In this document: piece after piece, positions 1 to 64,000 of the stretch
How the letters are laid out: each line of letters starts with the position of its first letter
Numbering within the stretch: position 1 is the first letter of the stretch
Assembly: GCF_947495565.1 (NCBI RefSeq)
Contig: NZ_CANLZM010000003.1
Coordinates: 62,001 to 126,000, forward strand
Reading direction: 5' to 3'
DNA length: 64,000 nt
From: an uncultured Pontibacter sp.
Lineage (GTDB): Bacteria; Bacteroidota; Bacteroidia; Cytophagales; Hymenobacteraceae
The notes under the pieces: model-generated
The model's database searches: none
Told to the model about the DNA's origin: nothing
The model's input: only the letters and a program-made list of their open reading frames with translations
Program-made: the position numbers and the translations under genes

Positions 1-1
1 A

Positions 2-247
2 ATAGAAGGCCTCACCATTGCCGGAGCTAAAATGCTGGAGCTGGACAACCGTGTGGGTTCGCTGGAGAAAGGCAAAGACGCTGATTTTATTGTGCTAAGC
101 GGGGAGCCTTTTAGCGTGCAGACAAAGATAGAGCAGACTTGGGTAGAAGGGCAGAAGCGTTTTGACCTGAGCAACCCTGAAGATAAAAAGTATGCCACCG
201 GTGGTTTCAGGGCTTATGACGGTATGCTTCATTACCACGCACATTAA
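2..247 (+). CDS. Amidohydrolase family protein, C-terminal part only
   Basis: The frame is open from the window edge, so the gene starts upstream. The visible 81 residues carry the typical end of an imidazolonepropionase-like amidohydrolase: a segment reading NRVGSLEKGKDADFIVL, where the polypeptide returns to the small beta-sandwich domain after the TIM barrel. The metal-binding residues lie outside the window. The next gene ends with nearly the same motif, so the two are probably paralogues in one transcription unit. The substrate cannot be told from this part. Confidence 0.85.
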   Translation: MEGLTIAGAKMLELDNRVGSLEKGKDADFIVLSGEPFSVQTKIEQTWVEGQKRFDLSNPEDKKYATGGFRAYDGMLHYHAH

Positions 248-347
248 GCCAGCTAAGAGTTGAGAGTGATGAGTTGAGAAGTTGGCAGGAGCCAAAATAT
301 ACTTTCAGCTCATACTTATACTTGCATTTACTTTCAGAGAAATCAAC

Positions 348-1562
348 ATGAAAAAAAATATACAACTGGCTGCGGCCATACTTGGCGGAGTAGCCCTACT
401 TAGTGTGCAGCAGGCTGTGGCGCAGATTGCCGTAAAAGGCGAAACCGTTTATACCATGGCGGGCACACCCATTAAAAACGGAGTGGTGCTGCTAAAAGAT
501 GGCAAAATAGAAGCCGTAGGAGCTAACCTGCAGGTGCCGCAGAACTATAAAGTATACACAGCCAAAGTGGTAACACCGGGGCTGGTGGATGCCCACACTT
601 CGGTGGGCCTTGCCGGGATCTACAACATCCCGGCAGACCAGCAGCAACTGGAGAAAACCGCGCCCATACAACCGGAGCTTCGCGCCATAGACTCTTATAA
701 CCCAAAAGAGGAGCTGATAGAGTGGGTGCGCAGCTATGGCGTTACCACCATTAACACCGGCCACGGCCCCGGCGCGCTCATCAGCGGGCAAACCATGACG
801 ATCAAGACCTCACCGGATGGATTTTCCTCGCTGATCGATACGACAAATATGATTGCTTTTACCCTGGGCAGCAGCGTAGGCGAAAACTACAACTCACCTA
901 AAACATCAGCCAAGGGGATGGCCATGCTGCGTACCGAGCTGCAGGCGGCGCAGGCTTACAACAAAAAGATGGGCAACTCGGATGCCAGCAAGCGCCCCGA
1001 CCGCAACCTGAAAATGGATTACCTCTCGGACCTGCTGAACCGCAAGCATAAAACGCTGATCACGGCCAACCAGTCGCAGGACATTATGGCGGCGCTGCGC
1101 CTGGCCAAGGAGTTTAACCTAGATCTGGTACTGGATGGGGGCGCTGAAGCTTACCTGCTGATAGATGAGTTGAAGGCTGCCAAGGTGCCGGTTATACTTC
1201 ACCCCACCATGGCGCGCTCTTTCGGCGATAGCAAGAACATGTCGTTTGAGACAGCCGGAATGCTGGCTAAGGCTGGCGTGCCGGTGGCAATCCAAAGCGG
1301 GTTTGAGCAGTACGTGCCGCGTGCCCGCGTTATACTTTTTGAGGCGAGCGTTGCCGTGGCCAACGGCATGAGCACTGATCAGGCGCTGGCCTCCATCACC
1401 TCCACACCGGCAAGTATACTTGGTTTAGAGGATCGTGTAGGTTCCCTGGAAAAAGGTAAGGATGCTGACCTGGTGCTGTTTGACGGCGACCCGTTTGAGT
1501 ATACTTCCCATGTATGTACGGTGATGATAAACGGTAAAGTGGTTAGCGAAGAATGTAAATAG
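348..1562 (+). CDS. Secreted amidohydrolase-family protein, possibly non-catalytic
   Basis: A 404-residue protein. I chose the ATG at 348 because it opens directly on a signal peptide (MKKNIQLAAAILGG, cleavage near AVAQ); the frame also extends upstream to 282. The N-terminal sandwich is followed by VVTPGLVDAHTSVG, where active members have an HxH metal pair; here the second histidine is replaced. The C-terminal motif VGSLEKGKDADLVLF is intact. It follows the preceding amidohydrolase closely. Bacteroidota often carry such exported pairs, and one partner may be structural. The fold is secure, but activity and substrate are unknown. Confidence 0.85.
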   Translation: MKKNIQLAAAILGGVALLSVQQAVAQIAVKGETVYTMAGTPIKNGVVLLKDGKIEAVGANLQVPQNYKVYTAKVVTPGLVDAHTSVGLAGIYNIPADQQQLEKTAPIQPELRAIDSYNPKEELIEWVRSYGVTTINTGHGPGALISGQTMTIKTSPDGFSSLIDTTNMIAFTLGSSVGENYNSPKTSAKGMAMLRTELQAAQAYNKKMGNSDASKRPDRNLKMDYLSDLLNRKHKTLITANQSQDIMAALRLAKEFNLDLVLDGGAEAYLLIDELKAAKVPVILHPTMARSFGDSKNMSFETAGMLAKAGVPVAIQSGFEQYVPRARVILFEASVAVANGMSTDQALASITSTPASILGLEDRVGSLEKGKDADLVLFDGDPFEYTSHVCTVMINGKVVSEECK

Positions 1563-1635
1563 AAAACTGCCGGTATTTTATACTTCCTTGGAGGTGTGAA
1601 ATACCGGCAAACTTTGGAGGAAAACCTTTTGTAGC

Positions 1636-1740
1636 TGCTGCAGGCACAACTTTTTGAGCTAATTAAAGTATAGTTCTGGGCAAGCCTACGAGCTTGCTCC
1701 ACCAACAATGGTGCCTGCCATGCTATAGAAAACACCGCGG
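1636..1740. repeat. REP-like hairpin region in a 287-bp intergenic gap
   Basis: The gap between the amidohydrolase and aldolase genes has no gene. It holds an 8-bp inverted repeat (GCAGGCAC at 1640, GTGCCTGC at 1711) around a smaller hairpin GCAAGC...GCTTGC (1680-1697). A similar small hairpin lies inside the stronger repeat at 24969-25096, suggesting a common REP-like family. The case rests on inspection only. Confidence 0.35.
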
Positions 1741-1849
1741 TAAAGCCTGAAAAGGCTTTGCCGCTTTGGTAGATTATACTAATCTGGATTTAGACAGTAT
1801 TTATACTTAGTTACTTCATTTTACCTTCTACCCAAAACTATCAAAACAA

Positions 1850-2908
1850 ATGAGCTACGATAACATCGTTTCGCTACTTGGTTCTGATGCTGAAAGCCTC
1901 CTGCAGCACAAAAGCCAGACTATCCCTAAAGAACAACTGCATGTACCCGGTCCTGATTTCGTGGACAGAATCTTTGCCCAGTCTAACCGTTCGCCGCAGG
2001 TGCTGCGCAGTCTGCAGCAGCTGTACAACCATGGCCGGCTGGCTGGCACAGGTTATCTTTCCATCTTGCCGGTTGACCAAGGCATTGAGCACACTGCCGG
2101 TGCCTCTTTCGCTCCAAACCCCATTTACTTCGACCCGGAGAACATCATTAAGCTGGCCATGGAAGGCGGCTGCAACGCAGTGGCTACAACCTTTGGTAAC
2201 CTGGCGATGATGTCCAGAAAGTATGCGCACAAAATCCCGTTTGTGGTAAAAATCAACCATAACGAACTGATGACCTACCCGAACAAGTATGACCAGATCA
2301 TGTTCGGCTCTGTGGATGAGGCCTGGAACCTGGGTGCTACTGCCGTTGGTGCTACCATCTATTTTGGATCTGAGGAGTCTTCGCGGCAGATAATTGAGGT
2401 GGCCGAGGCTTTTGAGAGGGCGCACCAGCTGGGCATGGCCACTATCCTGTGGTGCTACACCCGTAACAATGCGTTTAAGAAAGACGGCACCGACTATCAT
2501 GTGGCTGCCGACCTGACAGCGCAGGCCAACCACTTGGGCGTCACCATCCAGGCCGACATCATCAAGCAGAAACTGCCGGAGAACAACGGCGGTTTTAAAG
2601 CGATCGGCTTCGGTAAAACGCATGAGAAAATGTATTCTGAACTGACTACCGATAACCCAATCGACCTGACGCGTTATCAGGTGGCCAATTGCTACATGGG
2701 GCGTGCCGGCCTGATCAACTCTGGTGGCGAGTCAAAGGGCGAGTCAGACTTGGCGGATGCGGTGCGTACAGCCGTTATAAACAAGCGTGCGGGCGGCATG
2801 GGATTGATTTCCGGCCGTAAGGCTTTCCAGAAAGACATGAGCGCTGGCGTGGAGCTGCTGAACGCTATTCAGGACGTGTACCTGGCAAAAGATATTACAC
2901 TGGCGTAA
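1850..2908 (+). CDS. fbaB: Class I fructose-bisphosphate aldolase (DhnA/FbaB type)
   Basis: A 352-residue cytoplasmic enzyme of glycolysis and gluconeogenesis that interconverts fructose 1,6-bisphosphate and the two triose phosphates. It matches the archaeal-type class I family: [11 protein letters not shown] near residue 75, [10 protein letters not shown] with a lysine near 140, and [16 protein letters not shown] near the C-terminus, a phosphate-binding loop. In this family a lysine forms the Schiff base with substrate, so no metal is needed. It is transcribed alone and followed by a strong terminator hairpin. The assignment is secure; activity on other sugar phosphates cannot be excluded. 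Confidence 0.93.
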
Positions 2909-2942
2909 TTTGTAGCAGAACTGCTGATTATTACATATTTTT

Positions 2943-2992
2943 GTGGCCTGCCTTCGCAAAACCCCCTGGGTAGCTGAGGCAGGCCACTTTTT
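2943..2992 (+). terminator. Intrinsic terminator after the aldolase gene
   Basis: A perfect 10-bp inverted repeat (GTGGCCTGCC at 2943, GGCAGGCCAC at 2978) is followed directly by TTTTT. It starts 35 bases after the aldolase stop codon. Confidence 0.85.
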
Positions 2993-3055
2993 GATTTTAT
3001 ACTTTGCTGTAAAGTATAGCCATAACTTTAAAGTGCGGAAGCACGCTGTATAACT

Positions 3056-3955
3056 ATGATGCCTTGGTTTAAAAGAGCAGATAAAGGAATCCAGACGCCA
3101 ACAGAGCAAAAGAAGGAAACTCCTGACGGATTGTGGTATAAGTGCCCTAACTGCAAAACGGTGACAAGTATGGCCGAGCACCGCAAAAACATGAACACTT
3201 GCGTGCAGTGCAGCCACCACGACCGTATTGGTTCAAAAGAGTACTTTGCCATTTTGTTTGATGACAACGAGTTCACGGAGCTGGACGAGAACCTGACTTC
3301 AGGCGACCCGCTAAACTTTGTAGACTCAAAGCCATACCCGCAACGTATTGCCTCTACGCAAAAGGCCACCGGCCTGAAAGATGCTGTGCGTACTGCTTAC
3401 GGTAAGATAAATGGGCAGAACCTGACCATCGCCTGTATGGACTTTGCCTTTATCGGCGGCTCCATGGGCTCGGTGGTGGGCGAGAAGATTGCCCGCGCCA
3501 TAGACCAAGCCCGTAAAACCCGTACGCCTTTCCTGATGATCTCTAAATCAGGTGGTGCGCGTATGATGGAAGCTGGCTTCTCGCTGATGCAGATGGCCAA
3601 AACCTCGGCCAAACTAGCGCTGCTGAGCGAAGAGAAACTACCGTACATTTCCTTGCTTACCGACCCAACCACAGGTGGCGTAACTGCCTCTTATGCCATG
3701 CTAGGTGATTTTAACATAGCAGAGCCGGGTGCCCTGATCGGTTTTGCAGGTCCGCGCGTTATCAAGGAAACAATTGGTAAAGACTTGCCGAAAGGCTTTC
3801 AGAGCGCGGAGTTTGTATTGGAGCACGGCTTCCTGGACTTCATCATCGACCGTAAACAACTTAAGAGCCGCCTAAGCGAACTGCTGAGCATGGTGTTGCT
3901 GCCAGAGGACGTAACAAATGCGCCAAAAGCAAAAAAAGTAGCAAAGGCATCTTAG
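3056..3955 (+). CDS. accD: Acetyl-CoA carboxylase carboxyltransferase subunit beta
   Basis: A 299-residue subunit that, with AccA, transfers the carboxyl group from biotin to acetyl-CoA to form malonyl-CoA, the first step of fatty acid synthesis. The N-terminal zinc ribbon is complete: CPNC near residue 31 and CVQC near residue 50. The crotonase-like carboxyltransferase domain follows, with [11 protein letters not shown] and [10 protein letters not shown] as oxyanion and CoA-binding segments. Length is normal for the family. The gene stands alone, ending in a terminator. No doubt about identity. Confidence 0.97.
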
Positions 3956-3978
3956 TTATAGTATAAGCTAAATCATTA

Positions 3979-4013
3979 AAAACCCTGCTAGTGTTGCGCT
4001 GGCAGGGTTTTTT
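3979..4013 (+). terminator. Intrinsic terminator after accD
   Basis: A 9-bp stem, AAACCCTGC at 3979 pairing with GCAGGGTTT at 4002, runs into a T tract. It lies 24 bases after the accD stop. Confidence 0.85.
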
Positions 4014-4085
4014 CGTGCTCAGCGCAAAGTATAGTCTGTTTAAATATATTTTTAATTAAATATTTATGGCCGCCGAAGTACGATT

Positions 4086-4101
4086 TGGCACAGGACTTGC
4101 G
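4086..4101 (+). promoter_or_regulatory. Sigma-54 (RpoN) type -24/-12 promoter
   Basis: TGGCAC at 4086-4091, five bases, then TTGC at 4097-4100. This matches the sigma-54 consensus TGGCACRNNNNTTGC exactly, including the purine after the -24 box; only the final W position is G. Transcription would start near 4112, about 75 bases before the OmpA lipoprotein start codon at 4187. A sigma-54 promoter requires an AAA+ activator; none is in the window. Confidence 0.6.
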
Positions 4102-4186
4102 TTTGCATGTGAAAGAACTTTAAGCGCTGCTTCGGTAAACTTAAATCAAAAGAACAACAACAAACATTTACCAAACTCTGATTAGC

Positions 4187-4933
4187 ATGAAATTTTTAAA
4201 ACTATCTCTGAGCTCGATGCTGGCTGTTACCATGCTGTTTACATCCTGCAAAAGCACTGCACCAGTTGCTGGCTCTGATAACACTGAAACTACTACTGCC
4301 CAAACTAAACCTGCGGAAGATAAAAAAGGCATGACCAAAACCACTAAAGGTGGCCTGATTGGAGCCGGTGGTGGAGCCGTAATCGGTGGTTTGATAGGAA
4401 ACAGATTGGGTAACACGGCCGCTGGGGCCATAGTGGGTGCCGCTGTGGGTGGTGCAACAGGCGCTGTTATCGGTCGCCGTATGGATAAGCAGGCTGAGGA
4501 ACTGGAGAAATCTATGGAGAACGCCAATGTGGAGCGTGTAGGCGAAGCCATCCGTGTAAACTTTGACTCAGGTATACTTTTCGCGGTTAACTCTGCTGAG
4601 CTAAGTGCATCTGCCAAACAGGATATCCAAAAGCTTGCTAAAACGCTGCAGGAATACCAGGGCACTGACGTGATTATTGAAGGCCACACCGACAACACAG
4701 GCTCTTATGAGCTGAACCAGAAGCTGTCTGAGCGCCGTGCCGAGTCTGTGGCCGCCTATGCCCGCAGCCTGGGTGTAGATGGAAGCCGCCTGCAGGCTAA
4801 AGGCTACAGCTACGACCAACCGATTGCCGACAATACTACCGTGGAGGGACGTAAGCAGAACCGCCGCGTGGAAATCATTATTGTGGCGAATGAGGAGCTG
4901 AAAAATGCCGCCGAAAAAGGTGATGTGAAGTAA
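4187..4933 (+). CDS. OmpA-family lipoprotein with glycine zipper
   Basis: A 248-residue outer-membrane lipoprotein. It has a lipobox LFTSC with the lipidated cysteine at residue 21, a linker, then a glycine-rich hydrophobic stretch (about 55-105, repeated GGxxxG steps) of the glycine-zipper type, and a C-terminal OmpA domain (about 120-240) with the peptidoglycan-binding signature EGHTDNTGSYELNQKLSERR. It should tether the outer membrane to the cell wall. A close paralogue follows at 5229, so this is a recent tandem duplication. Upstream is a likely sigma-54 promoter, suggesting conditional expression. Confidence 0.92.
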   Translation: MKFLKLSLSSMLAVTMLFTSCKSTAPVAGSDNTETTTAQTKPAEDKKGMTKTTKGGLIGAGGGAVIGGLIGNRLGNTAAGAIVGAAVGGATGAVIGRRMDKQAEELEKSMENANVERVGEAIRVNFDSGILFAVNSAELSASAKQDIQKLAKTLQEYQGTDVIIEGHTDNTGSYELNQKLSERRAESVAAYARSLGVDGSRLQAKGYSYDQPIADNTTVEGRKQNRRVEIIIVANEELKNAAEKGDVK

Positions 4934-4960
4934 GCAGCCGCTATCAAAATACATTTACAG

Positions 4961-4998
4961 TAGCCTGCCTTCTTAAAGAGGCAGGCTATTGTTTTTTT
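4961..4998 (+). terminator. Intrinsic terminator after the first OmpA lipoprotein
   Basis: TAGCCTGCCT at 4961 pairs with the AGGCAGGCTA ending at 4988, followed by TTGTTTTTTT. It separates the two paralogous OmpA genes into independent transcription units. Confidence 0.85.
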
Positions 4999-5228
4999 AG
5001 GGTGTAGAGACTTACAAAGGCCTTATCAAAACTCCCTTCAAAGAAAGACGTTATAAAATTTATATCTGGCACTATTGGCTTTTAACTGCAAACTGTAAAA
5101 GTATATAAAGCTTTAGGTGACATCAAAGTGAAAAATAATTAGCAAAATATTATATAACATTTTAAGTATATAGCCAGTAAAAGGGTCAGGATCTTCGGAT
5201 ACCTAAACAGAAGTTAACAAAAAGAACT

Positions 5229-5909
5229 ATGAAAAATTTTAGAATTAACCTTTCCATATTTGCGATTATAGCAGTTTTATTTTCATCGTGCGCCTCGGGC
5301 GGCGGTGGCATGAGCAGAACTGCAAAAGGTGGTGTAATTGGAGCCGGTTCTGGTGCCGTAGTGGGTGGTGTAGTAGGTAGAGTGGCTGGCAACACGGCTG
5401 CCGGAGCTATTATTGGTGCCGCAGTAGGTGGCTCGGCAGGTGCTCTGATCGGCAGAAGAATGGACAAGCAGGCCGAGGAACTGCAGCGCGACCTTGAGGG
5501 TGCAAGCGTAGAGCGTGTAGGCGAAGGTATCAAAATCACTTTCGACTCAGGTATTTTATATGCTGTAAACTCAGCAGAACTTCAGTCTAACGCCAAGACT
5601 GAGATTTCTCAGCTGGCTCAAACACTGAAGAAGTACCCGGATACTAACATCTTGATAGAAGGCCATACCGACAACACTGGTAACAGAAGTATAAACCAGC
5701 CTCTTTCTGAGCGCCGTGCGCAGTCTGTAGCCGATTATCTAGCTATGAATGGTGTTGACCGCAGCCGTATGAACACAACGGGATATGCCGATGATCAACC
5801 GGTAGCGGATAACTCTACTGCCGCTGGCCGTCAGCAGAACCGCCGCGTAGAGATTGCCATCTACGCCAACGAAAAAATGAAGAAAGCCGCTGAGCGCGGA
5901 GATCTATAG
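5229..5909 (+). CDS. OmpA-family lipoprotein, paralogue of the preceding gene
   Basis: A 226-residue lipoprotein with lipobox LFSSC (cysteine at residue 21), a shorter linker than its neighbour, the same glycine-zipper segment (about 35-85, GAVVGGVVG and similar) and the same OmpA domain (EGHTDNTGNRSINQPLSERR near residue 142). The two share the segment GRRMDKQAEEL after the zipper. It has its own terminator. A TGGCAC sequence at 5067 resembles a -24 element but lacks a -12 partner, so the two copies are probably regulated differently. Confidence 0.92.
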   Translation: MKNFRINLSIFAIIAVLFSSCASGGGGMSRTAKGGVIGAGSGAVVGGVVGRVAGNTAAGAIIGAAVGGSAGALIGRRMDKQAEELQRDLEGASVERVGEGIKITFDSGILYAVNSAELQSNAKTEISQLAQTLKKYPDTNILIEGHTDNTGNRSINQPLSERRAQSVADYLAMNGVDRSRMNTTGYADDQPVADNSTAAGRQQNRRVEIAIYANEKMKKAAERGDL

Positions 5910-5954
5910 ATAAGATTAAGTAGTAGTAGATTGATTGGATAATTGGTGATTTTA

Positions 5955-5985
5955 CCAGCCGCACGGGGGTGCGGCTGGTTTTTTT
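5955..5985 (+). terminator. Intrinsic terminator after the second OmpA lipoprotein
   Basis: A perfect 10-bp stem, CCAGCCGCAC at 5955 with GTGCGGCTGG at 5969, followed by seven T residues. The following stretch to 6230 contains no gene I can support. Confidence 0.88.
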
Positions 5986-6230
5986 ATGTCCGTATGCTGT
6001 GGCTGCAGGTGTAGCCCTTGTGTTGCTATTCAGGCTCGCCCCGCTGCCACACATGCTTTAGTATGAGCGCAATCTACGGCTAATTAGTAATCAATCTGAA
6101 CCATACTTGCGCCTTTGTAAACGAGCTACCATTTACAGTTGCTGCTGTGCTAAAACTAGCTGTAACTCTAGGAAATCAATCAGTAGCTTGCGGCAGATGA
6201 GGAGGTTGCAACGCCGCAGGAGTGTTATGT

Positions 6231-6884
6231 TTATACTTGCCTGTTAGTAGCTTTCTTCCTTGTCAGTAAAAACGTTACTGTCATCGCTACCACACTGCCG
6301 GACAGGGCCATGGCTACATCTTTTTGAGCATCCCAGATATCGCCCTGCATCCCCAGGAAAACCATACCTTGCTCACCGCCACCGTATACCCAGTCGGCCA
6401 CCATCCACTCTATCAACTCATACACCATACTGGAGGAAAGTATAAGCTCAACTGGGAGCAGGTATGCCAAAAGGCGCTTTACTTTAAAGCCGTAAGCCAG
6501 CACTTCATGTATGGGGTAAGCCAGCAGCAGGCCGTAGCCCAGGTGCACCAGCCGGTCGTAGTGGTTACGGCTAAAACTGAACTCCCCCTGCAGCCACTCC
6601 CCAAATGGGTTCTCGGCATATTGATACTGGCTACCATACACGTGCAGCAGCAGGAACAGGAAAATGAGTGTGTAACTGGTGTCGGAGAAACGGAATATGT
6701 TGTAAAATGCAATCAGAAAGATGATCAGCGAGAGCGTAAGCGTGTTCTCAAGCAGCCAGTTTTCCAGGTCTGGCGTAGTGAAGGCGGTATATACCCAGAA
6801 AGCAGCAAACAGCACGCTAAAGGCAATGTGCAAAGGCTGTTGCCAGAATCGGAGTCTGGGTGTTGGTGTGGCAGGCATAAACAA
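6231..6884 (-). CDS. DUF2238 / YjdF-like integral membrane protein
   Basis: A 217-residue inner-membrane protein with about six hydrophobic segments (for example FSVLFAAFWVYTAF near residue 22 and LSLIIFLIAFYNIF near 52). It matches the YjdF/DUF2238 family by the conserved RNHYDRLVHLGYGLL and SSMVYELIEWMV segments and the late GDIWDAQKDVAMALSG motif, whose acidic and histidine residues are the family hallmark. No biochemical role is established for the family. It lies upstream of nothing obvious and reads toward the OmpA genes. Confidence 0.85.
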   Translation of the reverse strand: MFMPATPTPRLRFWQQPLHIAFSVLFAAFWVYTAFTTPDLENWLLENTLTLSLIIFLIAFYNIFRFSDTSYTLIFLFLLLHVYGSQYQYAENPFGEWLQGEFSFSRNHYDRLVHLGYGLLLAYPIHEVLAYGFKVKRLLAYLLPVELILSSSMVYELIEWMVADWVYGGGEQGMVFLGMQGDIWDAQKDVAMALSGSVVAMTVTFLLTRKKATNRQV

Positions 6885-6986
6885 AAGCTATATAGTCAGA
6901 ACCATAAGTGGCTCTGTTCTGCCATTAAACTCTATAACTTATACTTTGTTTCGGAGCAGCTGGCTGGCTTTTGGGTGTTAGGTAAA

Positions 6987-7679
6987 TCAGGCCATCATCT
7001 CCTGCTGAAAAAACACTAACCGAACAGGGTTGTCCTGAGGGCTCTGCGTCGGGTCGCAATGGTAGCCGAACATGTCTAGGCCGTTTAGGTAGGGCAGAAG
7101 CTTCTTGTAATAAGTATGGCCTGTATTCTCAGGGTTGAAGGTAATATCGTGGAAAACGGAGGTACGCTTCTCAGGCATACGCTGGAGTCGGTCGAAAAGC
7201 ACTTCTGGTTTTGCCAGATCACCGGAATAAACGATGCGCTCCTCATCCTCCTCAAAAATGTAGGCATAAGTCTGCATGCCCTCGGAGTGCTTACTATAAG
7301 TATCTATGCAGGAGATGCCCTCAAAATTCTCCAGTGGCACAAAATCGGCGTACTTCTCAGGGTCTTTTACCTGTATTTCTAAAAAGAGGCACAGCTGCTG
7401 TTTAAACTGCTCTGATGGGTAAAGTATAACTGGCTTAGGGGCTTTCTCTACAATGCTTTTATAAAGCAGCAAGTTAGCGAGGCTGCCGCAGTGGTCGTTG
7501 TGCAGGTGAGTAAGTATGATATGGTCTACTTTCTGAACCAGGCTTTTCTGCACCAGTGTCGGGAAAACAGTAAAGCCGCAGTCTATGAGTAGGTGTATGC
7601 CTCTGAACTTGAGCAAAGCCGAAGAGTTAAGATAATCTGTGTCGAAGGCACCGCCTGTTCCTAAAAACTTGATTTCCAT
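6987..7679 (-). CDS. MBL-fold metallo-hydrolase (RNase Z-like)
   Basis: A 230-residue cytoplasmic metallo-beta-lactamase-fold protein. The zinc motif HLHNDHCG is at about residue 58, a further acidic ligand sits in VYSGDLAKPEV near 152, and FHDITFNP and HCDPT near the C-terminus supply late ligands. The start MEIKFLGTGGAFDT is typical of the RNase Z/ElaC branch and related phosphodiesterases. It is shorter than a true RNase Z (about 300 residues) and lacks an obvious tRNA exosite, so a general phosphodiesterase role is more likely. Substrate unknown. Confidence 0.85.
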   Translation of the reverse strand: MEIKFLGTGGAFDTDYLNSSALLKFRGIHLLIDCGFTVFPTLVQKSLVQKVDHIILTHLHNDHCGSLANLLLYKSIVEKAPKPVILYPSEQFKQQLCLFLEIQVKDPEKYADFVPLENFEGISCIDTYSKHSEGMQTYAYIFEEDEERIVYSGDLAKPEVLFDRLQRMPEKRTSVFHDITFNPENTGHTYYKKLLPYLNGLDMFGYHCDPTQSPQDNPVRLVFFQQEMMA

Positions 7680-7882
7680 AATACGAGCATGCTAGAAGCG
7701 TGTATAAGAGACAACCCACAAGTATAGCGTTTAGCAACAAAAATGGTTGTAATCAGCACTAAACCCAATGGCCATGAGCTATACAAGATACTACAGTACA
7801 ACGGGTTTTGTACCATGCCTATCAAAATTTTGTAACTTAACTGAACTGCTCCTATTCCGTAAAAGGTATCCTGAAAATACAC

Positions 7883-8596
7883 TTGCCCATGGACGCACAT
7901 GAACTGCCTGCAGAAGAGAAAGCCCAGTTGACCCACGAGCTGCTGAACCAAGAATACAGGCACCGTAAACTGGAACCACGCCGTAGCCACATGCATGAGC
8001 TTATATCCACTATGCTTTCGCACCGCACCAACCACAAAGACGAAGCAAAAGCTTATAACACTATGCTGGAGCGCTTCGGTGATTGGGAGGGTGTGATGAG
8101 TGCACCTCTTGAAGACTTGGCCGAAGCAATTGCCACCACGCGTTATCCTGAGCAAAAAGCACCACAAATACAGCAAACGCTGCATATTATTAAAGAAGAT
8201 CGTGGTGAGCTCAACATAGATTTTTTGGAAGATATGCCAGTGGAGGAGGCAATGGCCTGGCTAACCAAGCTGCCGGGAGTGGGCCCTAAAACAGCTACCC
8301 TGCTGCTGCTCTTCAATTTTAAAAAACCAGTGATGCCCGTAGATACGCATGTATTCAGAATCAGCCAGCGGGTGGGGCTTATCGGGGCTAAGGTAACGGC
8401 CAATAAGGCGCATAGCCTGCTGCTGCATATACTGCCGCCGGAGCCGGAGGAGCTTTACAACTTCCACATACACATGCTGCGCCACGGCCAGCGCATCTGC
8501 ACCTTTTATAGCCCAAAATGCGAGCAGTGCGTGCTTAGCGGCATCTGTAACTATTACCAGGATGTACGGGCAAAAGGCATAGACAAGGCTGCGTAA
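7883..8596 (+). CDS. Endonuclease III-like DNA glycosylase with 4Fe-4S cluster
   Basis: A 237-residue base-excision repair protein of the HhH-GPD family. The helix-hairpin-helix motif LPGVGPKTA (about residue 132) keeps the catalytic lysine, and the downstream VDTHVFR keeps the catalytic aspartate. The C-terminal iron-sulphur loop has the right spacing, C-x6-C-x2-C-x5-C (CTFYSPKCEQC...C). The sequence departs enough from canonical Nth that it may be a second, diverged copy with a different damage preference. Two ATG codons (7883 and 7889) are possible starts. Confidence 0.9.
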   Translation: MPMDAHELPAEEKAQLTHELLNQEYRHRKLEPRRSHMHELISTMLSHRTNHKDEAKAYNTMLERFGDWEGVMSAPLEDLAEAIATTRYPEQKAPQIQQTLHIIKEDRGELNIDFLEDMPVEEAMAWLTKLPGVGPKTATLLLLFNFKKPVMPVDTHVFRISQRVGLIGAKVTANKAHSLLLHILPPEPEELYNFHIHMLRHGQRICTFYSPKCEQCVLSGICNYYQDVRAKGIDKAA

Positions 8597-8751
8597 CCGG
8601 CACTTTTCGGTTTACCCGCTACTGCAATATCAACCTTGCAAACTGGTCGGTTCGGCCCCGAATACAAGTTAACAACCTCATTTATAGTATAAAAACTAAC
8701 CTTAGCCAGGTAAGGCAGTACTTAATAGCAAGGTTTTTAAAATTACATACT

Positions 8752-9690
8752 ATGGATTATATCAGGAATACTAAACTTGTTGCTTTACTGGGTCTGGGTT
8801 TGTCTCTTTTTGTTGCTGGCTGTAAAAGTAGCGACGGGGAGGTGCCTTTTAAGGATAAGCCAATGGCTATGGGCTTGTCTTACACTGATAACGCGGAAGG
8901 CAGCGTAGAGTCAATTTATAACAATATTGTTTCGGCTTTAGAAGCGAACAGTGCCATTGGCATAGTGGCCGAGGTAAACCACCAGCAAAATGCGCAGAAT
9001 GCAGGCTTGGACTTAAACCCAACGCGCGTGGTGCTGTTCGGCAACCCGAAACTCGGTACGCCGCTTATGCAGGCCAACCAGCAGGCGGGGCTCGACCTGC
9101 CCCAAAAGATGCTGGTTTATGAAAACGATTTAGGGCAGACTTATGCCGCTTTTAACTCGGCTCAGTATGTAGCCTCTCGGCATGGCGTAGACACTGTGTC
9201 AACGCTGCCCACCATAGAAATGGCGCTCACCAACTTAGCTAAAAATGCCACAAACGGAACCGTGGTTACAGCCGATAACAACACTGTTGCTTTAAATGAA
9301 GGAGTTGTAAGTATGGAAAGTGCAAACTCTTTCTCGGAGACTTATGAGAAGCTGCGGTCTGCTATAGCAGGCAATTCTAACCTGAAGATTATAGCGGAGC
9401 TAGACCATCAGCAGAACGCAAAGTCTGTAGGTTTAGAGCTTAACCCTACAAAACTCATCGTATTCGGCAATCCTAATCTGGGCACACCCCTTATGCAGGC
9501 AGAGCAAACTATTGCGATAGACCTGCCACAGAAAATGCTGGTGTACCAAGACGAAAGCGGGAAAGTGATGGTGGCTTTTAACAACCCCTACTACCTGGCT
9601 AAAAGGCACGGCGTAACTGGGGAGGATAAAGTGCTGAAGCAAATACAAACTGCCCTTAGCAACCTTGCAACAGGAGCTACACAACAGTAA
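8752..9690 (+). CDS. Lipoprotein with two tandem DUF302 domains
   Basis: A 312-residue exported lipoprotein. Its signal peptide ends in the lipobox FVAGC with cysteine at residue 24. Two copies of a DUF302 domain follow, at about 45-160 and 190-305; each has the sequence HQQNA, then LNPT, FGNP and GTPLMQA, then DLPQKMLVY. The internal repeat is plain by eye, so the gene arose by duplication of one domain. DUF302 proteins are small alpha/beta proteins of unknown function. No operon partners. Confidence 0.9.
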   Translation: MDYIRNTKLVALLGLGLSLFVAGCKSSDGEVPFKDKPMAMGLSYTDNAEGSVESIYNNIVSALEANSAIGIVAEVNHQQNAQNAGLDLNPTRVVLFGNPKLGTPLMQANQQAGLDLPQKMLVYENDLGQTYAAFNSAQYVASRHGVDTVSTLPTIEMALTNLAKNATNGTVVTADNNTVALNEGVVSMESANSFSETYEKLRSAIAGNSNLKIIAELDHQQNAKSVGLELNPTKLIVFGNPNLGTPLMQAEQTIAIDLPQKMLVYQDESGKVMVAFNNPYYLAKRHGVTGEDKVLKQIQTALSNLATGATQQ

Positions 9691-9820
9691 CTCACAAATT
9701 ATTTTAATACGATTAACCTGCGTGTGGAGCAGTTTTCAAATCGCAGAAATACAGTTTATACTTGGTAGCTTCTAAGTATAAGCAGAGTGATTTTCAGGTT
9801 ATTGAGATGCCGGGCAGCGT

Positions 9821-10279
9821 TTAGTTGGTTGTGTTGTCGTTTTGTAGCGGCATTTGCATCTGGTACAGGTCAAAGCCAGGAGCCCAAAAGTCTTTTTCTG
9901 TTTTTTCTAAAGTGAATCCAGCCTTCTCGTAGAATTTGTAAACCAGTTGAGTGGTTCTTACTACAATTTTGCGGATGGCTGGGTTTTCTTTAATCCTGTT
10001 AACTCTAAATAGCGTAAGTTTTTTCCCGATGCCTTTCCCTTGGTGGTCAGGGTGAATGATGTCCCAGGATATGCGGGCCAGCCCTGAATCTGGGAAGTAG
10101 TTAATTCCTCCCGAACCAATTATTCCCCCCTGGTCTTCAACAATGTAATACTCTTCCAGGTGGTTGTGCAGGTAATCTATAAAGTCGCTCTCCTCAGCCT
10201 TATCGAAATACTGCGGAGTGTTGAGCCTCAACAAAGCTAAAAGCTTCTCTCTATCGTCGCTTGTGTACAACCTGATCAT
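9821..10279 (-). CDS. GNAT-family N-acetyltransferase
   Basis: A 152-residue acetyltransferase using acetyl-CoA on an unknown amine. The acetyl-CoA loop is seen as HPDHQGKGIGKKL (about residues 76-88, the Q/RxxGxG/A motif), followed by LVYKFYEKAGF near 110-120, the conserved last helix. Length is normal for a single GNAT domain. It is the last minus-strand gene of the accessory island; I do not see an attC-like site after its stop codon, so it may lie outside the cassette array or be its old end. Confidence 0.85.
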   Translation of the reverse strand: MIRLYTSDDREKLLALLRLNTPQYFDKAEESDFIDYLHNHLEEYYIVEDQGGIIGSGGINYFPDSGLARISWDIIHPDHQGKGIGKKLTLFRVNRIKENPAIRKIVVRTTQLVYKFYEKAGFTLEKTEKDFWAPGFDLYQMQMPLQNDNTTN

Positions 10280-10518
10280 GCAATCTTTATTTCGTAAGTA
10301 TACTTTACCAAATAATGCTTACTCATTTTAAATAAGCACCTGAAGAGCACGGAAACTATGTGTAATTTCGAGAATGGGAAGCTACTTTTTTCAATAATTC
10401 ACTAAGGCTATAGCTGAGCCTGCCATTTTAGTGTTGAAGTATGAGCCAGCAACTAAAGTATACTTTAAAGCTCCCCGTTGTACGTCTGCATCTTGTGGAG
10501 AGTGTCTTTAGAATTGTG

Positions 10519-10583
10519 AACGTTACTAGTGTTTACTGTGTGAGAGGCTGCAAGCCGAAGCATAAGGTGTAAATCTTGTTAGC
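10519..10583 (-). other. attC-like site A
   Basis: Read on the minus strand it begins GCTAAC and ends near GTAACGTTC. Inner arms TTTAC and GTAAA pair, around a core CTTCGGCTTGCAGCCTC that is shared with sites C, E and, more loosely, F. The TAA stop of the next upstream cassette gene is part of the GCTAAC box. It is the weakest of the sites at its far end, where the box is GTTCAC rather than GTTAGC. Confidence 0.5.
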
Positions 10584-11079
10584 AGCAGGAGTTTTTTAAT
10601 TCCTCAAGTGTGAATACTTCACTTCCTCTCTTCTCGTAATAGTCTAGCATTTCGTCAATCTTCCTTTTATCATAACTCGTAATACAATCTGATAAGACTG
10701 TAACTTTGTAGTTTTCCTTGCACATATTATATACGGTTGATTTCACGCAGGCAATGGCGTCTGCTCCTGTAATGTAAAATTCGCTTATTTCATTTTTCTT
10801 GACAAAGTCAGCAAAACCTTCGCTGGTCAATGCGTTGCCTTTGGATTTTTCAAAAATATTTTTAGAAACCAACTTCATGTCCGAAACTAATTCAGACCCA
10901 CGAGTATTAGGTTTGAAAGTCCTTGTGCCGTCAGATAAGTTATAATGCCTTATGTAAACCACATGAATTCCATTTTCCACGGCCCAATCTATTGATCCAT
11001 TAATATTGTCAATGATTTCTTTGTAGTTTTTGGTAATGTCATTTTGAATGTCAATTACTACTAAAGACTTTTTCTGCAT
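10579..11079 (-). CDS. Isochorismatase-like cysteine hydrolase (cassette gene)
   Basis: A 166-residue hydrolase of the isochorismatase superfamily. The catalytic triad is visible: aspartate in VVIDIQND (residue 10-13), lysine in FEKSKGNAL near 79, and cysteine in ADAIACVKST near 112. Such enzymes act on nicotinamide, N-carbamoyl groups or isochorismate; the specific substrate cannot be assigned. The stop codon lies inside attC-like site A and the start lies about 80 bases from the GTTAGC box at 11160-11165, so the gene fills a single cassette. It is more AT-rich than the flanking core genes. Confidence 0.88.
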   Translation of the reverse strand: MQKKSLVVIDIQNDITKNYKEIIDNINGSIDWAVENGIHVVYIRHYNLSDGTRTFKPNTRGSELVSDMKLVSKNIFEKSKGNALTSEGFADFVKKNEISEFYITGADAIACVKSTVYNMCKENYKVTVLSDCITSYDKRKIDEMLDYYEKRGSEVFTLEELKNSCC

Positions 11080-11159
11080 GGAAATTCCTTCTTTTATTTT
11101 TACGTACTAATTCAATTCTCTATTTCAGTGACTACCTCACTGTCGCTTGTTCGGTTGCA

Positions 11160-11166
11160 GCTAACG
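11160..11166 (-). other. attC-like site C, upstream fragment cut off by IS insertion
   Basis: The seven bases GCTAACG (plus strand) are the GTTAGC-type end box of site C. The rest of the site is at 12827-12886 on the other side of the IS element. Joining the halves over a shared ACG gives one complete site of about 65 bp that resembles site E. Confidence 0.55.
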
Positions 11167-12826
11167 TCAGTTTGTCTAAAAACCTCCGTTCGTTTCTTAG
11201 CTAAAGATAGTAATTTGCAAATATACTGCACACATGATCAGGCCTTTTCTTCTCTGACCAAAGCCTGGCCAACATGCCCCATGCACAGCCCTCAAGTGCC
11301 ACAGTACACTTAAAAATGCCGCACAGTAAGCCAGCCGCCGCTCCAGGCCGACGATTTTGAGGATGCGGCGCAGGTTGTAGGCCACCAGCATCAGCCCCAC
11401 GTCGGCCGCAGCGCTCACCATGCCCTTTTTAGTGAGCACGTAGCTGTAACCCCACTGCCGCTTGATGGTGCCAAAGGGATGCTCGACGATGGCCTGCCTG
11501 CGCCTGTAGAGCTCCGGGTTGGCAGCTACATTTTGTCGGTTGAGCTCAAAGAGCGGTGAGTAAAGATTGCGCTCGATGAGCTTGCCGTTCCTGGCCGTGG
11601 TGCACAGGCTCCGAACCGCACACGTCTTGCAGGCCTTGGTGCGGTACTGGCGGAAGCTGGTCGGACTGGAGCGGTTCAGGTTCTTGGTGTAGACATGGCC
11701 GTTGGTGGTGAGGGTGAAACCCTGGGGACACGTGTAGGTATCGCTGGCGTGGTCATAGGCGAAGAACTCCACGTTGTAGGCCGGATCCGGGGCATTGGCG
11801 GCCGGCGCCGGGCTGGCCACCAGCGCGGTGATGCCCAGCCCCCGGGCGGTCTCCAGTTCCGAGCCGGCGTAGTGGCCCTTGTCGAAGAGGGCCGTGAAGG
11901 AGTTGTTTCTCACAATGCTCTTGGCTCTTCGGAGCATCGGGCCCATGGCCTGGCGGTCGTTGTGGTTGGTCACGCGGTAGTCGATCAAAAGGCAGTGCCG
12001 GGCGTCCACGGTGGCCTCTACATTATAGGCCACCTCGGTGATGGTATTGCGGATGATCAGCTGCCGGCTCTCCGGGTCGGAGGTGGAGACCTGGTCCTGG
12101 CCCGAGTCCTGGAGCTGCTGCAGGAGCTTGAGGTAATACTCGCGCCGCAGCGCATGGCGGGCCATGGCATCCAAAAGCTGTCCTGTTTGGCAGGCCTGGT
12201 CTGTCTGCGCCAGGGCCAGCTGATAGTCAGAGAGCTTGTCCTCGATATAGGCCAGGTGGCGGGCGATCTTGCCCCGGTTGAAGTTGTTCTTCTTCGAGTT
12301 CTGGGCCCGCAGCTTGGTGCTATCCCCTGCCAAAAGCTCTCCCCCGATCAGTTGAAAGTGCCGGGCCATTTTGACCGTAGCCCGGAAGACGCGGGTGATA
12401 GCCTTAGAATGGTTCTTGCGGAAATTGGCGATGGTGTTGTGGTCGGGGGCCAGCTGGCCCAGGAGCCACATTAGCTCGATATTGCGGCGGCACTCTTTCT
12501 CAAGGCAGCGCGAGGAGCGGATGCGGTTCAGGTAGCCGTAGACGAGCAGCTTGAGCAAAACAGTCGGGTGGTAGGCCGGGCGGCCGTTCTCAGGGAAATC
12601 GGTGCGGAAACCTAATTTATCCAGGGGAAGCGAATCGACAAAAGCATCGATGAAGCGCGCCTCGTTGTCGGCAGAAATCAGCTCCTCCAGGCTAACCCCG
12701 CCACCGGGAGGCTCGGTGCGGCTAAAGGCTTGTTTGAATTTCATAGATAAAGTGGGTAAGTCTACTATAAATTAGCCACTTAGCTCGATAAAAGTTGCAG
12801 GAAGGAAGATGTTATTAGACAGTCTG
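11167..12826 (-). mobile_element. IS1182-family insertion sequence
   Basis: A 1.66-kb element with one transposase gene. Its ends are imperfect terminal inverted repeats: the left end reads CAGTTTGTCTAAAAACCTCC from 11168, and the right end read inward is CAGACTGTCTAATAACATC. The sequence ACG occurs at both outer edges (11164-11166 and 12827-12829), a likely target duplication. Removing the element restores an attC-like site. Edges are accurate to a base or two only. Confidence 0.8.
11197..12744 (-). CDS. IS1182-family transposase
   Basis: A 515-residue DDE transposase. The N-terminal DUF772 domain is recognised by NEARFIDAFVDSLPLDKLGF and YHPTVLLKLLVYGYLNRIRS; a variable helical region follows; the DDE_Tnp_1_6 domain covers about 230-490, with ALFDKGHYAGSE and a cysteine cluster (CPQG, CKTCAVRSLC) before the last catalytic glutamate region (IVEHPFGTIKRQWG). 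The frame is intact and full length for the family, so the element may still be active. Confidence 0.93.
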   Translation of the reverse strand: MKFKQAFSRTEPPGGGVSLEELISADNEARFIDAFVDSLPLDKLGFRTDFPENGRPAYHPTVLLKLLVYGYLNRIRSSRCLEKECRRNIELMWLLGQLAPDHNTIANFRKNHSKAITRVFRATVKMARHFQLIGGELLAGDSTKLRAQNSKKNNFNRGKIARHLAYIEDKLSDYQLALAQTDQACQTGQLLDAMARHALRREYYLKLLQQLQDSGQDQVSTSDPESRQLIIRNTITEVAYNVEATVDARHCLLIDYRVTNHNDRQAMGPMLRRAKSIVRNNSFTALFDKGHYAGSELETARGLGITALVASPAPAANAPDPAYNVEFFAYDHASDTYTCPQGFTLTTNGHVYTKNLNRSSPTSFRQYRTKACKTCAVRSLCTTARNGKLIERNLYSPLFELNRQNVAANPELYRRRQAIVEHPFGTIKRQWGYSYVLTKKGMVSAAADVGLMLVAYNLRRILKIVGLERRLAYCAAFLSVLWHLRAVHGACWPGFGQRRKGLIMCAVYLQITIFS

Positions 12827-12886
12827 ACGGACTGGTGCAGCTAATGGGTGAGGCAAAGCCGAACATAAAAGCTGCACGTGGTTAGC
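12827..12886 (-). other. attC-like site C, main part
   Basis: On the minus strand it starts GTGCTAAC and contains a perfect arm pair, GTGCAGCT (12835-12842) with AGCTGCAC, around the core GTTCGGCTTTGCCTC. The end box lies beyond the IS at 11160-11166. The LRR cassette gene stops six bases before it. It is one of the clearest sites in the array. Confidence 0.65.
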
Positions 12887-12891
12887 ACTTG

Positions 12892-13668
12892 TTATTTTTC
12901 TTCAAGTTGTATCTGCGTCTTCTCTCTTACTTCTTTGAGGCTGGTTTCTACATTGCCGTACTTTAGCTTTGGAAGTGACTTGAGTTTTTCAAATTCGGCT
13001 TCAGGATAGTTCCAAGATGCATTGAAGCGAACTAAGTCCTTAAGTTTCAGTACTGGTTCAAAATACTTATCTAATATTCTGGTGTTTAGAAGAGTCAGGT
13101 ATTTAAGTCTTGTTAAATTTTCCAAAGGCTTAAGTGAAGTTAGCTTCTGAGCTGTCCAGATGCTTCCATCAATTCCTAAACCCTGTAACTTTACCAGACT
13201 GGATATTGGGTTGAAGTCAGCAATTTTTTTGAAATTCTCTATTTCTAAGGTTACAAGCTTATCTAAATCACTCAGAACTTCTATACTCTCAACTTGAGCA
13301 GAACTTCCTATATGCAGATGCTTTAGGTGCTTTAACTGTTTTAGATTAGACACATCCTTTATACTGCTCCACTTGATGTATAAACCTTCCAGATTTGGCA
13401 TCTTACAAACAGCATCAAAGATGTTCTGGCTTACCTTGCTGCTAAGCCATAAGAATTTAACATCGGCTAAAGATGGAAGAAGTTCGCACCATTGTTCCAC
13501 TATCTTTTTTTGCACCTTTGAAGCTGTGTCTAACTGTGTGATAGATAAGTTGAGCTTTGACTTAGGGTAATAGTCTTCTACTCTTATTATCGATTTTGGA
13601 GGGAACTTTGATTCTGTGTCCCAGCACCAGAAGCCCTTTAATATCTGCTCTTCTTTTAGTTCTTCCAT
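12892..13668 (-). CDS. Leucine-rich-repeat-like protein of unknown function (cassette gene)
   Basis: A 258-residue cytoplasmic protein with no signal peptide. From about residue 60 to 235 it has irregular LRR-like units of 22-25 residues, such as LKQLKHLKHLHIGSS, LSDLDKLVTLEIENF and LENLTRLKYLTLLNT. The N-terminus (FWCWDTESKFPPKS) resembles no family I know. Such repeats serve protein binding. The gene fits tightly between attC-like sites C and D: its start codon is only about 8 bases from the GTTAGC box of D, leaving little room for its own promoter. Confidence 0.7.
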   Translation of the reverse strand: MEELKEEQILKGFWCWDTESKFPPKSIIRVEDYYPKSKLNLSITQLDTASKVQKKIVEQWCELLPSLADVKFLWLSSKVSQNIFDAVCKMPNLEGLYIKWSSIKDVSNLKQLKHLKHLHIGSSAQVESIEVLSDLDKLVTLEIENFKKIADFNPISSLVKLQGLGIDGSIWTAQKLTSLKPLENLTRLKYLTLLNTRILDKYFEPVLKLKDLVRFNASWNYPEAEFEKLKSLPKLKYGNVETSLKEVREKTQIQLEEK

Positions 13669-13675
13669 AATGTGT

Positions 13676-13737
13676 GCTAACGGTTAGGCTAAAAAGCGTT
13701 GCTGTCCCAAAGGGCAGCGATGAATTTTAGCTCTTGT
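13676..13737 (-). other. attC-like site D, interrupted by a group II intron
   Basis: The plus strand reads GCTAAC at 13676, then paired arms GCTAAAA and TTTTAGC enclosing a hairpin GTTGCTGTCCC / GGGCAGCGAT, then CTTGT where the intron begins. The core differs from sites A, C, E and F, so this site is of another subtype. The intron's sense strand lies on the attC bottom strand, the orientation known for attC-invading group II introns. Confidence 0.55.
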
Positions 13738-14336
13738 GTGTGCCCAGCATGGCACGAGTTATATTTCGAAAGGAATATACTCAGATTATCCAGAGGGTGC
13801 AAATCCCTTACCGGCAAGTTGGTGAAGCCGATTAGCAAGCTGCAAGCTGGTATCTCGTGAGGGGTGCAGTGAAGGAAGCAGGACTGCAAAAGCCTGAACT
13901 GACGAACAGAAACTGCATAAGAGGCAGGGAGTCGCGGGTAAGCAAGCACATCTTTGCAAAGCCCCTAGCCAACAAACGGCTCTTTGTAGATGCAGCAGGA
14001 TTAGGTGGAAGGATAAGCGTCTTACCTGGGGAGGTCTCGCCCTGTCGCGTACAGGACGAGAAGTCAGCAGAAGCCATAGTAGCCGCCTGGAAACGAGCCG
14101 TAAGCGCTGCGGAGGCCTCACAGGGCGGTGAAGGGCTGAACGTTAAGCTGCCCGAAATCCGATAAGGAGGTTCAAACGGTGGAGTTTGCTAGCCTTATCC
14201 CAAACTAGGGCAAGGGCATGGCTGGTGTAAAGAGCGGCTCTGCTATCCTTGACGAACCGCCGTATACGCGACCCGTACGTACGGTGGTGTGAGAGGCGCA
14301 CCCCGTCAGCTAACGCTGACGGGGCCGTCTACTCAT
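13738..14336 (+). ncRNA. Group II intron RNA without its reverse transcriptase
   Basis: About 600 bases of ribozyme. The 5' end is GTGTGCCCAGCATGGCACGAG-like (13738), matching the bacterial GUGYG start. Domain I landmarks such as CTGACGAACAGAAACTGCATA are present near 13895. Domain V is at 14256-14288: an 8-bp stem ACCGCCGT / ACGGTGGT with CGC as the catalytic triad. Domain VI is a perfect hairpin CCCCGTCAGC-TAAC-GCTGACGGGG (14301-14324), followed by the typical CCGTCTACTC end. No maturase/reverse-transcriptase frame lies in domain IV, so mobility would need a protein supplied in trans. The exact 3' boundary is uncertain by a few bases. Confidence 0.85.
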
Positions 14337-14578
14337 ATATTTACAGCAACAAGTTGAAGTACAATTTCAAACTTTTGTAACTTCAATGATGACAATGTGA
14401 AAGGAGAGGATTAATCCGGTCTACTAAACACTTTGGATGTTGCAATCGAGAAACCCCTCTTCTTTCATTTCATCCCGAGCCTGAACAGTACCTAAAGGCT
14501 ATACTTCTATGTGTAGACCTAGCATCAGTTGTGAGTATAGGCTAAAGATGAAACTTCTTACCTAAAGCTACCTTTCCC
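14337..14578 (+). ncRNA. IS110 left-end noncoding region, possible bridge RNA
   Basis: About 240 bases between the intron end and the IS110 transposase hold no gene. In the IS110 group, the noncoding left end encodes the bridge RNA that guides target choice. Placement and length fit; I have not folded it and cannot mark the loops or the exact left end of the element. Confidence 0.35.
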
Positions 14579-15745
14579 ATGAAAAAAGACACCTCCGTCG
14601 TAAGACAAAACCTGGGAGTTGACATTTCTAAAGACTCTCTTGAAGTAGTGTTCTCCACCATAGACATACAGCAGTACGTCAAAGTAAAAGCGAGTAGGAG
14701 CTTTTCAAACAGTACGGCGGGCTTCAAGCAACTGCAGCAGTGGCTGGAGGCAAAGAAGGTAGCAGGAGTAGAGATAGGCATCTTATTAGAGGCCACCGGC
14801 ATTTATTATGAGCAACTGGCCTGGCACCTTCACCAGAAAGGCTATAAACTGTCTGTGATCCTGCCCACTAAAGCCAAAAGGTACCTGCAGGCCACCGGCA
14901 ACAAAAGCAAGAACGACAAGATGGATGCCAAAGGCCTGGCACGTATGGGCCTGGAGCAGCGCCTGCCCCTCTGGCAGCCTTTATCCGAAAACATCTACCG
15001 GCTGCGCCTCTTGACCCGGCAGCTGGAGGACTTTAACAATCAGCGCACCGTATGCCTCAACCAGCTCCATGCCCTGCAGCACAGCGCCTATCCGGTAAAG
15101 GAGGTAGAAAGGAACCTGAAGAAAGTGCTTCTCTCGCTGGAGAAAGGTATTCTGGGGTTGGAAGGTGCTATCACCGCGCTAATTGAGCAGGATGAGAAAC
15201 TATGGGCAAGGGTGGAGAAAATAACCGCTATCAAAGGCGTAGGCATCAAGACTGTTGCTGTACTGCTGGCCGAGACCAACGGTTTTGCCACTTTCGAAAA
15301 CCAGGGGCAGTTGGTCAGCTACACCGGCTATGACATCGTGGAAAACCAATCAGGGAAAAAAGCGGCTACTACCAGGATGTCCAAGAAGGGTAACGCCCAC
15401 ATCCGCCGGGCCATGCATTTGCCCGCTTTAGGCGTGGTGCGCTTCAAAGAGCCCGCCTTTGTGGCGCTCTACCAGCGGCTGATCGCAAGGGGCAAAACAA
15501 AGATGCAGGCCTACGTTGCCGTGCAGCGGAAACTGCTGATTCTCATCTGGGCACTGTGGCGGAAGGATGAAGCTTATGACCCAAGCTTCGGGCAGAAAGA
15601 ATCTTCCGGTAATGAGGAGCCGAAGCCTCTCTTTTCGCTTGGCTCCGAAGGAGACAGAAAACAAGTAGCCCCGGCTATTGCCAGGGCTACACAAAATGAA
15701 CTTCCGTGCAACGAATCGCCTGAAGCTCTCTTTTCGCTAAAGTGA
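14579..15745 (+). CDS. IS110-family transposase
   Basis: A 388-residue serine-containing DEDD recombinase. The RuvC-like DEDD domain starts LGVDISKDSLEVVFSTID, with a glutamate in LLEATGIYYEQLAWHL and aspartates in NDKMDAKGLARMG. The Transposase_20 domain contains ITAIKGVGIKTVAVLLAE and SYTGYDIVENQSGK, and the SKKGNAHIRRAMHLPAL segment includes the conserved region around the catalytic serine. The C-terminal tail after about residue 340 is low in conservation and repeats the short string LFSL. The frame is intact. It reads against the surrounding cassette genes. Confidence 0.93.
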   Translation: MKKDTSVVRQNLGVDISKDSLEVVFSTIDIQQYVKVKASRSFSNSTAGFKQLQQWLEAKKVAGVEIGILLEATGIYYEQLAWHLHQKGYKLSVILPTKAKRYLQATGNKSKNDKMDAKGLARMGLEQRLPLWQPLSENIYRLRLLTRQLEDFNNQRTVCLNQLHALQHSAYPVKEVERNLKKVLLSLEKGILGLEGAITALIEQDEKLWARVEKITAIKGVGIKTVAVLLAETNGFATFENQGQLVSYTGYDIVENQSGKKAATTRMSKKGNAHIRRAMHLPALGVVRFKEPAFVALYQRLIARGKTKMQAYVAVQRKLLILIWALWRKDEAYDPSFGQKESSGNEEPKPLFSLGSEGDRKQVAPAIARATQNELPCNESPEALFSLK

Positions 15746-15761
15746 AATTAATAAAATAATC

Positions 15762-16316
15762 CTATACTTTCACTTGCTTTTTAAGACAGTACCTCGATTG
15801 GGTAGCGTAACTTTTGTTTTCCAGTTCTATTAATATTTGCTTGGCATCGTCCTCATCAATCTGTTTTCCAATCGTTTCTATTTTACGACCATAGTTAAAT
15901 TGAACATTAATGTTTGAAACACCAAACATCAATGTTCCAGCGGCTCCAAATGAGTTGGAATTATCTACAATTTGAAATTCTCCAATTTTAGTTTTTTCAT
16001 ACTTTTTTGAACGCCTTAAAAACCAAACACACTTCGTATATCTTATGAAGTCAGGGTTTATTTCAACAATCTCATTTCCAAGAATTGCCCAATAAAAATT
16101 GAAAAACTTGTAATAAGCCCCCCAGAAAAAGAATCCAAAAATTATAGTGAAAAACAAATTAAAATTACCTTCTATTATTTGGTCAATTGATTGAATCAAT
16201 ACAACAATGAAGCCGACCAAAATCAACGTAACGAATACGGCTATTCCTATAGGTTTATGGCTTGGGTTGATTGTCAAAATAGAAGACTCCCCTTGCTCTC
16301 TCTTTTCTACGTTCAT
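15762..16316 (-). CDS. Two-helix membrane protein with PH-like domain (cassette gene)
   Basis: A 184-residue protein, with the start set at 16316 (MNVEKREQGE) because the longer frame up to 16487 reads straight through attC-like site G. Two membrane helices (about 25-45 and 55-75) are followed by a soluble part of about 100 residues with strands such as EIVEINPDFIRYTK, resembling bacterial PH-like domains. It is very AT-rich. Its stop is about 15 bases from the IS110 end, so the C-terminus (YCLKKQVKV) may have been altered by that insertion. Function unknown. Confidence 0.65.
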   Translation of the reverse strand: MNVEKREQGESSILTINPSHKPIGIAVFVTLILVGFIVVLIQSIDQIIEGNFNLFFTIIFGFFFWGAYYKFFNFYWAILGNEIVEINPDFIRYTKCVWFLRRSKKYEKTKIGEFQIVDNSNSFGAAGTLMFGVSNINVQFNYGRKIETIGKQIDEDDAKQILIELENKSYATQSRYCLKKQVKV

Positions 16317-16329
16317 TTTTTTTATGCTA

Positions 16330-16413
16330 CCCAACGTTAGTCCAGGTGGTGTCTCGTTGGAGGATCGCTGTGCTCTGCAAGGTTCCTCCAATGGCATCTG
16401 GACGGTGTTGGTC
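16330..16413 (-). other. attC-like site G
   Basis: Outer boxes CCAACG (16331) and GTGTTGG (to 16411) enclose arms GTCCAGGTG and CATCTGGAC, with a second arm pair TTGGAGGA / TCCTCCAA inside. At about 84 bp it is longer than the other sites and lacks their shared core, as is common for attC sites of different origin in one array. It lies 14 bases before the start of the 15762-16316 gene. Confidence 0.55.
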
Positions 16414-16925
16414 GAGGTTGTTTTCCCTTTTTCTCCCGGATTAATGCGAACTTTCTTATTTCTATTTTTTGGGAAAACACCCTGCATGGTTGGGTTATTT
16501 TCTCCCCTTAAACTTCTTCTTAAGTGGCGCTTTAGCCGCGGGCAATGCCGTTAATGCGGTATTAGCGACGTTGCCGGAGGCGTCAGGCCTTGGGCTGGCC
16601 TAAGGTAAAACGAAACCAACTAAATCATCGGCCTCTCTATTGCCGGCAACCCGCTGAAAAAGAGCCACCCCGGGCCGAAGCCAGCCCCTTGACTTTGTCA
16701 ATTCCCGACGCTAACTTCGCCCCTCCAAAGTCTTGCCTGGACGCCCCCGTCCGAAAGCACGCGCTTTCTCCCGGCTTCGCCGAGCAAGACTTCACGGCCT
16801 AAACTCCATTCATGCCTTTGGCTCTTTTTCCAGCCGCTTGCCCGCTTTAGTGGCCTTTGATGCCCTCCAGCCCTAAAAAGCATGAAAGACACGCCACTTT
16901 AAAATCTGAAAATAAGCCCAATCAC
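16414..16925. other. Apparently gene-free cassette of about 510 bp
   Basis: The stretch between sites G and F has only short, unconvincing frames on both strands. It contains AAGTGGCG near 16522 and its complement CGCCACTT near 16893, a pair of inverted repeats bounding about 380 bp, and is more GC-rich than neighbouring cassettes. It could be a noncoding cassette, a small nonautonomous element, or a decayed gene. Confidence 0.4.
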
Positions 16926-16990
16926 GGCCAACGGATTAGTACATGCTGCGAACGAGGTGTAACCGAGTATGGAGCATGTGCCGTGTTAGC
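16926..16990 (-). other. attC-like site F
   Basis: On the minus strand it begins GCTAACACGGCACATGCT and ends AGCATGTACTAATCCGTTGGC. The arms ACATGCT and AGCATGT pair, and the core ACTCGGTTACACCTC resembles that of sites A, C and E. It is nearly superimposable on site E over both arms. Confidence 0.65.
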
Positions 16991-16998
16991 TTCTGACT

Positions 16999-17973
16999 TT
17001 ATTTTTGCTCTACACCATTGATGTATTTTACCACTTCTTGCAGGTCACCATTCGTATCATACAGCTTCACATCTCCTGTGCCCTTGCTCAAGGAACCTTT
17101 ATCCTTTTTTTTGCCCAACCTGTCAAAATTTGATTTCACTTCCCACAACTTTCCATCAACATAAACACGCTCACTCCATAATTGCCCATTTTCATGGTAA
17201 AATCGTGTCAGTCCATTTTCTATCCCGTTATGGTAATTTGCTTCTGACTTTAGTTTACCATTTTCATGATATGAACTCCACTTGCCATTCCATTTCTCGT
17301 TATCATCCATCTGCCCAACTGTAGCAAGCTGCCCATTTTCGTAGTAGAGCTTGATTTGATAAAGCTTCTGGTCTTTAGTATCTCCAATTTTAATAATCTC
17401 CGATTTTAATTGACCAGAAGGATAAAATTCTTTTAACAGCTGTGATTCTCCATCAGCAGCTTTGTATACTTTCCACACCTTGTTTGAGAGGTTGGGGTGG
17501 AACAACTTTCCAATGCCATGCTCCTCTCCATTTACATAGGATGCAACTGTAGCTGTGTCCCCAGCTATATCAAAGGATATATCAAGTCCATGCTTCTTAC
17601 CTGATTGATAATCTGTCTCTCCTGTTTTATTCCACACTGCTGGCTCTTGATTACTTGCCTTGGTGTAAAAAGTCCATCTACCCTCACGCAATCCCAGAGC
17701 ATATTCTCCTGTCTCCTTTCTTAGCAGAAGGTTCTGTGGTAGCTCACCTTTCCTTTTCTTATCCACTTCTACAATCAACACGGGCATGGTCTGCACAGTG
17801 TCATAGCTATACTCCACCCAATGACCTACTTTAACTCCATTATCATACCTGCCGCTATCTGCATGTTGCTCTGCAAATCCACTGTCCTTGCTTACTACAT
17901 CTTTAGAGGTCTGGCTAAAACAAGAGTTTAGTGCGAAGGCACAGGAAAACATCACAAAAAAAGATTTCTTCAT
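16999..17973 (-). CDS. Exported MORN-variant repeat protein, YwqK-like (cassette gene)
   Basis: A 324-residue protein with a signal peptide (MKKSFFVMFSCAFALNSCFS), possibly a lipoprotein at the cysteine in LNSC. It carries repeats of the MORN_2 type, each built on YxxGxL or ENGxL: YPSGQLKSE, YYENGQLATVG, YHENGKLKSEA, YHENGQLWSE and TNGDLQE. Many Bacteroidota encode such proteins; some resemble antitoxin YwqK, but the repeats alone do not define a function. The start codon is 14 bases from the GTTAGC box of site E and the stop is 8 bases before site F, so it fills one cassette. Confidence 0.75.
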   Translation of the reverse strand: MKKSFFVMFSCAFALNSCFSQTSKDVVSKDSGFAEQHADSGRYDNGVKVGHWVEYSYDTVQTMPVLIVEVDKKRKGELPQNLLLRKETGEYALGLREGRWTFYTKASNQEPAVWNKTGETDYQSGKKHGLDISFDIAGDTATVASYVNGEEHGIGKLFHPNLSNKVWKVYKAADGESQLLKEFYPSGQLKSEIIKIGDTKDQKLYQIKLYYENGQLATVGQMDDNEKWNGKWSSYHENGKLKSEANYHNGIENGLTRFYHENGQLWSERVYVDGKLWEVKSNFDRLGKKKDKGSLSKGTGDVKLYDTNGDLQEVVKYINGVEQK

Positions 17974-17986
17974 AATTGAGTTAAAA

Positions 17987-18050
17987 GCTAACGGTTAGTA
18001 CAGGCTATGAGCGAGGCGTAGCCGAAGCTTAAAGCCTGTGCCGTGTTATG
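17987..18050 (-). other. attC-like site E
   Basis: The clearest site. The minus strand reads CATAAC, arm ACGGCACAGGCT, core AAGCTTCGGCTACGCCTCGC, arm AGCCTGTACTAACC, then GTTAGC. The arms pair with one or two extra bases on one side, as in true attC sites where unpaired bases define the recombined strand. The TAA stop of the 18029 gene lies within it. Confidence 0.7.
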
Positions 18051-18451
18051 TGAAGACGTTCTTTCTTCATTTTTAATATTCCCACCAATACCAACGGTAT
18101 ACCTACTATGGTTCCGAAAAACATGAACCTTAGATAGTATTGGTCTTCTTCATTAAATATCCCCTCTGTTGCATATAACAGCATCGGCAGCATAAAGAGT
18201 GTAAAACCAAAAGCTGAAAGGATTTTCCAAATTGTTTTTTTAGAATTATAAAAGCCTAATAGGGTGATTGTCGCAAGAAGTCCATCCGTAACATAATGCA
18301 CAGCCATACTATCTGTTCCAGCTATTCTTGTTATTGGATACACAAGTGCAGAATTCAAGTAAATCAGCAATATCTGAGCTACAGGCACAAAAGACGACAC
18401 TAGCAAAAAGGCTGTCAATATTAATGGTATTGCGAGGTTTTCATCTTTCAT
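18029..18451 (-). CDS. Small four-helix membrane protein (cassette gene)
   Basis: A 140-residue integral membrane protein with four hydrophobic helices (about 8-32, 52-72, 76-94 and 105-128). I do not recognise the family. The last residues, HITRHRL, are encoded by the attC-like site itself and the stop codon is inside it, as happens in integron cassettes. It is the first cassette next to the tyrosine-recombinase remnant, the position that in an integron is expressed most strongly. Confidence 0.6.
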   Translation of the reverse strand: MKDENLAIPLILTAFLLVSSFVPVAQILLIYLNSALVYPITRIAGTDSMAVHYVTDGLLATITLLGFYNSKKTIWKILSAFGFTLFMLPMLLYATEGIFNEEDQYYLRFMFFGTIVGIPLVLVGILKMKKERLHITRHRL

Positions 18452-18601
18452 GATTACACATAACTACTGTATAGTAGGAGTACCTACTCCTACTATCTGC
18501 ACTATGTGTGGAGTACTGTTAAGACCTTTTCTACAGGTTTTCGTTTTAGATCTTGCTTTCTTTTCCATTCTTCCATAGCGCAACACTAATATAGTTATGT
18601 T

Positions 18602-18736
18602 CTACAAATTATCAAGCGGACTTACAATTTCATCCAAGGCGTAGGTGGCCACGAGCGTGTAAATTTCGGTGGTCTTACTGCTCCTGTGCCCTAGGTACCA
18701 CTGGTAACTAAGGCATCTAAAGGCTCCGATTGTTTG
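18602..18736 (-). pseudogene. C-terminal fragment of a tyrosine recombinase (integrase)
   Basis: Only the last 44 codons remain before an upstream in-frame stop. They read YQWYLGHRSSKTTEIYTL, with the conserved GH and the nucleophilic tyrosine of the XerC/IntI-type catalytic domain, and end SPLDNL, a typical terminus of Bacteroidota recombinases. The arginine and lysine of the active site are lost with the rest of the gene. It lies 150 bases upstream of the first cassette and reads in the same direction. It could be the relic of the recombinase that built the array or an unrelated integrase fragment. Confidence 0.7.
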
Positions 18737-19238
18737 TTAGGCCCGGTCATAACTACGCCCATAGTTGGTCGCAGGTGCTTTGGACGGTTCAGGGAGCGCT
18801 TGTCTACCAGGGCAATACTCAGAAAATGCTGGTGCAGTTGCTCTATGGTTTGCTGCGTTGTGTGCGCTACATAGCGTTTGTAGGTTTTAGAGTTTTTTAT
18901 AAAGCTGCTCTCTTTCGGGTGTTTGCCTATGCGTTGATCGGGCTTGTACCAGAGGCAGATACATATTTCCCATTGGTGTGGTATATAATAGGAGCATATA
19001 TGGTAAAGAGTAATACAAAGCCTAAAGTGACACGTGTTAAAGCGCTACCCGTGAATTATCCGTGTATACCCGGGTTATCCGGGTATACACGGATAAAATG
19101 TACAAGCATGGCACCAGTTGTAAAAGTATGCGGGCATGGCGGAGAAAGCATTATCAGGCAGATTGAAAAAAAATGCTCTGACCAATGCCGGGCAAGAGCA
19201 GGAAACCAAAAGAAGCTGCAAGATGAAGCAGAGAAGTT
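18737..19238. other. Degenerate region beside the integrase fragment
   Basis: Long open frames exist on both strands but none is convincing. On the minus strand a frame of about 118 codons without a start (18691-19044) contains RPKHLRPTMGVVMTG; on the plus strand a 179-residue frame runs from 18730. I recognise neither. The palindrome at 19056-19096 lies inside. The region looks like the remains of mobile genes. Confidence 0.3.
19056..19096. repeat. Perfect 18-bp inverted repeat with 5-base loop
   Basis: TTATCCGTGTATACCCGG (19056-19073), loop GTTAT, then the exact complement (19079-19096). Each arm contains GTATAC. There is no T tract after either arm, so it is not a standard terminator. Confidence 0.8.
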
Positions 19239-19474
19239 AACGCGACAGGTTAATCGGGCGCTACGCTAAAACCGAATCATACTACGCAGAGCGAGTCCTT
19301 AAGGCAAAACTACTCTACGAAGAAATGTTCTTCAGCAGGCCGGCCTTGGTTTCAGGTATTTTACGCACCTGTACCACAAAGCAGGGCAACACCTATTACT
19401 TCTGCTACGATTATGGCTACCTGCTTTTAGACAAAGACAAAGTGTTGGTTATTAATTGGCAGGCGTATTTATAG
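19239..19474 (+). pseudogene. Unrecognised open frame without a good start
   Basis: An open frame of 78 codons ending in TAG at 19472. Its composition is protein-like: YAERVLKAKLLYEEMFFSRP, then GNTYYFCYDYGYLLLDKD. It has no ATG at the 5' end; the first ATG would give a 49-residue protein. It may be the 3' part of a frame-shifted gene whose 5' part is in the preceding frame (near EKLTRQVNR). No family recognised. Confidence 0.35.
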
Positions 19475-19480
19475 CAGTAG

Positions 19481-20380
19481 CTATAGTTGTCTGTAGGCTA
19501 ATCTGGTGCCAGCTTCACTTACCTCCATCTGTGCCACACGGCCGCAAATAAGAGCCAGGTTTAGCGGCTCGTGCCCTACCGGAAAACCATAGCAAACAGG
19601 ATAATTATACTTGCCTGTGTGCTCTAGTATAATCTCAGAAGCAGTTTTGCCAAAAGGTACAGCGGCATCGTTCATATCACTCATGTCGCCAATGATAAGG
19701 CCGGCCAGGTTGGCAAGTTTGCCGCTGCGGTCGAGGTGCACCAGCATACGGTCGATGTGGTAAAGGTATTCGCACAGATCTTCTAAGAATAGGATTTTAC
19801 CTTCGGTGCTAATGTCGGAGCGGGTGCCGGTGAGCGTGTGCAGCATCGAAAGATTTCCGCCTACCAACTGGCCAGTGCCGGTACCGGTGCGGTTAAAGGC
19901 ATGCGGCGCAACGGTATAGTTTAAATCCTCGCCGAACAGCGCACGGCGCAACGTTTCAATAGAGTCTTCGGCGCCCTCCTTCGGGAAGAGAAGCGGCATA
20001 ATAGCGTGCAGGCTTTGCAGGCCTAGGTTATGAATATGGCTATGCAGAGCAGTTACATCGCTAAAGCCTACCAGCCACTTGGGGTGCTTCCGGAACTTGG
20101 TAAAATCTACCTGGTCTATGATGCGGGTGGTGCCGTAGCCGCCACGGCCGCAAATAATGGCCTCAATACTTTCATCGTCCAGCATCTGCTGCAGGTCCTG
20201 CAGGCGCAGGGCATCATCGCCGGCAAAATAGTTGTAACTGGCGCCAATAGTTTGCCCCACCACTACCTGCAAGCCCCAACTCTCAAAAACCCGAACGGCC
20301 ATTTCAATTTCAGGGTGGGAGATTTTACGGGCAGTGGCAATAATGGCAATTTTATCGCCGGGGCGCAGGCTTGGAATCAT
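19481..20380 (-). CDS. ldcA: LD-carboxypeptidase (peptidase S66, muramoyltetrapeptide carboxypeptidase)
   Basis: A 299-residue enzyme of peptidoglycan recycling that removes the terminal D-alanine from the tetrapeptide stem. The S66 catalytic triad is seen: serine in LVGFSDVTAL (about 106), glutamate in LFLEDLCEYLYHIDRML (about 204), histidine in VGHEPLNLAL (about 273). The start MIPSLRPGDKIAIIATAR is the conserved N-terminal strand. There is no signal peptide, matching the cytoplasmic enzymes. It marks the resumption of core sequence after the island. Confidence 0.93.
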   Translation of the reverse strand: MIPSLRPGDKIAIIATARKISHPEIEMAVRVFESWGLQVVVGQTIGASYNYFAGDDALRLQDLQQMLDDESIEAIICGRGGYGTTRIIDQVDFTKFRKHPKWLVGFSDVTALHSHIHNLGLQSLHAIMPLLFPKEGAEDSIETLRRALFGEDLNYTVAPHAFNRTGTGTGQLVGGNLSMLHTLTGTRSDISTEGKILFLEDLCEYLYHIDRMLVHLDRSGKLANLAGLIIGDMSDMNDAAVPFGKTASEIILEHTGKYNYPVCYGFPVGHEPLNLALICGRVAQMEVSEAGTRLAYRQL

Positions 20381-20529
20381 CTTTATACTTGGTTTAGCGT
20401 TGGGCTAATTTATGGCTTTTAGGCAAGATTTGCGAACACGGCAATTTTTAGCCATCTTCGGACACGATTTTAGAGCCATTACCTCATGCAGCCAACCTGC
20501 GTGAAAAGCTAATCAACCTCATCCTTTTT

Positions 20530-22056
20530 ATGACACAAGTACAGAAGAAAAAATCAGGCGTGGATAAGTTCCTGTCGGTGGTGGAGCGCATTGGCAATGC
20601 CCTGCCGCACCCTGCAACGCTTTTTGCCGGCTTTGCCCTGCTGGTAGTTATACTCTCGTGGGTGGCCAGCCAGTTTGATATGGCTGTAACGCACCCTGGC
20701 ACCGGCCAGGCGGTAACACCGTTTAACCTGCTCTCTACCGAGGGCCTCCACATGATACTGACCCGCATGGTAACCAACTTTACCGACTTTGCGCCGCTGG
20801 GCACTGTGCTGGTTTCCTTGCTTGGTATTGGCATTGCCGAGGGCACCGGCCTGATTGGGGCAGTGCTGCGTCTGGTAGTGCTGTCGTCGCCGAAGCGCCT
20901 GCTTACTTTTGTAATTGTATTTTCAGGAGTGCTGTCTAACACAGCTTCTGAAGTTGGCTATGTGCTGCTGGTGCCGTTGGCGGCGGTAATATTTCTGGCG
21001 GCAGGCCGCCATCCGTTGGCTGGTTTGGCTGCTGCCTTTGCCGGTGTGTCTGGTGGCTACAGTGCTAACCTGTTGCTCGGCACCGTAGATCCGCTTTTGG
21101 CTGGCCTGTCTACAGAGGCAGCTAAGATTATTGACCCGAATTATGCGGTTAACCCTGCAGCCAACTACTACTTTATGTTTGTGTCCACGTTTATTATTGC
21201 GGCCCTGGGCACATGGGTAACCGAAAAAATAGTAATTCCGAGGCTCGGAGAATACGAAGGCGACGAGAAACCGCAAAGTATAGACAGGCTTAACCCGCAG
21301 GAAAAACGCGGCCTCTTGTACGCAACCATTGCCATACTGCTGATGACGGCTTTTATACTTGGAGGCCTGCTGCCGGAGAATGGCTACCTGCGAGATCCTG
21401 AAACTAATGAGATACTGCACTCGCCGTTTATGTCGGGTATTGTGGCCTTTATTTTCCTGCTGGCTGCTATTGCCGGCATTGCCTACGGCGTAGGAGCCAG
21501 AACCATTAAAAACGACAGTGATGTGATGCGCGGCATGTCCAAATCCATGGAAACGCTGGGCTCATACATTGTGCTGGTGTTTTTTGCGGCGCAGTTTGTG
21601 GCTTACTTCAACTGGACCAATCTGGGGCTTATCCTGGCCATCAACGGTGCCGATGCCCTTAAAACAATGGGCTTAAGCGGTATTCCGCTGATGATCATGT
21701 TTATTGTGGTGGCCGCTTCTATAAACATGGTGATGGGCTCGGCTTCTGCCAAATGGGCTATTATGGCACCGGTATTCATCCCGATGTTTATGCTGCTGGG
21801 TTACACGCCGGAGTTTACGCAGGTGGCTTACCGTATCGGCGACAGCGTGACTAACATTATTTCTCCTATGATGTCATACTTTGCGTTGATTGTGGCTTTT
21901 ATTCAGCGTTATGATAAGAAGGCCGGTATCGGTACAGTCATTTCTACTATGCTGCCATACTCTGTGGCTTTCTTGCTAGGCTGGATCGTGCTGTTCATTA
22001 TCTGGATTCTGCTGGATCTGCCAATCGGGCCTGGTGCTAACCTGTACATGCCATAG
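20530..22056 (+). CDS. abgT: AbgT-family transporter
   Basis: A 508-residue inner-membrane protein with about ten to twelve helices and two re-entrant loops. It matches the AbgT family: [16 protein letters not shown] near residue 100, the first hairpin region with [15 protein letters not shown] near 140, the [17 protein letters not shown] segment near 175, and the second hairpin with [19 protein letters not shown] near 400. Family members import p-aminobenzoyl-glutamate or export sulphonamides using ion gradients. It is transcribed alone. Identity secure; direction and substrate not settled. Confidence 0.93.
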
Positions 22057-22080
22057 TTCTTAATTGAAATTAATGCACAC

Positions 22081-22118
22081 AGAAAAGCCGCAGAAGCATG
22101 AGTTCCTGCGGCTTTTCT
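22081..22118. terminator. Bidirectional terminator between abgT and the porin-like gene
   Basis: A perfect 13-bp inverted repeat, AGAAAAGCCGCAG at 22081 and CTGCGGCTTTTCT at 22106. The stem has A and T tracts on both outer sides, so it can stop both convergent genes. Confidence 0.8.
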
Positions 22119-22130
22119 ATGTGTATCAGT

Positions 22131-22739
22131 TTATTTAATTAGTTTGAGGCCCATACTTACCAGGAACTGTTCGTTTCGGATCTTGCCGCCGCTTTGCTGG
22201 GATGTGTTGGTAAAATTGCGGTTGATGCGCTCGTAACGAACGTCTATGGTTAAGTTGCCGATATCTACCCCCAGGCCAGCCTGGTAGCCCCAATCTGAGC
22301 TGTTGTAGTAGTCCTTAACGGTGCGCCCTTCCTGCTTGGCCGACAGAAGCATGGAGGCCATCGGCCCGGCCTGCACCCGCGCAACACGCAGAAAGTTGAA
22401 GCCCACCAAAAGCGGCACATCCAGGCGGTTAAACCTAAACTTCTCTACGCGCACAATGGTACTGTTGGCATCATCTTTTACCGCTACCATACCACCCGAG
22501 GAAGAAAGAATAGCCTCTGGCTGCAGCAGCAGGCCCAGCAGCTGCAGCCGTGTAAAAGCGCCTGCGTGGTAACCGGTTATATGCTCGGCAGAGGCATACT
22601 GCTGCGGATCGTTCTGGATGCCGCTCAGTTTTACTTGAGATGAACTGACGCCAGCCTTAACGCCGGCCTGAAAAACTTGTGCTTGCGCCGCCATACTAAT
22701 AGCCAGCACAGACATCGTGGATAAAAGGATTTTTTTCAT
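22131..22739 (-). CDS. Outer-membrane beta-barrel protein (PorT-like)
   Basis: A 202-residue exported protein. It has a signal peptide (MKKILLSTMSVLAISMAAQAQ) and then alternating strands of the outer-membrane beta-barrel family common in Bacteroidota: FQAGVKAGVSSSQVKLSG at the N-terminus, LLLQPEAILSSSGG near 80, DWGYQAGLGVDIGN near 150, and EQFLVSMGLKLIK as the last strand. The aromatic or hydrophobic final strand suits BAM-dependent insertion. Specific function unknown. A terminator-like hairpin lies 75 bases upstream. Confidence 0.82.
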   Translation of the reverse strand: MKKILLSTMSVLAISMAAQAQVFQAGVKAGVSSSQVKLSGIQNDPQQYASAEHITGYHAGAFTRLQLLGLLLQPEAILSSSGGMVAVKDDANSTIVRVEKFRFNRLDVPLLVGFNFLRVARVQAGPMASMLLSAKQEGRTVKDYYNSSDWGYQAGLGVDIGNLTIDVRYERINRNFTNTSQQSGGKIRNEQFLVSMGLKLIK

Positions 22740-22807
22740 AGCTAAAAAAGATATTGGTTAGGGTGCCGACAAATGATCTAACGAACTTGTACTATACGTT
22801 AGTGCAC

Positions 22808-22919
22808 AAAAAAAGCCGCCCTTGGGTAAGGGCGGCCTATGCCAATATCCTCCTTTCGGTAGTAGATATTTTGGGATCTTATTTACATCTCACCTTAAAC
22901 AAACATTCCCTTTGGCTTT
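22808..22919 (-). ncRNA. Candidate small RNA, about 110 nt
   Basis: On the minus strand a Bacteroidota -7 box TATCTTTG (22926-22933) with an upstream TTG 16 bases away is followed about 110 bases later by a strong hairpin, GCCGCCCTT / AAGGGCGGC, and seven T residues. No frame lies between. Either this is a stand-alone small RNA, or the hairpin attenuates transcription into the porin-like gene that starts 70 bases downstream. Confidence 0.5.
22815..22836 (-). terminator. Terminator hairpin of the candidate small RNA
   Basis: A 9-bp GC-rich stem with a four-base loop; the poly-T tract, on the minus strand, is at 22808-22814. No protein-coding minus-strand gene ends upstream of it. Confidence 0.65.
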
Positions 22920-22925
22920 ATGATA

Positions 22926-22952
22926 CAAAGATAGTTACAAAAGCCATACCAA
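22926..22952 (-). promoter_or_regulatory. Bacteroidota-type promoter of the candidate small RNA
   Basis: Minus-strand TATCTTTG fits TAnnTTTG, with TTG at 22950-22952. The spacer of 16 is a little shorter than the usual 17-21. Confidence 0.4.
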
Positions 22953-23362
22953 TCTGCATAATTATACAAACAACCATCTTTAACATGCCATTTCCGATAT
23001 TCTTTAGACAAACGCACTTCCTAGCCCGACAAACACATTGCTTTTACAGTGGCGGTTGTCCTTTAATTGCCTGTTATCTAAGAGCTTCAGGACATGATAA
23101 AGATCTGTGGAGCACATCCGAAAATCTTTGCCAGAGTCTGATTTAGCTGTAGCCTGCCTCGTCTTATCAGGCAACTATCGAGCTAAATTTTCTCCCTTAT
23201 TTAGAGATGAGTTTGTATGCGGTTAAATAAAATGTTTGTTCCTGAAAAGTGCGGTTTCAAAGTATGAAGTATAAACGTGATATCTCCGGCAGGAGCATAC
23301 TGCATCTTTTACCTGCATTTCCCGAACAGAATTCATACTTTTGAACTCGCCAAGCACTTTTT
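22953..23362. other. Intergenic stretch without a recognisable gene
   Basis: AT-rich sequence upstream of the radical SAM gene. The plus-strand frame 22754-23146 crosses the small-RNA terminator and shows no protein-like features. A -7-like TACTTTTG (23336-23343) lies 20 bases before the radical SAM start and is the likely promoter. Confidence 0.4.
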
Positions 23363-24340
23363 ATGCGCCTTAGAACCAAACCTGTACTTTGTAATTACTA
23401 CGTTACGTACCGTTGTAACGCAAAGTGCTCGTTCTGTGATATCTGGGAGCGGCCATCGCCTTACATCATGCTGCCGGACGTGGAGCAGAACCTGCGCGAC
23501 CTGAAGCGGCTGGGGGTGCAGGTGATAGATTTTACAGGCGGCGAGCCGCTGCTGCACCGCCAGATAGACCAGATGCTGGGTTTGGCGCACGATATGGGCT
23601 TTGTTACCACGCTCACCACTAACGCCATGCTTTACCCAAAGCTGGCCCAGCGGCTAAAAGGAAAAGTAGACATGCTGCACTTCTCCCTCGACTCGGCTGA
23701 TAAAGAAGAGCACGACCTTGGCCGTGGCGTGGCTTGCTACGATTTTGTGATGGAGTCGATAAAAGTGGCGCGGGAGCTGGGGGAGCAGCCGGATATCTTG
23801 TTCACGGTGTTTCGGCATAACCTGCATCAGCTGGAGGAAGTGTACCAGAAAATCATACTTCCGAACAAGCTGGTGCTGATACTTAACCCTGCTTTTGAGT
23901 ACAACCAGGTAGAAACCGGTGAGCGGCTGACAGAGGAGGAGCTCCGCTACCTGAGCGACTTCGGCAAGCGCAAGCAAGTATACCTGAACGAGGGCTTTGT
24001 GCAGCTGCGCCTGGACGGAGGCAATAAAACTTCCAAACCGGTGTGCAAAGCCGCCAGCACGACACTCGTCATCTCACCGGAAAACGAACTGGTGCTGCCT
24101 TGTTACCATCTGGGCACAAAGAGCTTCGCAATAGCGGGTAATTTACACGATTTATACTTGAGCCAGGAGGTGGAGGAGCTGAAACGGCAGGAGGGAAGGC
24201 TCCCGGCCTGTGAAGGCTGCACCATTAACTGTTATATGCAGCCGAGCTTTGCCGTAGAGCTTAATAAGTACTTCTGGAAAGCCCTGCCCAGCACCTTAAA
24301 GTATAATTACCTGAAGGGCACCTGGAAAAGGCTTATCTGA
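23363..24340 (+). CDS. Radical SAM protein with SPASM-like C-terminal cysteines
   Basis: A 325-residue iron-sulphur enzyme. The SAM-cluster motif is TYRCNAKCSFCDIW (CxxxCxxC, residues 14-21), followed by the SAM-binding DFTGGEPLLH near 57. A C-terminal extension carries further cysteines, VCKAAS, LPCYHLG and CEGCTINCYM, in the arrangement of a SPASM/Twitch auxiliary cluster. Similar proteins modify peptides or lipids, and no substrate peptide is visible nearby. The next gene follows after 76 bases. The radical SAM class is certain, the reaction unknown. Confidence 0.88.
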   Translation: MRLRTKPVLCNYYVTYRCNAKCSFCDIWERPSPYIMLPDVEQNLRDLKRLGVQVIDFTGGEPLLHRQIDQMLGLAHDMGFVTTLTTNAMLYPKLAQRLKGKVDMLHFSLDSADKEEHDLGRGVACYDFVMESIKVARELGEQPDILFTVFRHNLHQLEEVYQKIILPNKLVLILNPAFEYNQVETGERLTEEELRYLSDFGKRKQVYLNEGFVQLRLDGGNKTSKPVCKAASTTLVISPENELVLPCYHLGTKSFAIAGNLHDLYLSQEVEELKRQEGRLPACEGCTINCYMQPSFAVELNKYFWKALPSTLKYNYLKGTWKRLI

Positions 24341-24416
24341 TATTTGCTGTTGATTTTGCCAAACAACATATTTTAACTTTCTAACTTCTGAATTTTCTAA
24401 CTTTTTAACTTAAACT

Positions 24417-24935
24417 ATGCCAGTTATACTTCCGGTAAAAGGTGTGAGACCGCAAATGGGCGAAGGCTGCTGGATTGCCGAGAACGCCACTATTGTTGGG
24501 GATGTAGTGATGGGCGATGAGTGCTCCGTCTGGTTTAATGCCGTTATTCGCGGTGATGTAAACAGCATCCGCATTGGCAACAAAACCAATATTCAGGATG
24601 GAGCCGTGATCCACTGCACGTATGAGCGAGCCGCTACCACTATCGGAAACAACATCTCTATCGGCCACAATGCCATTGTACATGGCTGCACTGTGCATGA
24701 TAACGCATTGGTGGGCATGGGTTCTATTGTGATGGATAATGCCGTGGTAGAGCAGAACTGCATTGTAGCCGCCGGTGCCATTGTGCTGGAAAACACTGTG
24801 TGTGAATCGGGATGGATTTATGCCGGTATTCCGGCCCGCAAGGTAAAACAACTGAGCCCGGAGCAGATAGAAGGGCTGGCCAAAACCGCTAACAACTATG
24901 TAATGTACAGCGGCTGGTTCAGCGGGAAAGTATGA
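24417..24935 (+). CDS. Gamma-class carbonic anhydrase family protein
   Basis: A 172-residue left-handed beta-helix protein of the PaaY/YrdA branch. Hexapeptide repeats run from about 15 to 140. The metal-binding histidines are in AVIHCTYER (about 65), SIGHNAIVHGC (about 82-87). It forms trimers with zinc or iron between subunits. Such proteins hydrate CO2 or act as thioesterase-like accessory proteins. It starts just after the radical SAM gene and could share its transcript. Confidence 0.9.
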   Translation: MPVILPVKGVRPQMGEGCWIAENATIVGDVVMGDECSVWFNAVIRGDVNSIRIGNKTNIQDGAVIHCTYERAATTIGNNISIGHNAIVHGCTVHDNALVGMGSIVMDNAVVEQNCIVAAGAIVLENTVCESGWIYAGIPARKVKQLSPEQIEGLAKTANNYVMYSGWFSGKV

Positions 24936-24968
24936 CTGCTGATAAATTAAAGCCTTGTAGCATTTCTA

Positions 24969-25096
24969 CCGCGAGTTTTCAACTCGTGGTTCTCTATTAG
25001 GCAAGCTTTCAGCTTGCGGGGAAAACCAGACGCTCAGTTGGCTTACGTGACCTGAAAGCTCATGAGCATGATGCACCACGAGTTGAAAACTCGCGG
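24969..25096. repeat. REP/MITE-like element with perfect 22-bp inverted repeat
   Basis: Arms of 22 bases at 24969-24990 (starting CCGCGAGTTTTC) and 25075-25096 are exact complements, 84 bases apart. Inside is a second hairpin GCAAGC-TTTCA-GCTTGC (25001-25017). Small palindromic elements like this are usually mobilised by RAYT or other transposases in trans. Confidence 0.7.
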
Positions 25097-25141
25097 CAGA
25101 TAGAATATTTTCAAGATTTAAATTCTGTAGACGATTGCATA

Positions 25142-25480
25142 CCTCTTCACCTTTCAAAGGGGGACTTTAGGAAGCTCTGCCAGCTGTATCATTCAACCAC
25201 CCCTAACCCCTCAGAGCTACGCTCGCTAGTTTCGAACTCTCGTTCTCACTAGTCTAAGGAGGGGAGTTTTGCTGAAGCTCCGTCAGCGGTAGCTATCGAA
25301 TACTGATCCCAGTCTTTCCGTTGAGCGCCTTGTATTGATGCGTTGCCCGTAAGGGCAGCCTGCAGCGGAGCGATGGCAGCTTCAATACACAGCGCGATGC
25401 GGGAAGACGAGGCCTCCCGGCCTTGAGGGAGTCAAAGCCAGAAATGAAACGGTAAGTTTGTAGGACTGAGGATGAACAAA
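25142..25480. repeat. Mosaic intergenic repeat, copy 1 of 3
   Basis: Shares long stretches with 33545-33880 (same direction) and 63530-63870 (inverted): CCCTAACCCCTCAGAG, GAAGCTCCGTCAGC, GATCCCAGTC and TTGAGCGCC. Between GAGCGCC and CAGCGC it holds a variable palindrome, here bounded by TGTATTGA and TCAATACA. No reading frame is conserved among the copies. The rest of the gap to 25638 has nothing recognisable. Confidence 0.75.
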
Positions 25481-25638
25481 GGCTAGTAAGTATAGCTTGT
25501 TTCAAATTGAAGAGAACAGCAGCTAAGAAAGTATAAAGCATAGCCAAAGTATACTCCAAGCATCAACAACAGGCAAATAATATTACAAGGGAAAGATACT
25601 GTTAGAAATCCAGCCCAAAGCTCCTAAGAAATAAAAAA

Positions 25639-26094
25639 TCAGCCCAGATGCTCCAGAACCTGCTGCTGCAACAGCGTCAGCTTCTCATCAGATAACTGCT
25701 GCTGCATTTGCTCGAAAAACACGCGCTCTTCCTGCCGGATGTGCTGCTCCAGCAGTTTGCCCACTCCATCTAATGCATCCGGGAGGTTTTGCTCCGCAAC
25801 ATCTGGTAAAGCAAGTATAAGTTGCTGCAGTTGCTGGTGCTCGGCTTGCAGTGCCTGTACCTGCTGCCTTAGCTCTTCCGAGTGATCAGAGGCAAGTATA
25901 AAAACTGTTTCCTCCTCCAGCCTGAAGTGTGGCAGTAGGTGCTCCTGCAGGTAAGCTACTACATAATCGCGCTTAGTGGCCGGAGTGCTGGGCATGCCTT
26001 TATAAGGCGGTGCGCCATGCTGCAGCAGCCTTGCCGTTAATAAGCCTCCGTGGTGTTGGCGTGAGATCGGAACAAGGCTTTCATGGCGCTTCAT
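25639..26094 (-). CDS. Hemerythrin-domain protein
   Basis: A 151-residue four-helix-bundle protein. The di-iron or haem-free binding residues expected of the HHE domain are present: histidine near residue 15 (SRQHHGGLL), HFRLEEETVF near 56, EHQQL near 85 and HIRQEERVFFEQM near 117. These bind oxygen or sense oxygen and NO. It lies two bases from the downstream-reading CorC-like gene's end; both read on the minus strand with the CorC-like gene first, so they probably form an operon. Confidence 0.88.
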   Translation of the reverse strand: MKRHESLVPISRQHHGGLLTARLLQHGAPPYKGMPSTPATKRDYVVAYLQEHLLPHFRLEEETVFILASDHSEELRQQVQALQAEHQQLQQLILALPDVAEQNLPDALDGVGKLLEQHIRQEERVFFEQMQQQLSDEKLTLLQQQVLEHLG

Positions 26095-26096
26095 AC

Positions 26097-27410
26097 TTAG
26101 CTGATGGCTTTTCGGTCTTCTTCAAGCACTGTTAGCAGCACCCACTCCACACGGCGATCTGATTTTTCGAGGATGCGTACGTGGTACTGATGGAAGGTGG
26201 TTGTCTCGTTCAGGTTCTCCGGAATCTGGCCGTAAATCACGTTCAGCAGTCCGCCCACAGTTTCGTAATCCTCGCCCTCAGGCAGCGGATAAGGCAAATA
26301 ATCATTCGCGTCGGATACAGTGGCAGAACCATTTACTTTATACTCGAAATCGCTGAAACGCTCTACAATCGGAGCCTCCTCATCATACTCATCCTGAATC
26401 TCGCCTACCAGCTCCTCAATAATATCCTCTATGGTTACGATACCGGACACCCCCCCAAACTCATCGGTGGCAATGGCCATGTGCAGGTGGCGGCGCTGAA
26501 ACTGCTTTAGGAGGCGGTTAATCTTCTTTGTCTCCGGCACAAAATAAGCCGGGCGCATCAGGTCCTCAATAACGATGGGTTTGCCAAGCCTAACAATGCT
26601 CAGGATATCCTTCACATAAAGTATACCTACTATGTTATCGATATTGCTGCTGTACACGGGCAGGCGCGAATAGCCTTCATTAAACACGATTTCCATGAGC
26701 TCGTCCTCTGGGATGTTCACGTCAACGGCCACCATTTTTGTACGCGGCACCAGGATCTGCTTCACCATGCGCTCGTTAAACTGAAACACATTCTCGATAA
26801 GCTCGTGGTGAGAATCATGGATGGCGCCGCCTTCCGCGCTTTGCTCAAATAGCAGGCGCAGCTCCTCGGCTGTGTGTACCTCCGCCCCGTGCATAGGCTG
26901 TATGCCTAGGCCGCGCAACACCATGTTTGCCAAACCGTTAAGCAGCCAGATAAATGGCTTGAACAGGACGTAGAAAAAGCGAAGCGGATAAGCTACCGCC
27001 AAAGAAGTAGATTCCGGGCGTTGTATGGCCAGCGACTTTGGAGCCAGCTCACCAAATACAATGTGCAGCACAGTAATAATGGCAAAGGAAATAGGCAGGG
27101 CTATGGTGTGTGCCAGTGTTTCGCTGCCCTGAAAACCGAAAGCCTCCATCACGTTAATCACCATCTGCGCCACCACACTCTCGCCAATCCAACCCAAACC
27201 AAGCGATGCCAGGGTGATACCTAGCTGCGTGGCCGAAAGGTAGGCATCAAGGTGGGTGAGCATGAGCTGCGCCAGCTTTGCCGGTGCACTGCCCGTCTGA
27301 GCCCGCAGCTCAATCTGTGAGGCTCGTACTTTCACAATGGCAAACTCAGCGGCCACAAAGAAGCCATTTAGCAGCACAAGGAATATCGTTAAGAATATAT
27401 CAAATATCAT
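26097..27410 (-). CDS. CNNM/CorC-family transmembrane protein (hemolysin family)
   Basis: A 437-residue inner-membrane protein. The DUF21/CNNM membrane domain covers about 1-190 (FLVLLNGFFVAAEFAIVKVR at the start), then a pair of CBS domains (about 210-330, ending GVSGIVTIEDIIEELVGEI) and a CorC_HlyC C-terminal domain (about 345-430, starting FEYKVNGSATVSD). The family moves or senses magnesium and other divalent cations; the name hemolysin is historical. It precedes the hemerythrin gene by two bases. Confidence 0.92.
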   Translation of the reverse strand: MIFDIFLTIFLVLLNGFFVAAEFAIVKVRASQIELRAQTGSAPAKLAQLMLTHLDAYLSATQLGITLASLGLGWIGESVVAQMVINVMEAFGFQGSETLAHTIALPISFAIITVLHIVFGELAPKSLAIQRPESTSLAVAYPLRFFYVLFKPFIWLLNGLANMVLRGLGIQPMHGAEVHTAEELRLLFEQSAEGGAIHDSHHELIENVFQFNERMVKQILVPRTKMVAVDVNIPEDELMEIVFNEGYSRLPVYSSNIDNIVGILYVKDILSIVRLGKPIVIEDLMRPAYFVPETKKINRLLKQFQRRHLHMAIATDEFGGVSGIVTIEDIIEELVGEIQDEYDEEAPIVERFSDFEYKVNGSATVSDANDYLPYPLPEGEDYETVGGLLNVIYGQIPENLNETTTFHQYHVRILEKSDRRVEWVLLTVLEEDRKAIS

Positions 27411-27889
27411 ATGTATAGGTTTGCCGTGTTACATCAGCAAAGCTGTAAAATTAGTAAAATACATGCTCCTTTTATAGGTGTATATGCTATACGTGCTATA
27501 TTTTACGGCCAATGATGCCTGTACGGCTGCTGAAAGTGTTTTTCAGTAGATAATTTAAGAATTTTAGCTTTAAAATTACGTTTAAGGATGCTGCCCGGAA
27601 GGAATAAAAATTAGTAGCGACGTGTTGTAGCGGTAACGAGCAGCTGCAGAGCGGCCTGTTATCTGGGGCGGGAGGACAAACGTTAAGGTTGCTAAATAAG
27701 CTGTTTAGCAAACAAGCACTAAAGCCCGTGACGCCTCCCAGTAAAAATGCCTACTTTTGCAGTAGTTTAGTTTAAAAGTATACCTAATAAGAAGCGCAGC
27801 TAAGGCTGTTGTTTAAGGGCACAAGTTTATCTGGTTTTTGCGCTGGCAAAACGGAATACGCTCTTAAAGTATAGTATAACCCTTAACCT
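27411..27889. other. Divergent promoter region upstream of dsbD
   Basis: A gap of 479 bases with no gene between the divergent CorC-like gene and the DsbD-like gene. TACTTTTG at 27752-27759 fits the Bacteroidota -7 box for the dsbD gene, giving a leader of about 120 bases. AAGTATA-type words are frequent. Confidence 0.4.
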
Positions 27890-30112
27890 ATGATCATAAC
27901 TATAATGCTGAGACGGCTGCTGGCTACGTTGCTGTTCTTCATAACAGCCTTTGCAGTGCAGGCGCAGGTACTAAAGCCTGCTTCCTGGAGCTACGATGTC
28001 TCCAAAAAACAAGTGGCCGTTGGCGAGGAGGTGGAGCTTATCTTTAATGTTAAGATTGATAAGGATTGGTACCTCTACTCCTCTGATTTCGATCCGGACC
28101 TTGGGCCCATGGTAACCACCTTCACCTTTCAGAAGCACCCGTCTTACCAACTGGTAGGCAAAATAGTGCCCATTAAGCCTAAAAAGAAGTATGATGAGCT
28201 GTGGGAGGGGGAGTATACTTACTTTACCGGCACAGCCCAGTTCAGGCAAAAGATCCGTGTGCTGCAACCTGATTTGCTGGTAAAAGGTGAATATGAATAC
28301 CAGGTTTGCACCGATGTGGATGGACGTTGCATTCCGTTTGATGATACTTTCTCCTTCACAAATAAGCAGATTACTGTTAGTGGTACAGCAACGCCTGCCG
28401 CTAAGCCAGCGCAAGAAGCAGCGAAGAAAAACACCGTAGAGCAGCAGCAGGCACAGCAACATCAGCAGAAAGAGGAGGTGCCGGTTGAAGAAGTGCCAGA
28501 CCTAGCAACCGCAGCTGCAAGTGCCTCTTCAGATTCGGTTGTTGCACCACCGGCTGCTGCCAGCCTAAATGAGGGTGATGCTGTTTCTGCCACAACTATA
28601 GCTGCTATTCCTGATGAGGCGCCAGCCACAGCAGGCGGAGAAAGTTTGTGGGCCTTTATGCTGGTGGCCTTCGGCTCTGGCTTGGTGGCGCTGCTAACTC
28701 CTTGCGTGTTCCCGATGGTACCCATGACGGTAAGCTTTTTTACCAGTAGCGGGGGCAGCAGAGCACAGGGCATCCTGAAAGCCGCTGTGTATGGCCTGTC
28801 TATCATCGCAATTTATACTTTGATAGGCACCATTGTGGCCCGATTATTCGGTGCGGATGGCGCTAATTTTATCAGTACGCATTGGCTGCCTAACGTACTG
28901 TTCTTTTTGATCTTCCTGGTGTTTGCCATGTCGTTTTTCGGGATGTTTGAGATAACGTTGCCGAGTTCCTGGCTCACCAAAGTAGACTCTCAGGCTGATA
29001 AAGGCGGCTGGATAGGCGTATTCTTCATGGCTTTTACGCTGGCGCTGGTTTCTTTCTCCTGCACCGGCCCGATTGTGGGAAGTATACTTGTTGCCTCTGC
29101 CGGAGGCGAAACCATTCGCCCGATTGTAGGTATGTTCGGTTTTTCGCTGGCTTTTGCCTTGCCGTTTACGCTTTTCGCCGTTTTCCCGTCCTGGCTGAGC
29201 GGTTTGCCTAAATCCGGCGGCTGGCTAAACTCGGTAAAGGTGGTGCTAGGCTTTATAGAGCTGGCGCTGGCGCTCAAGTTCCTAAGTGTGGCCGACCAAG
29301 TATACCATTGGGGCATCCTGGATCGTGAAGTATACCTGGCGCTTTGGATCGTAATTTTTACGCTGATGGGCTTCTACCTGCTGGGCAAGCTCAAGTTCTC
29401 TCATGATTCTGACCTGAAGTATGTTAGCGTGCCGCGCCTGTTCTTCGCCATACTTACGTTTGGCTTTGTGGTATACCTGATTCCGGGCTTATTTGGCGCT
29501 CCGCTAAAAGCTTTGGCCGGTTACCTGCCGCCGCAAACTACCCAGGATTTTGACCTGAATACGATTGCGCGCCAAGGTGGGGGAGGAACAGCAGTGCTAG
29601 CAGCCAACACAAACGAAAACTGCGAGCCGCCTAAGTATGGAGACTTCCTTCACCTGCCACACGGCTTGCAGGGCTATTTCGACCTGGAGCAGGCCAAAAA
29701 GTGCGCAGCAGAGCAAGGCAAACCAATCTTTATAGATTTTACCGGGCATGGCTGCGTAAACTGCCGCGAGATGGAGCAGAACGTATGGTCTGACCCAGAG
29801 GTGCTGAAACGCCTGCGCGAGGATTATGTAATTGCCGCACTTTACGTAGATGATCGTACCGAACTGCCCGAAAGCGAGTGGTACACCAGCGATTATGACG
29901 GTAAAGAGAAAAAAACCATCGGTAAAAAGTATGCCGATTACCAGATCACAAAGTTCAACGTAAACGCCCAGCCATACTATGTGCTGATGGACGAAAACGA
30001 GAATGTACTGGTAAAGCCTATCGCTTACGATCTGAATGTAAACAACTTTGTCGAGTTTCTAGATGCTGGCGTGGAGGCTTACAACAACAAGCAGCAGGTG
30101 GCGCAGAAGTAA
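27890..30112 (+). CDS. dsbD: Thiol:disulfide interchange protein DsbD
   Basis: A 740-residue inner-membrane electron carrier that moves reducing power from cytoplasmic thioredoxin to periplasmic proteins. The order is standard: signal peptide, an N-terminal DsbD alpha domain (about 25-165, with cysteine in YEYQVCTDVDGRCIPFDD), a low-complexity linker rich in A, Q and E (170-245), the transmembrane beta domain with paired cysteines in LLTPCVFPM and FSCTGPIVG, and a C-terminal thioredoxin domain with GHGCVNCREME near 622. Start could also be the ATG at 27905. Confidence 0.93.
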   Translation: MIITIMLRRLLATLLFFITAFAVQAQVLKPASWSYDVSKKQVAVGEEVELIFNVKIDKDWYLYSSDFDPDLGPMVTTFTFQKHPSYQLVGKIVPIKPKKKYDELWEGEYTYFTGTAQFRQKIRVLQPDLLVKGEYEYQVCTDVDGRCIPFDDTFSFTNKQITVSGTATPAAKPAQEAAKKNTVEQQQAQQHQQKEEVPVEEVPDLATAAASASSDSVVAPPAAASLNEGDAVSATTIAAIPDEAPATAGGESLWAFMLVAFGSGLVALLTPCVFPMVPMTVSFFTSSGGSRAQGILKAAVYGLSIIAIYTLIGTIVARLFGADGANFISTHWLPNVLFFLIFLVFAMSFFGMFEITLPSSWLTKVDSQADKGGWIGVFFMAFTLALVSFSCTGPIVGSILVASAGGETIRPIVGMFGFSLAFALPFTLFAVFPSWLSGLPKSGGWLNSVKVVLGFIELALALKFLSVADQVYHWGILDREVYLALWIVIFTLMGFYLLGKLKFSHDSDLKYVSVPRLFFAILTFGFVVYLIPGLFGAPLKALAGYLPPQTTQDFDLNTIARQGGGGTAVLAANTNENCEPPKYGDFLHLPHGLQGYFDLEQAKKCAAEQGKPIFIDFTGHGCVNCREMEQNVWSDPEVLKRLREDYVIAALYVDDRTELPESEWYTSDYDGKEKKTIGKKYADYQITKFNVNAQPYYVLMDENENVLVKPIAYDLNVNNFVEFLDAGVEAYNNKQQVAQK

Positions 30113-30404
30113 TTCAGGATAGGATTTAGGTAATGAGATAATTTAAAGATAGATTACCTCACCCGCTTTTGCTCTATTTAGTTTACTGATTTAATATCAT
30201 TGATAACGGCAAAATTGCCTGCCATCATTTGTTCTATTTTTAGAGTGCCAATGATTTCAGGTCTGATCAATTTCATATTGTTTTTACTTTATTTGAGTTA
30301 AAAACCGGAGCAAGTATAAAAAAATCCCCGCCAGCAATGACGGGGATTTTTTGTTAGACGGTTAGTCTAAAACTTAACGTCTAATATCTAGTGTCTAAAA
30401 AAGA

Positions 30405-31013
30405 CTACTTTGCCTCGTTGTAGCGTTTAGTTACCTCTTCCCAGTTCACCACGTTCCAGAACGCGCTGATATAATCCGGGCGACGGTTTTGGTAGTTCAG
30501 GTAGTAGGCGTGCTCCCAAACGTCCAGGCCAAGGATTGGCTGTCCGCCGCAACCTTCTGCGAAAGGCATCAAGGTATTGTCTTGGTTAGGAGTAGAGCAG
30601 ATTTCCAGCTTGCTGTCTTTCACGCAAAGCCAGGCCCAGCCCGAACCGAAACGCGTAGCAGCGGCAGCGTTAAACTTCTCTTTCATCTCATCAAAAGAAC
30701 CGAAGGCAGAGTTGATAGCATCGGCTAACTCGCCGGAAGGCTGGCCGCCACCGTTCGGAGACAGGATTGTCCAGAATAGGTTGTGGTTGTAGTAACCGCC
30801 ACCGTTGTTGCGAACAGCCTTGTTGTCTTCTTTTACATTGCGCATGATTTCCTCGATGCTCATGTTCTCCATGTCAGTGCCAGCGATAGCCTTGTTCAGG
30901 TTATCAGTGTAAGCCTGATGGTGCTTTGTATGGTGGATTTCCATGGTGCGCGCATCAATGTGCGGCTCCAATGCGTCGTAGGCATAAGGTAGTTTCGGAA
31001 GTTCGAAAGCCAT
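30405..31013 (-). CDS. sodA: Superoxide dismutase, iron/manganese type
   Basis: A 202-residue cytoplasmic enzyme that dismutates superoxide. Metal ligands are visible: histidine in [16 protein letters not shown] (26), histidine in [11 protein letters not shown] (about 77), and aspartate and histidine in [21 protein letters not shown] (about 165-169). The start at 31013 ([10 protein letters not shown]) is the family start; the frame extends 15 codons upstream without support. Presence of both Fe- and Mn-type features makes the metal uncertain, so the symbol could equally be sodB. Confidence 0.95.
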
Positions 31014-31080
31014 AGTTTTATATAGATTTATGTTTGAAAAATTTTGTTGTACATACAATTAAGATTGTACGGCATCGCTC

Positions 31081-31109
31081 CAAAGTTAGTTAATTTCTTT
31101 TAGCCGCAA
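31081..31109 (-). promoter_or_regulatory. Bacteroidota-type promoter of the superoxide dismutase gene
   Basis: On the minus strand TTG (31107-31109), 18 bases, then TAACTTTG (31081-31088). Start of transcription would fall near 31074, some 60 bases before the ATG. The -33 element overlaps the end of the tadA gene. Confidence 0.6.
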
Positions 31110-31545
31110 AGAAGGAGGCCATCAGGTCGGCGCACTCCTGAGCCATAATACCGCTTACCATCTCCGTTTTGGGGTGCAGCAGGTTCCCTACTTTTCTATA
31201 ACCGCGCTTCGGCTCCGATGTTCCGAAAACCACCCGTTTAAGCTGTGCCCAGTAGCTGGCGCCGGCGCACATGACGCAAGGCTCTACGGTAACATACAGC
31301 GTGCAGTCGTGCAGGTACTTATTGCCCAGGTACTCGGCGGCGGCGGTAAGGGCCAGCATCTCGGCATGGGCTGTTACATCGTTTAGCTTCTCGGTCTGGT
31401 TATAAGCCTTGGCTATAATGCGGTTATTGGCCACCACTACTGCCCCAATCGGAATCTCGCCCTCCTCATAAGCGTACTGCGCCTGCTTATACGCCTGCTG
31501 CATAAAGTGCTCATCGCTGTGGATGGATAAAAAGTCTGTTGCCAT
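31090..31545 (-). CDS. tadA: tRNA-adenosine or nucleoside deaminase, TadA-like
   Basis: A 151-residue zinc deaminase. The motifs are HAEMLAL near residue 60 (zinc histidine and catalytic glutamate) and PCVMCAGASYWAQLKRVVFG near 90 (two zinc cysteines). The size and the C-terminal helix ending MASFFAAKRN suit TadA, which converts adenosine 34 to inosine in tRNA-Arg; free guanine deaminases of the same family are the alternative. The start MATDFLSIHSDEHFMQQAY is plausible. Confidence 0.88.
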   Translation of the reverse strand: MATDFLSIHSDEHFMQQAYKQAQYAYEEGEIPIGAVVVANNRIIAKAYNQTEKLNDVTAHAEMLALTAAAEYLGNKYLHDCTLYVTVEPCVMCAGASYWAQLKRVVFGTSEPKRGYRKVGNLLHPKTEMVSGIMAQECADLMASFFAAKRN

Positions 31546-31678
31546 ATAGTAAAGATGGGCACATCAGGCTTAAAATACAAGTATGGTGGCGGCAGTTAAG
31601 TGTGGCGGGGCCGAGCAGCAAAAAAGCCCCTCCAAAAAGAAGAGGCCTTTAGCGTAGTAGATAGGTAGGTAGTAGTGG

Positions 31679-32233
31679 TTATTTAATATTAATGGAGCCC
31701 ATCATTTCGCGGGCTGTCTGCTGCCAGTCGTTTTTCATGGAGAAAGGCACATGCATGGTAAAGATGTAAAGCTGATCGCCTTTGATGGTGTATTGCACAA
31801 TACTATACTTTTGCACAGGCGCTAACATAGAAGAAGCACGATCATCAGACAGCTTGCTTACAAACTCAAATACCAGGTAGTTTTCGCCTTTTACCTGCGT
31901 TACCTCCTGCCGTATAAAATCCACTTGAGTAAACTTCTCCATTAAGTTTGCCTTATAAAACTCACGCAGCATTTCCAGATCCCCCTCCTTAAACTGCGAC
32001 TGCTTTTGAGTTACGCTAAAGTCAATTTGGCCATTCGGGCTGGTGTACACAGCAAGCGGACGCGTAGAGGCAGGGTATTTGCGGGCAATGCCATCATCGG
32101 GCATCGGCATAAAATCCTGGGGCATCAGCACGCTAATCTCTTTGCTAATCTGCGTTTTCTTCAGTTTAGATTGTGCAAAAGTGACTCCGGCTATCAGTAT
32201 AATGGCTAAAAAGGCAAGGTATCGCATGTTCAT
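31679..32233 (-). CDS. Exported protein of unknown function
   Basis: A 184-residue protein with a signal peptide (MRYLAFLAIILIAGVTFAQ from residue 3; the ATG at 32227 is an alternative start). The mature part resembles a small alpha/beta fold with strands such as ISVLMPQDFMPMPDD and YLVFEFVSKLSD; no catalytic motif stands out. A hairpin with a run of A residues (31621-31654) lies after the stop and may be its terminator. I do not recognise the family beyond a likely periplasmic role. Confidence 0.7.
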   Translation of the reverse strand: MNMRYLAFLAIILIAGVTFAQSKLKKTQISKEISVLMPQDFMPMPDDGIARKYPASTRPLAVYTSPNGQIDFSVTQKQSQFKEGDLEMLREFYKANLMEKFTQVDFIRQEVTQVKGENYLVFEFVSKLSDDRASSMLAPVQKYSIVQYTIKGDQLYIFTMHVPFSMKNDWQQTAREMMGSINIK

Positions 32234-32511
32234 GTGTTTGTATCGGCAAAGCTATTAAATATTAAGGAAAAGAAATCTGTTGGCTTTTATTATGCAATAA
32301 TTCTGCCAGAATTAGATAAAGTTTATACTTCAAGTATGGCTAAGGCCATTAATATCTTTGTGCGGGCGTTGCCGTTATACTTTCCATAGGGCAGACATAC
32401 ATGAGTCCGGTAGCCAAACATCTTAAAGCAAAGTATAATTCTGATTCGCCGGCCTTTTTCTGCCCTGTTGTTTGATGTTGTTAGAGGAATTCTAAAAATT
32501 AAAAAAGAGCT

Positions 32512-32928
32512 ATGATAGAAAATCTGATCAATAACCTGAAGGGGCAGCTAACCGGAGAGTTGCAAAATAAATTCGACCTGCAGCCTGATACAGCCAACAA
32601 GTCTGTGGACCTGGCAAAAGATAATGTGGTAGACGAGCTGAAGCAACGTGCCGGCAGCGGCGACATGGGCGGCCTGATGGATGTTTTTAAAGGAAACAAA
32701 GCCCCAGCCGAGAGTGGCGCTGTCAATAACATCATCAACAAGTATGTGGGAGACCTTACCTCTAAGCTGGGCATACCCGAAAGCGTGGCGAAGCAGGTGG
32801 CACCGTTTGCGATCAATTTCATTATGCAGAAAATAGGAGGGCAGGCAGGAAGCATGAGCCAGAGCGATTTGCTTGGTGGCTTAATAGGTGGTGGCCTGAA
32901 GGATAAGTTAGGCGGTTTTTTCAAGTAA
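32512..32928 (+). CDS. Small glycine-rich helical protein, DUF937/YidB-like
   Basis: A 138-residue cytoplasmic protein built of amphipathic helices and glycine-rich turns: an N-terminal MIENLINNLKGQLTGEL, a middle GDMGGLMDVFKGNK, and a C-terminal DLLGGLIGGGLKDKLGGFF. This layout resembles the DUF937 (YidB) family, which has no known role. A -7-like TATCTTTG lies at 32353-32360, which would leave a leader of about 145 bases. Confidence 0.65.
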   Translation: MIENLINNLKGQLTGELQNKFDLQPDTANKSVDLAKDNVVDELKQRAGSGDMGGLMDVFKGNKAPAESGAVNNIINKYVGDLTSKLGIPESVAKQVAPFAINFIMQKIGGQAGSMSQSDLLGGLIGGGLKDKLGGFFK

Positions 32929-32996
32929 TAGCGCAGCAACTGCGGCCTTAGGGCTGCAGTTGCTGTTGCAAACCGGTTTGTGCGCAAAAAGTAGGG

Positions 32997-33027
32997 TTGG
33001 TAGCAAAGCCTAAGTCTATTACTTTTG
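32997..33027 (+). promoter_or_regulatory. Bacteroidota-type promoter of the GtrA gene
   Basis: TTG at 32997-32999, a 20-base spacer, then TACTTTTG at 33020-33027. Transcription would begin near 33034, about 40 bases before the ATG at 33075. Confidence 0.5.
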
Positions 33028-33074
33028 TAGCGCCTGTGCTGTAGCCAGTGCAGAAGCTGCAAAGTATAAACCGG

Positions 33075-33470
33075 ATGTCAGAAAGTTTTCAAAGCCTTTT
33101 TTATAAGTTCTTCAAATTTGGAGTGGTAGGCTTTACAGGCCTTCTGCTAGACTTTGGGGCAACGTTTCTAACAAAGGAGGTGCTGCGCTGGAACAAGTAT
33201 GTTGCCAACAGCCTCGGCTTTTTGCTGGCGAGCGCAAGCAACTTTTACCTCAACCGCGTCTGGACTTTCCATAGCGCGGACCCTGAAATTGGGTGGCAGT
33301 TCTCAAAGTTTTTGGCCGCTGCAGTGGTGGGCCTGCTTCTCAACAACCTCATCATTTACCTCCTGACTGATCGCGCAAAACTTAATTTCTACGTCTCAAA
33401 GTTCATTGCCGTAGTACTTGTCTTCTTCTGGAATTTCTCCATAAACTACCTCTATACTTTTACAGGATAG
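33075..33470 (+). CDS. GtrA-family membrane protein
   Basis: A 131-residue protein with four transmembrane helices, beginning after FFKFGVVGFTGLLLDFGATF. The GtrA signature NFYLNRVWTF is at about 58, and NFSINYLYTF ends the protein. The family flips polyprenyl-linked sugars or supports glycosyltransferases at the membrane. The start at 33075 (MSESFQ) is preferred over the in-frame ATG at 33048. The neighbouring GT22-like glycosyltransferase gene is a possible partner but lies beyond the repeat. Confidence 0.88.
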   Translation: MSESFQSLFYKFFKFGVVGFTGLLLDFGATFLTKEVLRWNKYVANSLGFLLASASNFYLNRVWTFHSADPEIGWQFSKFLAAAVVGLLLNNLIIYLLTDRAKLNFYVSKFIAVVLVFFWNFSINYLYTFTG

Positions 33471-33544
33471 TATGTTTTGTCTGAATCAGGATTTGCAGGA
33501 TGTAAGGATAGGCAGGATTCTCTGCAGCGCCGGGTCCAAACACT

Positions 33545-33880
33545 CCTGCTCCCCTAAAAGGGAGACTTTGGAAAGCTCCGTCAGCTTGTATCATCCAACC
33601 ATCCCTAACCCCTCAGAGTTACGCTCGCTAATTTCGAACTCTCGTTCTCATTAGTCTAAGGAGGGGAATTCTGTTGAAGCTCCGTCAGCAGTGGCTATCT
33701 AAAACTGATCCCAGTCCTTGGGTTGAGCGCCTTCTAGGTTTCCGGTTTCGCTTCAGCGAAATTGCGACGCAGGAGCAAAGGAAATGTAGACAGCGCAATG
33801 CCCTTATCGAGGGCCCCTACCCCCGCCTGGAGGGAGCCAAAGCCAGAGGTGAAATAAGAAGGATATAAAGCCGTGGATAA
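33545..33880. repeat. Mosaic intergenic repeat, copy 2 of 3
   Basis: Same orientation as copy 1 at 25142. Shared blocks: CCCTAACCCCTCAGAG (33604), GAAGCTCCGTCAGC, GATCCCAGTCC and TTGAGCGCC. The variable segment between GAGCGCC and CAGCGC differs from copy 1 and includes GGTTTCGCTTCAGCGAAATT, a hairpin. Nothing else is recognisable between the GtrA gene and 34043. Confidence 0.75.
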
Positions 33881-34042
33881 ACAGCAGCTAGCAAATATAG
33901 GTTGCTATTAACCGAATAAAGCAGCAGCTATAAAAGAGAAAACCAAGCCAGCCAATCTAAAAATCCAGCATCATCCCAAGTTCTTAAACGAAAGCCAATC
34001 TAAGATTAAAATCGTATCTAACGCTTCTGAAAAGCAATCAAT

Positions 34043-35674
34043 TTACCTTACTTTATAAATCTGCACATGCTCATCTTTATGAACGCGTGGGTTTAGAAGG
34101 TGCAACAGCCTATCGTAAAGAGATGGGTTGATCGTATGTTCTAACGCTAAGCGCGGAAAAAGCTGGTGCAGGCGAGCCATGCGTTCGTCCATATCCTTTG
34201 TGCCTACCACCACCACGTAATCAGGTTTGTAGGGCGAGGCCGAAATCTCCTGCTGCAGCTCCTGCGGCGTTTTATCTTTATTTAAAGTATAAGCCATCAC
34301 AAAATCCGGGGGCAGCTGCTTTTGGCAGTGCAGGTACTCCTCCCACACCATGTCCTCATCAATTATATACTTGTCATACACGGCGCTGCTACGGCCCAGG
34401 TAAAAGAGCGGTGGTTTTTTAACACTGTGGTTGCCGAACTCTAGCACCACGCCATCTAAATTCTGCTTTTCGGATAAGTATACCAGCGGCGCTACGCGGC
34501 TTTTTTTAGTGTAAGTTAAAGCCATTCCTGTAGTAGCCAGCAGGTTCAGCACCCAGAAAAAAATCCAGGAGGCGGCCAGCAACTTACGGCGGTTTTGCCA
34601 GAAACCCGACTCGCGCACAAACTGCTGCCAGCCAATAACGCCCAGAATCATGATGAGCGGAAGCAGCGGAAGTATAAAACGCTCCTGCTTGTTCGGGAAC
34701 AGTGAGTGCGCCACAAAAAAGATCAAGCCACCCCAAAATAAAGCAGGTGCCAGCTTAGCTGTGCGGGCGTAACCCACCACCAGAAAAGCACTTACCGGCG
34801 GCACCAGAAAGCCAAGTATGGTTAACGCAAAACGGTATACCGGCCCGGAACTGAAGTCATTGGCGTGTTCGGAATTATACTGGTAATAAGCCACAATGGA
34901 GTGGAAAGGATAGTCGAAGAAGATGATATCGATAAGGCCCTGCACCAGAAAAGCGCCCACGGCAAAACCCAGCAGCACGGCCACCGCCTCGCGCCACTTG
35001 CGCTGGTACAGTAGCACCAGTCCGGCACCGGCGCCGAAAAGCACCGTGTGGTACCGGAACACAAAGGCCAGCGCAAATAAAAATCCTGCCCCAAAGTATG
35101 GCAGCCACTGTTTTTTCTCCGTCTGCTCCTGCTTCACCATCAGGTAAAAAGCGGCCAGGTAGGGCGGTATGCACACCATCTCTACCAAATTACGCACACT
35201 CATAAAGGGCATAAACCAGACCAGCGCCAGCATCAGGCCCACCAAACGCGCATTTGCCTTGCCCGATAAGCGCTCCGTTAGCTTGTAGCCAAAGTATACT
35301 ACCAGCAGCGAGTATAGCGCATGCACCACCCGCACCACCGTCATCTTCACCTCCGGGCTAAAAATACCCGCAGCCTCCAAAGTATAAAATATACCGTAGT
35401 GGAGGAGCACGTAAAGCATGCTGTGGCGCGGCGGCATCGGCTCGTTCAGCCACAGCGGAAATCCGTTCAGCCATCCCTGTGCAATAGTGATCACGTCAAA
35501 ATGGTCATCGCTGAAAGCAAAGCCTTTGGAGAAAAACGCAGCCAGCAAACGGATGGCCAACGCTATAATAAGTATAGTTGAGAGCGGAATAAGATAGCGC
35601 TCCTGTGGCTGGCCCAGTGTGGCTGCATCGGCGGTAAAGGCTTTGGCTACGGTTGATTTGGTGGTACTTTGCAT
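34043..35674 (-). CDS. Multi-spanning glycosyltransferase, GT22-like (mannosyltransferase type)
   Basis: A 543-residue inner-membrane protein with roughly ten helices. After the first helix it has FSDDHFDVITIAQGW, an acidic loop typical of GT-C enzymes, and PPRHSMLYVLL. The segment HSLFPNKQERFILPLLPL resembles the HKEERF motif of the GT22/Alg9-PigB family. The soluble C-terminal part (about 400-543) is alpha/beta. GT-C enzymes transfer sugars from polyprenyl-phosphate donors. It is divergent from the GDPD gene. Acceptor unknown. Confidence 0.8.
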   Translation of the reverse strand: MQSTTKSTVAKAFTADAATLGQPQERYLIPLSTILIIALAIRLLAAFFSKGFAFSDDHFDVITIAQGWLNGFPLWLNEPMPPRHSMLYVLLHYGIFYTLEAAGIFSPEVKMTVVRVVHALYSLLVVYFGYKLTERLSGKANARLVGLMLALVWFMPFMSVRNLVEMVCIPPYLAAFYLMVKQEQTEKKQWLPYFGAGFLFALAFVFRYHTVLFGAGAGLVLLYQRKWREAVAVLLGFAVGAFLVQGLIDIIFFDYPFHSIVAYYQYNSEHANDFSSGPVYRFALTILGFLVPPVSAFLVVGYARTAKLAPALFWGGLIFFVAHSLFPNKQERFILPLLPLIMILGVIGWQQFVRESGFWQNRRKLLAASWIFFWVLNLLATTGMALTYTKKSRVAPLVYLSEKQNLDGVVLEFGNHSVKKPPLFYLGRSSAVYDKYIIDEDMVWEEYLHCQKQLPPDFVMAYTLNKDKTPQELQQEISASPYKPDYVVVVGTKDMDERMARLHQLFPRLALEHTINPSLYDRLLHLLNPRVHKDEHVQIYKVR

Positions 35675-35684
35675 TTAACTAGAG

Positions 35685-36653
35685 TTGTGCGACTGCAAAT
35701 TTAACGGTAATTATAAAGATTCTGTGTTACCTTCGTTGTTAAATAAGACTTTTTCTGATTTGGCCTCTACACACCACCTGTCTAAGCGGAAATTGCCGCT
35801 GAAAGTGAAGCTTTTTATACTTGCCTTCGTGCTGCTGGCGCTGGCTGTTGGTGCCTGGCTGATGTATCGCCACGACGAGCTGCGTTACAAAGATGTGCAG
35901 GTGCTGGGCCACGCAGGTTCAGGTTTTTTCTCGCCGCTAAACCCGTTTAATCCACTGCCTTCCAATAGCATGGCTTCCATAAAAAAAGCAATGGAGCAGG
36001 ATGGTGCCGATGGCGTAGAGATAGACGTGCAACTGAGCCAGGACGGCGTGCCTATACTTTATCATGATGTAACGCTGGAAAGTATGACTAGCGCTAATGG
36101 AATTATAGATAACCTGCCGGCTGCAGAGGTAGTGGGGCTAAAGTATAAAGGCGGCTTTTTTTATGATCTTTTTCAGGAGGAGGAAATCATTGCCTTGGAG
36201 ACTTTGCTGCAGCATTTCAGTACGTACAGTGAGCTGCCTTACCTGCACATAGACCTGCGCAACCATAACCCGGCGCGCCATTTATATTACGCTCATACAC
36301 TGATGGCTATGTTGCGTAAGTATGATTACCCGTTGCCAAAAGTGGTGTTTATATCGCCTAACCCTGATTTCCTGAATGCCTTCGGGGAAGTAGAGCCAGA
36401 GGCGCAATTGATGATAGACACGGCCGGAAACTTTGAGCAGGCGCTGCAAACCGCACAGCGGCATAAGTTCTTCGGCATCTGCGCCAACGGCCGCAATACA
36501 TCGGCCGAGCAGGTAGCACGGGCAAAAGAGGCAGGGCTGAAGGTGGCGCTTTTCGGCGGAAAATCGCGCTCGCGCATTTCCAAGATGATCAACATGAAAC
36601 CTGATGCCATACAAACAGATAATGTGGCTGCCATGCGCGATATGCTGGACTAG
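35685..36653 (+). CDS. Glycerophosphodiester phosphodiesterase family protein
   Basis: A membrane-anchored GDPD of up to 322 residues. Only TTG or GTG codons are available near the 5' end, so the start is uncertain; a GTG near 35724 is another choice. One transmembrane helix (KLFILAFVLLALAVGAWLMY, about 42-61) precedes the TIM-barrel domain. The usual HRG is replaced by HAG (VLGHAGSGFF, about 75). EIDVQLSQDGVPILYHD keeps the metal acids and the second histidine. It hydrolyses glycerophosphodiesters to glycerol 3-phosphate if active. Confidence 0.82.
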   Translation: MCDCKFNGNYKDSVLPSLLNKTFSDLASTHHLSKRKLPLKVKLFILAFVLLALAVGAWLMYRHDELRYKDVQVLGHAGSGFFSPLNPFNPLPSNSMASIKKAMEQDGADGVEIDVQLSQDGVPILYHDVTLESMTSANGIIDNLPAAEVVGLKYKGGFFYDLFQEEEIIALETLLQHFSTYSELPYLHIDLRNHNPARHLYYAHTLMAMLRKYDYPLPKVVFISPNPDFLNAFGEVEPEAQLMIDTAGNFEQALQTAQRHKFFGICANGRNTSAEQVARAKEAGLKVALFGGKSRSRISKMINMKPDAIQTDNVAAMRDMLD

Positions 36654-36709
36654 CCGGAGCGTGCGTTAACATCTTTGCGGCAGATAAAGCAAACCAAGGC
36701 TAAGATTAT

Positions 36710-36717
36710 TACATTTG
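36710..36717 (+). promoter_or_regulatory. -7 box of the aspS promoter
   Basis: TACATTTG fits TAnnTTTG and lies 28 bases before the aspS start codon. No TTG is at the expected distance upstream, so confidence is moderate. Confidence 0.35.
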
Positions 36718-36744
36718 CATAAAACTATACAAGTAGACTATACT

Positions 36745-38505
36745 ATGTTCCGAACACATACTTGCGGCGAGCTTCGCCTGGATAACGTTGGCGAAGAGGT
36801 AATATTAACAGGTTGGGTACAGCGCTTGCGCGATAAGGGCGGCATGCTGTGGGTAGACCTGCGCGACCGGTACGGCATAACGCAGCTGACAATGGAAGAA
36901 GGCATTACGCCTGCCGAAATTATGGAACAGGCCCGTAACCTGGGTCGTGAGTATGTAATAAAAGTTGTGGGCAAGGTAATAGAGCGCTATTCCAAGAACG
37001 ACAAGATTCCGACCGGCGATATTGAGCTGCATGTAGCGAAGATCGTGGTGCTGAACCCGGCTAAATTACCTCCGTTTCTGATTGAGGATGAGACGGATGG
37101 CGGCGACGACCTACGCATGAAGTACCGCTATCTGGACCTGCGCCGCGCCCCGGTGCGCCGTAACCTGGAGCTGCGCCACCGCATGATGCGCGAAACCCGC
37201 GCCTACCTGGATGGCCGTCACTTTATAGAGGTGGAAACGCCATATTTGATCAAATCTACGCCAGAAGGTGCCCGCGACTTTGTGGTGCCTAGCCGCATGA
37301 ACGCCGGTGAGTTTTACGCCCTGCCGCAGTCGCCGCAAACGTTTAAGCAGCTGCTCATGGTATCCGGTTTCGATAAGTATTTCCAGATCGTGAAGTGCTT
37401 CCGCGACGAAGACCTGCGCGCTGACCGCCAGCCGGAGTTTACCCAAATCGACTGCGAAATGTCTTTTGTGAGCCAGGAAGACATCCTGAATACCTTCGAA
37501 GGATTTATCAGGCACCTGTTTGATAAAGTAAAAGGTGTAAAAATTGAAAAGTTGCCGCGCATGACTTATGCCGATGCTATGAAGTACTATGGCTCCGATA
37601 AACCGGATACGCGCTTCGACATGCGTTTTGTTGAGCTCAATCCACTCGTTAAAAATAAAGGCTTCAAGGTTTTTGATGACGCTGAACTGGTTGTTGGTAT
37701 CTGTGCCCAAAACGCTGCCAGCTATACCCGCAAGCAGCTCGATGAACTGACTGACTTTGTGAAGCGCCCGCAAATCGGTGCCACTGGCCTGGTTTATGCC
37801 CGCGTAAACGAAGACAGAAGTATAAAATCATCGGTTGATAAGTTTTATACCGCAGAGGACCTGCAGGAGTGGGCAACCGCATTTAACGCAAAGCCAGGAG
37901 ATCTTATACTTATTCTTGCCGGTGACGCAGACAGAACTCGCAAAGCCTTGAACGAGCTACGCCTGGAAATGGGCACACGCCTTGGCCTGCGCGATAAGAA
38001 TGTATTCTCACCGCTTTGGGTGGTTGATTTTCCGCTGCTGGAGTGGGACGAGGAAAGCAAGCGCTACCATGCCATGCACCACCCGTTCACGTCGCCGAAG
38101 CCGGAGGATGTGGAGCTAATTGATGATCGCCCGGGTGATATCCGAGCGAACGCTTATGACATGGTTATTAATGGCGTGGAAGTAGGCGGTGGTTCTATCC
38201 GTATCCACGACCGCAGGCTGCAGGAGCAGATGTTCCGTTTGCTGGGCTTCTCTAAAACAGAGGCTGAGGCGCAGTTCGGCTTCCTGATGAATGCCTTTGA
38301 GTACGGTGCGCCGCCGCACGGTGGCATCGCTTTCGGATTCGACCGCCTGTGCTCGCTCTTCGGTGGTTCAGATTCTATCCGTGATTATATTGCCTTCCCG
38401 AAGAACAACTCTGGCCGCGATGTGATGATTGATGCCCCAGCCCCAATTGCGGATGCACAACTCGATGAATTACACATAAGTATGAAAAACCTGCCAAAAG
38501 GGTAA
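36745..38505 (+). CDS. aspS: Aspartyl-tRNA synthetase
   Basis: A 586-residue class II synthetase that charges tRNA-Asp. The start at 36745 ([14 protein letters not shown]) is the family start. The order is an OB-fold anticodon-binding domain (about 1-105, [19 protein letters not shown]), the catalytic domain with motif 2 [18 protein letters not shown] (about 220) and motif 3 [15 protein letters not shown] (about 530), and the bacterial GAD insertion (about 290-410). Length is typical. Whether it also charges tRNA-Asn cannot be judged from here. Confidence 0.97.
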
Positions 38506-38916
38506 CATCTGCTTATTTAAAATATAGGAAGTCCTGCTACTGGTTTTCAGTGGCGGGACTTCTTTTTTATCCCCAATTCATACTTCTATCCGTCAGTAAT
38601 GTGAATAACCGTGTGGATTCAAGTATAAAATCGACCTTTATCCACGATTAAAAGTATAAATCGCTATAGGGTTGTGGATATGTGGATAACTGGTGTTGAT
38701 AGGTTGTTGTGTAGTCGGAAGGGAGGGGTTTACAGATTTTACACTTTGTTCGGTGGAAGCATATGCTTTACAAGAAATACCTATGAGCATAATAAAAGCT
38801 ATACTTGGGAGTCTTTAATATGCCCAATTTAAGGTGCAGTTCAATCCGAAGAGTATAAAACGAAAAAGGGACTGCCTTTTCCAAAGCAGTCCCTTTTAAT
38901 AAGTATAAAATTTATA
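38506..38916. other. Intergenic region with a cluster of DnaA-box-like sequences
   Basis: Between the convergent aspS and nuoN genes there is no gene. After a terminator-like hairpin (GAAGTCCTGCTAC / GTGGCGGGACTTC, 38528-38562) it holds four DnaA-box-like nonamers: TGTGGATTC (38612), TTATCCACG (38638), TGTGGATAT (38673) and a perfect TGTGGATAA (38681). Many AAGTATA words are also present. It could be a DnaA-binding site or an origin; see findings. Confidence 0.45.
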
Positions 38917-40305
38917 CTAGATCAGCTCACTAACAAGTGCAGGAGCTATACCCAATAGAATTGTCAGGATGGTAATGAAGATTAAAGTGAAAGAAGCGAA
39001 GCTGCCAACTTCAATTTCCTCTTCGTTTGCGGCTGGCTGCATGTACATGGCAATCACTACACGGAAGTAGTAGTAAATACCTACGGCAGCAAGTATAACC
39101 GCAAGGATTACCAGCCACAGCATATCCGGGTTCTGCAGCACGGCAGAGAACACGAAGAACTTACCGAAGAAGCCAGCCGTCAACGGAATACCAGCCAGTG
39201 ACATCATCGAAACCGTCATGGCGAAAGCCAGTAGCGGGTTTGTTTTGCCCAATCCGTTAAAAGCTTCATAGTCGGCGCTGTTGCGCTGGTCCTGCACCAT
39301 TTTCAGCACGCCAAAGGCCGCAATGGTAGCTGTAGAGTATGCCGCAGAATAGAAGAGGATAGAGGCATCCGAAGCTTCGTTAAAGGCAACCAGCGCCATC
39401 AGCAGGTAACCTGCATGCGAGATGCTGGAATAAGCCATCATACGCTTAAAGCTTGTTTGGATCACTGCTCCAATGTTACCGACTACCAGCGTCAGTACAG
39501 TTATAGCAACCAATGTAGGGAACCAAGTAGTATAAGCAGCAGCAAAGGCTGCAACCATTAACTTATAGAATGCTGCAACACCTGCCGTCTTAACCACAGT
39601 AGACATAAACGCTGTGAAGAAAGTCGGTGTGCCGTCATATACATCAGGTGCCCAGAAATGGAACGGAGCGGCCGAAATTTTAAAGGAAATACCGATTACC
39701 AGCACCAGGATACCTAATACAAACATAGAGTTCATCAGGCCATCAGGCCCAATACCTGCCTGTGCAGCGCTAATCTCCGCGATGCTGAAAGTACCGGTGG
39801 CTCCGTAAATCATCACAATGCCAAAAAGCATAATGCCTGTGAAGAAAGAACCCATCAGGAAGTACTTCAGAGCGGCTTCGTTAGAGCGAAGGCTCCTTTT
39901 GTCGCTACCGGCAAGTATGTACATGGCAATGGAAAGAATCTCAATGCCGATGAACAGCATGATCAGGTTCTCGTAGCTCACCATCATAACGGAGCCCACC
40001 AACGAGAACAGGAGCAGCGAGTAGTATTCAGCAAGGTTGGAGTCAGCCTCATCAACAAAGCGCTGGGAGAAAGGCAGCAGCAGCAGTGTAGACAGTGTCA
40101 TGATACCTGTAAAAGCCACCGCATAATTATCGATGGTAAGCATGTTGCTGAAATAGCTCTGTGTATCGTTCCAGTCCAGCAGGTTAACGCCAAACACCAC
40201 TAATAAGAACAGCAGCACCAGCGGTAGCAGTACCTTTTTATTCTTTGCAAATCCTACAAAGAGGTTAATGATACCAAAGACAGATAGAAGTATGATCGAG
40301 GTCAT
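38917..40305 (-). CDS. nuoN: NADH-quinone oxidoreductase subunit N
   Basis: A 462-residue antiporter-like membrane subunit of complex I, which pumps protons while electrons pass from NADH to menaquinone. It has fourteen helices and the Proton_antipo_M core, with conserved glutamate in LIMLFIGIEILSIAMYIL and lysine and histidine residues in RMMAYSSISHAGYLLMAL (about 290). It is the last gene of the downstream half of the nuo operon, 42 bases after nuoM. Confidence 0.96.
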   Translation of the reverse strand: MTSIILLSVFGIINLFVGFAKNKKVLLPLVLLFLLVVFGVNLLDWNDTQSYFSNMLTIDNYAVAFTGIMTLSTLLLLPFSQRFVDEADSNLAEYYSLLLFSLVGSVMMVSYENLIMLFIGIEILSIAMYILAGSDKRSLRSNEAALKYFLMGSFFTGIMLFGIVMIYGATGTFSIAEISAAQAGIGPDGLMNSMFVLGILVLVIGISFKISAAPFHFWAPDVYDGTPTFFTAFMSTVVKTAGVAAFYKLMVAAFAAAYTTWFPTLVAITVLTLVVGNIGAVIQTSFKRMMAYSSISHAGYLLMALVAFNEASDASILFYSAAYSTATIAAFGVLKMVQDQRNSADYEAFNGLGKTNPLLAFAMTVSMMSLAGIPLTAGFFGKFFVFSAVLQNPDMLWLVILAVILAAVGIYYYFRVVIAMYMQPAANEEEIEVGSFASFTLIFITILTILLGIAPALVSELI

Positions 40306-40346
40306 GTCGTCGTATTTCTGTGAATTTCTATATTCTCTATTGCCGC

Positions 40347-41798
40347 TTAGCGGTTAATGATGCTCAGCAGGTTGTTAACCGCAGGCTCTGAGATGCTCAG
40401 GAAAGTGTTCGGGAACAAACCGATCCAGAAAACCATGATTACCAGCGGAATCAGCACAGCCTTCTCGTTCAGCGTCAGGTCTGTAAAGTTTTCCGTTAGT
40501 TCAGATTTTGTACCGAACATCACACCCTGGAACATGCGCAGCATATACACGGCACCAAGTATAATAGTAAGACCGGCCACGCCACCAAACCAGGCATTGT
40601 ACTGGAACACACCTGAAAGCAGCAGGAACTCACCCACGAAACCGTTTGTGAGCGGCAGGGCCACCGAACCCAGCATCAGAATCATGAAGAAGATCGAAAG
40701 GCCTTTTGCGTTTTGGGTAATACCGCCTAAGCTGGTAATCTCTCTGGTATTGGTGCGGCTGAAAATGATATCGATGATGAAGAACAGACCAACTACGTTG
40801 ATACCGTGGCTCAGCATCTGGATAACACCACCCTGCAAACCCTGCTCGTTCAGCGTGAAAATACCGGCAGCAATCAGGCCAACGTGTGCGATGGAAGAAT
40901 AAGCGATCAGGCGCTTCAGGTCGCGCTGGCGAATAGCAATGATGGATGCGTAAACAATACCGATAATGGCCAAAACCAGCACTACTTCATCCCATTGGCT
41001 AACGCCAAAAGGAACTACTGGCAGCAACCAGCGCAGCACACCGTAAATACCCATTTTCAGCATAATGCCTGAAAGCAGCATGGTTGCCTGTGCCGGCGAC
41101 TCTGTGTAGGTATCCGGCTGCCAAGTATGGAACGGGAATATTGGCATCTTAATAGCGAAAGCGATAAACAGGAACCAGAAGATCCAGCTCTGCGACTCGC
41201 TAGAAAGTGACAGCTGATAAAATGCGTTTACATCTGAAGAGTGCGTGCCCGGTGTCTGTAAGTATAAGTATACAAAGGCAGCCAGCATAAACAGCGAACC
41301 GAAGATCGTGTACACGAAGAACTTAAACGTAACCCGGATTCTGTCGGTACCGCCCCAAACCGCAGCGATAAAGTAGATCGGAATCAGCGCCACCTCCCAC
41401 ATAAAGTAGAACAGGAAAGCATCCATAGCCACAAAAACCCCGATCAGGCCTGTCTGCATGAACAGGATAAGAGCGTAGAAAACGTTAGGGTTCTTATAAT
41501 CGTGCTTGTAAGACGAAAGAATGATCAGCGGCACCAAAAAAGTTGTCAGCAGGACCATCAGCAGGCTAATGCCGTCCATCCCGATGCTAAAGCTGATGCC
41601 TGCGCTTTCAATCCAGGGTAAGCTGAGGGCTAGCTGGGTAGCACCGCTTTGGGTGTTAAATGCTGAGAGAGCGAAAAGTGACAACGCAAATTCTACGAGC
41701 GCTGCTACAAAAGCCACTTTCTTGGCACCCTGTCCTTTAATAAGCAGCACCAGAAGCGCAGCAAGGGCAGGCCAGAAAAGTAATAGAGCTGTATTCAT
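40347..41798 (-). CDS. nuoM: NADH-quinone oxidoreductase subunit M
   Basis: A 483-residue antiporter-like subunit of complex I. The proton-channel residues are in FYFMWEVALIPIYFIAAVWGG (glutamate of the fifth helix) and DLKRLIAYSSIAHVGLIAAG (about 310), and the FHTWQPDTYTESPAQATMLL segment is typical of NuoM. It starts 12 bases after nuoL and is in the same transcript. Confidence 0.96.
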   Translation of the reverse strand: MNTALLLFWPALAALLVLLIKGQGAKKVAFVAALVEFALSLFALSAFNTQSGATQLALSLPWIESAGISFSIGMDGISLLMVLLTTFLVPLIILSSYKHDYKNPNVFYALILFMQTGLIGVFVAMDAFLFYFMWEVALIPIYFIAAVWGGTDRIRVTFKFFVYTIFGSLFMLAAFVYLYLQTPGTHSSDVNAFYQLSLSSESQSWIFWFLFIAFAIKMPIFPFHTWQPDTYTESPAQATMLLSGIMLKMGIYGVLRWLLPVVPFGVSQWDEVVLVLAIIGIVYASIIAIRQRDLKRLIAYSSIAHVGLIAAGIFTLNEQGLQGGVIQMLSHGINVVGLFFIIDIIFSRTNTREITSLGGITQNAKGLSIFFMILMLGSVALPLTNGFVGEFLLLSGVFQYNAWFGGVAGLTIILGAVYMLRMFQGVMFGTKSELTENFTDLTLNEKAVLIPLVIMVFWIGLFPNTFLSISEPAVNNLLSIINR

Positions 41799-41810
41799 CT
41801 TCTAAGAGCC

Positions 41811-43775
41811 TTATCCGATAAAGAAGTTTAAAAATAAAATCAAGACGATGCTGAACACCATCACCATCAGGTAAAAACCGATAGCACCGCTTTGTGCATA
41901 GCGTAATGTGCGGCTGCTGTAGGTAGTCAGCTTTCCGAACCCATTCACAATGCCGTCAACCACTATCACATCCAGTACACGGTGGAATGTAGCCGACAGC
42001 CACATCAACGGACGCACAATAATAGTATCGTTAATCTCGTCGATGTAATATTTGTTGTAAATCAGGTTATGGATAGGGGAGAGCTTGGTGCCTTCTGCAG
42101 CCGGAACAGACTTTTTACTTACATACATGACATAGGCCATACCTGCGGCTACCAAGGCTACAACTACAGAGATACCCATTAGCAGCCACTCTGTAGCATG
42201 GTCGAGGTGCATTGGCTCTACAGCGGCAGGGTTGGCTACGCGTGCAAAATCATAAATAGGAGACAGGTAGTTCTGCATCACGTGCAGGTTCTCTCCAAAT
42301 ACCGGCGGAATCCCAAGGAAACCACCCACGGTAGAAAGTATAGCCAGCACAATTAGCGGTAACGTCATGGAGAGCGGTGACTCGTGCAGGTGGCTCTTCT
42401 GAGACTCTGTACCTCTAAATGTTCCGAAGAAGGTCAGGAACACAAGACGGAACATATAGAAGGAGGTCATAAATGAGGCTAAAACGCCCAGACCCCACAG
42501 CAATTTGCTATGCTGCCATACGTGCGCCAGCAACTCGTCTTTAGAGAAGAAGCCTGCAAACGGAGGGATACCTGCAATAGCCAGTGTACCGATCAGGAAA
42601 GTGACAAAGGTAACCGGCAAATATTTGCGTAAGCCACCCATGCTGCGGATGTCCTGCTCGTTGCTCATGGCATGGATCACAGAACCGGCACCCAAGAAGA
42701 GTAGCGCCTTGAAGAACGCATGCGTCAGTACGTGGAAGATAGACGAAGAAAAGGCCATTACACCCAGCGCCAGGAACATATAGCCCAACTGCGATACGGT
42801 AGAGTAAGCCAGTACCTTTTTAATGTCGTTTTGCGCCAGTCCGATAGTAGCTGCTAATAGCGCGGTGGCTACACCCACAATGGCAATAACTTCCAGCGTA
42901 GTAGGAGCCAGCACGTACAGTACGTTAGAGCGCAATACCATGTAAATACCCGCCGTTACCATGGTAGCGGCGTGGATTAGAGCAGAAACCGGCGTAGGGC
43001 CTGCCATCGCGTCCGGAAGCCAGGTAAACAACGGAATCTGTGCGCTTTTACCCATCGCACCAACAAACAGGAGCAAAGTTATAGCGATCATCACACCAGA
43101 GTCTATACCTCCTGTGTAGTTAGCGGCTTCAGCAAAAACCTGCGGATAGCTAACTGAACCGAACGTGATAAAGATCAGGAATATACCCAGCAGGAAGCCA
43201 AGGTCACCGATACGGTTCATCACAAAAGCTTTCTTAGCGGCGTTGTTATAGCTGGTGTTCTTGTTCCAAAAGCCGATTAGCAGGTAAGAGCAAAGGCCCA
43301 CACCTTCCCAGCCCACAAACATCATCACATAGTTGGAGCCCATCACGAGCAGCAGCATCGAGAACATGAATAGGTTAATGAAGGCGAAGAACTTACCGAA
43401 GTTCTCGTCGTGGCTCATGTACCCGGCCGAGTATAGGTGAATCAGGAAACCAATTCCGGTTACCATCAGCATCATCAGCAGCGTCAGCTGGTCAACCAGA
43501 AAGGAGAAGCCAATGCGCATGTCGCCCACCGAAATCCAGTTATAGTAGTCAACCATGTAGGCACGGCTGCCATTGGATGTGAAATCAAGGAACAGGTAAA
43601 CAGTAATTAGGAAAGAAGCCAGCACGGTGCTGCAACCAATAAAGCTTACCAGGCCTTTGGCGATAGTGCGGTTACCTAGTCCGTTAATTAGGAAGCCAGC
43701 CAGCGGCAGCAACGGAATCAGTAGACAAAGCAGTGCCATCCCCTGGTTGTTAATCGGCATTACAATCTCTTGCAT
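41811..43775 (-). CDS. nuoL: NADH-quinone oxidoreductase subunit L
   Basis: A 654-residue subunit, the most distal antiporter-like module of complex I. It has sixteen helices; MFVGWEGVGLCSYLLIGFW holds the conserved glutamate and DIKKVLAYSTVSQLGYMFLALG the conserved lysine. The C-terminal extension after about 530 forms the long lateral helix and the last anchor. The start may be at 43775 or at the ATG 15 bases later (MPINNQGMALL). Confidence 0.96.
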   Translation of the reverse strand: MQEIVMPINNQGMALLCLLIPLLPLAGFLINGLGNRTIAKGLVSFIGCSTVLASFLITVYLFLDFTSNGSRAYMVDYYNWISVGDMRIGFSFLVDQLTLLMMLMVTGIGFLIHLYSAGYMSHDENFGKFFAFINLFMFSMLLLVMGSNYVMMFVGWEGVGLCSYLLIGFWNKNTSYNNAAKKAFVMNRIGDLGFLLGIFLIFITFGSVSYPQVFAEAANYTGGIDSGVMIAITLLLFVGAMGKSAQIPLFTWLPDAMAGPTPVSALIHAATMVTAGIYMVLRSNVLYVLAPTTLEVIAIVGVATALLAATIGLAQNDIKKVLAYSTVSQLGYMFLALGVMAFSSSIFHVLTHAFFKALLFLGAGSVIHAMSNEQDIRSMGGLRKYLPVTFVTFLIGTLAIAGIPPFAGFFSKDELLAHVWQHSKLLWGLGVLASFMTSFYMFRLVFLTFFGTFRGTESQKSHLHESPLSMTLPLIVLAILSTVGGFLGIPPVFGENLHVMQNYLSPIYDFARVANPAAVEPMHLDHATEWLLMGISVVVALVAAGMAYVMYVSKKSVPAAEGTKLSPIHNLIYNKYYIDEINDTIIVRPLMWLSATFHRVLDVIVVDGIVNGFGKLTTYSSRTLRYAQSGAIGFYLMVMVFSIVLILFLNFFIG

Positions 43776-43815
43776 CTGTATAAGGGTTTAAGCTAGTCAG
43801 CGTATATGAAGGCTG

Positions 43816-44145
43816 TTACCACTTCAGGTAGTTCAGCAGTTGTACATCGGTAGAGCGGATGTTGCGGTAAGTCATCACAATAATGGCCAGGCCCACGCAA
43901 ACTTCTGCGGCGGCCACTGCCATGATAAAGAAAACAAACACTTGTGCATTGGCATCGCCTCTGTAAGAAGCCAAGGCTGTAAGTAGCAGATTTACAGCGT
44001 TCAGCATCAGCTCCACACACATAAAAATCACAATGGCGTTGCGGCGCGTCAATACTCCGATAACACCAATTACAAAAAGAGCCGCGCTGAAAAACAGGTA
44101 ATAATCTAATGGGATGGTCCGGATGACCTCAGGTATGTTGTTCAT
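43816..44145 (-). CDS. nuoK: NADH-quinone oxidoreductase subunit K
   Basis: A 109-residue subunit with three helices, the smallest antiporter-related subunit. The two conserved membrane glutamates are in [16 protein letters not shown] and [13 protein letters not shown]. The ATG at 44145 ([19 protein letters not shown]) gives the family length; an upstream frame adds 14 unsupported residues. It is the first gene of the second nuo unit and has its own -7 box. Confidence 0.95.
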
Positions 44146-44198
44146 TTTCTGTGTGGCTGAACGTATTACTCTTAAATTACGATCCAAAAATCAAGTCG

Positions 44199-44206
44199 CA
44201 AAGTTA
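44199..44206 (-). promoter_or_regulatory. -7 box of a second nuo promoter, before nuoK
   Basis: Minus-strand TAACTTTG fits TAnnTTTG, about 54 bases before the nuoK start. The -33 region is not a clean TTG. A separate promoter is expected because a gene on the opposite strand splits the operon here. Confidence 0.45.
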
Positions 44207-44399
44207 TCCCCATTTTTGTAAAAACCATAACATATTTCCTATTCTTATTGGGCGTGCAGGTGCCGGAAAGCCCTGCTTTTTCCATTGTTGGTGGCTATTC
44301 TTACATATTTTTTGATTTTCCTTTTCTGAAAGCGGCACCTTTGTGTTTTTATACTTTTGGGCTGTGTTTGCGTAGCTATGGAAGTTACACTTGATACTT

Positions 44400-45440
44400 A
44401 TGAAGCACTCTTACTTATTATACTTTCTGACTCCGCTTCTGCTTCTGCAGGCCTGCAAGCCGGAGCCGCCTCAAGCAAGTGCCTCAACCTCTGAGGCTGT
44501 CGAGAAAATGCAGGTTCTAAAACTAACCGCCCGCACCACCCGGGAAGTCTTCTATGAGCAACTTCCCTCCGCCTCGGGGCTGGAGTATGTGAAGGGTAGG
44601 TTTTATGTGCTCGGGGATGATTCGCCTTACCTTTTTCAGCTGAATGATAAGTATGAATTAGTTAACCGCACGCCCTTGTTTGATACCTCAGGCGTAGTGA
44701 ACGGCCGTATTCCTAAAGCTGTAAAGCCTGATTTGGAAAGTATGGCTGCCTTTACCTATGGACGTGATAATATGCTGCTCCTGCTTGGTTCAGGCGCCAG
44801 CAAAGCCCGAAATAAAGGTTATCTGGTTAATCTTTCTGAAGAGATGGAAGTGCAGGAGCTGGATATGGGCCGATTCTATACCTTCCTGAAGCAGGTGCTG
44901 CGGCTGGAGAGCGAAGGCCATCTAAACCTGGAAGGGTTTGCCACCGACCAGGTTTATACTTATTTGCTGCAGCGCCCGCTCGGAGCTGGCGGCAACACAT
45001 TGCTGCGTTTTAACACAGATGCCTTCAAGGATTTTATACTTGGCAGAGCCGATATGCCTGCGGTGGCTGTCTATCATTTTGAGCTTCCAAAGCTGGAGCA
45101 GCTGCCATCAGGTTTTTCCGGGGCATTTGCTATGGGAGGCAAATTGTTCTTTACCGCTTCGGTAGAGGAAACTCCGAATGCGATTGAAGACGGCGAAGTG
45201 CTAGGCAGCTTTCTTGGCATGATTGACCTGAGTACGTTGCCTTATGCTTCTGATGCGGCAAATCCTTTGCAGGTGCCAGTGGTGCAGCTGCAGCAAAAGG
45301 ATGGTACAGGTTATAGCGGTAAAGCAGAGTCGTTGGTGGTAATGGCAGGAAAGGAGCCGAAAAAGTATAAGGTGGTAATTGTCTCAGATGATGATAAAGG
45401 TCATTCTGGCTTGCTGGAAGTAGAGTTGGAGCTAGAGTAA
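44400..45440 (+). CDS. Lipoprotein of unknown function lying inside the nuo operon
   Basis: A 346-residue lipoprotein, with a start at 44400 (an upstream TTG at 44391 is less likely). The lipobox is LLLLQAC. The mature part has repeating strand-turn patterns, such as GLEYVKGRFYVLGDDSPYLF, AFAMGGKLFFTASVEE and KYKVVIVSDDDKGHSGLLEV, suggesting a beta-propeller, and looks like DUF6929. It faces the opposite way to the flanking nuo genes. A hairpin of near-perfect repeats, CAGAAGGCCGGAG / CTCCGGCCTTCTG (45449-45483), sits after its stop. Confidence 0.75.
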   Translation: MKHSYLLYFLTPLLLLQACKPEPPQASASTSEAVEKMQVLKLTARTTREVFYEQLPSASGLEYVKGRFYVLGDDSPYLFQLNDKYELVNRTPLFDTSGVVNGRIPKAVKPDLESMAAFTYGRDNMLLLLGSGASKARNKGYLVNLSEEMEVQELDMGRFYTFLKQVLRLESEGHLNLEGFATDQVYTYLLQRPLGAGGNTLLRFNTDAFKDFILGRADMPAVAVYHFELPKLEQLPSGFSGAFAMGGKLFFTASVEETPNAIEDGEVLGSFLGMIDLSTLPYASDAANPLQVPVVQLQQKDGTGYSGKAESLVVMAGKEPKKYKVVIVSDDDKGHSGLLEVELELE

Positions 45441-45492
45441 CAGAAAAGCAGAAGGCCGGAAGTATAAACTCCGGCCTTCTGCTTTTCTGTCT
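45441..45492. terminator. Bidirectional terminator between the lipoprotein gene and nuoJ
   Basis: AGCAGAAGGCCGGA near 45449 pairs with TCCGGCCTTCTGCT ending at 45485, with A and T runs outside. It can end both the lipoprotein transcript and the nuoA-J transcript. Confidence 0.75.
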
Positions 45493-45509
45493 GCAAAGTA
45501 TGATTTCTG

Positions 45510-46028
45510 TTAGAAATGACTTTCGCCTTCTTCTTTTTTACCCAGCATCACGGCTCCTACCATTGCTACTAAAAACAACACAGAAGCTAACTCAAATGGC
45601 AGCAGGTAATCCGTAAACAACACATAGCCTAGGCTTTCTACCATACCCACCTGTGAGTTATAGGTTTCTGGCGTGTAACCCACTACGCTGGCATCTTTAA
45701 GAGCAGAAATCAGCACTATAAATAATAAGCCACCAGCTATGGCACCGGCAAACTTGCTGATTGTAGAGGTTTTTATCTTACTGTCTCCGGCTTTACTCAT
45801 GTTCAGGAACATAATCACGAATAGGAAGAGCACCATGATAGCGCCTGCGTACACAATGATGTTCACTGCTGCCAGGAACTGCGCGTTCAGGAGTACATAA
45901 TGGCCAGAAATAGTAAAGAAAGTGATGATCAGGAACAGTACGCTGTGCACCGGGTTTTTTGATAAAACTACCATCAGGGCGCACAGTAGCGTTAGCGAAG
46001 CAAGGAAATAAAACAGGCTCTCTGTCAT
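45510..46028 (-). CDS. nuoJ: NADH-quinone oxidoreductase subunit J
   Basis: A 172-residue complex I subunit with five helices. The third helix region IIVYAGAIMVLFLFVIMFLN is the conserved broken helix that couples quinone reduction to proton transport. Length is typical for the bacterial subunit. It begins 4 bases after nuoI, and it is the last gene of the first nuo unit. Confidence 0.95.
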   Translation of the reverse strand: MTESLFYFLASLTLLCALMVVLSKNPVHSVLFLIITFFTISGHYVLLNAQFLAAVNIIVYAGAIMVLFLFVIMFLNMSKAGDSKIKTSTISKFAGAIAGGLLFIVLISALKDASVVGYTPETYNSQVGMVESLGYVLFTDYLLPFELASVLFLVAMVGAVMLGKKEEGESHF

Positions 46029-46032
46029 CGGG

Positions 46033-46542
46033 TTATCTCGTTTCAGTGGTTTTCAGTGGCTCAACTAAACGGTCTTTGCCGTAGATAAACTCGTCGCGCT
46101 CAAAGCGGGCTGGGGCAAGCTTATCATCCTGCAGGAAAATGGCTGCTTTCGGGCAAGCCTCTTCGCAAAGGCCGCAAAAAATGCAGCGCAGCATGTTTAC
46201 TTCATACGTAACAGCATACTTCTCCTCACGGTACAGCTGCTCCTCGCCGGCTTTGCGCTCACCGGCTGTCATGGTAATGGCTTCTGCAGGGCAGGCCACG
46301 GCACACAGGCCACAGGCTGTGCAACGCTCAGCTCCATTCTCATCGCGCTTCAGCACGTGCAGGCCTCGCCAGATAGAGCTGCGCTCACGCGTCTGCTCCG
46401 GGTACTGTACGGTTGCTTTCTTTTTGAAGAAGTGCTTTAATGTAATTCCTAGTCCTTGTGCAATTGCAGGAAGGTATGCGCGCTCAGCCAGCGTCATGTC
46501 CTTTTTCTCCACTTGCTTTCTTCTATTTGATAGTGGTTCCAT
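46033..46542 (-). CDS. nuoI: NADH-quinone oxidoreductase subunit I
   Basis: A 169-residue subunit carrying clusters N6a and N6b, which hand electrons to NuoB. Two 4Fe-4S motifs are complete: CTACGLCAVACPAEAI (about 76) and CIFCGLCEEACPKAAI (about 116). An N-terminal amphipathic helix attaches it to the membrane arm. Confidence 0.96.
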   Translation of the reverse strand: MEPLSNRRKQVEKKDMTLAERAYLPAIAQGLGITLKHFFKKKATVQYPEQTRERSSIWRGLHVLKRDENGAERCTACGLCAVACPAEAITMTAGERKAGEEQLYREEKYAVTYEVNMLRCIFCGLCEEACPKAAIFLQDDKLAPARFERDEFIYGKDRLVEPLKTTETR

Positions 46543-46628
46543 CTCTTGTCAGTTTTGATTGTTCTACAGGCATGCGATACATCTTAACGAACTGCCCGCC
46601 TGCAACATTCAAATTTCGGTACTATAGT

Positions 46629-47696
46629 TTAAAATAAATAGTCTTTCAGCAGAATACCGCCGCCTGTCAGCAGGATGTTCAGGATTGCCAACGGAATTAG
46701 GATTTTCCATCCTAGCTTCATCAACTGGTCATATCGGAAACGCGGAAGTGTCCAGCGTACCCACATAAAGAAGAAGATAAACAGGAAGATCTTGACGAAC
46801 ATGAAGCCCACACCCAGTAAAGTTACGATGTTGTTGGCTGTCACAACGCTATCAGTCGCATCTACCAACCAAGCTTCCAACTCAAACATGAACGGGAAGT
46901 TGTAAGCTCCAAAGTATAGCGTTGCCATTACAGAAGACGCTACAAAGATGTTGATGTATTCTGCAAACAGGTACATGCCCAGTTTCATGGAGCCATACTC
47001 TGTGTGATAACCGCCAATCAGTTCGGCCTCAGACTCCGGTAAGTCAAACGGGGTACGGTTCGTTTCGGCAAAGGCGCATACCAAAAAGATAAGAAAGCCC
47101 AACGGCTGATACCAGATGTTCCAGTTAAAGCCTGCCTGCTGTGCCGCAATCTCACGCAGCGACAAAGAGCCTGTCATCATCAGCACCGCAATCAGCGAAA
47201 GGCCCATGGCAATTTCGTAACTGATGTTTTGCGATGCAGCCCGAATGGCACCCAGCAAAGAGAACTTGTTGTTAGAAGCCCAGCCACCAATCATCAGACC
47301 ATAAACGCCCAGCGATACCACACCAAAAATGTAGAGCACGCCAATGTTTACCTCTATCGCCTGTAAGTATATTTCGCGGCCATCCACTAAAAGCATGTCG
47401 CCATATGGAATTACCGCACTAGACATTGTTGCCACGAGCATGGCTATGCCTGGACCAAGTATAAAAAGCGCTTTGTTGGCTCTGGCAGGTATAAAATCCT
47501 CTTTAAAGAACAGTTTACCGGCATCGGCCAGCGGCTGCAGCAAACCAGCAGGACCAGCGCGGTTCGGTCCCACGCGGTCCTGTATAAAGGCTGCTATCTT
47601 ACGCTCAAAGTAAGTCGAGTAAGTGGCTATCAGCAGGGTGATGCCGAAGATAACCAGAATGTAAATCGCTTTGTATAATAGGTCTACAGACTCCAT
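46629..47696 (-). CDS. nuoH: NADH-quinone oxidoreductase subunit H
   Basis: A 355-residue membrane subunit forming much of the quinone chamber. Conserved parts include YFERKIAAFIQDRVGPNRAG (about 27-46), the acidic loop ETNRTPFDLPESEAELIGGY (about 210), and FFMWVRWTLPRFRYDQLM (about 312). The start lies 3 bases after the nuoG stop, so translation is likely coupled. Confidence 0.97.
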   Translation of the reverse strand: MESVDLLYKAIYILVIFGITLLIATYSTYFERKIAAFIQDRVGPNRAGPAGLLQPLADAGKLFFKEDFIPARANKALFILGPGIAMLVATMSSAVIPYGDMLLVDGREIYLQAIEVNIGVLYIFGVVSLGVYGLMIGGWASNNKFSLLGAIRAASQNISYEIAMGLSLIAVLMMTGSLSLREIAAQQAGFNWNIWYQPLGFLIFLVCAFAETNRTPFDLPESEAELIGGYHTEYGSMKLGMYLFAEYINIFVASSVMATLYFGAYNFPFMFELEAWLVDATDSVVTANNIVTLLGVGFMFVKIFLFIFFFMWVRWTLPRFRYDQLMKLGWKILIPLAILNILLTGGGILLKDYLF

Positions 47697-47699
47697 TGC

Positions 47700-48680
47700 T
47701 TATTCCTGTGGCAGGTTTTTCTTGGTGGATGTTGGCAAGTTTGGTACAATCGGCACATTTATAACCGGCAGCTCATAATGGTTAGCCGAAATTACGGAAC
47801 TGCTGTCTATGTGGCGCGGTCCTTCAATGGTCCAGTCCGATACCTCTTTTTTATCGAAGCGGCAGGTGTTGCAGATAAACTCTTCTACCTCGTTGTACTG
47901 GTCTTTGCGGGCTGTTACACGCAGTACTTCCTCGCCGCGCGTCCAAAGCGTTACCTTGCCAGAGCAGGTAGGGCAGTCGCGGTGCGCATCCATTGGTTTT
48001 GTAAACCACACACGGTTTTTAAAGCGCCAGGTCTTGTCTGTCAGGGCTCCTACCGGGCACACGTCGATCACGTTTCCGGAGAAATCGTTGTCGATCACGT
48101 TCTCTATGTAAGTTCCGATTTCGGCAGCATCGCCACGACCTAGCACACCGTGCACACGTTTTGCAGTAATCTGGTCGGCAGTATACACGCAGCGGTAGCA
48201 AAGAATGCAGCGCGTCATGTGCAACTGAATATAAGGGCCTAGGTCTACCTTGTTAAATGTGCGGCGGTCTTCTTCATAACGCTGTGCGCTCACACCGTGC
48301 TCGTAAGAAAGGTCCTGCAGGTTACACTCACCAGCCTGGTCGCAGATAGGGCAATCAAGCGGGTGGTTGATCAGCAGCATCTCTACAATGCCTTTGCGGG
48401 CGTTCAGTACCTCCTCGTTAGTGGTATTTTCTACCACCATGCCGTCCTGCACCTGCGTAATGCACGAGGCAACAAGCTTTGGCATAGGGCGAGTGTCTTT
48501 AGCTGAGCCTTGTGTTACCTTAACCAAGCATACACGGCACTTGCCGCCACTGCCTTTTAATGGGCCGTAATAGCACATGGCAGGAGGCACTACTTTGCCT
48601 CCTATTTTTCTTGCAGCCTGGAGAATGGTAGTTCCGTCTTCTACCTCTATCTCAATGCCGTCAATTGTTACTTTAGCCAT
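47700..48680 (-). CDS. nuoG: NADH-quinone oxidoreductase subunit G, short form
   Basis: A 326-residue subunit with only the N-terminal iron-sulphur part of NuoG. The 2Fe-2S ligands are in PAMCYYGPLKGSGGKCRVC (about 35-51), the HxxxCxxC-type 4Fe-4S region in HPLDCPICDQAGECNLQD (about 105-117), and the next cluster in TRCILCYRCV (about 155). The molybdopterin-like domain of about 500 residues found in other bacteria is missing. It ends with two cysteines in FICNTC and a short tail. Not a frameshift, as the stop is followed directly by nuoH. Confidence 0.93.
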   Translation of the reverse strand: MAKVTIDGIEIEVEDGTTILQAARKIGGKVVPPAMCYYGPLKGSGGKCRVCLVKVTQGSAKDTRPMPKLVASCITQVQDGMVVENTTNEEVLNARKGIVEMLLINHPLDCPICDQAGECNLQDLSYEHGVSAQRYEEDRRTFNKVDLGPYIQLHMTRCILCYRCVYTADQITAKRVHGVLGRGDAAEIGTYIENVIDNDFSGNVIDVCPVGALTDKTWRFKNRVWFTKPMDAHRDCPTCSGKVTLWTRGEEVLRVTARKDQYNEVEEFICNTCRFDKKEVSDWTIEGPRHIDSSSVISANHYELPVINVPIVPNLPTSTKKNLPQE

Positions 48681-48807
48681 TTTATATGATTTGCTCGTTT
48701 GTCGTTGTTCGCTTCTGAATAAAAGCAGGCCAACGAACGATTTTAGCTATACTATTTAATATCTCGCTGCATCTCCTTGGAAGTTGCAGGAAGCATGATT
48801 TTATACT

Positions 48808-50154
48808 TTATGCCGTTACAGCGTCAAGTTGCCCTCTGTACACAGCACCCGGAGCCGTAGCTTCTTTCGGGTTGTTGATGTGCCATTCAAACTCGTGGCG
48901 GAAGTGGCGGATAGCACTTGCCACCGGCCATGCTGCTGCATCACCCAGCGGGCAAATGGTATTACCCTCAATCTGCTTAGACACACTCACCAACAGATCA
49001 ATGTCCTGCTGATGTCCGTGGCCGTATTCGATGCGGTGCAGTACTTTCTCCATCCAGCCAGTACCTTCGCGGCATGGACTACACTGGCCACATGATTCGT
49101 GATGGTAGAAACGGGCATAGTTCCATGTATTACGCACAATGCACTGGTCTTCATCGAACACAATAAAAGCACCAGAGCCCAACATAGAGCCGCTCACAAA
49201 ACCACCGTCAGATAGCGATTCGTAAGACATCAGGCGGTCTTCGCCGGTAGCTGTCTTCAGTATCAGGTTTGCAGGCAGAATTGGTACGGAAGATCCTCCA
49301 GGCACCACAGCCTTTAATTGCTTTCCTTTCCAGATGCCGCCGCAGTACTGGTCAGAGTAGATAAACTCTTCCACAGGCACACCCAGCTCGATCTCGTAAA
49401 CGCCCGGGTTATTGATGTTACCGCTGGCAGAGATGAGTTTGGTACCTGTACTTCTTCCGATACCGATCTTCGCATACTCTGCGCCGGTGTTGTTCACAAT
49501 CCAAGGCACAGAAGCGATTGTTTCCACGTTGTTCACCACAGTAGGAGACTGGAACAGACCCTTCACCGCCGGGAACGGAGGCTTGTTACGCGGGTTACCA
49601 CGCTTGCCTTCCAGCGACTCCAGCAAGGCTGTTTCCTCACCGCAAATGTAGGCACCTCCACCCGGAGCCACGTGCAGGTCTAGGTCGTAGCCTGAGCCAA
49701 GTATGTTTTTGCCCAGCAAACCGGCAGCGTACGCCTCAGCGATCGCTTTCTCCAGGATGCGCAGCACAAATAACAGCTCACCACGGATATAGATATAAGA
49801 GGTATTGGCACCCAGCGCATAGCTTGACGTGATCATACCTTCGATCAGCGCGTGCGGGTTTTTCTCCATGAACCAGCGGTCCTTGAAAGTGCCCGGCTCC
49901 GACTCGTCGGCGTTGCAAACGAGGTAGCGCGGAACACCCTCCGGCTTAGCCAGGAAGCTCCACTTCATACCCGTCGGGAAGCCGGCACCACCACGGCCAC
50001 GCAGGCCCGAAGTCTTCACCTCTTCCACCACCTCTTCCGGAGACATCGTTTTTATGGCTTTCTCCACAGATTTGTAGCCGCCGTGCTTACGATATACTTC
50101 CAGCGTCTCGATGCCGGGAACGTTGATATGCTCAGTTAATATTTTAAGTCCCAT
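48808..50154 (-). CDS. nuoF: NADH-quinone oxidoreductase subunit F
   Basis: A 448-residue subunit that oxidises NADH through FMN and the N3 cluster. NADH/FMN-binding glycine loops are GLRGRGGAGFPTGMKWSF (about 50-67) and GAYICGEETALLESLEGKRG (about 175). The 4Fe-4S ligands are CGQCSPCREG (about 353) with a later cysteine in NTICPLGDAA. Length is normal. The gap of about 127 bases to nuoG is longer than others in the operon. Confidence 0.97.
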   Translation of the reverse strand: MGLKILTEHINVPGIETLEVYRKHGGYKSVEKAIKTMSPEEVVEEVKTSGLRGRGGAGFPTGMKWSFLAKPEGVPRYLVCNADESEPGTFKDRWFMEKNPHALIEGMITSSYALGANTSYIYIRGELLFVLRILEKAIAEAYAAGLLGKNILGSGYDLDLHVAPGGGAYICGEETALLESLEGKRGNPRNKPPFPAVKGLFQSPTVVNNVETIASVPWIVNNTGAEYAKIGIGRSTGTKLISASGNINNPGVYEIELGVPVEEFIYSDQYCGGIWKGKQLKAVVPGGSSVPILPANLILKTATGEDRLMSYESLSDGGFVSGSMLGSGAFIVFDEDQCIVRNTWNYARFYHHESCGQCSPCREGTGWMEKVLHRIEYGHGHQQDIDLLVSVSKQIEGNTICPLGDAAAWPVASAIRHFRHEFEWHINNPKEATAPGAVYRGQLDAVTA

Positions 50155-50289
50155 TGTAGCAGGATATCTATTGTAGCAGCTTTTATACTTTGTCTGCTTA
50201 TACTTTATCTATTTAAAGCCCTTGCAAGTGTTTTCACAAGCAAATAGTTTGTTGCTGTTGGTGAGATCATCAACGGCAACAAGTATAAA

Positions 50290-50823
50290 TTATTTTTTCC
50301 AGACCGGCGTTTCGTGCTCCTTGTTGCGCATCATCTCCAGGAACTGGTCCAGCTTTTCTTCGCTGTCGATGTTCTCGTAGAAAAGCTCACGCACCTGCAG
50401 CATCGGGCCTGTGCCGCAAGAGGCAAGGCACTCCACCGGCTTCAGCGTGAACATGCCGTCGGCAGTGGTTTCGCCTTCCTCAATGTTCAGTTTCTGTTTG
50501 ATCATGTCGATCATCTGGTCGGCGCCACGCAGGCAGCAAGGGCCGGTGCGGCATACTTCCAGCACATGCTTGCCAACCGGCTTTAGGTTGAACATGGTAT
50601 AGAAAGTGGCCACCTCGTATACTTCAATCGACTGTATGTTCAGGATTTCGGCTACTTTGTCCATTACCTCCGGGCTTACCCAGCCGCCAAACTCCGCCTG
50701 CGCAATGTGCAGGATAGGAAGTATAGCAGACTTCTGGCGTCCTTCCGGGTAGTGGCTGATGTAGCGCTGGATCTCAGCCATTGCCTCATCAGAAAACTTT
50801 ACTTCGTTTATTGTCTCTGCCAT
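50290..50823 (-). CDS. nuoE: NADH-quinone oxidoreductase subunit E
   Basis: A 177-residue subunit carrying the N1a 2Fe-2S cluster in a thioredoxin-like fold. The four cysteines are in CRTGPC (x4 spacing, near 85) and CLASC (x3 spacing, near 127). The N-terminal helical bundle is marked by YPEGRQKSAILPILHIAQ. It directly precedes nuoF, its partner in the NADH-binding module. Confidence 0.96.
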   Translation of the reverse strand: MAETINEVKFSDEAMAEIQRYISHYPEGRQKSAILPILHIAQAEFGGWVSPEVMDKVAEILNIQSIEVYEVATFYTMFNLKPVGKHVLEVCRTGPCCLRGADQMIDMIKQKLNIEEGETTADGMFTLKPVECLASCGTGPMLQVRELFYENIDSEEKLDQFLEMMRNKEHETPVWKK

Positions 50824-50882
50824 TTTTCGGTTGTCACTGATCGTTTCTGGCGATCAATGGTAAATGGTAATTGAATCTTTGA

Positions 50883-52127
50883 TTATGCGTCCAGCTCGCC
50901 GGCAATTACGTTCAGGCTGCTTAGCGTCAGGATGGCATCGGCTAGCTGACCGCCTTTGATCATCTCGGTGTAAGCCTGGTAATAGATAAAGCATGGGCGG
51001 CGGAAGTGCAAACGGTAAGGCGTGCGGCCACCATCACTGATGATGTAGAAGCCTAATTCGCCGTTGCCGCCCTCTACGCTGTGGTATACTTCGCCAACCG
51101 GAATATCTGCCTCACCCATCACAATTTTAAAGTGATAGATCAGTGCTTCCATGCTCGTGTACACTTCCTGCTTTGGAGGCAGGTAGTAGTGTGGCGCATC
51201 AGCGTGGTAAGAGCCTTCCGGCAGGTTTTTATACGCCTGCTCAATAATTTTTAAGCTCTGCCATACTTCTTCGTTGCGCACCAGGAAGCGGTCATAGGTA
51301 TCACCCTTCGCGCCAACCGGAATTTCAAACTCGAAGTCCTCGTAAGAAGAGTATGGGTTCATCACGCGCACGTCGTAATCTACGCCGGCGGCACGCAGGT
51401 TAGGGCCGGTAAAGCCGTAGCTCAGCGCACGCTCCGCAGAAATGGCTCCCACATCCGTCGTTCTGTCGATGAAGATACGGTTGCGGGTCAGCATTTTCTC
51501 AAACTCCGCCCATACTTTCGGGAAGCGCTTCAGAAACTCATCAATCATGTGCAGGGCTTTCGGCGAAAGATCGCGCTCCATACCCCCGATGCGGCCCATG
51601 TTCGTTGTTAGACGGGCACCGCATACTTCCTCATAGATATCATAGATGTGCTCACGCTCCTGCATCACGTAAAGGAAACCGGTAAAAGCGCCGGAGTCCA
51701 CACCCAAGATCGAGTTACAGATCAGGTGGTCGGAGATACGGGCCAGCTCCATCATGATAACGCGGATATACTGCGCGCGCTTAGGCACAGTAATGCCTAA
51801 AAGCTTCTCTACCGCCATATGATACCCCATGTTATTGATAGGGGATGAGCAGTAGTTCATGCGGTCAGTCAGCGGCGTGATCTGGTAAAAAGGCCTGCGC
51901 TCGGCAATCTTCTCGAAAGCACGGTGAATGTAGCCGATGGTTGGCACGGCATCCACAATAACCTCCCCATCCATTTGCAGGATGTTCTGGAAGATACCGT
52001 GTGTTGCCGGGTGCGTCGGGCCCAGGTTTAATGTAGTAAGCTGCCGCTCCTCGTGCAGGGCAAGTCCGTGGTCTTTACGGAATTGCTCCAGTTCGGTAAG
52101 CTCGGCGGTTTTATTTTCAGTAGCCAT
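50883..52127 (-). CDS. nuoD: NADH-quinone oxidoreductase subunit D
   Basis: A 414-residue subunit of the quinone-binding site, homologous to the large subunit of nickel-iron hydrogenases but without metal cysteines. LGPTHPATHG (about 32) carries the histidine and nearby residues that contact quinone, and RMNYCSSPINN (about 88) follows. NuoC and NuoD are separate genes here, not fused. Confidence 0.97.
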   Translation of the reverse strand: MATENKTAELTELEQFRKDHGLALHEERQLTTLNLGPTHPATHGIFQNILQMDGEVIVDAVPTIGYIHRAFEKIAERRPFYQITPLTDRMNYCSSPINNMGYHMAVEKLLGITVPKRAQYIRVIMMELARISDHLICNSILGVDSGAFTGFLYVMQEREHIYDIYEEVCGARLTTNMGRIGGMERDLSPKALHMIDEFLKRFPKVWAEFEKMLTRNRIFIDRTTDVGAISAERALSYGFTGPNLRAAGVDYDVRVMNPYSSYEDFEFEIPVGAKGDTYDRFLVRNEEVWQSLKIIEQAYKNLPEGSYHADAPHYYLPPKQEVYTSMEALIYHFKIVMGEADIPVGEVYHSVEGGNGELGFYIISDGGRTPYRLHFRRPCFIYYQAYTEMIKGGQLADAILTLSSLNVIAGELDA

Positions 52128-52178
52128 GATGTTTTCCTTTTGTGTCAGCTATAGTTCTGGTAACTATAAAAAACTGGC

Positions 52179-52685
52179 TTAACGTCCGAAATAAGTATTG
52201 ATCTTATCTTCCCTCGTCTGGTCTTCCAGCGGGTACTGCTTCAGCATCGGGTGGTATTCCATCTCCTCAATGTTGAGAATGCGGGTCAGGTTAGGGTGCC
52301 CGATGAATTTAAACCCGTAAAAGTCGAAGGCCTCACGCTCCATCCAGTTGGCGGTGGCGTAAAGATCCGTCATGGTTGGCATTACCGGGTCCGAAGCAGG
52401 CATAAACACCTTAATGCGGATGCGGTAGTTGTGGCGCAGGCTGTGCAGTTGGTACATCATGCACATTTCCTTATCGCCTTGGCCCGGGAAGTGAATACCG
52501 CACATAGTGGTCAGGAAGCTAATTTGCAGCTCCTTGTCATCGCGCAGGTATTTGATCAGGTTGTGTATCGATTCGCGGTTGGTGGTGATGGTCATGATGC
52601 CATCCGGGTTCATCGCGTCCCAGATGTTTTCTTCCCCAAACTCGCTGATGATCTTGCCGAGTACGTTTTCGTTCGTAAGCTCCAT
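52179..52685 (-). CDS. nuoC: NADH-quinone oxidoreductase subunit C
   Basis: A 168-residue subunit of the peripheral arm. The 30-kDa signature WMEREAFDFYGFKFIGHPNLTRI is at about residue 113-135 (quoted in parts: WMEREAFDFYG and GHPNLTRI). It contacts NuoD and NuoB. The start MELTNENVLGK is 5 bases from the end of nuoB. Confidence 0.94.
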   Translation of the reverse strand: MELTNENVLGKIISEFGEENIWDAMNPDGIMTITTNRESIHNLIKYLRDDKELQISFLTTMCGIHFPGQGDKEMCMMYQLHSLRHNYRIRIKVFMPASDPVMPTMTDLYATANWMEREAFDFYGFKFIGHPNLTRILNIEEMEYHPMLKQYPLEDQTREDKINTYFGR

Positions 52686-52690
52686 GCTGC

Positions 52691-53245
52691 TTATTTAATG
52701 TTGTAAGAGGCTAAGAGTGCCTGATATTCAGGAGAGTCGCGGCGGCGAAGTGATTCGCTTTCCGCCAGTTCCTGCACGCGCATCAGGCCGTCCAGTATCT
52801 GCTCAGGGCGCGGAGGGCAGCCCGGTACATACACATCTACCGGCACCACGCGGTCTATGCCTTGCAGCACAGAGTATGTGTCGAAAATACCGCCCGAAGA
52901 GGCGCAGGCACCCACGGCAATCACCCAGCGCGGCTCGGCCATCTGCTCGTAAACCTGCTTCACCACAGGTCCCATCTTCTTGGCGATGGTGCCCATTACC
53001 ATCAGGATATCAGCCTGACGAGGGGAGAAGCTCGGACGCTCCGAGCCGAAGCGGGAAATATCATAGTTAGAGCCCATGGTAGCCATGTACTCAATACCGC
53101 AGCAGGAGGTGGCAAAAGGCAGTGGCCAAAGCGAGTGCTTACGGGCAAGGCCAATCACTTTCTCTAATGAAGTGGCAAAGAACCCGGCACCGGAAATGCC
53201 ATCAGGAGCCTCCGCCATAGCTATATCTTTATTCGAATCGCTCAT
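52691..53245 (-). CDS. nuoB: NADH-quinone oxidoreductase subunit B
   Basis: A 184-residue subunit carrying the N2 cluster, the last before quinone. The four cysteines are in TSCCGIEYM (two adjacent, about 48), [10 protein letters not shown] (about 112) and [11 protein letters not shown] (about 143). The N-terminus has a family-typical signal of hydrophobic residues, [14 protein letters not shown]. Confidence 0.97.
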
Positions 53246-53323
53246 TTCAAGGATAATTTATTTTACATGCAGGCCATAACATGCCTGTAGATGCAACACT
53301 AAAGCGCTGGTTAAAGTTTAATC

Positions 53324-53704
53324 CTATTTCCAGTCCAGGATGCCTTTTTTGATCACGTAGAAGAAGCCGGACATAAGCAGCGTAATGAACGTGAGCATCT
53401 GTAAAAAGCCTGTAATACCCAGTGCTTTAAAGTTTACCGCCCATGGGTACATAAAGATAACCTCCACGTCAAACAGTACAAAAAGGATGGCGGTCATGAA
53501 GTACTTGTAAGAGATAGGCGTACGGGCATCCCCCACAGACTCAATACCGCTTTCCCAGGCTGCGCCTTTTACCTCACTGGTTCTTTTCGGGCCTAGCAGG
53601 TGGGTGAGCACCAGTGCAAAAATTACAAACCCGAGTGCAGCTGCAAACTGAATTATTATAGGCAGGTAATCCGACGGTACATACTGATTTACAGTTGGTT
53701 CCAT
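53324..53704 (-). CDS. nuoA: NADH-quinone oxidoreductase subunit A
   Basis: A 126-residue subunit with three helices. The loop SGIESVGDARTPISYKYFM (about 53-71) contains the conserved region near the quinone entrance, and FVLFDVEVIFMYPWAV (about 77) is the conserved acidic helix. It is the first gene of the operon, with a consensus promoter immediately upstream. Confidence 0.96.
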   Translation of the reverse strand: MEPTVNQYVPSDYLPIIIQFAAALGFVIFALVLTHLLGPKRTSEVKGAAWESGIESVGDARTPISYKYFMTAILFVLFDVEVIFMYPWAVNFKALGITGFLQMLTFITLLMSGFFYVIKKGILDWK

Positions 53705-53735
53705 ATCTCTGTGTCGCTTTCTTAAGATTTGGGAG

Positions 53736-53765
53736 CAAAATTAGGTATAAATAGCCATTAATCAA
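53736..53765 (-). promoter_or_regulatory. Main promoter of the nuo operon
   Basis: On the minus strand TTG (53763-53765), 19 bases, then TAATTTTG (53736-53743), matching the Bacteroidota consensus exactly. Predicted transcription start near 53729, a leader of only about 25 bases. Confidence 0.7.
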
Positions 53766-53928
53766 AAGTATAACTAACCTCTAAAATGCCTTTAAACATA
53801 GTTTAACCCTGAAGATAGCCGCTAACAAAGTTGGAACAGTGGTTTATATTGCTGTAGATAGATATATAAAGTAAAAGGCCACACCCTGTTTGGGTATGGC
53901 CTTCGTGATTTTACTTGCTAAGTATAGC

Positions 53929-55563
53929 TTACTTGTTTTCGCCCAGGAATGGGTAACGGTAATCCACCGGCGATACAAATGTTTCTTTGATAGAGCGGGC
54001 AGATACCCAACGCAGCAGGTTCAGCATAGAGCCAGCCTTGTCGTTGGTGCCGGATGCACGCGCACCACCAAACGGCTGCTGGCCAACCACAGCGCCTGTC
54101 GGCTTGTCGTTGATGTAGAAGTTGCCGGCCGCCTGGTCCAGCTTCTTAGTGGCATACTCTATAATATAACGGTCCTGGCTGAAGATAGCGCCTGTAAGGG
54201 CGTAAGGCGAAGTGGCGTTTACCAGCTCCACAGTCTCTTCAAAGTTGTTCTCGTCATACACATAGATAGTGATAACCGGCCCGAAGATCTCCTCGCACAT
54301 GGTAATATACTGCGGGTTGTGCGACAGCAGCACGGTTGGTTCAATAAAGTAACCTTTAGACTTATCGTAGTTGCCGCCTGCTATAATCTCTACTTCGTTG
54401 CTTTCTTTGGCATTGTCGATGTAGCGGGCAATCTTATCAAAAGACTTCTCATCGATGACGGCGTTGACAAAGTTGCCGAAATCCTCCGGTGCGCCCATTT
54501 TAAACGATTTCAGGTCTTCCTGCACATAGCCTTTTACCTCTTCCCACAGGTTGCTCGGGATGTAGGCACGCGAGGCGGCAGAGCATTTCTGGCCCTGGAA
54601 CTCGAATGCGCCACGCGAGATGGCAGTTGCCAGCGCTTTGGCATCGGCAGACTTGTGAGCAAGTATAAAGTCCTTGCCACCCGTCTCGCCTACAATGCGT
54701 GGGTATGATTTATACTTGTGTATGTTTGTTCCGATGGTTTTCCAGATGTGCTGGAATACGCCCGTGCTGCCTGTAAAGTGAATGCCGGCGAAGTCAGCGT
54801 GGTTAAATACTACGTCTCCGGTGGTTGGGCCATCCACATACACCAGGTTGATCACGCCATCAGGAAGGCCGGCTTCCTTCAACAGTTCCATGATCATGTG
54901 CGCGGCGTAGATCTGCGTGTGCGCAGGCTTCCAAACTACTACGTTGCCCATCATGGCTACAGAGGTTGGCAGGTTACCGGCAATAGCCGTGAAGTTAAAC
55001 GGCGTAAGGGCAAACACGAAGCCTTCCAGCGGGCGGTGCTCCATGCGGTTCCAAACACCCGGCGAGGACTCAGGCTGCATATGGTAAATTTCTGTTGCGA
55101 AATGCACGTTAAAGCGCAGGAAGTCTATCAGTTCGCAGGCAGAGTCAATCTCAGCCTGGAAAGCGTTCTTCGACTGCCCCAGCATGGTAGCAGCGTTCAG
55201 GCGGGCTCTCCAGGGGCCAGCCAACAGCTCGGCAGCCTTCAGGAAAATGCTGGCACGATGCTCCCAGCCCATGGCAGCCCAATCTTCGCGGGCGGCAAGC
55301 GCAGCGTTAATCGCTTGTTCCACGTGTGACGCATCGCCCTCGCTAAAGTGACCCAGGATATGCTGGTGGTCGTGCGGCTGCAGCATCGGCTGTTTGTTAT
55401 CGGTGTAAACCTTGTCGCCGCCGATGTACATAGGCACATCCAGCTGCTGCGACTTCAGCTCTTTATAGGTGCGTAATAATTCCTCTTTTTCAGAAGAGCC
55501 AGGAGCGTAAGAGTTTATAGGCTCGTTTACAGGGGTTGGTACTCTAAAAAATCCGGTTGCCAT
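53929..55563 (-). CDS. pruA: L-glutamate gamma-semialdehyde dehydrogenase
   Basis: A 544-residue aldehyde dehydrogenase that oxidises glutamate semialdehyde (from proline) to glutamate with NAD. The catalytic glutamate is in RIVGETGGKDF (about 290), the cysteine in FEFQGQKCSAASRAY (about 325), and the NAD-binding part has FTGSTGVFQHIW (about 255). The proline dehydrogenase domain of PutA is absent, so PutA must be a separate gene. Length matches the stand-alone enzyme. Confidence 0.95.
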   Translation of the reverse strand: MATGFFRVPTPVNEPINSYAPGSSEKEELLRTYKELKSQQLDVPMYIGGDKVYTDNKQPMLQPHDHQHILGHFSEGDASHVEQAINAALAAREDWAAMGWEHRASIFLKAAELLAGPWRARLNAATMLGQSKNAFQAEIDSACELIDFLRFNVHFATEIYHMQPESSPGVWNRMEHRPLEGFVFALTPFNFTAIAGNLPTSVAMMGNVVVWKPAHTQIYAAHMIMELLKEAGLPDGVINLVYVDGPTTGDVVFNHADFAGIHFTGSTGVFQHIWKTIGTNIHKYKSYPRIVGETGGKDFILAHKSADAKALATAISRGAFEFQGQKCSAASRAYIPSNLWEEVKGYVQEDLKSFKMGAPEDFGNFVNAVIDEKSFDKIARYIDNAKESNEVEIIAGGNYDKSKGYFIEPTVLLSHNPQYITMCEEIFGPVITIYVYDENNFEETVELVNATSPYALTGAIFSQDRYIIEYATKKLDQAAGNFYINDKPTGAVVGQQPFGGARASGTNDKAGSMLNLLRWVSARSIKETFVSPVDYRYPFLGENK

Positions 55564-55913
55564 TCGTTATATAGTTACAGATTTAGAATTAGATTTTCAT
55601 AGTTAATACGGCCTCAGCAGGCCATCTAGACAAAGGTAAGGCTTATTATTTGATTTTTAGGCATCAACAGCCCTTAGCTTTGGCACAACTCCGGGCGCAT
55701 TGCCTGTACGGTATTTTAATGCAGAGGCTGGCAGAACAGTATTGGCCGGGCGGTATTGTGTTGCATTGTTTTTTACCTGGAGCCTCCCGTGAGACAGCTT
55801 TAAAGATGGTTAGCTTTTAAATATGCAAGCATCATGTAACTAAAATTGCACTGTTTCCCGTATAAGGTTCCTGCCGTTGCCAGAATGTAGCGGTAGTTTT
55901 AAATTTAAGTACT
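55564..55913. other. Divergent intergenic region of pruA
   Basis: No gene. On the minus strand TACCTTTG (55631-55638) fits the -7 box for pruA, with a leader of about 60 bases. No clear promoter is seen for the plus-strand gene at 55914. Confidence 0.4.
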
Positions 55914-56330
55914 ATGAAAAATTCAAATAGAACATACGCTAAAGTGATGCTGGCAGCAGCCTTGGGCTTCTCTTTCGCTGCCGAAGCCACTAACTATAAC
56001 AACATAAAATCTGAAACTGCGGCATTTACGGTACAAGACGGCCAGAACATGCTGCCTATGCAGCAGGAACTGCTAGGCGAATTTGCCAACATGAGTGCCA
56101 TATCTGCAGCAAACACCCGACAGGCCTACATCACCTTTATGGAGAATGTGCGTGCGAAGAAAGACAATTGGGCCGACCAGGACTGGCAGAATGCCAAAAA
56201 CGTGCTGGAGCGCCTGAACGCGCATAAAGAGACTGTAGAGAAAGAGCTAGGCACCGATGATAAAGGCAAAATTAAGTTGCTGCAAGCCGAGTTTAGATCG
56301 CTGGAGACAAAGGCAGATATCAAAGACTAA
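55914..56330 (+). CDS. Small exported helical protein of unknown function
   Basis: A 138-residue protein with a signal peptide (MKNSNRTYAKVMLAAALGFSF, cleavage probably after AEA near residue 26). The rest is helical, with the pattern WADQDWQNAKNVLERLNAHK near 90 and charged heptads suggesting a coiled coil. Bacteroidota carry many small periplasmic proteins like this. A hairpin AAAAAGGGCGATGA / TCATCGCCCTTTTT (56350-56384) follows its stop and can terminate both this and the next gene. No function known. Confidence 0.7.
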   Translation: MKNSNRTYAKVMLAAALGFSFAAEATNYNNIKSETAAFTVQDGQNMLPMQQELLGEFANMSAISAANTRQAYITFMENVRAKKDNWADQDWQNAKNVLERLNAHKETVEKELGTDDKGKIKLLQAEFRSLETKADIKD

Positions 56331-56349
56331 GTCTACAGCCAAGTATAAA

Positions 56350-56384
56350 TGAAAAAGGGCGATGATCTTCATCGCCCTTTTTCA
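56350..56384. terminator. Bidirectional terminator
   Basis: A 14-bp stem, AAAAAGGGCGATGA and TCATCGCCCTTTTT, with a short loop, between convergent genes. Confidence 0.8.
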
Positions 56385-56385
56385 T

Positions 56386-57087
56386 TTATAAAATTTGCTT
56401 CAGCTCGCTCAGACAGCTGATTTCAAAAGTTGGTTTGGGTCTTCTGCGGGCTTTGCCTTTCTCAGGGTTAAAGAAAACCTGGTCAATACCGGCGTTACGG
56501 GCGCCTTCAATATCGCACTCGTAGTTATCCCCGATCATCAGGCATTCTTCCGGGCGTACATTTACTCGGTCCAGCAGGTGCTTGAACATGCGCTGGTCCG
56601 GTTTTTTAAATCCGCAGCACTCCGAAGTTACCACCTCCTTAAAGTATGGGTGTAGCATAGCTGAGCCCATTTTTACCTTTTGCACCTCCTTAAAGCCGTT
56701 GGTGATAATGTGGAGCCCATACTTTGGCTGCAGGTAATCCAGCACATCATAGGTATAAGGAAAGACAGCCGTTTTAGTGGGGCAAAGCGAAATGTAAGCC
56801 TCCGAAATGCCTTCCGGCACTTCATGCGCTGCCAGTCCCAGGCCGGTCAGCGTTTTTGTAAAGCGAGTCTGGCGCAGTTCCTCCTGGTTAATCTTGCCTT
56901 TGTTGTACAAGTCCCAGAGCCGCAGGTTCACAAATTTATACTTGCGGTAAAACGAGTCGCAGGTAAACTTGCCGTGCTTGGCCAGCTCAAACTGCTCATA
57001 TAGAGTATAGATGGTTTCTTCGGAGTTCTTCTCGAAATCCCACAAGGTATGGTCCAGGTCGAAGAGGATGTGTGTGTATGTCTTCAT
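56386..57087 (-). CDS. HAD-type nucleotidase, YjjG-like
   Basis: A 233-residue HAD phosphatase. Motif I is FDLDHTLWDF (residues 10-19, nucleophilic aspartate at 11), motif II IITNGF (about 118), motif III lysine in GFKKPDQRMF (about 150-160), motif IV in MIGDNYECDI (about 180). The start at 57087 (MKTYTHILFD) is preferred over the in-frame ATG at 57117. The YjjG family cleaves non-canonical pyrimidine nucleotides, limiting mutagenic incorporation. Confidence 0.9.
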   Translation of the reverse strand: MKTYTHILFDLDHTLWDFEKNSEETIYTLYEQFELAKHGKFTCDSFYRKYKFVNLRLWDLYNKGKINQEELRQTRFTKTLTGLGLAAHEVPEGISEAYISLCPTKTAVFPYTYDVLDYLQPKYGLHIITNGFKEVQKVKMGSAMLHPYFKEVVTSECCGFKKPDQRMFKHLLDRVNVRPEECLMIGDNYECDIEGARNAGIDQVFFNPEKGKARRRPKPTFEISCLSELKQIL

Positions 57088-57223
57088 AAATATTAACAGG
57101 GTAAGGTAAGAGTACAACGCCTGGCGGGGGCGTATGTTTCGGGAAAGGCTGGGAAAGAGATGGCCGGGGCGGAACTGCTATACTAAAACATTGGTTCGGG
57201 AGTTATACTTTTTCAGGAGCCTG

Positions 57224-57610
57224 TTACGAAGGATCCCAGCGGCGGTTTTGCAGTTTAGTAACGGCCAGCTCGCGGTTAGAGTATAAAATGCTGTACACTT
57301 CCAGATCCTTTTGCAAGGCACTGTCACGCTCCATGTAAGTAAATATCTGGTTTACAAAGTCAGCTGCCTCGTCTTTTATGGAATAGTATACCCACTGGTC
57401 CAGTTTACGGGGAGCTACCAAGCCGGCGTTACGCAGGTAAGCCAGGTGGCGCGAAGTCTTTGTCTGGGTATAGTCCAGCACTTGCTCCAGGTCGGAGGTG
57501 CACATCTCGCGGTTGCGCAGGATCAGGTGCAGAATACGTAATCTGGATTCGTCGGCAAGGGCTTTCAGTATCTGCTGCCCGTAGGCCAGGCTGAAGTGTT
57601 TTAGTCTCAT
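57224..57610 (-). CDS. ArsR-family transcriptional regulator
   Basis: A 128-residue winged-helix regulator. The recognition region is in CTSDLEQVLDYTQTKTSRHLAYLR (about 37-60, spelled here as CTSDLEQVLDYTQ then TKTSRHLAYLR), followed by a wing with GLVAPRKLDQWVYYSIK. The start at 57610 (MRLKHFSLAY) is chosen; the frame extends to 57655. Only one cysteine lies in the region where metal sensors have their CVC pair, so the signal is not obvious. Target genes unknown. Confidence 0.85.
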   Translation of the reverse strand: MRLKHFSLAYGQQILKALADESRLRILHLILRNREMCTSDLEQVLDYTQTKTSRHLAYLRNAGLVAPRKLDQWVYYSIKDEAADFVNQIFTYMERDSALQKDLEVYSILYSNRELAVTKLQNRRWDPS

Positions 57611-57697
57611 ACGGCAGTGGTAGTGGCTGGGGGCAGTCTGAACAAAATTAGCCAAAAGTGGCTATTATAAAAGAATTAATAAGTATAATTGTAACCT

Positions 57698-58351
57698 ATG
57701 ATTTCTCCTGCCATACTTCATACTTCCTTCCCAAAAATGCTGAAGTGGTTGTGGCTGCCGTTGCTGTTATTGCTGCTGATGCCCGACGAGGCGCAGGCGC
57801 AGAATAAGCAGCGCGTAGTGCAGCTGTCGGGTTTTGTGGCCACCGGCGACAGCCTGTACGGAGTGGCGGGTGCGGGCGTGTACGTGCCGGGCACCAACCG
57901 CGGTACTTACACCAACGACTACGGTTACTTCTCTATGCCGGTGCTGGCCGGCGATAGCGTTCTGTTTAGCGGGCTGGGGTTTAAAACGCAGTACCTCATC
58001 ATCCCTGAAAGCTACGAAAGCCAGAGCTATTCCATTATTATGCAGATGCAGGAAGACCCGACGGAGCTGCCAACCGTGGAGGTTTTTCCGTGGCCAACCG
58101 AGCGCGACTTTAAGGAGGCCGTGGCAAACGTGAGGCTACCTGACAAAGGCAACGCCATCATTACCCGCGACCTGGACCCGCGACGGCTGGAAGAACTGGC
58201 CCGAATAACCCCCATGAGCGATGCGCAGAACTACCGGTTCTGGCAAAACCAGCAGATACAGCATCAGCAGAACCGCATCATGGCACCTACGGTTAATATG
58301 ATGGCCATACCTGGCCTGATCCGCACCCTCCTTAACGGCAACAACAAATAA
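57698..58351 (+). CDS. Exported protein with carboxypeptidase-regulatory-like domain
   Basis: A 217-residue exported protein. After a signal peptide (ending DEAQAQ near residue 35) comes a CarboxypepD_reg-like beta-sandwich (about 40-120): VVQLSGFVATGDSLYGVAGAG, split here as VVQLSGFV and LYGVAGAGVYVPG, with GTYTNDYGYFSMPVLAGD. The rest is polar and glutamine-rich (FWQNQQIQHQQNRIM). This domain also occurs at the start of TonB-dependent receptors, but no barrel follows, so it is a stand-alone exported protein. Confidence 0.8.
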   Translation: MISPAILHTSFPKMLKWLWLPLLLLLLMPDEAQAQNKQRVVQLSGFVATGDSLYGVAGAGVYVPGTNRGTYTNDYGYFSMPVLAGDSVLFSGLGFKTQYLIIPESYESQSYSIIMQMQEDPTELPTVEVFPWPTERDFKEAVANVRLPDKGNAIITRDLDPRRLEELARITPMSDAQNYRFWQNQQIQHQQNRIMAPTVNMMAIPGLIRTLLNGNNK

Positions 58352-58552
58352 AAAAAACTGATTTTAAGTGCAATGCTGTGCCTGCTCCGGCAAGTATAAG
58401 TATAGTATGATTTATGGCCTTGCTTAACCGCAGAGGCTGTTTTGGCAACTAACAAACAAGCTATCCGTTTGTTGCCAATGAGGTGTTGTGCGTATAGATA
58501 AGTATAGTGCACCGGCACCCGCTCATCACTACTGTACTAAATAAAATATACC
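58352..58552. other. Intergenic region upstream of the NDH-2 gene
   Basis: Contains several AAGTATA words, including AAGTATAAGTATA near 58392. No gene or clear promoter is seen. Confidence 0.3.
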
Positions 58553-59899
58553 ATGCTTGAACCGGAACAACTCTCCCTTAATATTCCTGACACAACTAAA
58601 CCCCGCGTAGTAATTATCGGCGGAGGCTTTGGCGGTATAAATCTTGCTAAAAAGCTCTCAGGTAAAGATTTTCAGGTGATAATGTTCGATAAGCAGAATT
58701 ACCATGGCTTTTGGCCGCTGCTGTACCAGGTAGCAACCGCCGGCCTGGAACCGGATTCTATAGCTGAGCCGCTGCGCAAGATATTTGGCGCCGATGATTA
58801 CGAGGACTTCCACTTCCGCTTGGTAAAAGTAATCGGCATCAACCCCGAATCCAGAACCATTGCCACGCTTATTGGCGATATAAACTATGACTACCTGGTA
58901 ATTGCCACCGGTACTAAGCCCAACTACTTTGGCAACGATCAGATCAAGAAATACTCCTTCCCGCTTAAGCAGGTGCCGGAGGCGCTGAACCTGCGCAGCC
59001 AGATGCTGCAGTGTTTTGAGCAGGCCAACATGACCAAAGATCCGGCCATGCGGCAAACGCTCATGAACTTCGTGATTGTGGGGGCGGGGCCTACGGGCGT
59101 GGAGCTAGCCGGTGCCCTGGCCGAAATGCGGAGCCATGTGCTGCCAACAGATTATCCGGGGCTGGACTTTGGGCAGATGAACATCATGCTAGTGGAGGGA
59201 ATGGACCGTGTGCTGCCGCCAATGTCGGTGGAGGCGAGCGAGAAAACTTTTAAATACCTAAAAGAGCTGGGCGTGGATATACGCCTGAATACCCTTGTGG
59301 ATTCTTATGATGGCGAACTTGTAACGCTGAAAAGCGGCGAACAGATAAGCACAAACACGTTGATCTGGGCGGCGGGCGTATCAGGTGCGCTGATCCCGGG
59401 CCTGCCGGAGACATCCGTAGAGCGTGGGCGTATACTTGTAAATGATTACAACCAAGTGCTGGGCTATGATAACATATATGCCATCGGCGACATTGCCTTC
59501 ATGAAAACGCCTGATTTTCCGAAGGGGCACCCGGGCGTGGCGCAGCCGGCCATACAGCAGGGCAAGCTACTCGGCAAAAACCTGAAACGCATTATCCGTA
59601 AAGAGCCGCTGGAGCCGTTTAAGTATAAAGACAAAGGCTCTCTGGCGATAATTGGCCGCAACCGCGCTGTAGCAGACTTGCCGGGCAACCTGCACTTTGG
59701 AGGATTCTTTGCCTGGGCTATCTGGCTTTTTGTGCACGTGATGGCGCTAGTAGGCTTCCGGAATAAGTTAGTAGTGCTCAGCAACTGGGTCTACAAGTTC
59801 TTCACTTATGAAAACGGTACACGCCTTATCATCCGTCCGTTTGTGCGGCGCGGCGACAGAGCCAAGCGTAAGTTCATAGATAAGTATGCGGGAGATTAG
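58553..59899 (+). CDS. ndh: NAD(P)/FAD-dependent oxidoreductase, type II NADH dehydrogenase
   Basis: A 448-residue peripheral membrane flavoprotein that oxidises NADH and reduces quinone without pumping protons. The FAD motif is VVIIGGGFGGINLAKKL (residues 18-34), the NADH motif FVIVGAGPTGVELAGALAEM (about 170-190), the second FAD motif NIYAIGDIAFM (about 300). A C-terminal amphipathic region (AIWLFVHVMALVGFRNKL, about 385) anchors it to the membrane. It provides a non-pumping route beside complex I in the same window. Confidence 0.9.
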   Translation: MLEPEQLSLNIPDTTKPRVVIIGGGFGGINLAKKLSGKDFQVIMFDKQNYHGFWPLLYQVATAGLEPDSIAEPLRKIFGADDYEDFHFRLVKVIGINPESRTIATLIGDINYDYLVIATGTKPNYFGNDQIKKYSFPLKQVPEALNLRSQMLQCFEQANMTKDPAMRQTLMNFVIVGAGPTGVELAGALAEMRSHVLPTDYPGLDFGQMNIMLVEGMDRVLPPMSVEASEKTFKYLKELGVDIRLNTLVDSYDGELVTLKSGEQISTNTLIWAAGVSGALIPGLPETSVERGRILVNDYNQVLGYDNIYAIGDIAFMKTPDFPKGHPGVAQPAIQQGKLLGKNLKRIIRKEPLEPFKYKDKGSLAIIGRNRAVADLPGNLHFGGFFAWAIWLFVHVMALVGFRNKLVVLSNWVYKFFTYENGTRLIIRPFVRRGDRAKRKFIDKYAGD

Positions 59900-59984
59900 G
59901 GAGTTTAGGAGTTAGAGAGTTAGAAAGTTAAAAAGGAGCTTTTTATTAATTCAACTCCTTGGAGTAGGGCTGTTAAGTTCTCCA

Positions 59985-60165
59985 CTTTCTGGCGCGGAAC
60001 CGCTCTTCCGGATTTGCAATCCTGAAGTATGTCATTATCAGGATTTGTAATCCAATTCTGTACGTTGCCAGTAGCCAGGCTGCTGCTAAAAGCTAAAAGT
60101 CGGATCGCAAATCCTCCAATTAAGCTCTTCGAGATTACAAATCCCGAAGAGCAGTTCTCGCTTTA
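59985..60165. repeat. REP-like palindromic element around GGATTTGTAATCC
   Basis: An imperfect inverted repeat: GGAACCGCTCTTCCGGATTT near 59995 pairs with AAATCCCGAAGAGCAGTTCT near 60135. Between them are two further GGATTTGTAATCC-like units. This pattern is seen in REP elements of Bacteroidota that accompany REP-associated tyrosine transposases; none is in the window. Confidence 0.6.
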
Positions 60166-60245
60166 TACTTGTCCTAATGGTAGCCTTGAAGGAGCAGGGG
60201 GATATTGCTTGTATCTGCCTTTTGAAATCCGCAAAGTATAAAACA

Positions 60246-60290
60246 GAAAAGCGCCTGCAGAATTTATCTGCAGGCGCTTTTCTGTTTCAG
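60246..60290. terminator. Bidirectional terminator hairpin before the M1 peptidase end
   Basis: AGAAAAGCGCCTGCAGA near 60245 pairs with TCTGCAGGCGCTTTTCT ending near 60288. It is suited to end the minus-strand peptidase transcript. Confidence 0.75.
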
Positions 60291-60303
60291 CTAAAGTATA
60301 AAC

Positions 60304-62634
60304 CTACTGACCGCTGCCGCTCTGGCCGCCGCTGCGGCTGCTGGTGGCGCGCTCACGCTGCATAGGGTTCATGCGGCTGTTCTGCTGCTTAAATATCTCG
60401 AAACGAGATGGAGCAACCTGGCGCGGGAAAGTGTTGTTTGAAAGGTCCGTGTCTGCGGTCTGCAGGTATGGATCCAGTTCGAAACTTACCACTGGCTTCT
60501 CGGTGATGAATACCTTGGTAATCTCATCGTTGTTGTAGCGCCAGATCTCGGCCGGGATGTTCACCACTTCTTCAGAGCCATCCTCATATGCCATCCGCAC
60601 GATTAAAGGCATAACCAGGCCGCCTTGGTTTGCAAAGCTAACTTCGTAGAAGTTTAGGCCGGAGTTCAGCTTCTCCTTTTGCTCAGGCGTTAGCTGGCCC
60701 AGGAACTGGCGGTATGCCTGCTCATCAGCGGCTGTGGTAGCCAATGGGTCGTAGTTGTTGTAGAAGTCGTTCAGCTGCGGGCGAAGCTCCACGCGCGTTT
60801 TCTTGATGTCCGTCAGGTTGCGCTGCTGCGACAGTGTTTGAGGCGCTTTATTCTGCTGCTCGCGCATCTGAGCGTTCACAAAAGCCGGGTCCTGCGAGTC
60901 GATGGTATACCATTTCACGTCGGTCATGGCAATATCGGTGTGGTCAGTGGTATAGAACCAGCCTCTCCAGAACCAGTCCAGATCCACGCCAGATGCGTCT
61001 TCCATCGTACGGAAGAAGTCGGCAGGCATTGGGTGCTTAAAGGCCCAGCGCTTAGAGTATTCCTTAAAGGCGTAATCGAACAGCTCGCGGCCCATCACTG
61101 TTTCACGTAAAACATTTAGAGCAGTGGCCGGCTTGCCATAGGCGTTGTTGCCAAACTGAAGCACCGACTCCGAATTTGTCATGATCGGAACCTGCGTGTT
61201 TTTAGCGCTCTTCATGTACTCCACAATATCCTGTGGCTCACCCCGGCGCGATGGATAGGTGCGCTCCCATTCCTGCTCTGCCAGGTACTGCATAAAGGTG
61301 TTCAGGCCCTCATCCATCCACGTCCACTGGCGCTCATCCGAGTTAATGATCATCGGGAAGAAGTTGTGGCCCACTTCGTGGATAATCACGGAGATCAAAC
61401 CATACTTGATGCGGTCAGAATACGTGCCGTCCGGCTCCGGGCGGTACCCGTTAAACGACAGCATAGGGTACTCCATGCCACCTACCGGGCCGTGTACCGA
61501 AATAGCAACCGGGTATGGGTAATCAATAGTGTGCTTAGAGTACACTTCTAAAGTATGCGCTACAGCCTCGGTTGAGTACTGCCCCCAAAGTGGGTTAGCC
61601 TCTTTCGGGTAGTAAGACATGGCCAAAACATTCTTGCCAGCCACTTTCACGTTCATGGCATCCCAGATAAACTTACGGGAACTGGCCCAGGCAAAGTCGC
61701 GTACGTTATCTGCCGAGTATACCCAGGTTTTTTTGTTCTTGGCTTTGGTTTTCTCAGCTTTAGTAGCCTCCTCTTGCGTCACGATCACTACTGGTTCGTT
61801 GCTTTTGGCGGCTTCTGCCCAGCGCTTCTGGTGCGTAGAAGAAAGCACCTGGTTGGCATTTTGCAGCTCGCCGGTAGCAGCTACCACGTGGTCGGCTGGT
61901 ACGGTAATGCTTACTTTGTAGTCGCCGAAAGGCAGGGCAAACTCGCCGCTGCCCAGGAACTGCTTGTGCTGCCATCCGTTCACGTCGTCGTACACAGCCA
62001 TGCGCGGAAACCACTGCGCCATCTCGTAGAGGTAGTTGTCATCCTCCGGGAAATACTCGTAGCCAGAGCGGCCGCCCAATGTTTTCTGGTTGTTGATGTT
62101 ATGTTTCCAGTCGATGCTGAAGGTAATGCTTTGCTTTGGCTTAAGCGGGGAAGGAAGGTCGATACGCATCATGGTGTTGTTGATGGTATACTGCAGCGCC
62201 TTGCCGCCACGGTCGGCCACTTTGCTAATCTTAAAGCCGCCGTCAAACTTCTCGCGCGTCATGTACTCCACGGCACGCAGTGGAATCTCTTGTCGCAGCT
62301 CCGCCGTCTGTGTCAGGTTGCTCATCGAGTTCGGCTCGAAGATGTTCTGATCCAGCTGCACCCACAGGTAAGAGAGTACGTCTGGCGAGTTGTTGGTGTA
62401 GGTAATTGTTTCGGAGCCGGTGATGGCTTGGTTTTCGTCGTCGAGCTCCACTTTTATAGTATAGTCAGCACGCTGCTGCCAGTACTGGTGGCCTGGAGCG
62501 CCCGAAGCGGTGCGGTACGTGTTAGGGGTTGGCAGCTCTTGCCCCAGCTGGGCAAACTTGGTATCCTGTGCCAGTGCCGCTAAAGGGCCTGCCACTAAGC
62601 TAACCAGAGCCAATCCTGCTAAAATGTTTCTCAT
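60304..62634 (-). CDS. M1-family metallopeptidase (aminopeptidase N-like)
   Basis: A 776-residue exported zinc peptidase. A signal peptide is at 1-22 (ending LAALAQ). The N-terminal beta domain is at about 40-270, and the catalytic domain carries VHGPVGGMEYPMLSF (about 400, in place of GxMEN) and HEVGHNFFPMIINSDERQ (HExxH with the next glutamate in WMDEGLNTFMQ, about 430-455). The late part is shorter than in classical PepN. It removes N-terminal residues from peptides in the periplasm. Confidence 0.93.
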   Translation of the reverse strand: MRNILAGLALVSLVAGPLAALAQDTKFAQLGQELPTPNTYRTASGAPGHQYWQQRADYTIKVELDDENQAITGSETITYTNNSPDVLSYLWVQLDQNIFEPNSMSNLTQTAELRQEIPLRAVEYMTREKFDGGFKISKVADRGGKALQYTINNTMMRIDLPSPLKPKQSITFSIDWKHNINNQKTLGGRSGYEYFPEDDNYLYEMAQWFPRMAVYDDVNGWQHKQFLGSGEFALPFGDYKVSITVPADHVVAATGELQNANQVLSSTHQKRWAEAAKSNEPVVIVTQEEATKAEKTKAKNKKTWVYSADNVRDFAWASSRKFIWDAMNVKVAGKNVLAMSYYPKEANPLWGQYSTEAVAHTLEVYSKHTIDYPYPVAISVHGPVGGMEYPMLSFNGYRPEPDGTYSDRIKYGLISVIIHEVGHNFFPMIINSDERQWTWMDEGLNTFMQYLAEQEWERTYPSRRGEPQDIVEYMKSAKNTQVPIMTNSESVLQFGNNAYGKPATALNVLRETVMGRELFDYAFKEYSKRWAFKHPMPADFFRTMEDASGVDLDWFWRGWFYTTDHTDIAMTDVKWYTIDSQDPAFVNAQMREQQNKAPQTLSQQRNLTDIKKTRVELRPQLNDFYNNYDPLATTAADEQAYRQFLGQLTPEQKEKLNSGLNFYEVSFANQGGLVMPLIVRMAYEDGSEEVVNIPAEIWRYNNDEITKVFITEKPVVSFELDPYLQTADTDLSNNTFPRQVAPSRFEIFKQQNSRMNPMQRERATSSRSGGQSGSGQ

Positions 62635-62695
62635 GTGGTTTTAGTTAGGATAGATAAAGTAAGGGTTAAAGTAAAATTTACCTTTCTAGCTTAAG

Positions 62696-63289
62696 CTAGA
62701 AGATGTTGGTTTCTATCATTAGAATTAAGGAAATGCCGGCTGCAGCGCTGGAAAGCACCAGGATCCAATCGCGCTTTTTTGCCCGAAACAGGTTCATTAT
62801 CAGGAATCCTACTATCAGAAGTATACTTACGATCAGCAGCTGCCCCAGCTCTATGCCAATATTAAAGGCCAGCAGCTGCTGCCAGATATTACCGTTGCGG
62901 CCCAGCATCTGGCGCAGGAAATTGGAGAAGCCCATGCCATGAATCAGGCCAAATAAAATCGCCAACAGGTTGTGCATCGACAGGATAGTTCCCTGCTTGC
63001 TTGCTGCGCCGTTCAGCTTAAAGAAGTTAGTGACGCATGTAAAAAGTATGGTTACCGGTATCAGGAACTCAATCAAGGATGAGTCAAACTTAATGATGTT
63101 GAAGGTGGCAAGTGCCAGTGTAATGCTGTGGCCGATGGTAAAGCTGGTAACCAGTGCAATTGCTTTCTTCCAGTCCTGTAAGGTATAAATGGCGCTCAGG
63201 GCCAGCAGGAACAGCATGTGATCATAGGCTTTAAAATCAAATATGTGATTGAAGCCCAGTTCTATGTAAGTATTGAATACAGATGACAC
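62696..63289 (-). CDS. HupE/UreJ-family membrane protein
   Basis: A 197-residue protein with six or so helices. The HupE/UreJ pattern is marked by GFNHIFDFKAYDHMLFLLAL near the start (histidine and aspartate in the first helices), FTIGHSITLALA near 50 and GLIHGMGFSNFL near 113. Family members are linked to nickel or cobalt uptake for hydrogenase and urease, but neither enzyme is visible here, and the Bacteroidota members may have another role. Confidence 0.85.
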   Translation of the reverse strand: MSSVFNTYIELGFNHIFDFKAYDHMLFLLALSAIYTLQDWKKAIALVTSFTIGHSITLALATFNIIKFDSSLIEFLIPVTILFTCVTNFFKLNGAASKQGTILSMHNLLAILFGLIHGMGFSNFLRQMLGRNGNIWQQLLAFNIGIELGQLLIVSILLIVGFLIMNLFRAKKRDWILVLSSAAAGISLILMIETNIF

Positions 63290-63529
63290 TGCGTAAGTAT
63301 ATTAGGATGTAGATATAGCTAAGTTGCAAATTACGCATCTGCGGCTAAACATGCAATGTTCTGACAGGCTTGTGCAGCAGTTGCAGCAGGTATATCGACG
63401 AATAGAGGTATTAGCTCTATAAGTTTAGACGTTTAGTGGCTGCTTTCAGCATGAGCTATGCTTCAAGTTGTTGCCAAGTTTATACTTTAGCTGCTGCTGA
63501 TTTCAGTTTGAACCAAGCTATACTCTCTA

Positions 63530-63870
63530 ACCTTTGTTGATCCACGGCTTTACAACCTGCTTGATTCATCTCTGGCTTTGGTTCCCTCAAGGCCGGGAGG
63601 CCTCGTCTTCCCGCATCGCGCTGGGACCTTTTCCTTTGCTCCTACGTCGCAATGCCTCGCTATCGCTCGTCACCGGAAAAACTCCATAGGCGCTCAACGG
63701 AAAGACTGGGAATTATTTCGATAGCCACCGCTGACGGAGTTTGAACCGAACTCCCTCTCCTGTTTTGGGGGTAGGGGTCCTCGATAAAAGGAGAGGGCTG
63801 GGGTAAGGTAAGAATTCCCCTCCTTGGGCAAGGAGGGGTTAGGGGTGGTTCGACCCGGTGATGCAGAAAC
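63530..63870. repeat. Mosaic intergenic repeat, copy 3 of 3, inverted
   Basis: Reads as the reverse complement of copies 1 and 2: GGCGCTCAACGGAAAGACTGGGA (in parts GGCGCTCAAC and GAAAGACTGGGA) and CGCTGACGGAG are the counterparts of their blocks, and GCCGGGAGGCCTCGTCTTCC matches copy 1. It contains extra CCCTCTCC/GGAGAGGG and CCCCTCCTTG...CAAGGAGGGG palindromes. No gene is seen in 63290-64000. Confidence 0.7.
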
Positions 63871-64000
63871 TCACAACCTTATACTTTGAAATGTGCAGGG
63901 AATGATAGTCATTACCGAGCAGACCCCGTTCCTGAGCAAAGGCTGAATCAACATAAAATAACATCAGCAAAGGCATTGACTTAAACTACTATGCCCGTAA

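Follow-up and report, generated by a model that had tools for sequence, protein, structure and literature searches.

A group II intron that carries no reverse-transcriptase frame and lies inside a palindromic site between gene cassettes raises two questions: is its target really an attC-like site, and how could such an intron have arrived there? In the window (the whole stretch of 64,000 nucleotides analysed here) one such intron had been noticed in a preliminary description, which took the missing maturase as a sign of movement in trans or decay. We conclude that this is probably (probability about 0.78) an ORF-less group IIC intron of a Bacteroidota lineage, whose habitual target is the bottom strand of attC-like sites and which is mobilised in trans. 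The features on which this reading is based are listed in Table 1.

Boundaries of the intron and the element that splits it

A covariance search bears out the group II assignment. Rfam model RF02001 matched positions 13851-14020 (118.8 bits, E=9e-24) and RF01998 matched positions 14023-14136 and, together with a covarying structure over 600 nt, these matches are in agreement with a ribozyme of domains I-VI. The boundaries at 13738 and 14333 were set by profile comparison with about 100 relatives. The preliminary description was right on several points: domains V and VI are present, in this order; the 5' end at 13738 is GTGTG (GTGTGCCCAGC), directly after CTTGT; neither the ORF list nor the sequence revealed a reverse-transcriptase frame within the intron; and the intron lies on the strand opposite to the flanking cassettes.

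It erred on the 3' end, which had been placed at 14336. Nearly all relatives end in CTACTCGAT, whereas the window reads CTACT followed by CATATATTT instead. The sequence from 14334 onwards (CATATATTT...) already belongs to an IS110-family element, of which it forms the left end; this element encodes a transposase (14579-15745; NF033542, 206 bits). Its ends and the flanking CT are common to copies in three other genomes (G167, G174 and G187); copies elsewhere start with CATAT after CT and end in ...AGTAC followed by CT. From the ends of these copies it follows that the window element spans 14334-15794 and that the CGAT of the intron lies at 15795-15798, the full intron being 13738-14333 plus 15795-15798. 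Once these ends were defined the candidate end at 14336 was rejected, that stretch being transposon sequence. The window copy is disrupted, and the IS110 insertion is a later event that followed loss of the ORF. As a separate observation, an 87%-identical element in genome G163 (L169) is followed by CGATTGTGC, which resembles another intron 3' end; judging from this copy, the element may favour intron 3' ends as target.

Table 1. Positions of the intron, its target site and the surrounding array in the window
Feature	Coordinates	Strand	Remarks
attC-like site, same array	10516-10585	+	Covariance model R1, 52.9 bits; training-set member
attC-like site, same array	12823-12888	+	Covariance model R1, 71.5 bits; training-set member
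Cassette gene	12892-13668	-	Starts just beyond the R' box
R' box TGCTAAC	13675-13681	+	attC-like site, bottom strand; pairing partner of R'' GTTGGGT once the site is joined
Stem-loop of the attC-like site	13687-13731	+	GGCTAAAA..GGGCAGCGATGAATTTTAGC
ORF-less intron, assigned to group IIC, main part	13738-14333	+	GTGTGCCC... to ...GTCTACT; RF02001/RF01998
Domain V, CGC-type catalytic triad	14256-14288	+	ACCGCCGTATAC..GTACGGTGGT (ACCGCCGTA..TACGGTGGT; GAACCGCCGTA...TACGGTGGTGTGAG)
Predicted branch-point adenosine, domain VI	14331	+	Position by analogy with group II introns; CTACTCGAT end common to relatives
IS110-family element, 1,461 bp	14334-15794	+	At CT core inside the last bases of the intron
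Last four bases of the intron, CGAT	15795-15798	+	Cut off from the main part by the IS110 element
Rest of R'' box, TGGGT (R'' = GT+TGGGT), true 3' exon	15799-15803	+	Fits GTTRRRY
Cassette gene whose attC-like site was hit	15762-16316	-	Final codons now overlap the IS110 end
attC-like site, same array	16927-16992	+	Covariance model R1, 81.6 bits; training-set member; genus-wide ~60-bp repeat
attC-like site, same array	17987-18052	+	Covariance model R1, 74.9 bits; training-set member; genus-wide ~60-bp repeat
attI-like segment beside decayed recombinase gene	18461-18600	-	Similarity to C30
Relic of 484-aa tyrosine recombinase	18605-18984	-	tblastn; residues 16-107 and 452-484 only

Target site and class of the intron

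The 3' exon after the CGAT of the intron reads TGGGTAGC... from 15799 onwards, and with the IS element removed the target is CTTGT^TGGGT (CTTGT^TGGGTAGC). Its R'' box is then GTTGGGT, which fits GTTRRRY, and the palindrome is therefore better than could be seen in the preliminary description, which had placed a GCTAAC/GTTAGC box beside a cassette start; that box lies at 13675-13681 and adjoins the gene at 12892-13668. The joined site folds at -32.5 kcal/mol. As in attC sites, its R''/R' boxes follow RYYYAAC and GTTRRRY and its bottom strand can fold, and the intron junction is that of IIC-attC introns, namely TTGT^T within R'' of a bottom-strand attC. The upstream hairpin, followed by a short predicted IBS1 (CTTGT) in place of IBS2, is a hallmark of group IIC. 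The IIC type and the bottom-strand R'' box support the earlier view that the intron is independent evidence for the attC reading.

Intron-free versions of the site were found at other loci. The 57-nt hairpin of the 5' exon has a 100% identical intron-free copy in genome G191, and intron-free hairpins of 82-89% identity are present at five other places in four genomes, where they continue into GTTATGC, GTTAGC and similar sequences. These copies show that hairpin and GTT together recur as a unit next to different genes. The search for empty sites yielded near-identical ones in other genomes, but did not reveal an empty counterpart of this locus in any strain; among the 59 genomes searched, the neighbouring cassette gene was present only in this one.

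The genome, which by its nearest named relatives is Pontibacter-like (Hymenobacteraceae), contains one intact ORF-carrying relative, on contig C13, which encodes a 445-aa reverse transcriptase (RT)/maturase with a YADD motif. This copy, too, follows TCTTGT and lies between cassettes in the reverse orientation. The proposed search of the genome for a maturase thus found a related one, and action in trans is plausible. The C13 RT, with RVT_1 and GIIM as its only domains, is closest to the IIC structures 6ar1 (338 bits) and 7uim (328 bits), compared with 126 bits for LtrA. The domain V motif of the window intron matches those of plasmid IIC introns that insert after terminator hairpins, and a CGC triad is the rule for group IIC domain V (PMC7923331). 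Based on domain V motif, ribozyme model and helper-protein similarity, we assign the window intron to group IIC.

Since the window intron lacks an RT, its place in the RT trees is that of its RNA-level relatives. The Bacteroidota relatives form one clade (support 99/95), the IIC-attC references a separate one (100/100) and the terminator references a third; joining the Bacteroidota and IIC-attC clades was rejected (p-AU 0.0018). The C13-type RT, a candidate class C protein, branches outside the IIC references used, several of which are on long branches and among which varieties such as g6 (PMC4244168) are not represented. Class 1 integrons are the setting of the reference IIC-attC introns, whose orientation there is the reverse of that of the cassettes. 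Accordingly, the expectation of a IIC-attC intron holds for the IIC type, the attC-like target and the orientation, but not for membership of the known IIC-attC RT clade. As far as these comparisons of sequences go, the window intron is best regarded as a member of a Bacteroidota-centred IIC lineage that occupies attC-like sites almost without exception.

This target preference is evident from the about 100 further relatives gathered, which provided 99 distinct 5' exons and 74 insertions with both flanks. The 5' exon ended in GT in 98 of the 99 and had T at -3 in 83; the 3' exon began with T in 72 of the 74 and had a purine at +2 in 68, the full junction GT^TR being present in 67. The GT^T preference is not due to chance. 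Beyond the IBS3 base, the purine at +2 and G at +6 and +9 are conserved in the targets, which is not explained by intron pairing alone. Most targets lack a terminator-like T-run before the junction; long hairpins serve as targets for some distant relatives. A generic search for local complementarity to the junction arm succeeded at long hairpin sites, whose arms are about 87 nt apart, and failed at short ones. For 13 short targets RNAalifold gave a structure with R-box pairing (TAAC/GTTA) and a 10-bp stem, in which 94% of cells were paired (80.3% in shuffles) and covariation was 0.495 (0.221 in shuffles; 0/500 as high).

Several arrangements among the relatives are recorded here in their own right. 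Introns were found head-to-tail at L020, L042, L045, L055 and L053, where the 3' exon is the GTGCG start of the next copy. Each ORF-carrying copy in G167 and G184 (L018, L021, L030, L033, L035, L037 and L038) has a second RT just downstream, 33-35% identical, and a different 3' end; these copies are perhaps composite introns or twintrons. Finally, 5' exons and 3' flanks were identical at L101-L105, in Phocaeicola, Prevotella, Bacteroides and Paraprevotella records, which suggests that a single occupied site was recently passed between gut Bacteroidales.

Loss of the ORF and proposed mobilisation in trans

Twelve ORF-less copies, spread across three genera, form one clade with a single ORF-carrying copy (G005; support 100/100), and the nine full-length aligned ORF-less copies have a compact domain IV in common. 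In their shared structure 97.1% of cells were paired, compared with 91.1% in shuffles, and two-sided changes were present in 46 pairs, compared with 24.1 (0/500 shuffles as high); within domain V, three adjacent pairs had compensatory changes. These compensatory changes indicate that the ribozyme stayed under structural selection. In addition, each ORF-less copy occupies a different attC-like site, exactly at GT^T, which indicates that new insertions took place after ORF loss. Together, the alignments and trees indicate that the loss is old and shared. The nested position of the ORF-carrying G005 copy among ORF-less RNAs implies that the ORF was perhaps lost more than once, or regained.

Mobilisation in trans by a C13-type maturase would be the best explanation for this spread. 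No group II maturase was detected at E<=1e-30 in six near-complete genomes with ORF-less copies (G144, G176, G006, G171, G193 and G183). With at least six hosts lacking a match at this threshold, the helper must come and go, or there are other routes of spread. An ORF-carrying relative is present on a plasmid of Adhaeribacter radiodurans, a possible route for helper maturases. The choice between movement in trans and decay thus proved to be a case of both: the ORF-less lineage spread after ORF loss, with trans action plausible, but the window copy was later split by the IS110 element.

We propose the following course of events. An ancestor would have lost the ORF in one or a few events, and the ORF-less form would then have spread to many attC-like sites and genera. 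A maturase from an ORF-carrying relative, here the 445-aa C13 protein, would bind the intron RNA, which may reverse splice into the R'' box at GT^TRRRY when extrusion has turned the site into a hairpin. Recognition would depend mainly on the stem-loop and on short IBS1/IBS3 pairing, as in IIC-attC introns; by the same analogy, the intron is presumed to recognise single-stranded hairpin DNA and to be competent for splicing. Later, the IS110-family element split the window copy at the last bases of domain VI.

Other explanations have to be weighed against this one. The ORF-less introns lie in mobile cassette sites and several of their hosts have no detectable maturase, as would be expected if they were chiefly carried along by cassette recombination or horizontal transfer and did not spread by retromobility in trans. 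We regard this as unlikely, because the ORF-less copies each sit at a different attC-like sequence, exactly at GT^T, which requires new insertions and not carriage of one occupied site. The window intron might also be an ordinary terminator-targeting IIC intron whose hairpin resembles attC incidentally. IIC introns generally insert after hairpins, as do five plasmid IIC references used here after terminator hairpins, and some distant relatives use long ones. That reading is rendered quite improbable by the R' box, the covarying R-box pairing and the purines past the IBS3 base in the targets, by the lack of terminator-like T-runs in most of them, by native array sites that belong to the same repeat family and by the recurrence of such sites downstream of a tyrosine recombinase.

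Lateral acquisition from the classical proteobacterial IIC-attC lineage would explain why junction in R'' and orientation are the same as for class-1-integron introns; it is very improbable given that the Bacteroidota RTs, those of RNA-level relatives, form their own clade and that a joint clade was rejected (p-AU 0.0018). Least probable of all, hardly to be credited, is a one-off decaying relic, now dead after a local deletion of its ORF. The missing ORF and the IS110 insertion are what such a relic would show, but nine ORF-less copies in the alignment, which come from three genera and occupy different sites, have the same compact domain IV, compensatory changes run throughout the ribozyme, and the IS insertion came later. 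The relic reading is refuted for the lineage and holds only for the final state of the window copy.

The cassette array and the wider setting

The native sites of the array belong to a second, 60-bp site type, which also includes intron targets. Repeats of this type are present in dozens of genomes of the genus (two candidates per genome scored) and, out of sample, the model for this type placed sites downstream of the recombinase at six of the seven recombinase loci with hits. Owing to the degeneracy of R' and R'', a strict attC consensus scan picked up only a minority of the sites. At the head of the window array lie a decayed recombinase gene and an attI-like segment; positions 18461-18694 show 91.5% identity to the sequence next to the intact C30 recombinase gene. 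Intact copies are present on C3 and C30 (L222, 6386-7840; L221, 896-2347). The C3 copy is followed by GTTAGCAA and then by two cassettes with an attC-like site between them. This 484-aa family was found in 51 of the 100 family genomes, and in G184 a recombinase gene is no more than 12 kb away from four of the six intron copies. Two further elements were observed: an IS1182-family transposase gene within the array (11197-12744) and, at 16325-16937 of the window, a ~600-bp repeat without a long ORF, 77-86% identical in more than 10 genomes, often near contig ends and with its right end adjoining an attC-like site on C30.

Compared with the NCBIfam integron integrase model TIGR02249, the recombinases of this genome scored 202-206 bits (cut-off 265) and left positions about 178-241 unmatched, which is presumably where the I2 segment of integron integrases lies. 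A canonical IntI with the extra I2 segment was thus not found among them in this comparison, and the 484-aa family appears to lack I2. Together with the attC-like arrays it is a candidate integron-like platform of Hymenobacteraceae. A broader reading, for and against which we see the chances as evenly balanced, is that a second, phylogenetically separate IIC lineage has specialised on Bacteroidota attC-like sites, that its ORF-less branch is a trans-mobilised satellite even where there is no current maturase, and that the sites mark an integron-like system of tyrosine recombinases without I2.

Among known systems, group IIC-attC introns (S.ma.I2 type; plasmid loci L186, L187, L244, L245 and L246) share with the window lineage the IIC ribozyme, an apparent lack of the En domain, and insertion at GT^T of R'' on the bottom strand, counter to the direction in which the cassettes are transcribed; the window lineage differs in its separate RT clade, its Bacteroidota hosts, attC-like sites without a tie to canonical IntI, and an ORF-less sublineage. 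Terminator-targeting IIC introns (GsI-IIC, E. rectale IIC, L184, L188, L189, L194 and L195) have the same domain V motif, RF02001/RF01998 matches, RT family and upstream hairpin, but their targets are terminators with T-runs and not attC-like sites. ORF-less bacterial group II introns helped in trans, described as rare in a review (PMC4424553), likewise lack an IEP of their own, and for the window intron a related IEP of this genome may act in trans; the window lineage differs in that it is wide, occupies many sites and is also present in hosts without a detectable maturase. Introns UHB.I2 and that of H. halochloris, in integrons or CALINs, likewise lie in cassette arrays outside the classical IIC-attC group, but are IIB with other IEP classes, and UHB.I2 follows attC directly in cassette orientation (PMC7923331).

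In Bacteroidetes, searches by the authors of IntegronFinder yielded few integrons (PMC9024848), although another source includes this phylum among integron carriers (PMC8618304). The intron lineage is a natural reporter of attC-like sites there, and thereby flags integron-like cassette systems in Bacteroidota, where integrons are rarely recognised. In addition, a widespread ORF-less group II lineage provides material for testing maturase use in trans, and attC targeting, suggested in two separate IIC branches, would make the recognition of folded DNA comparable across lineages.
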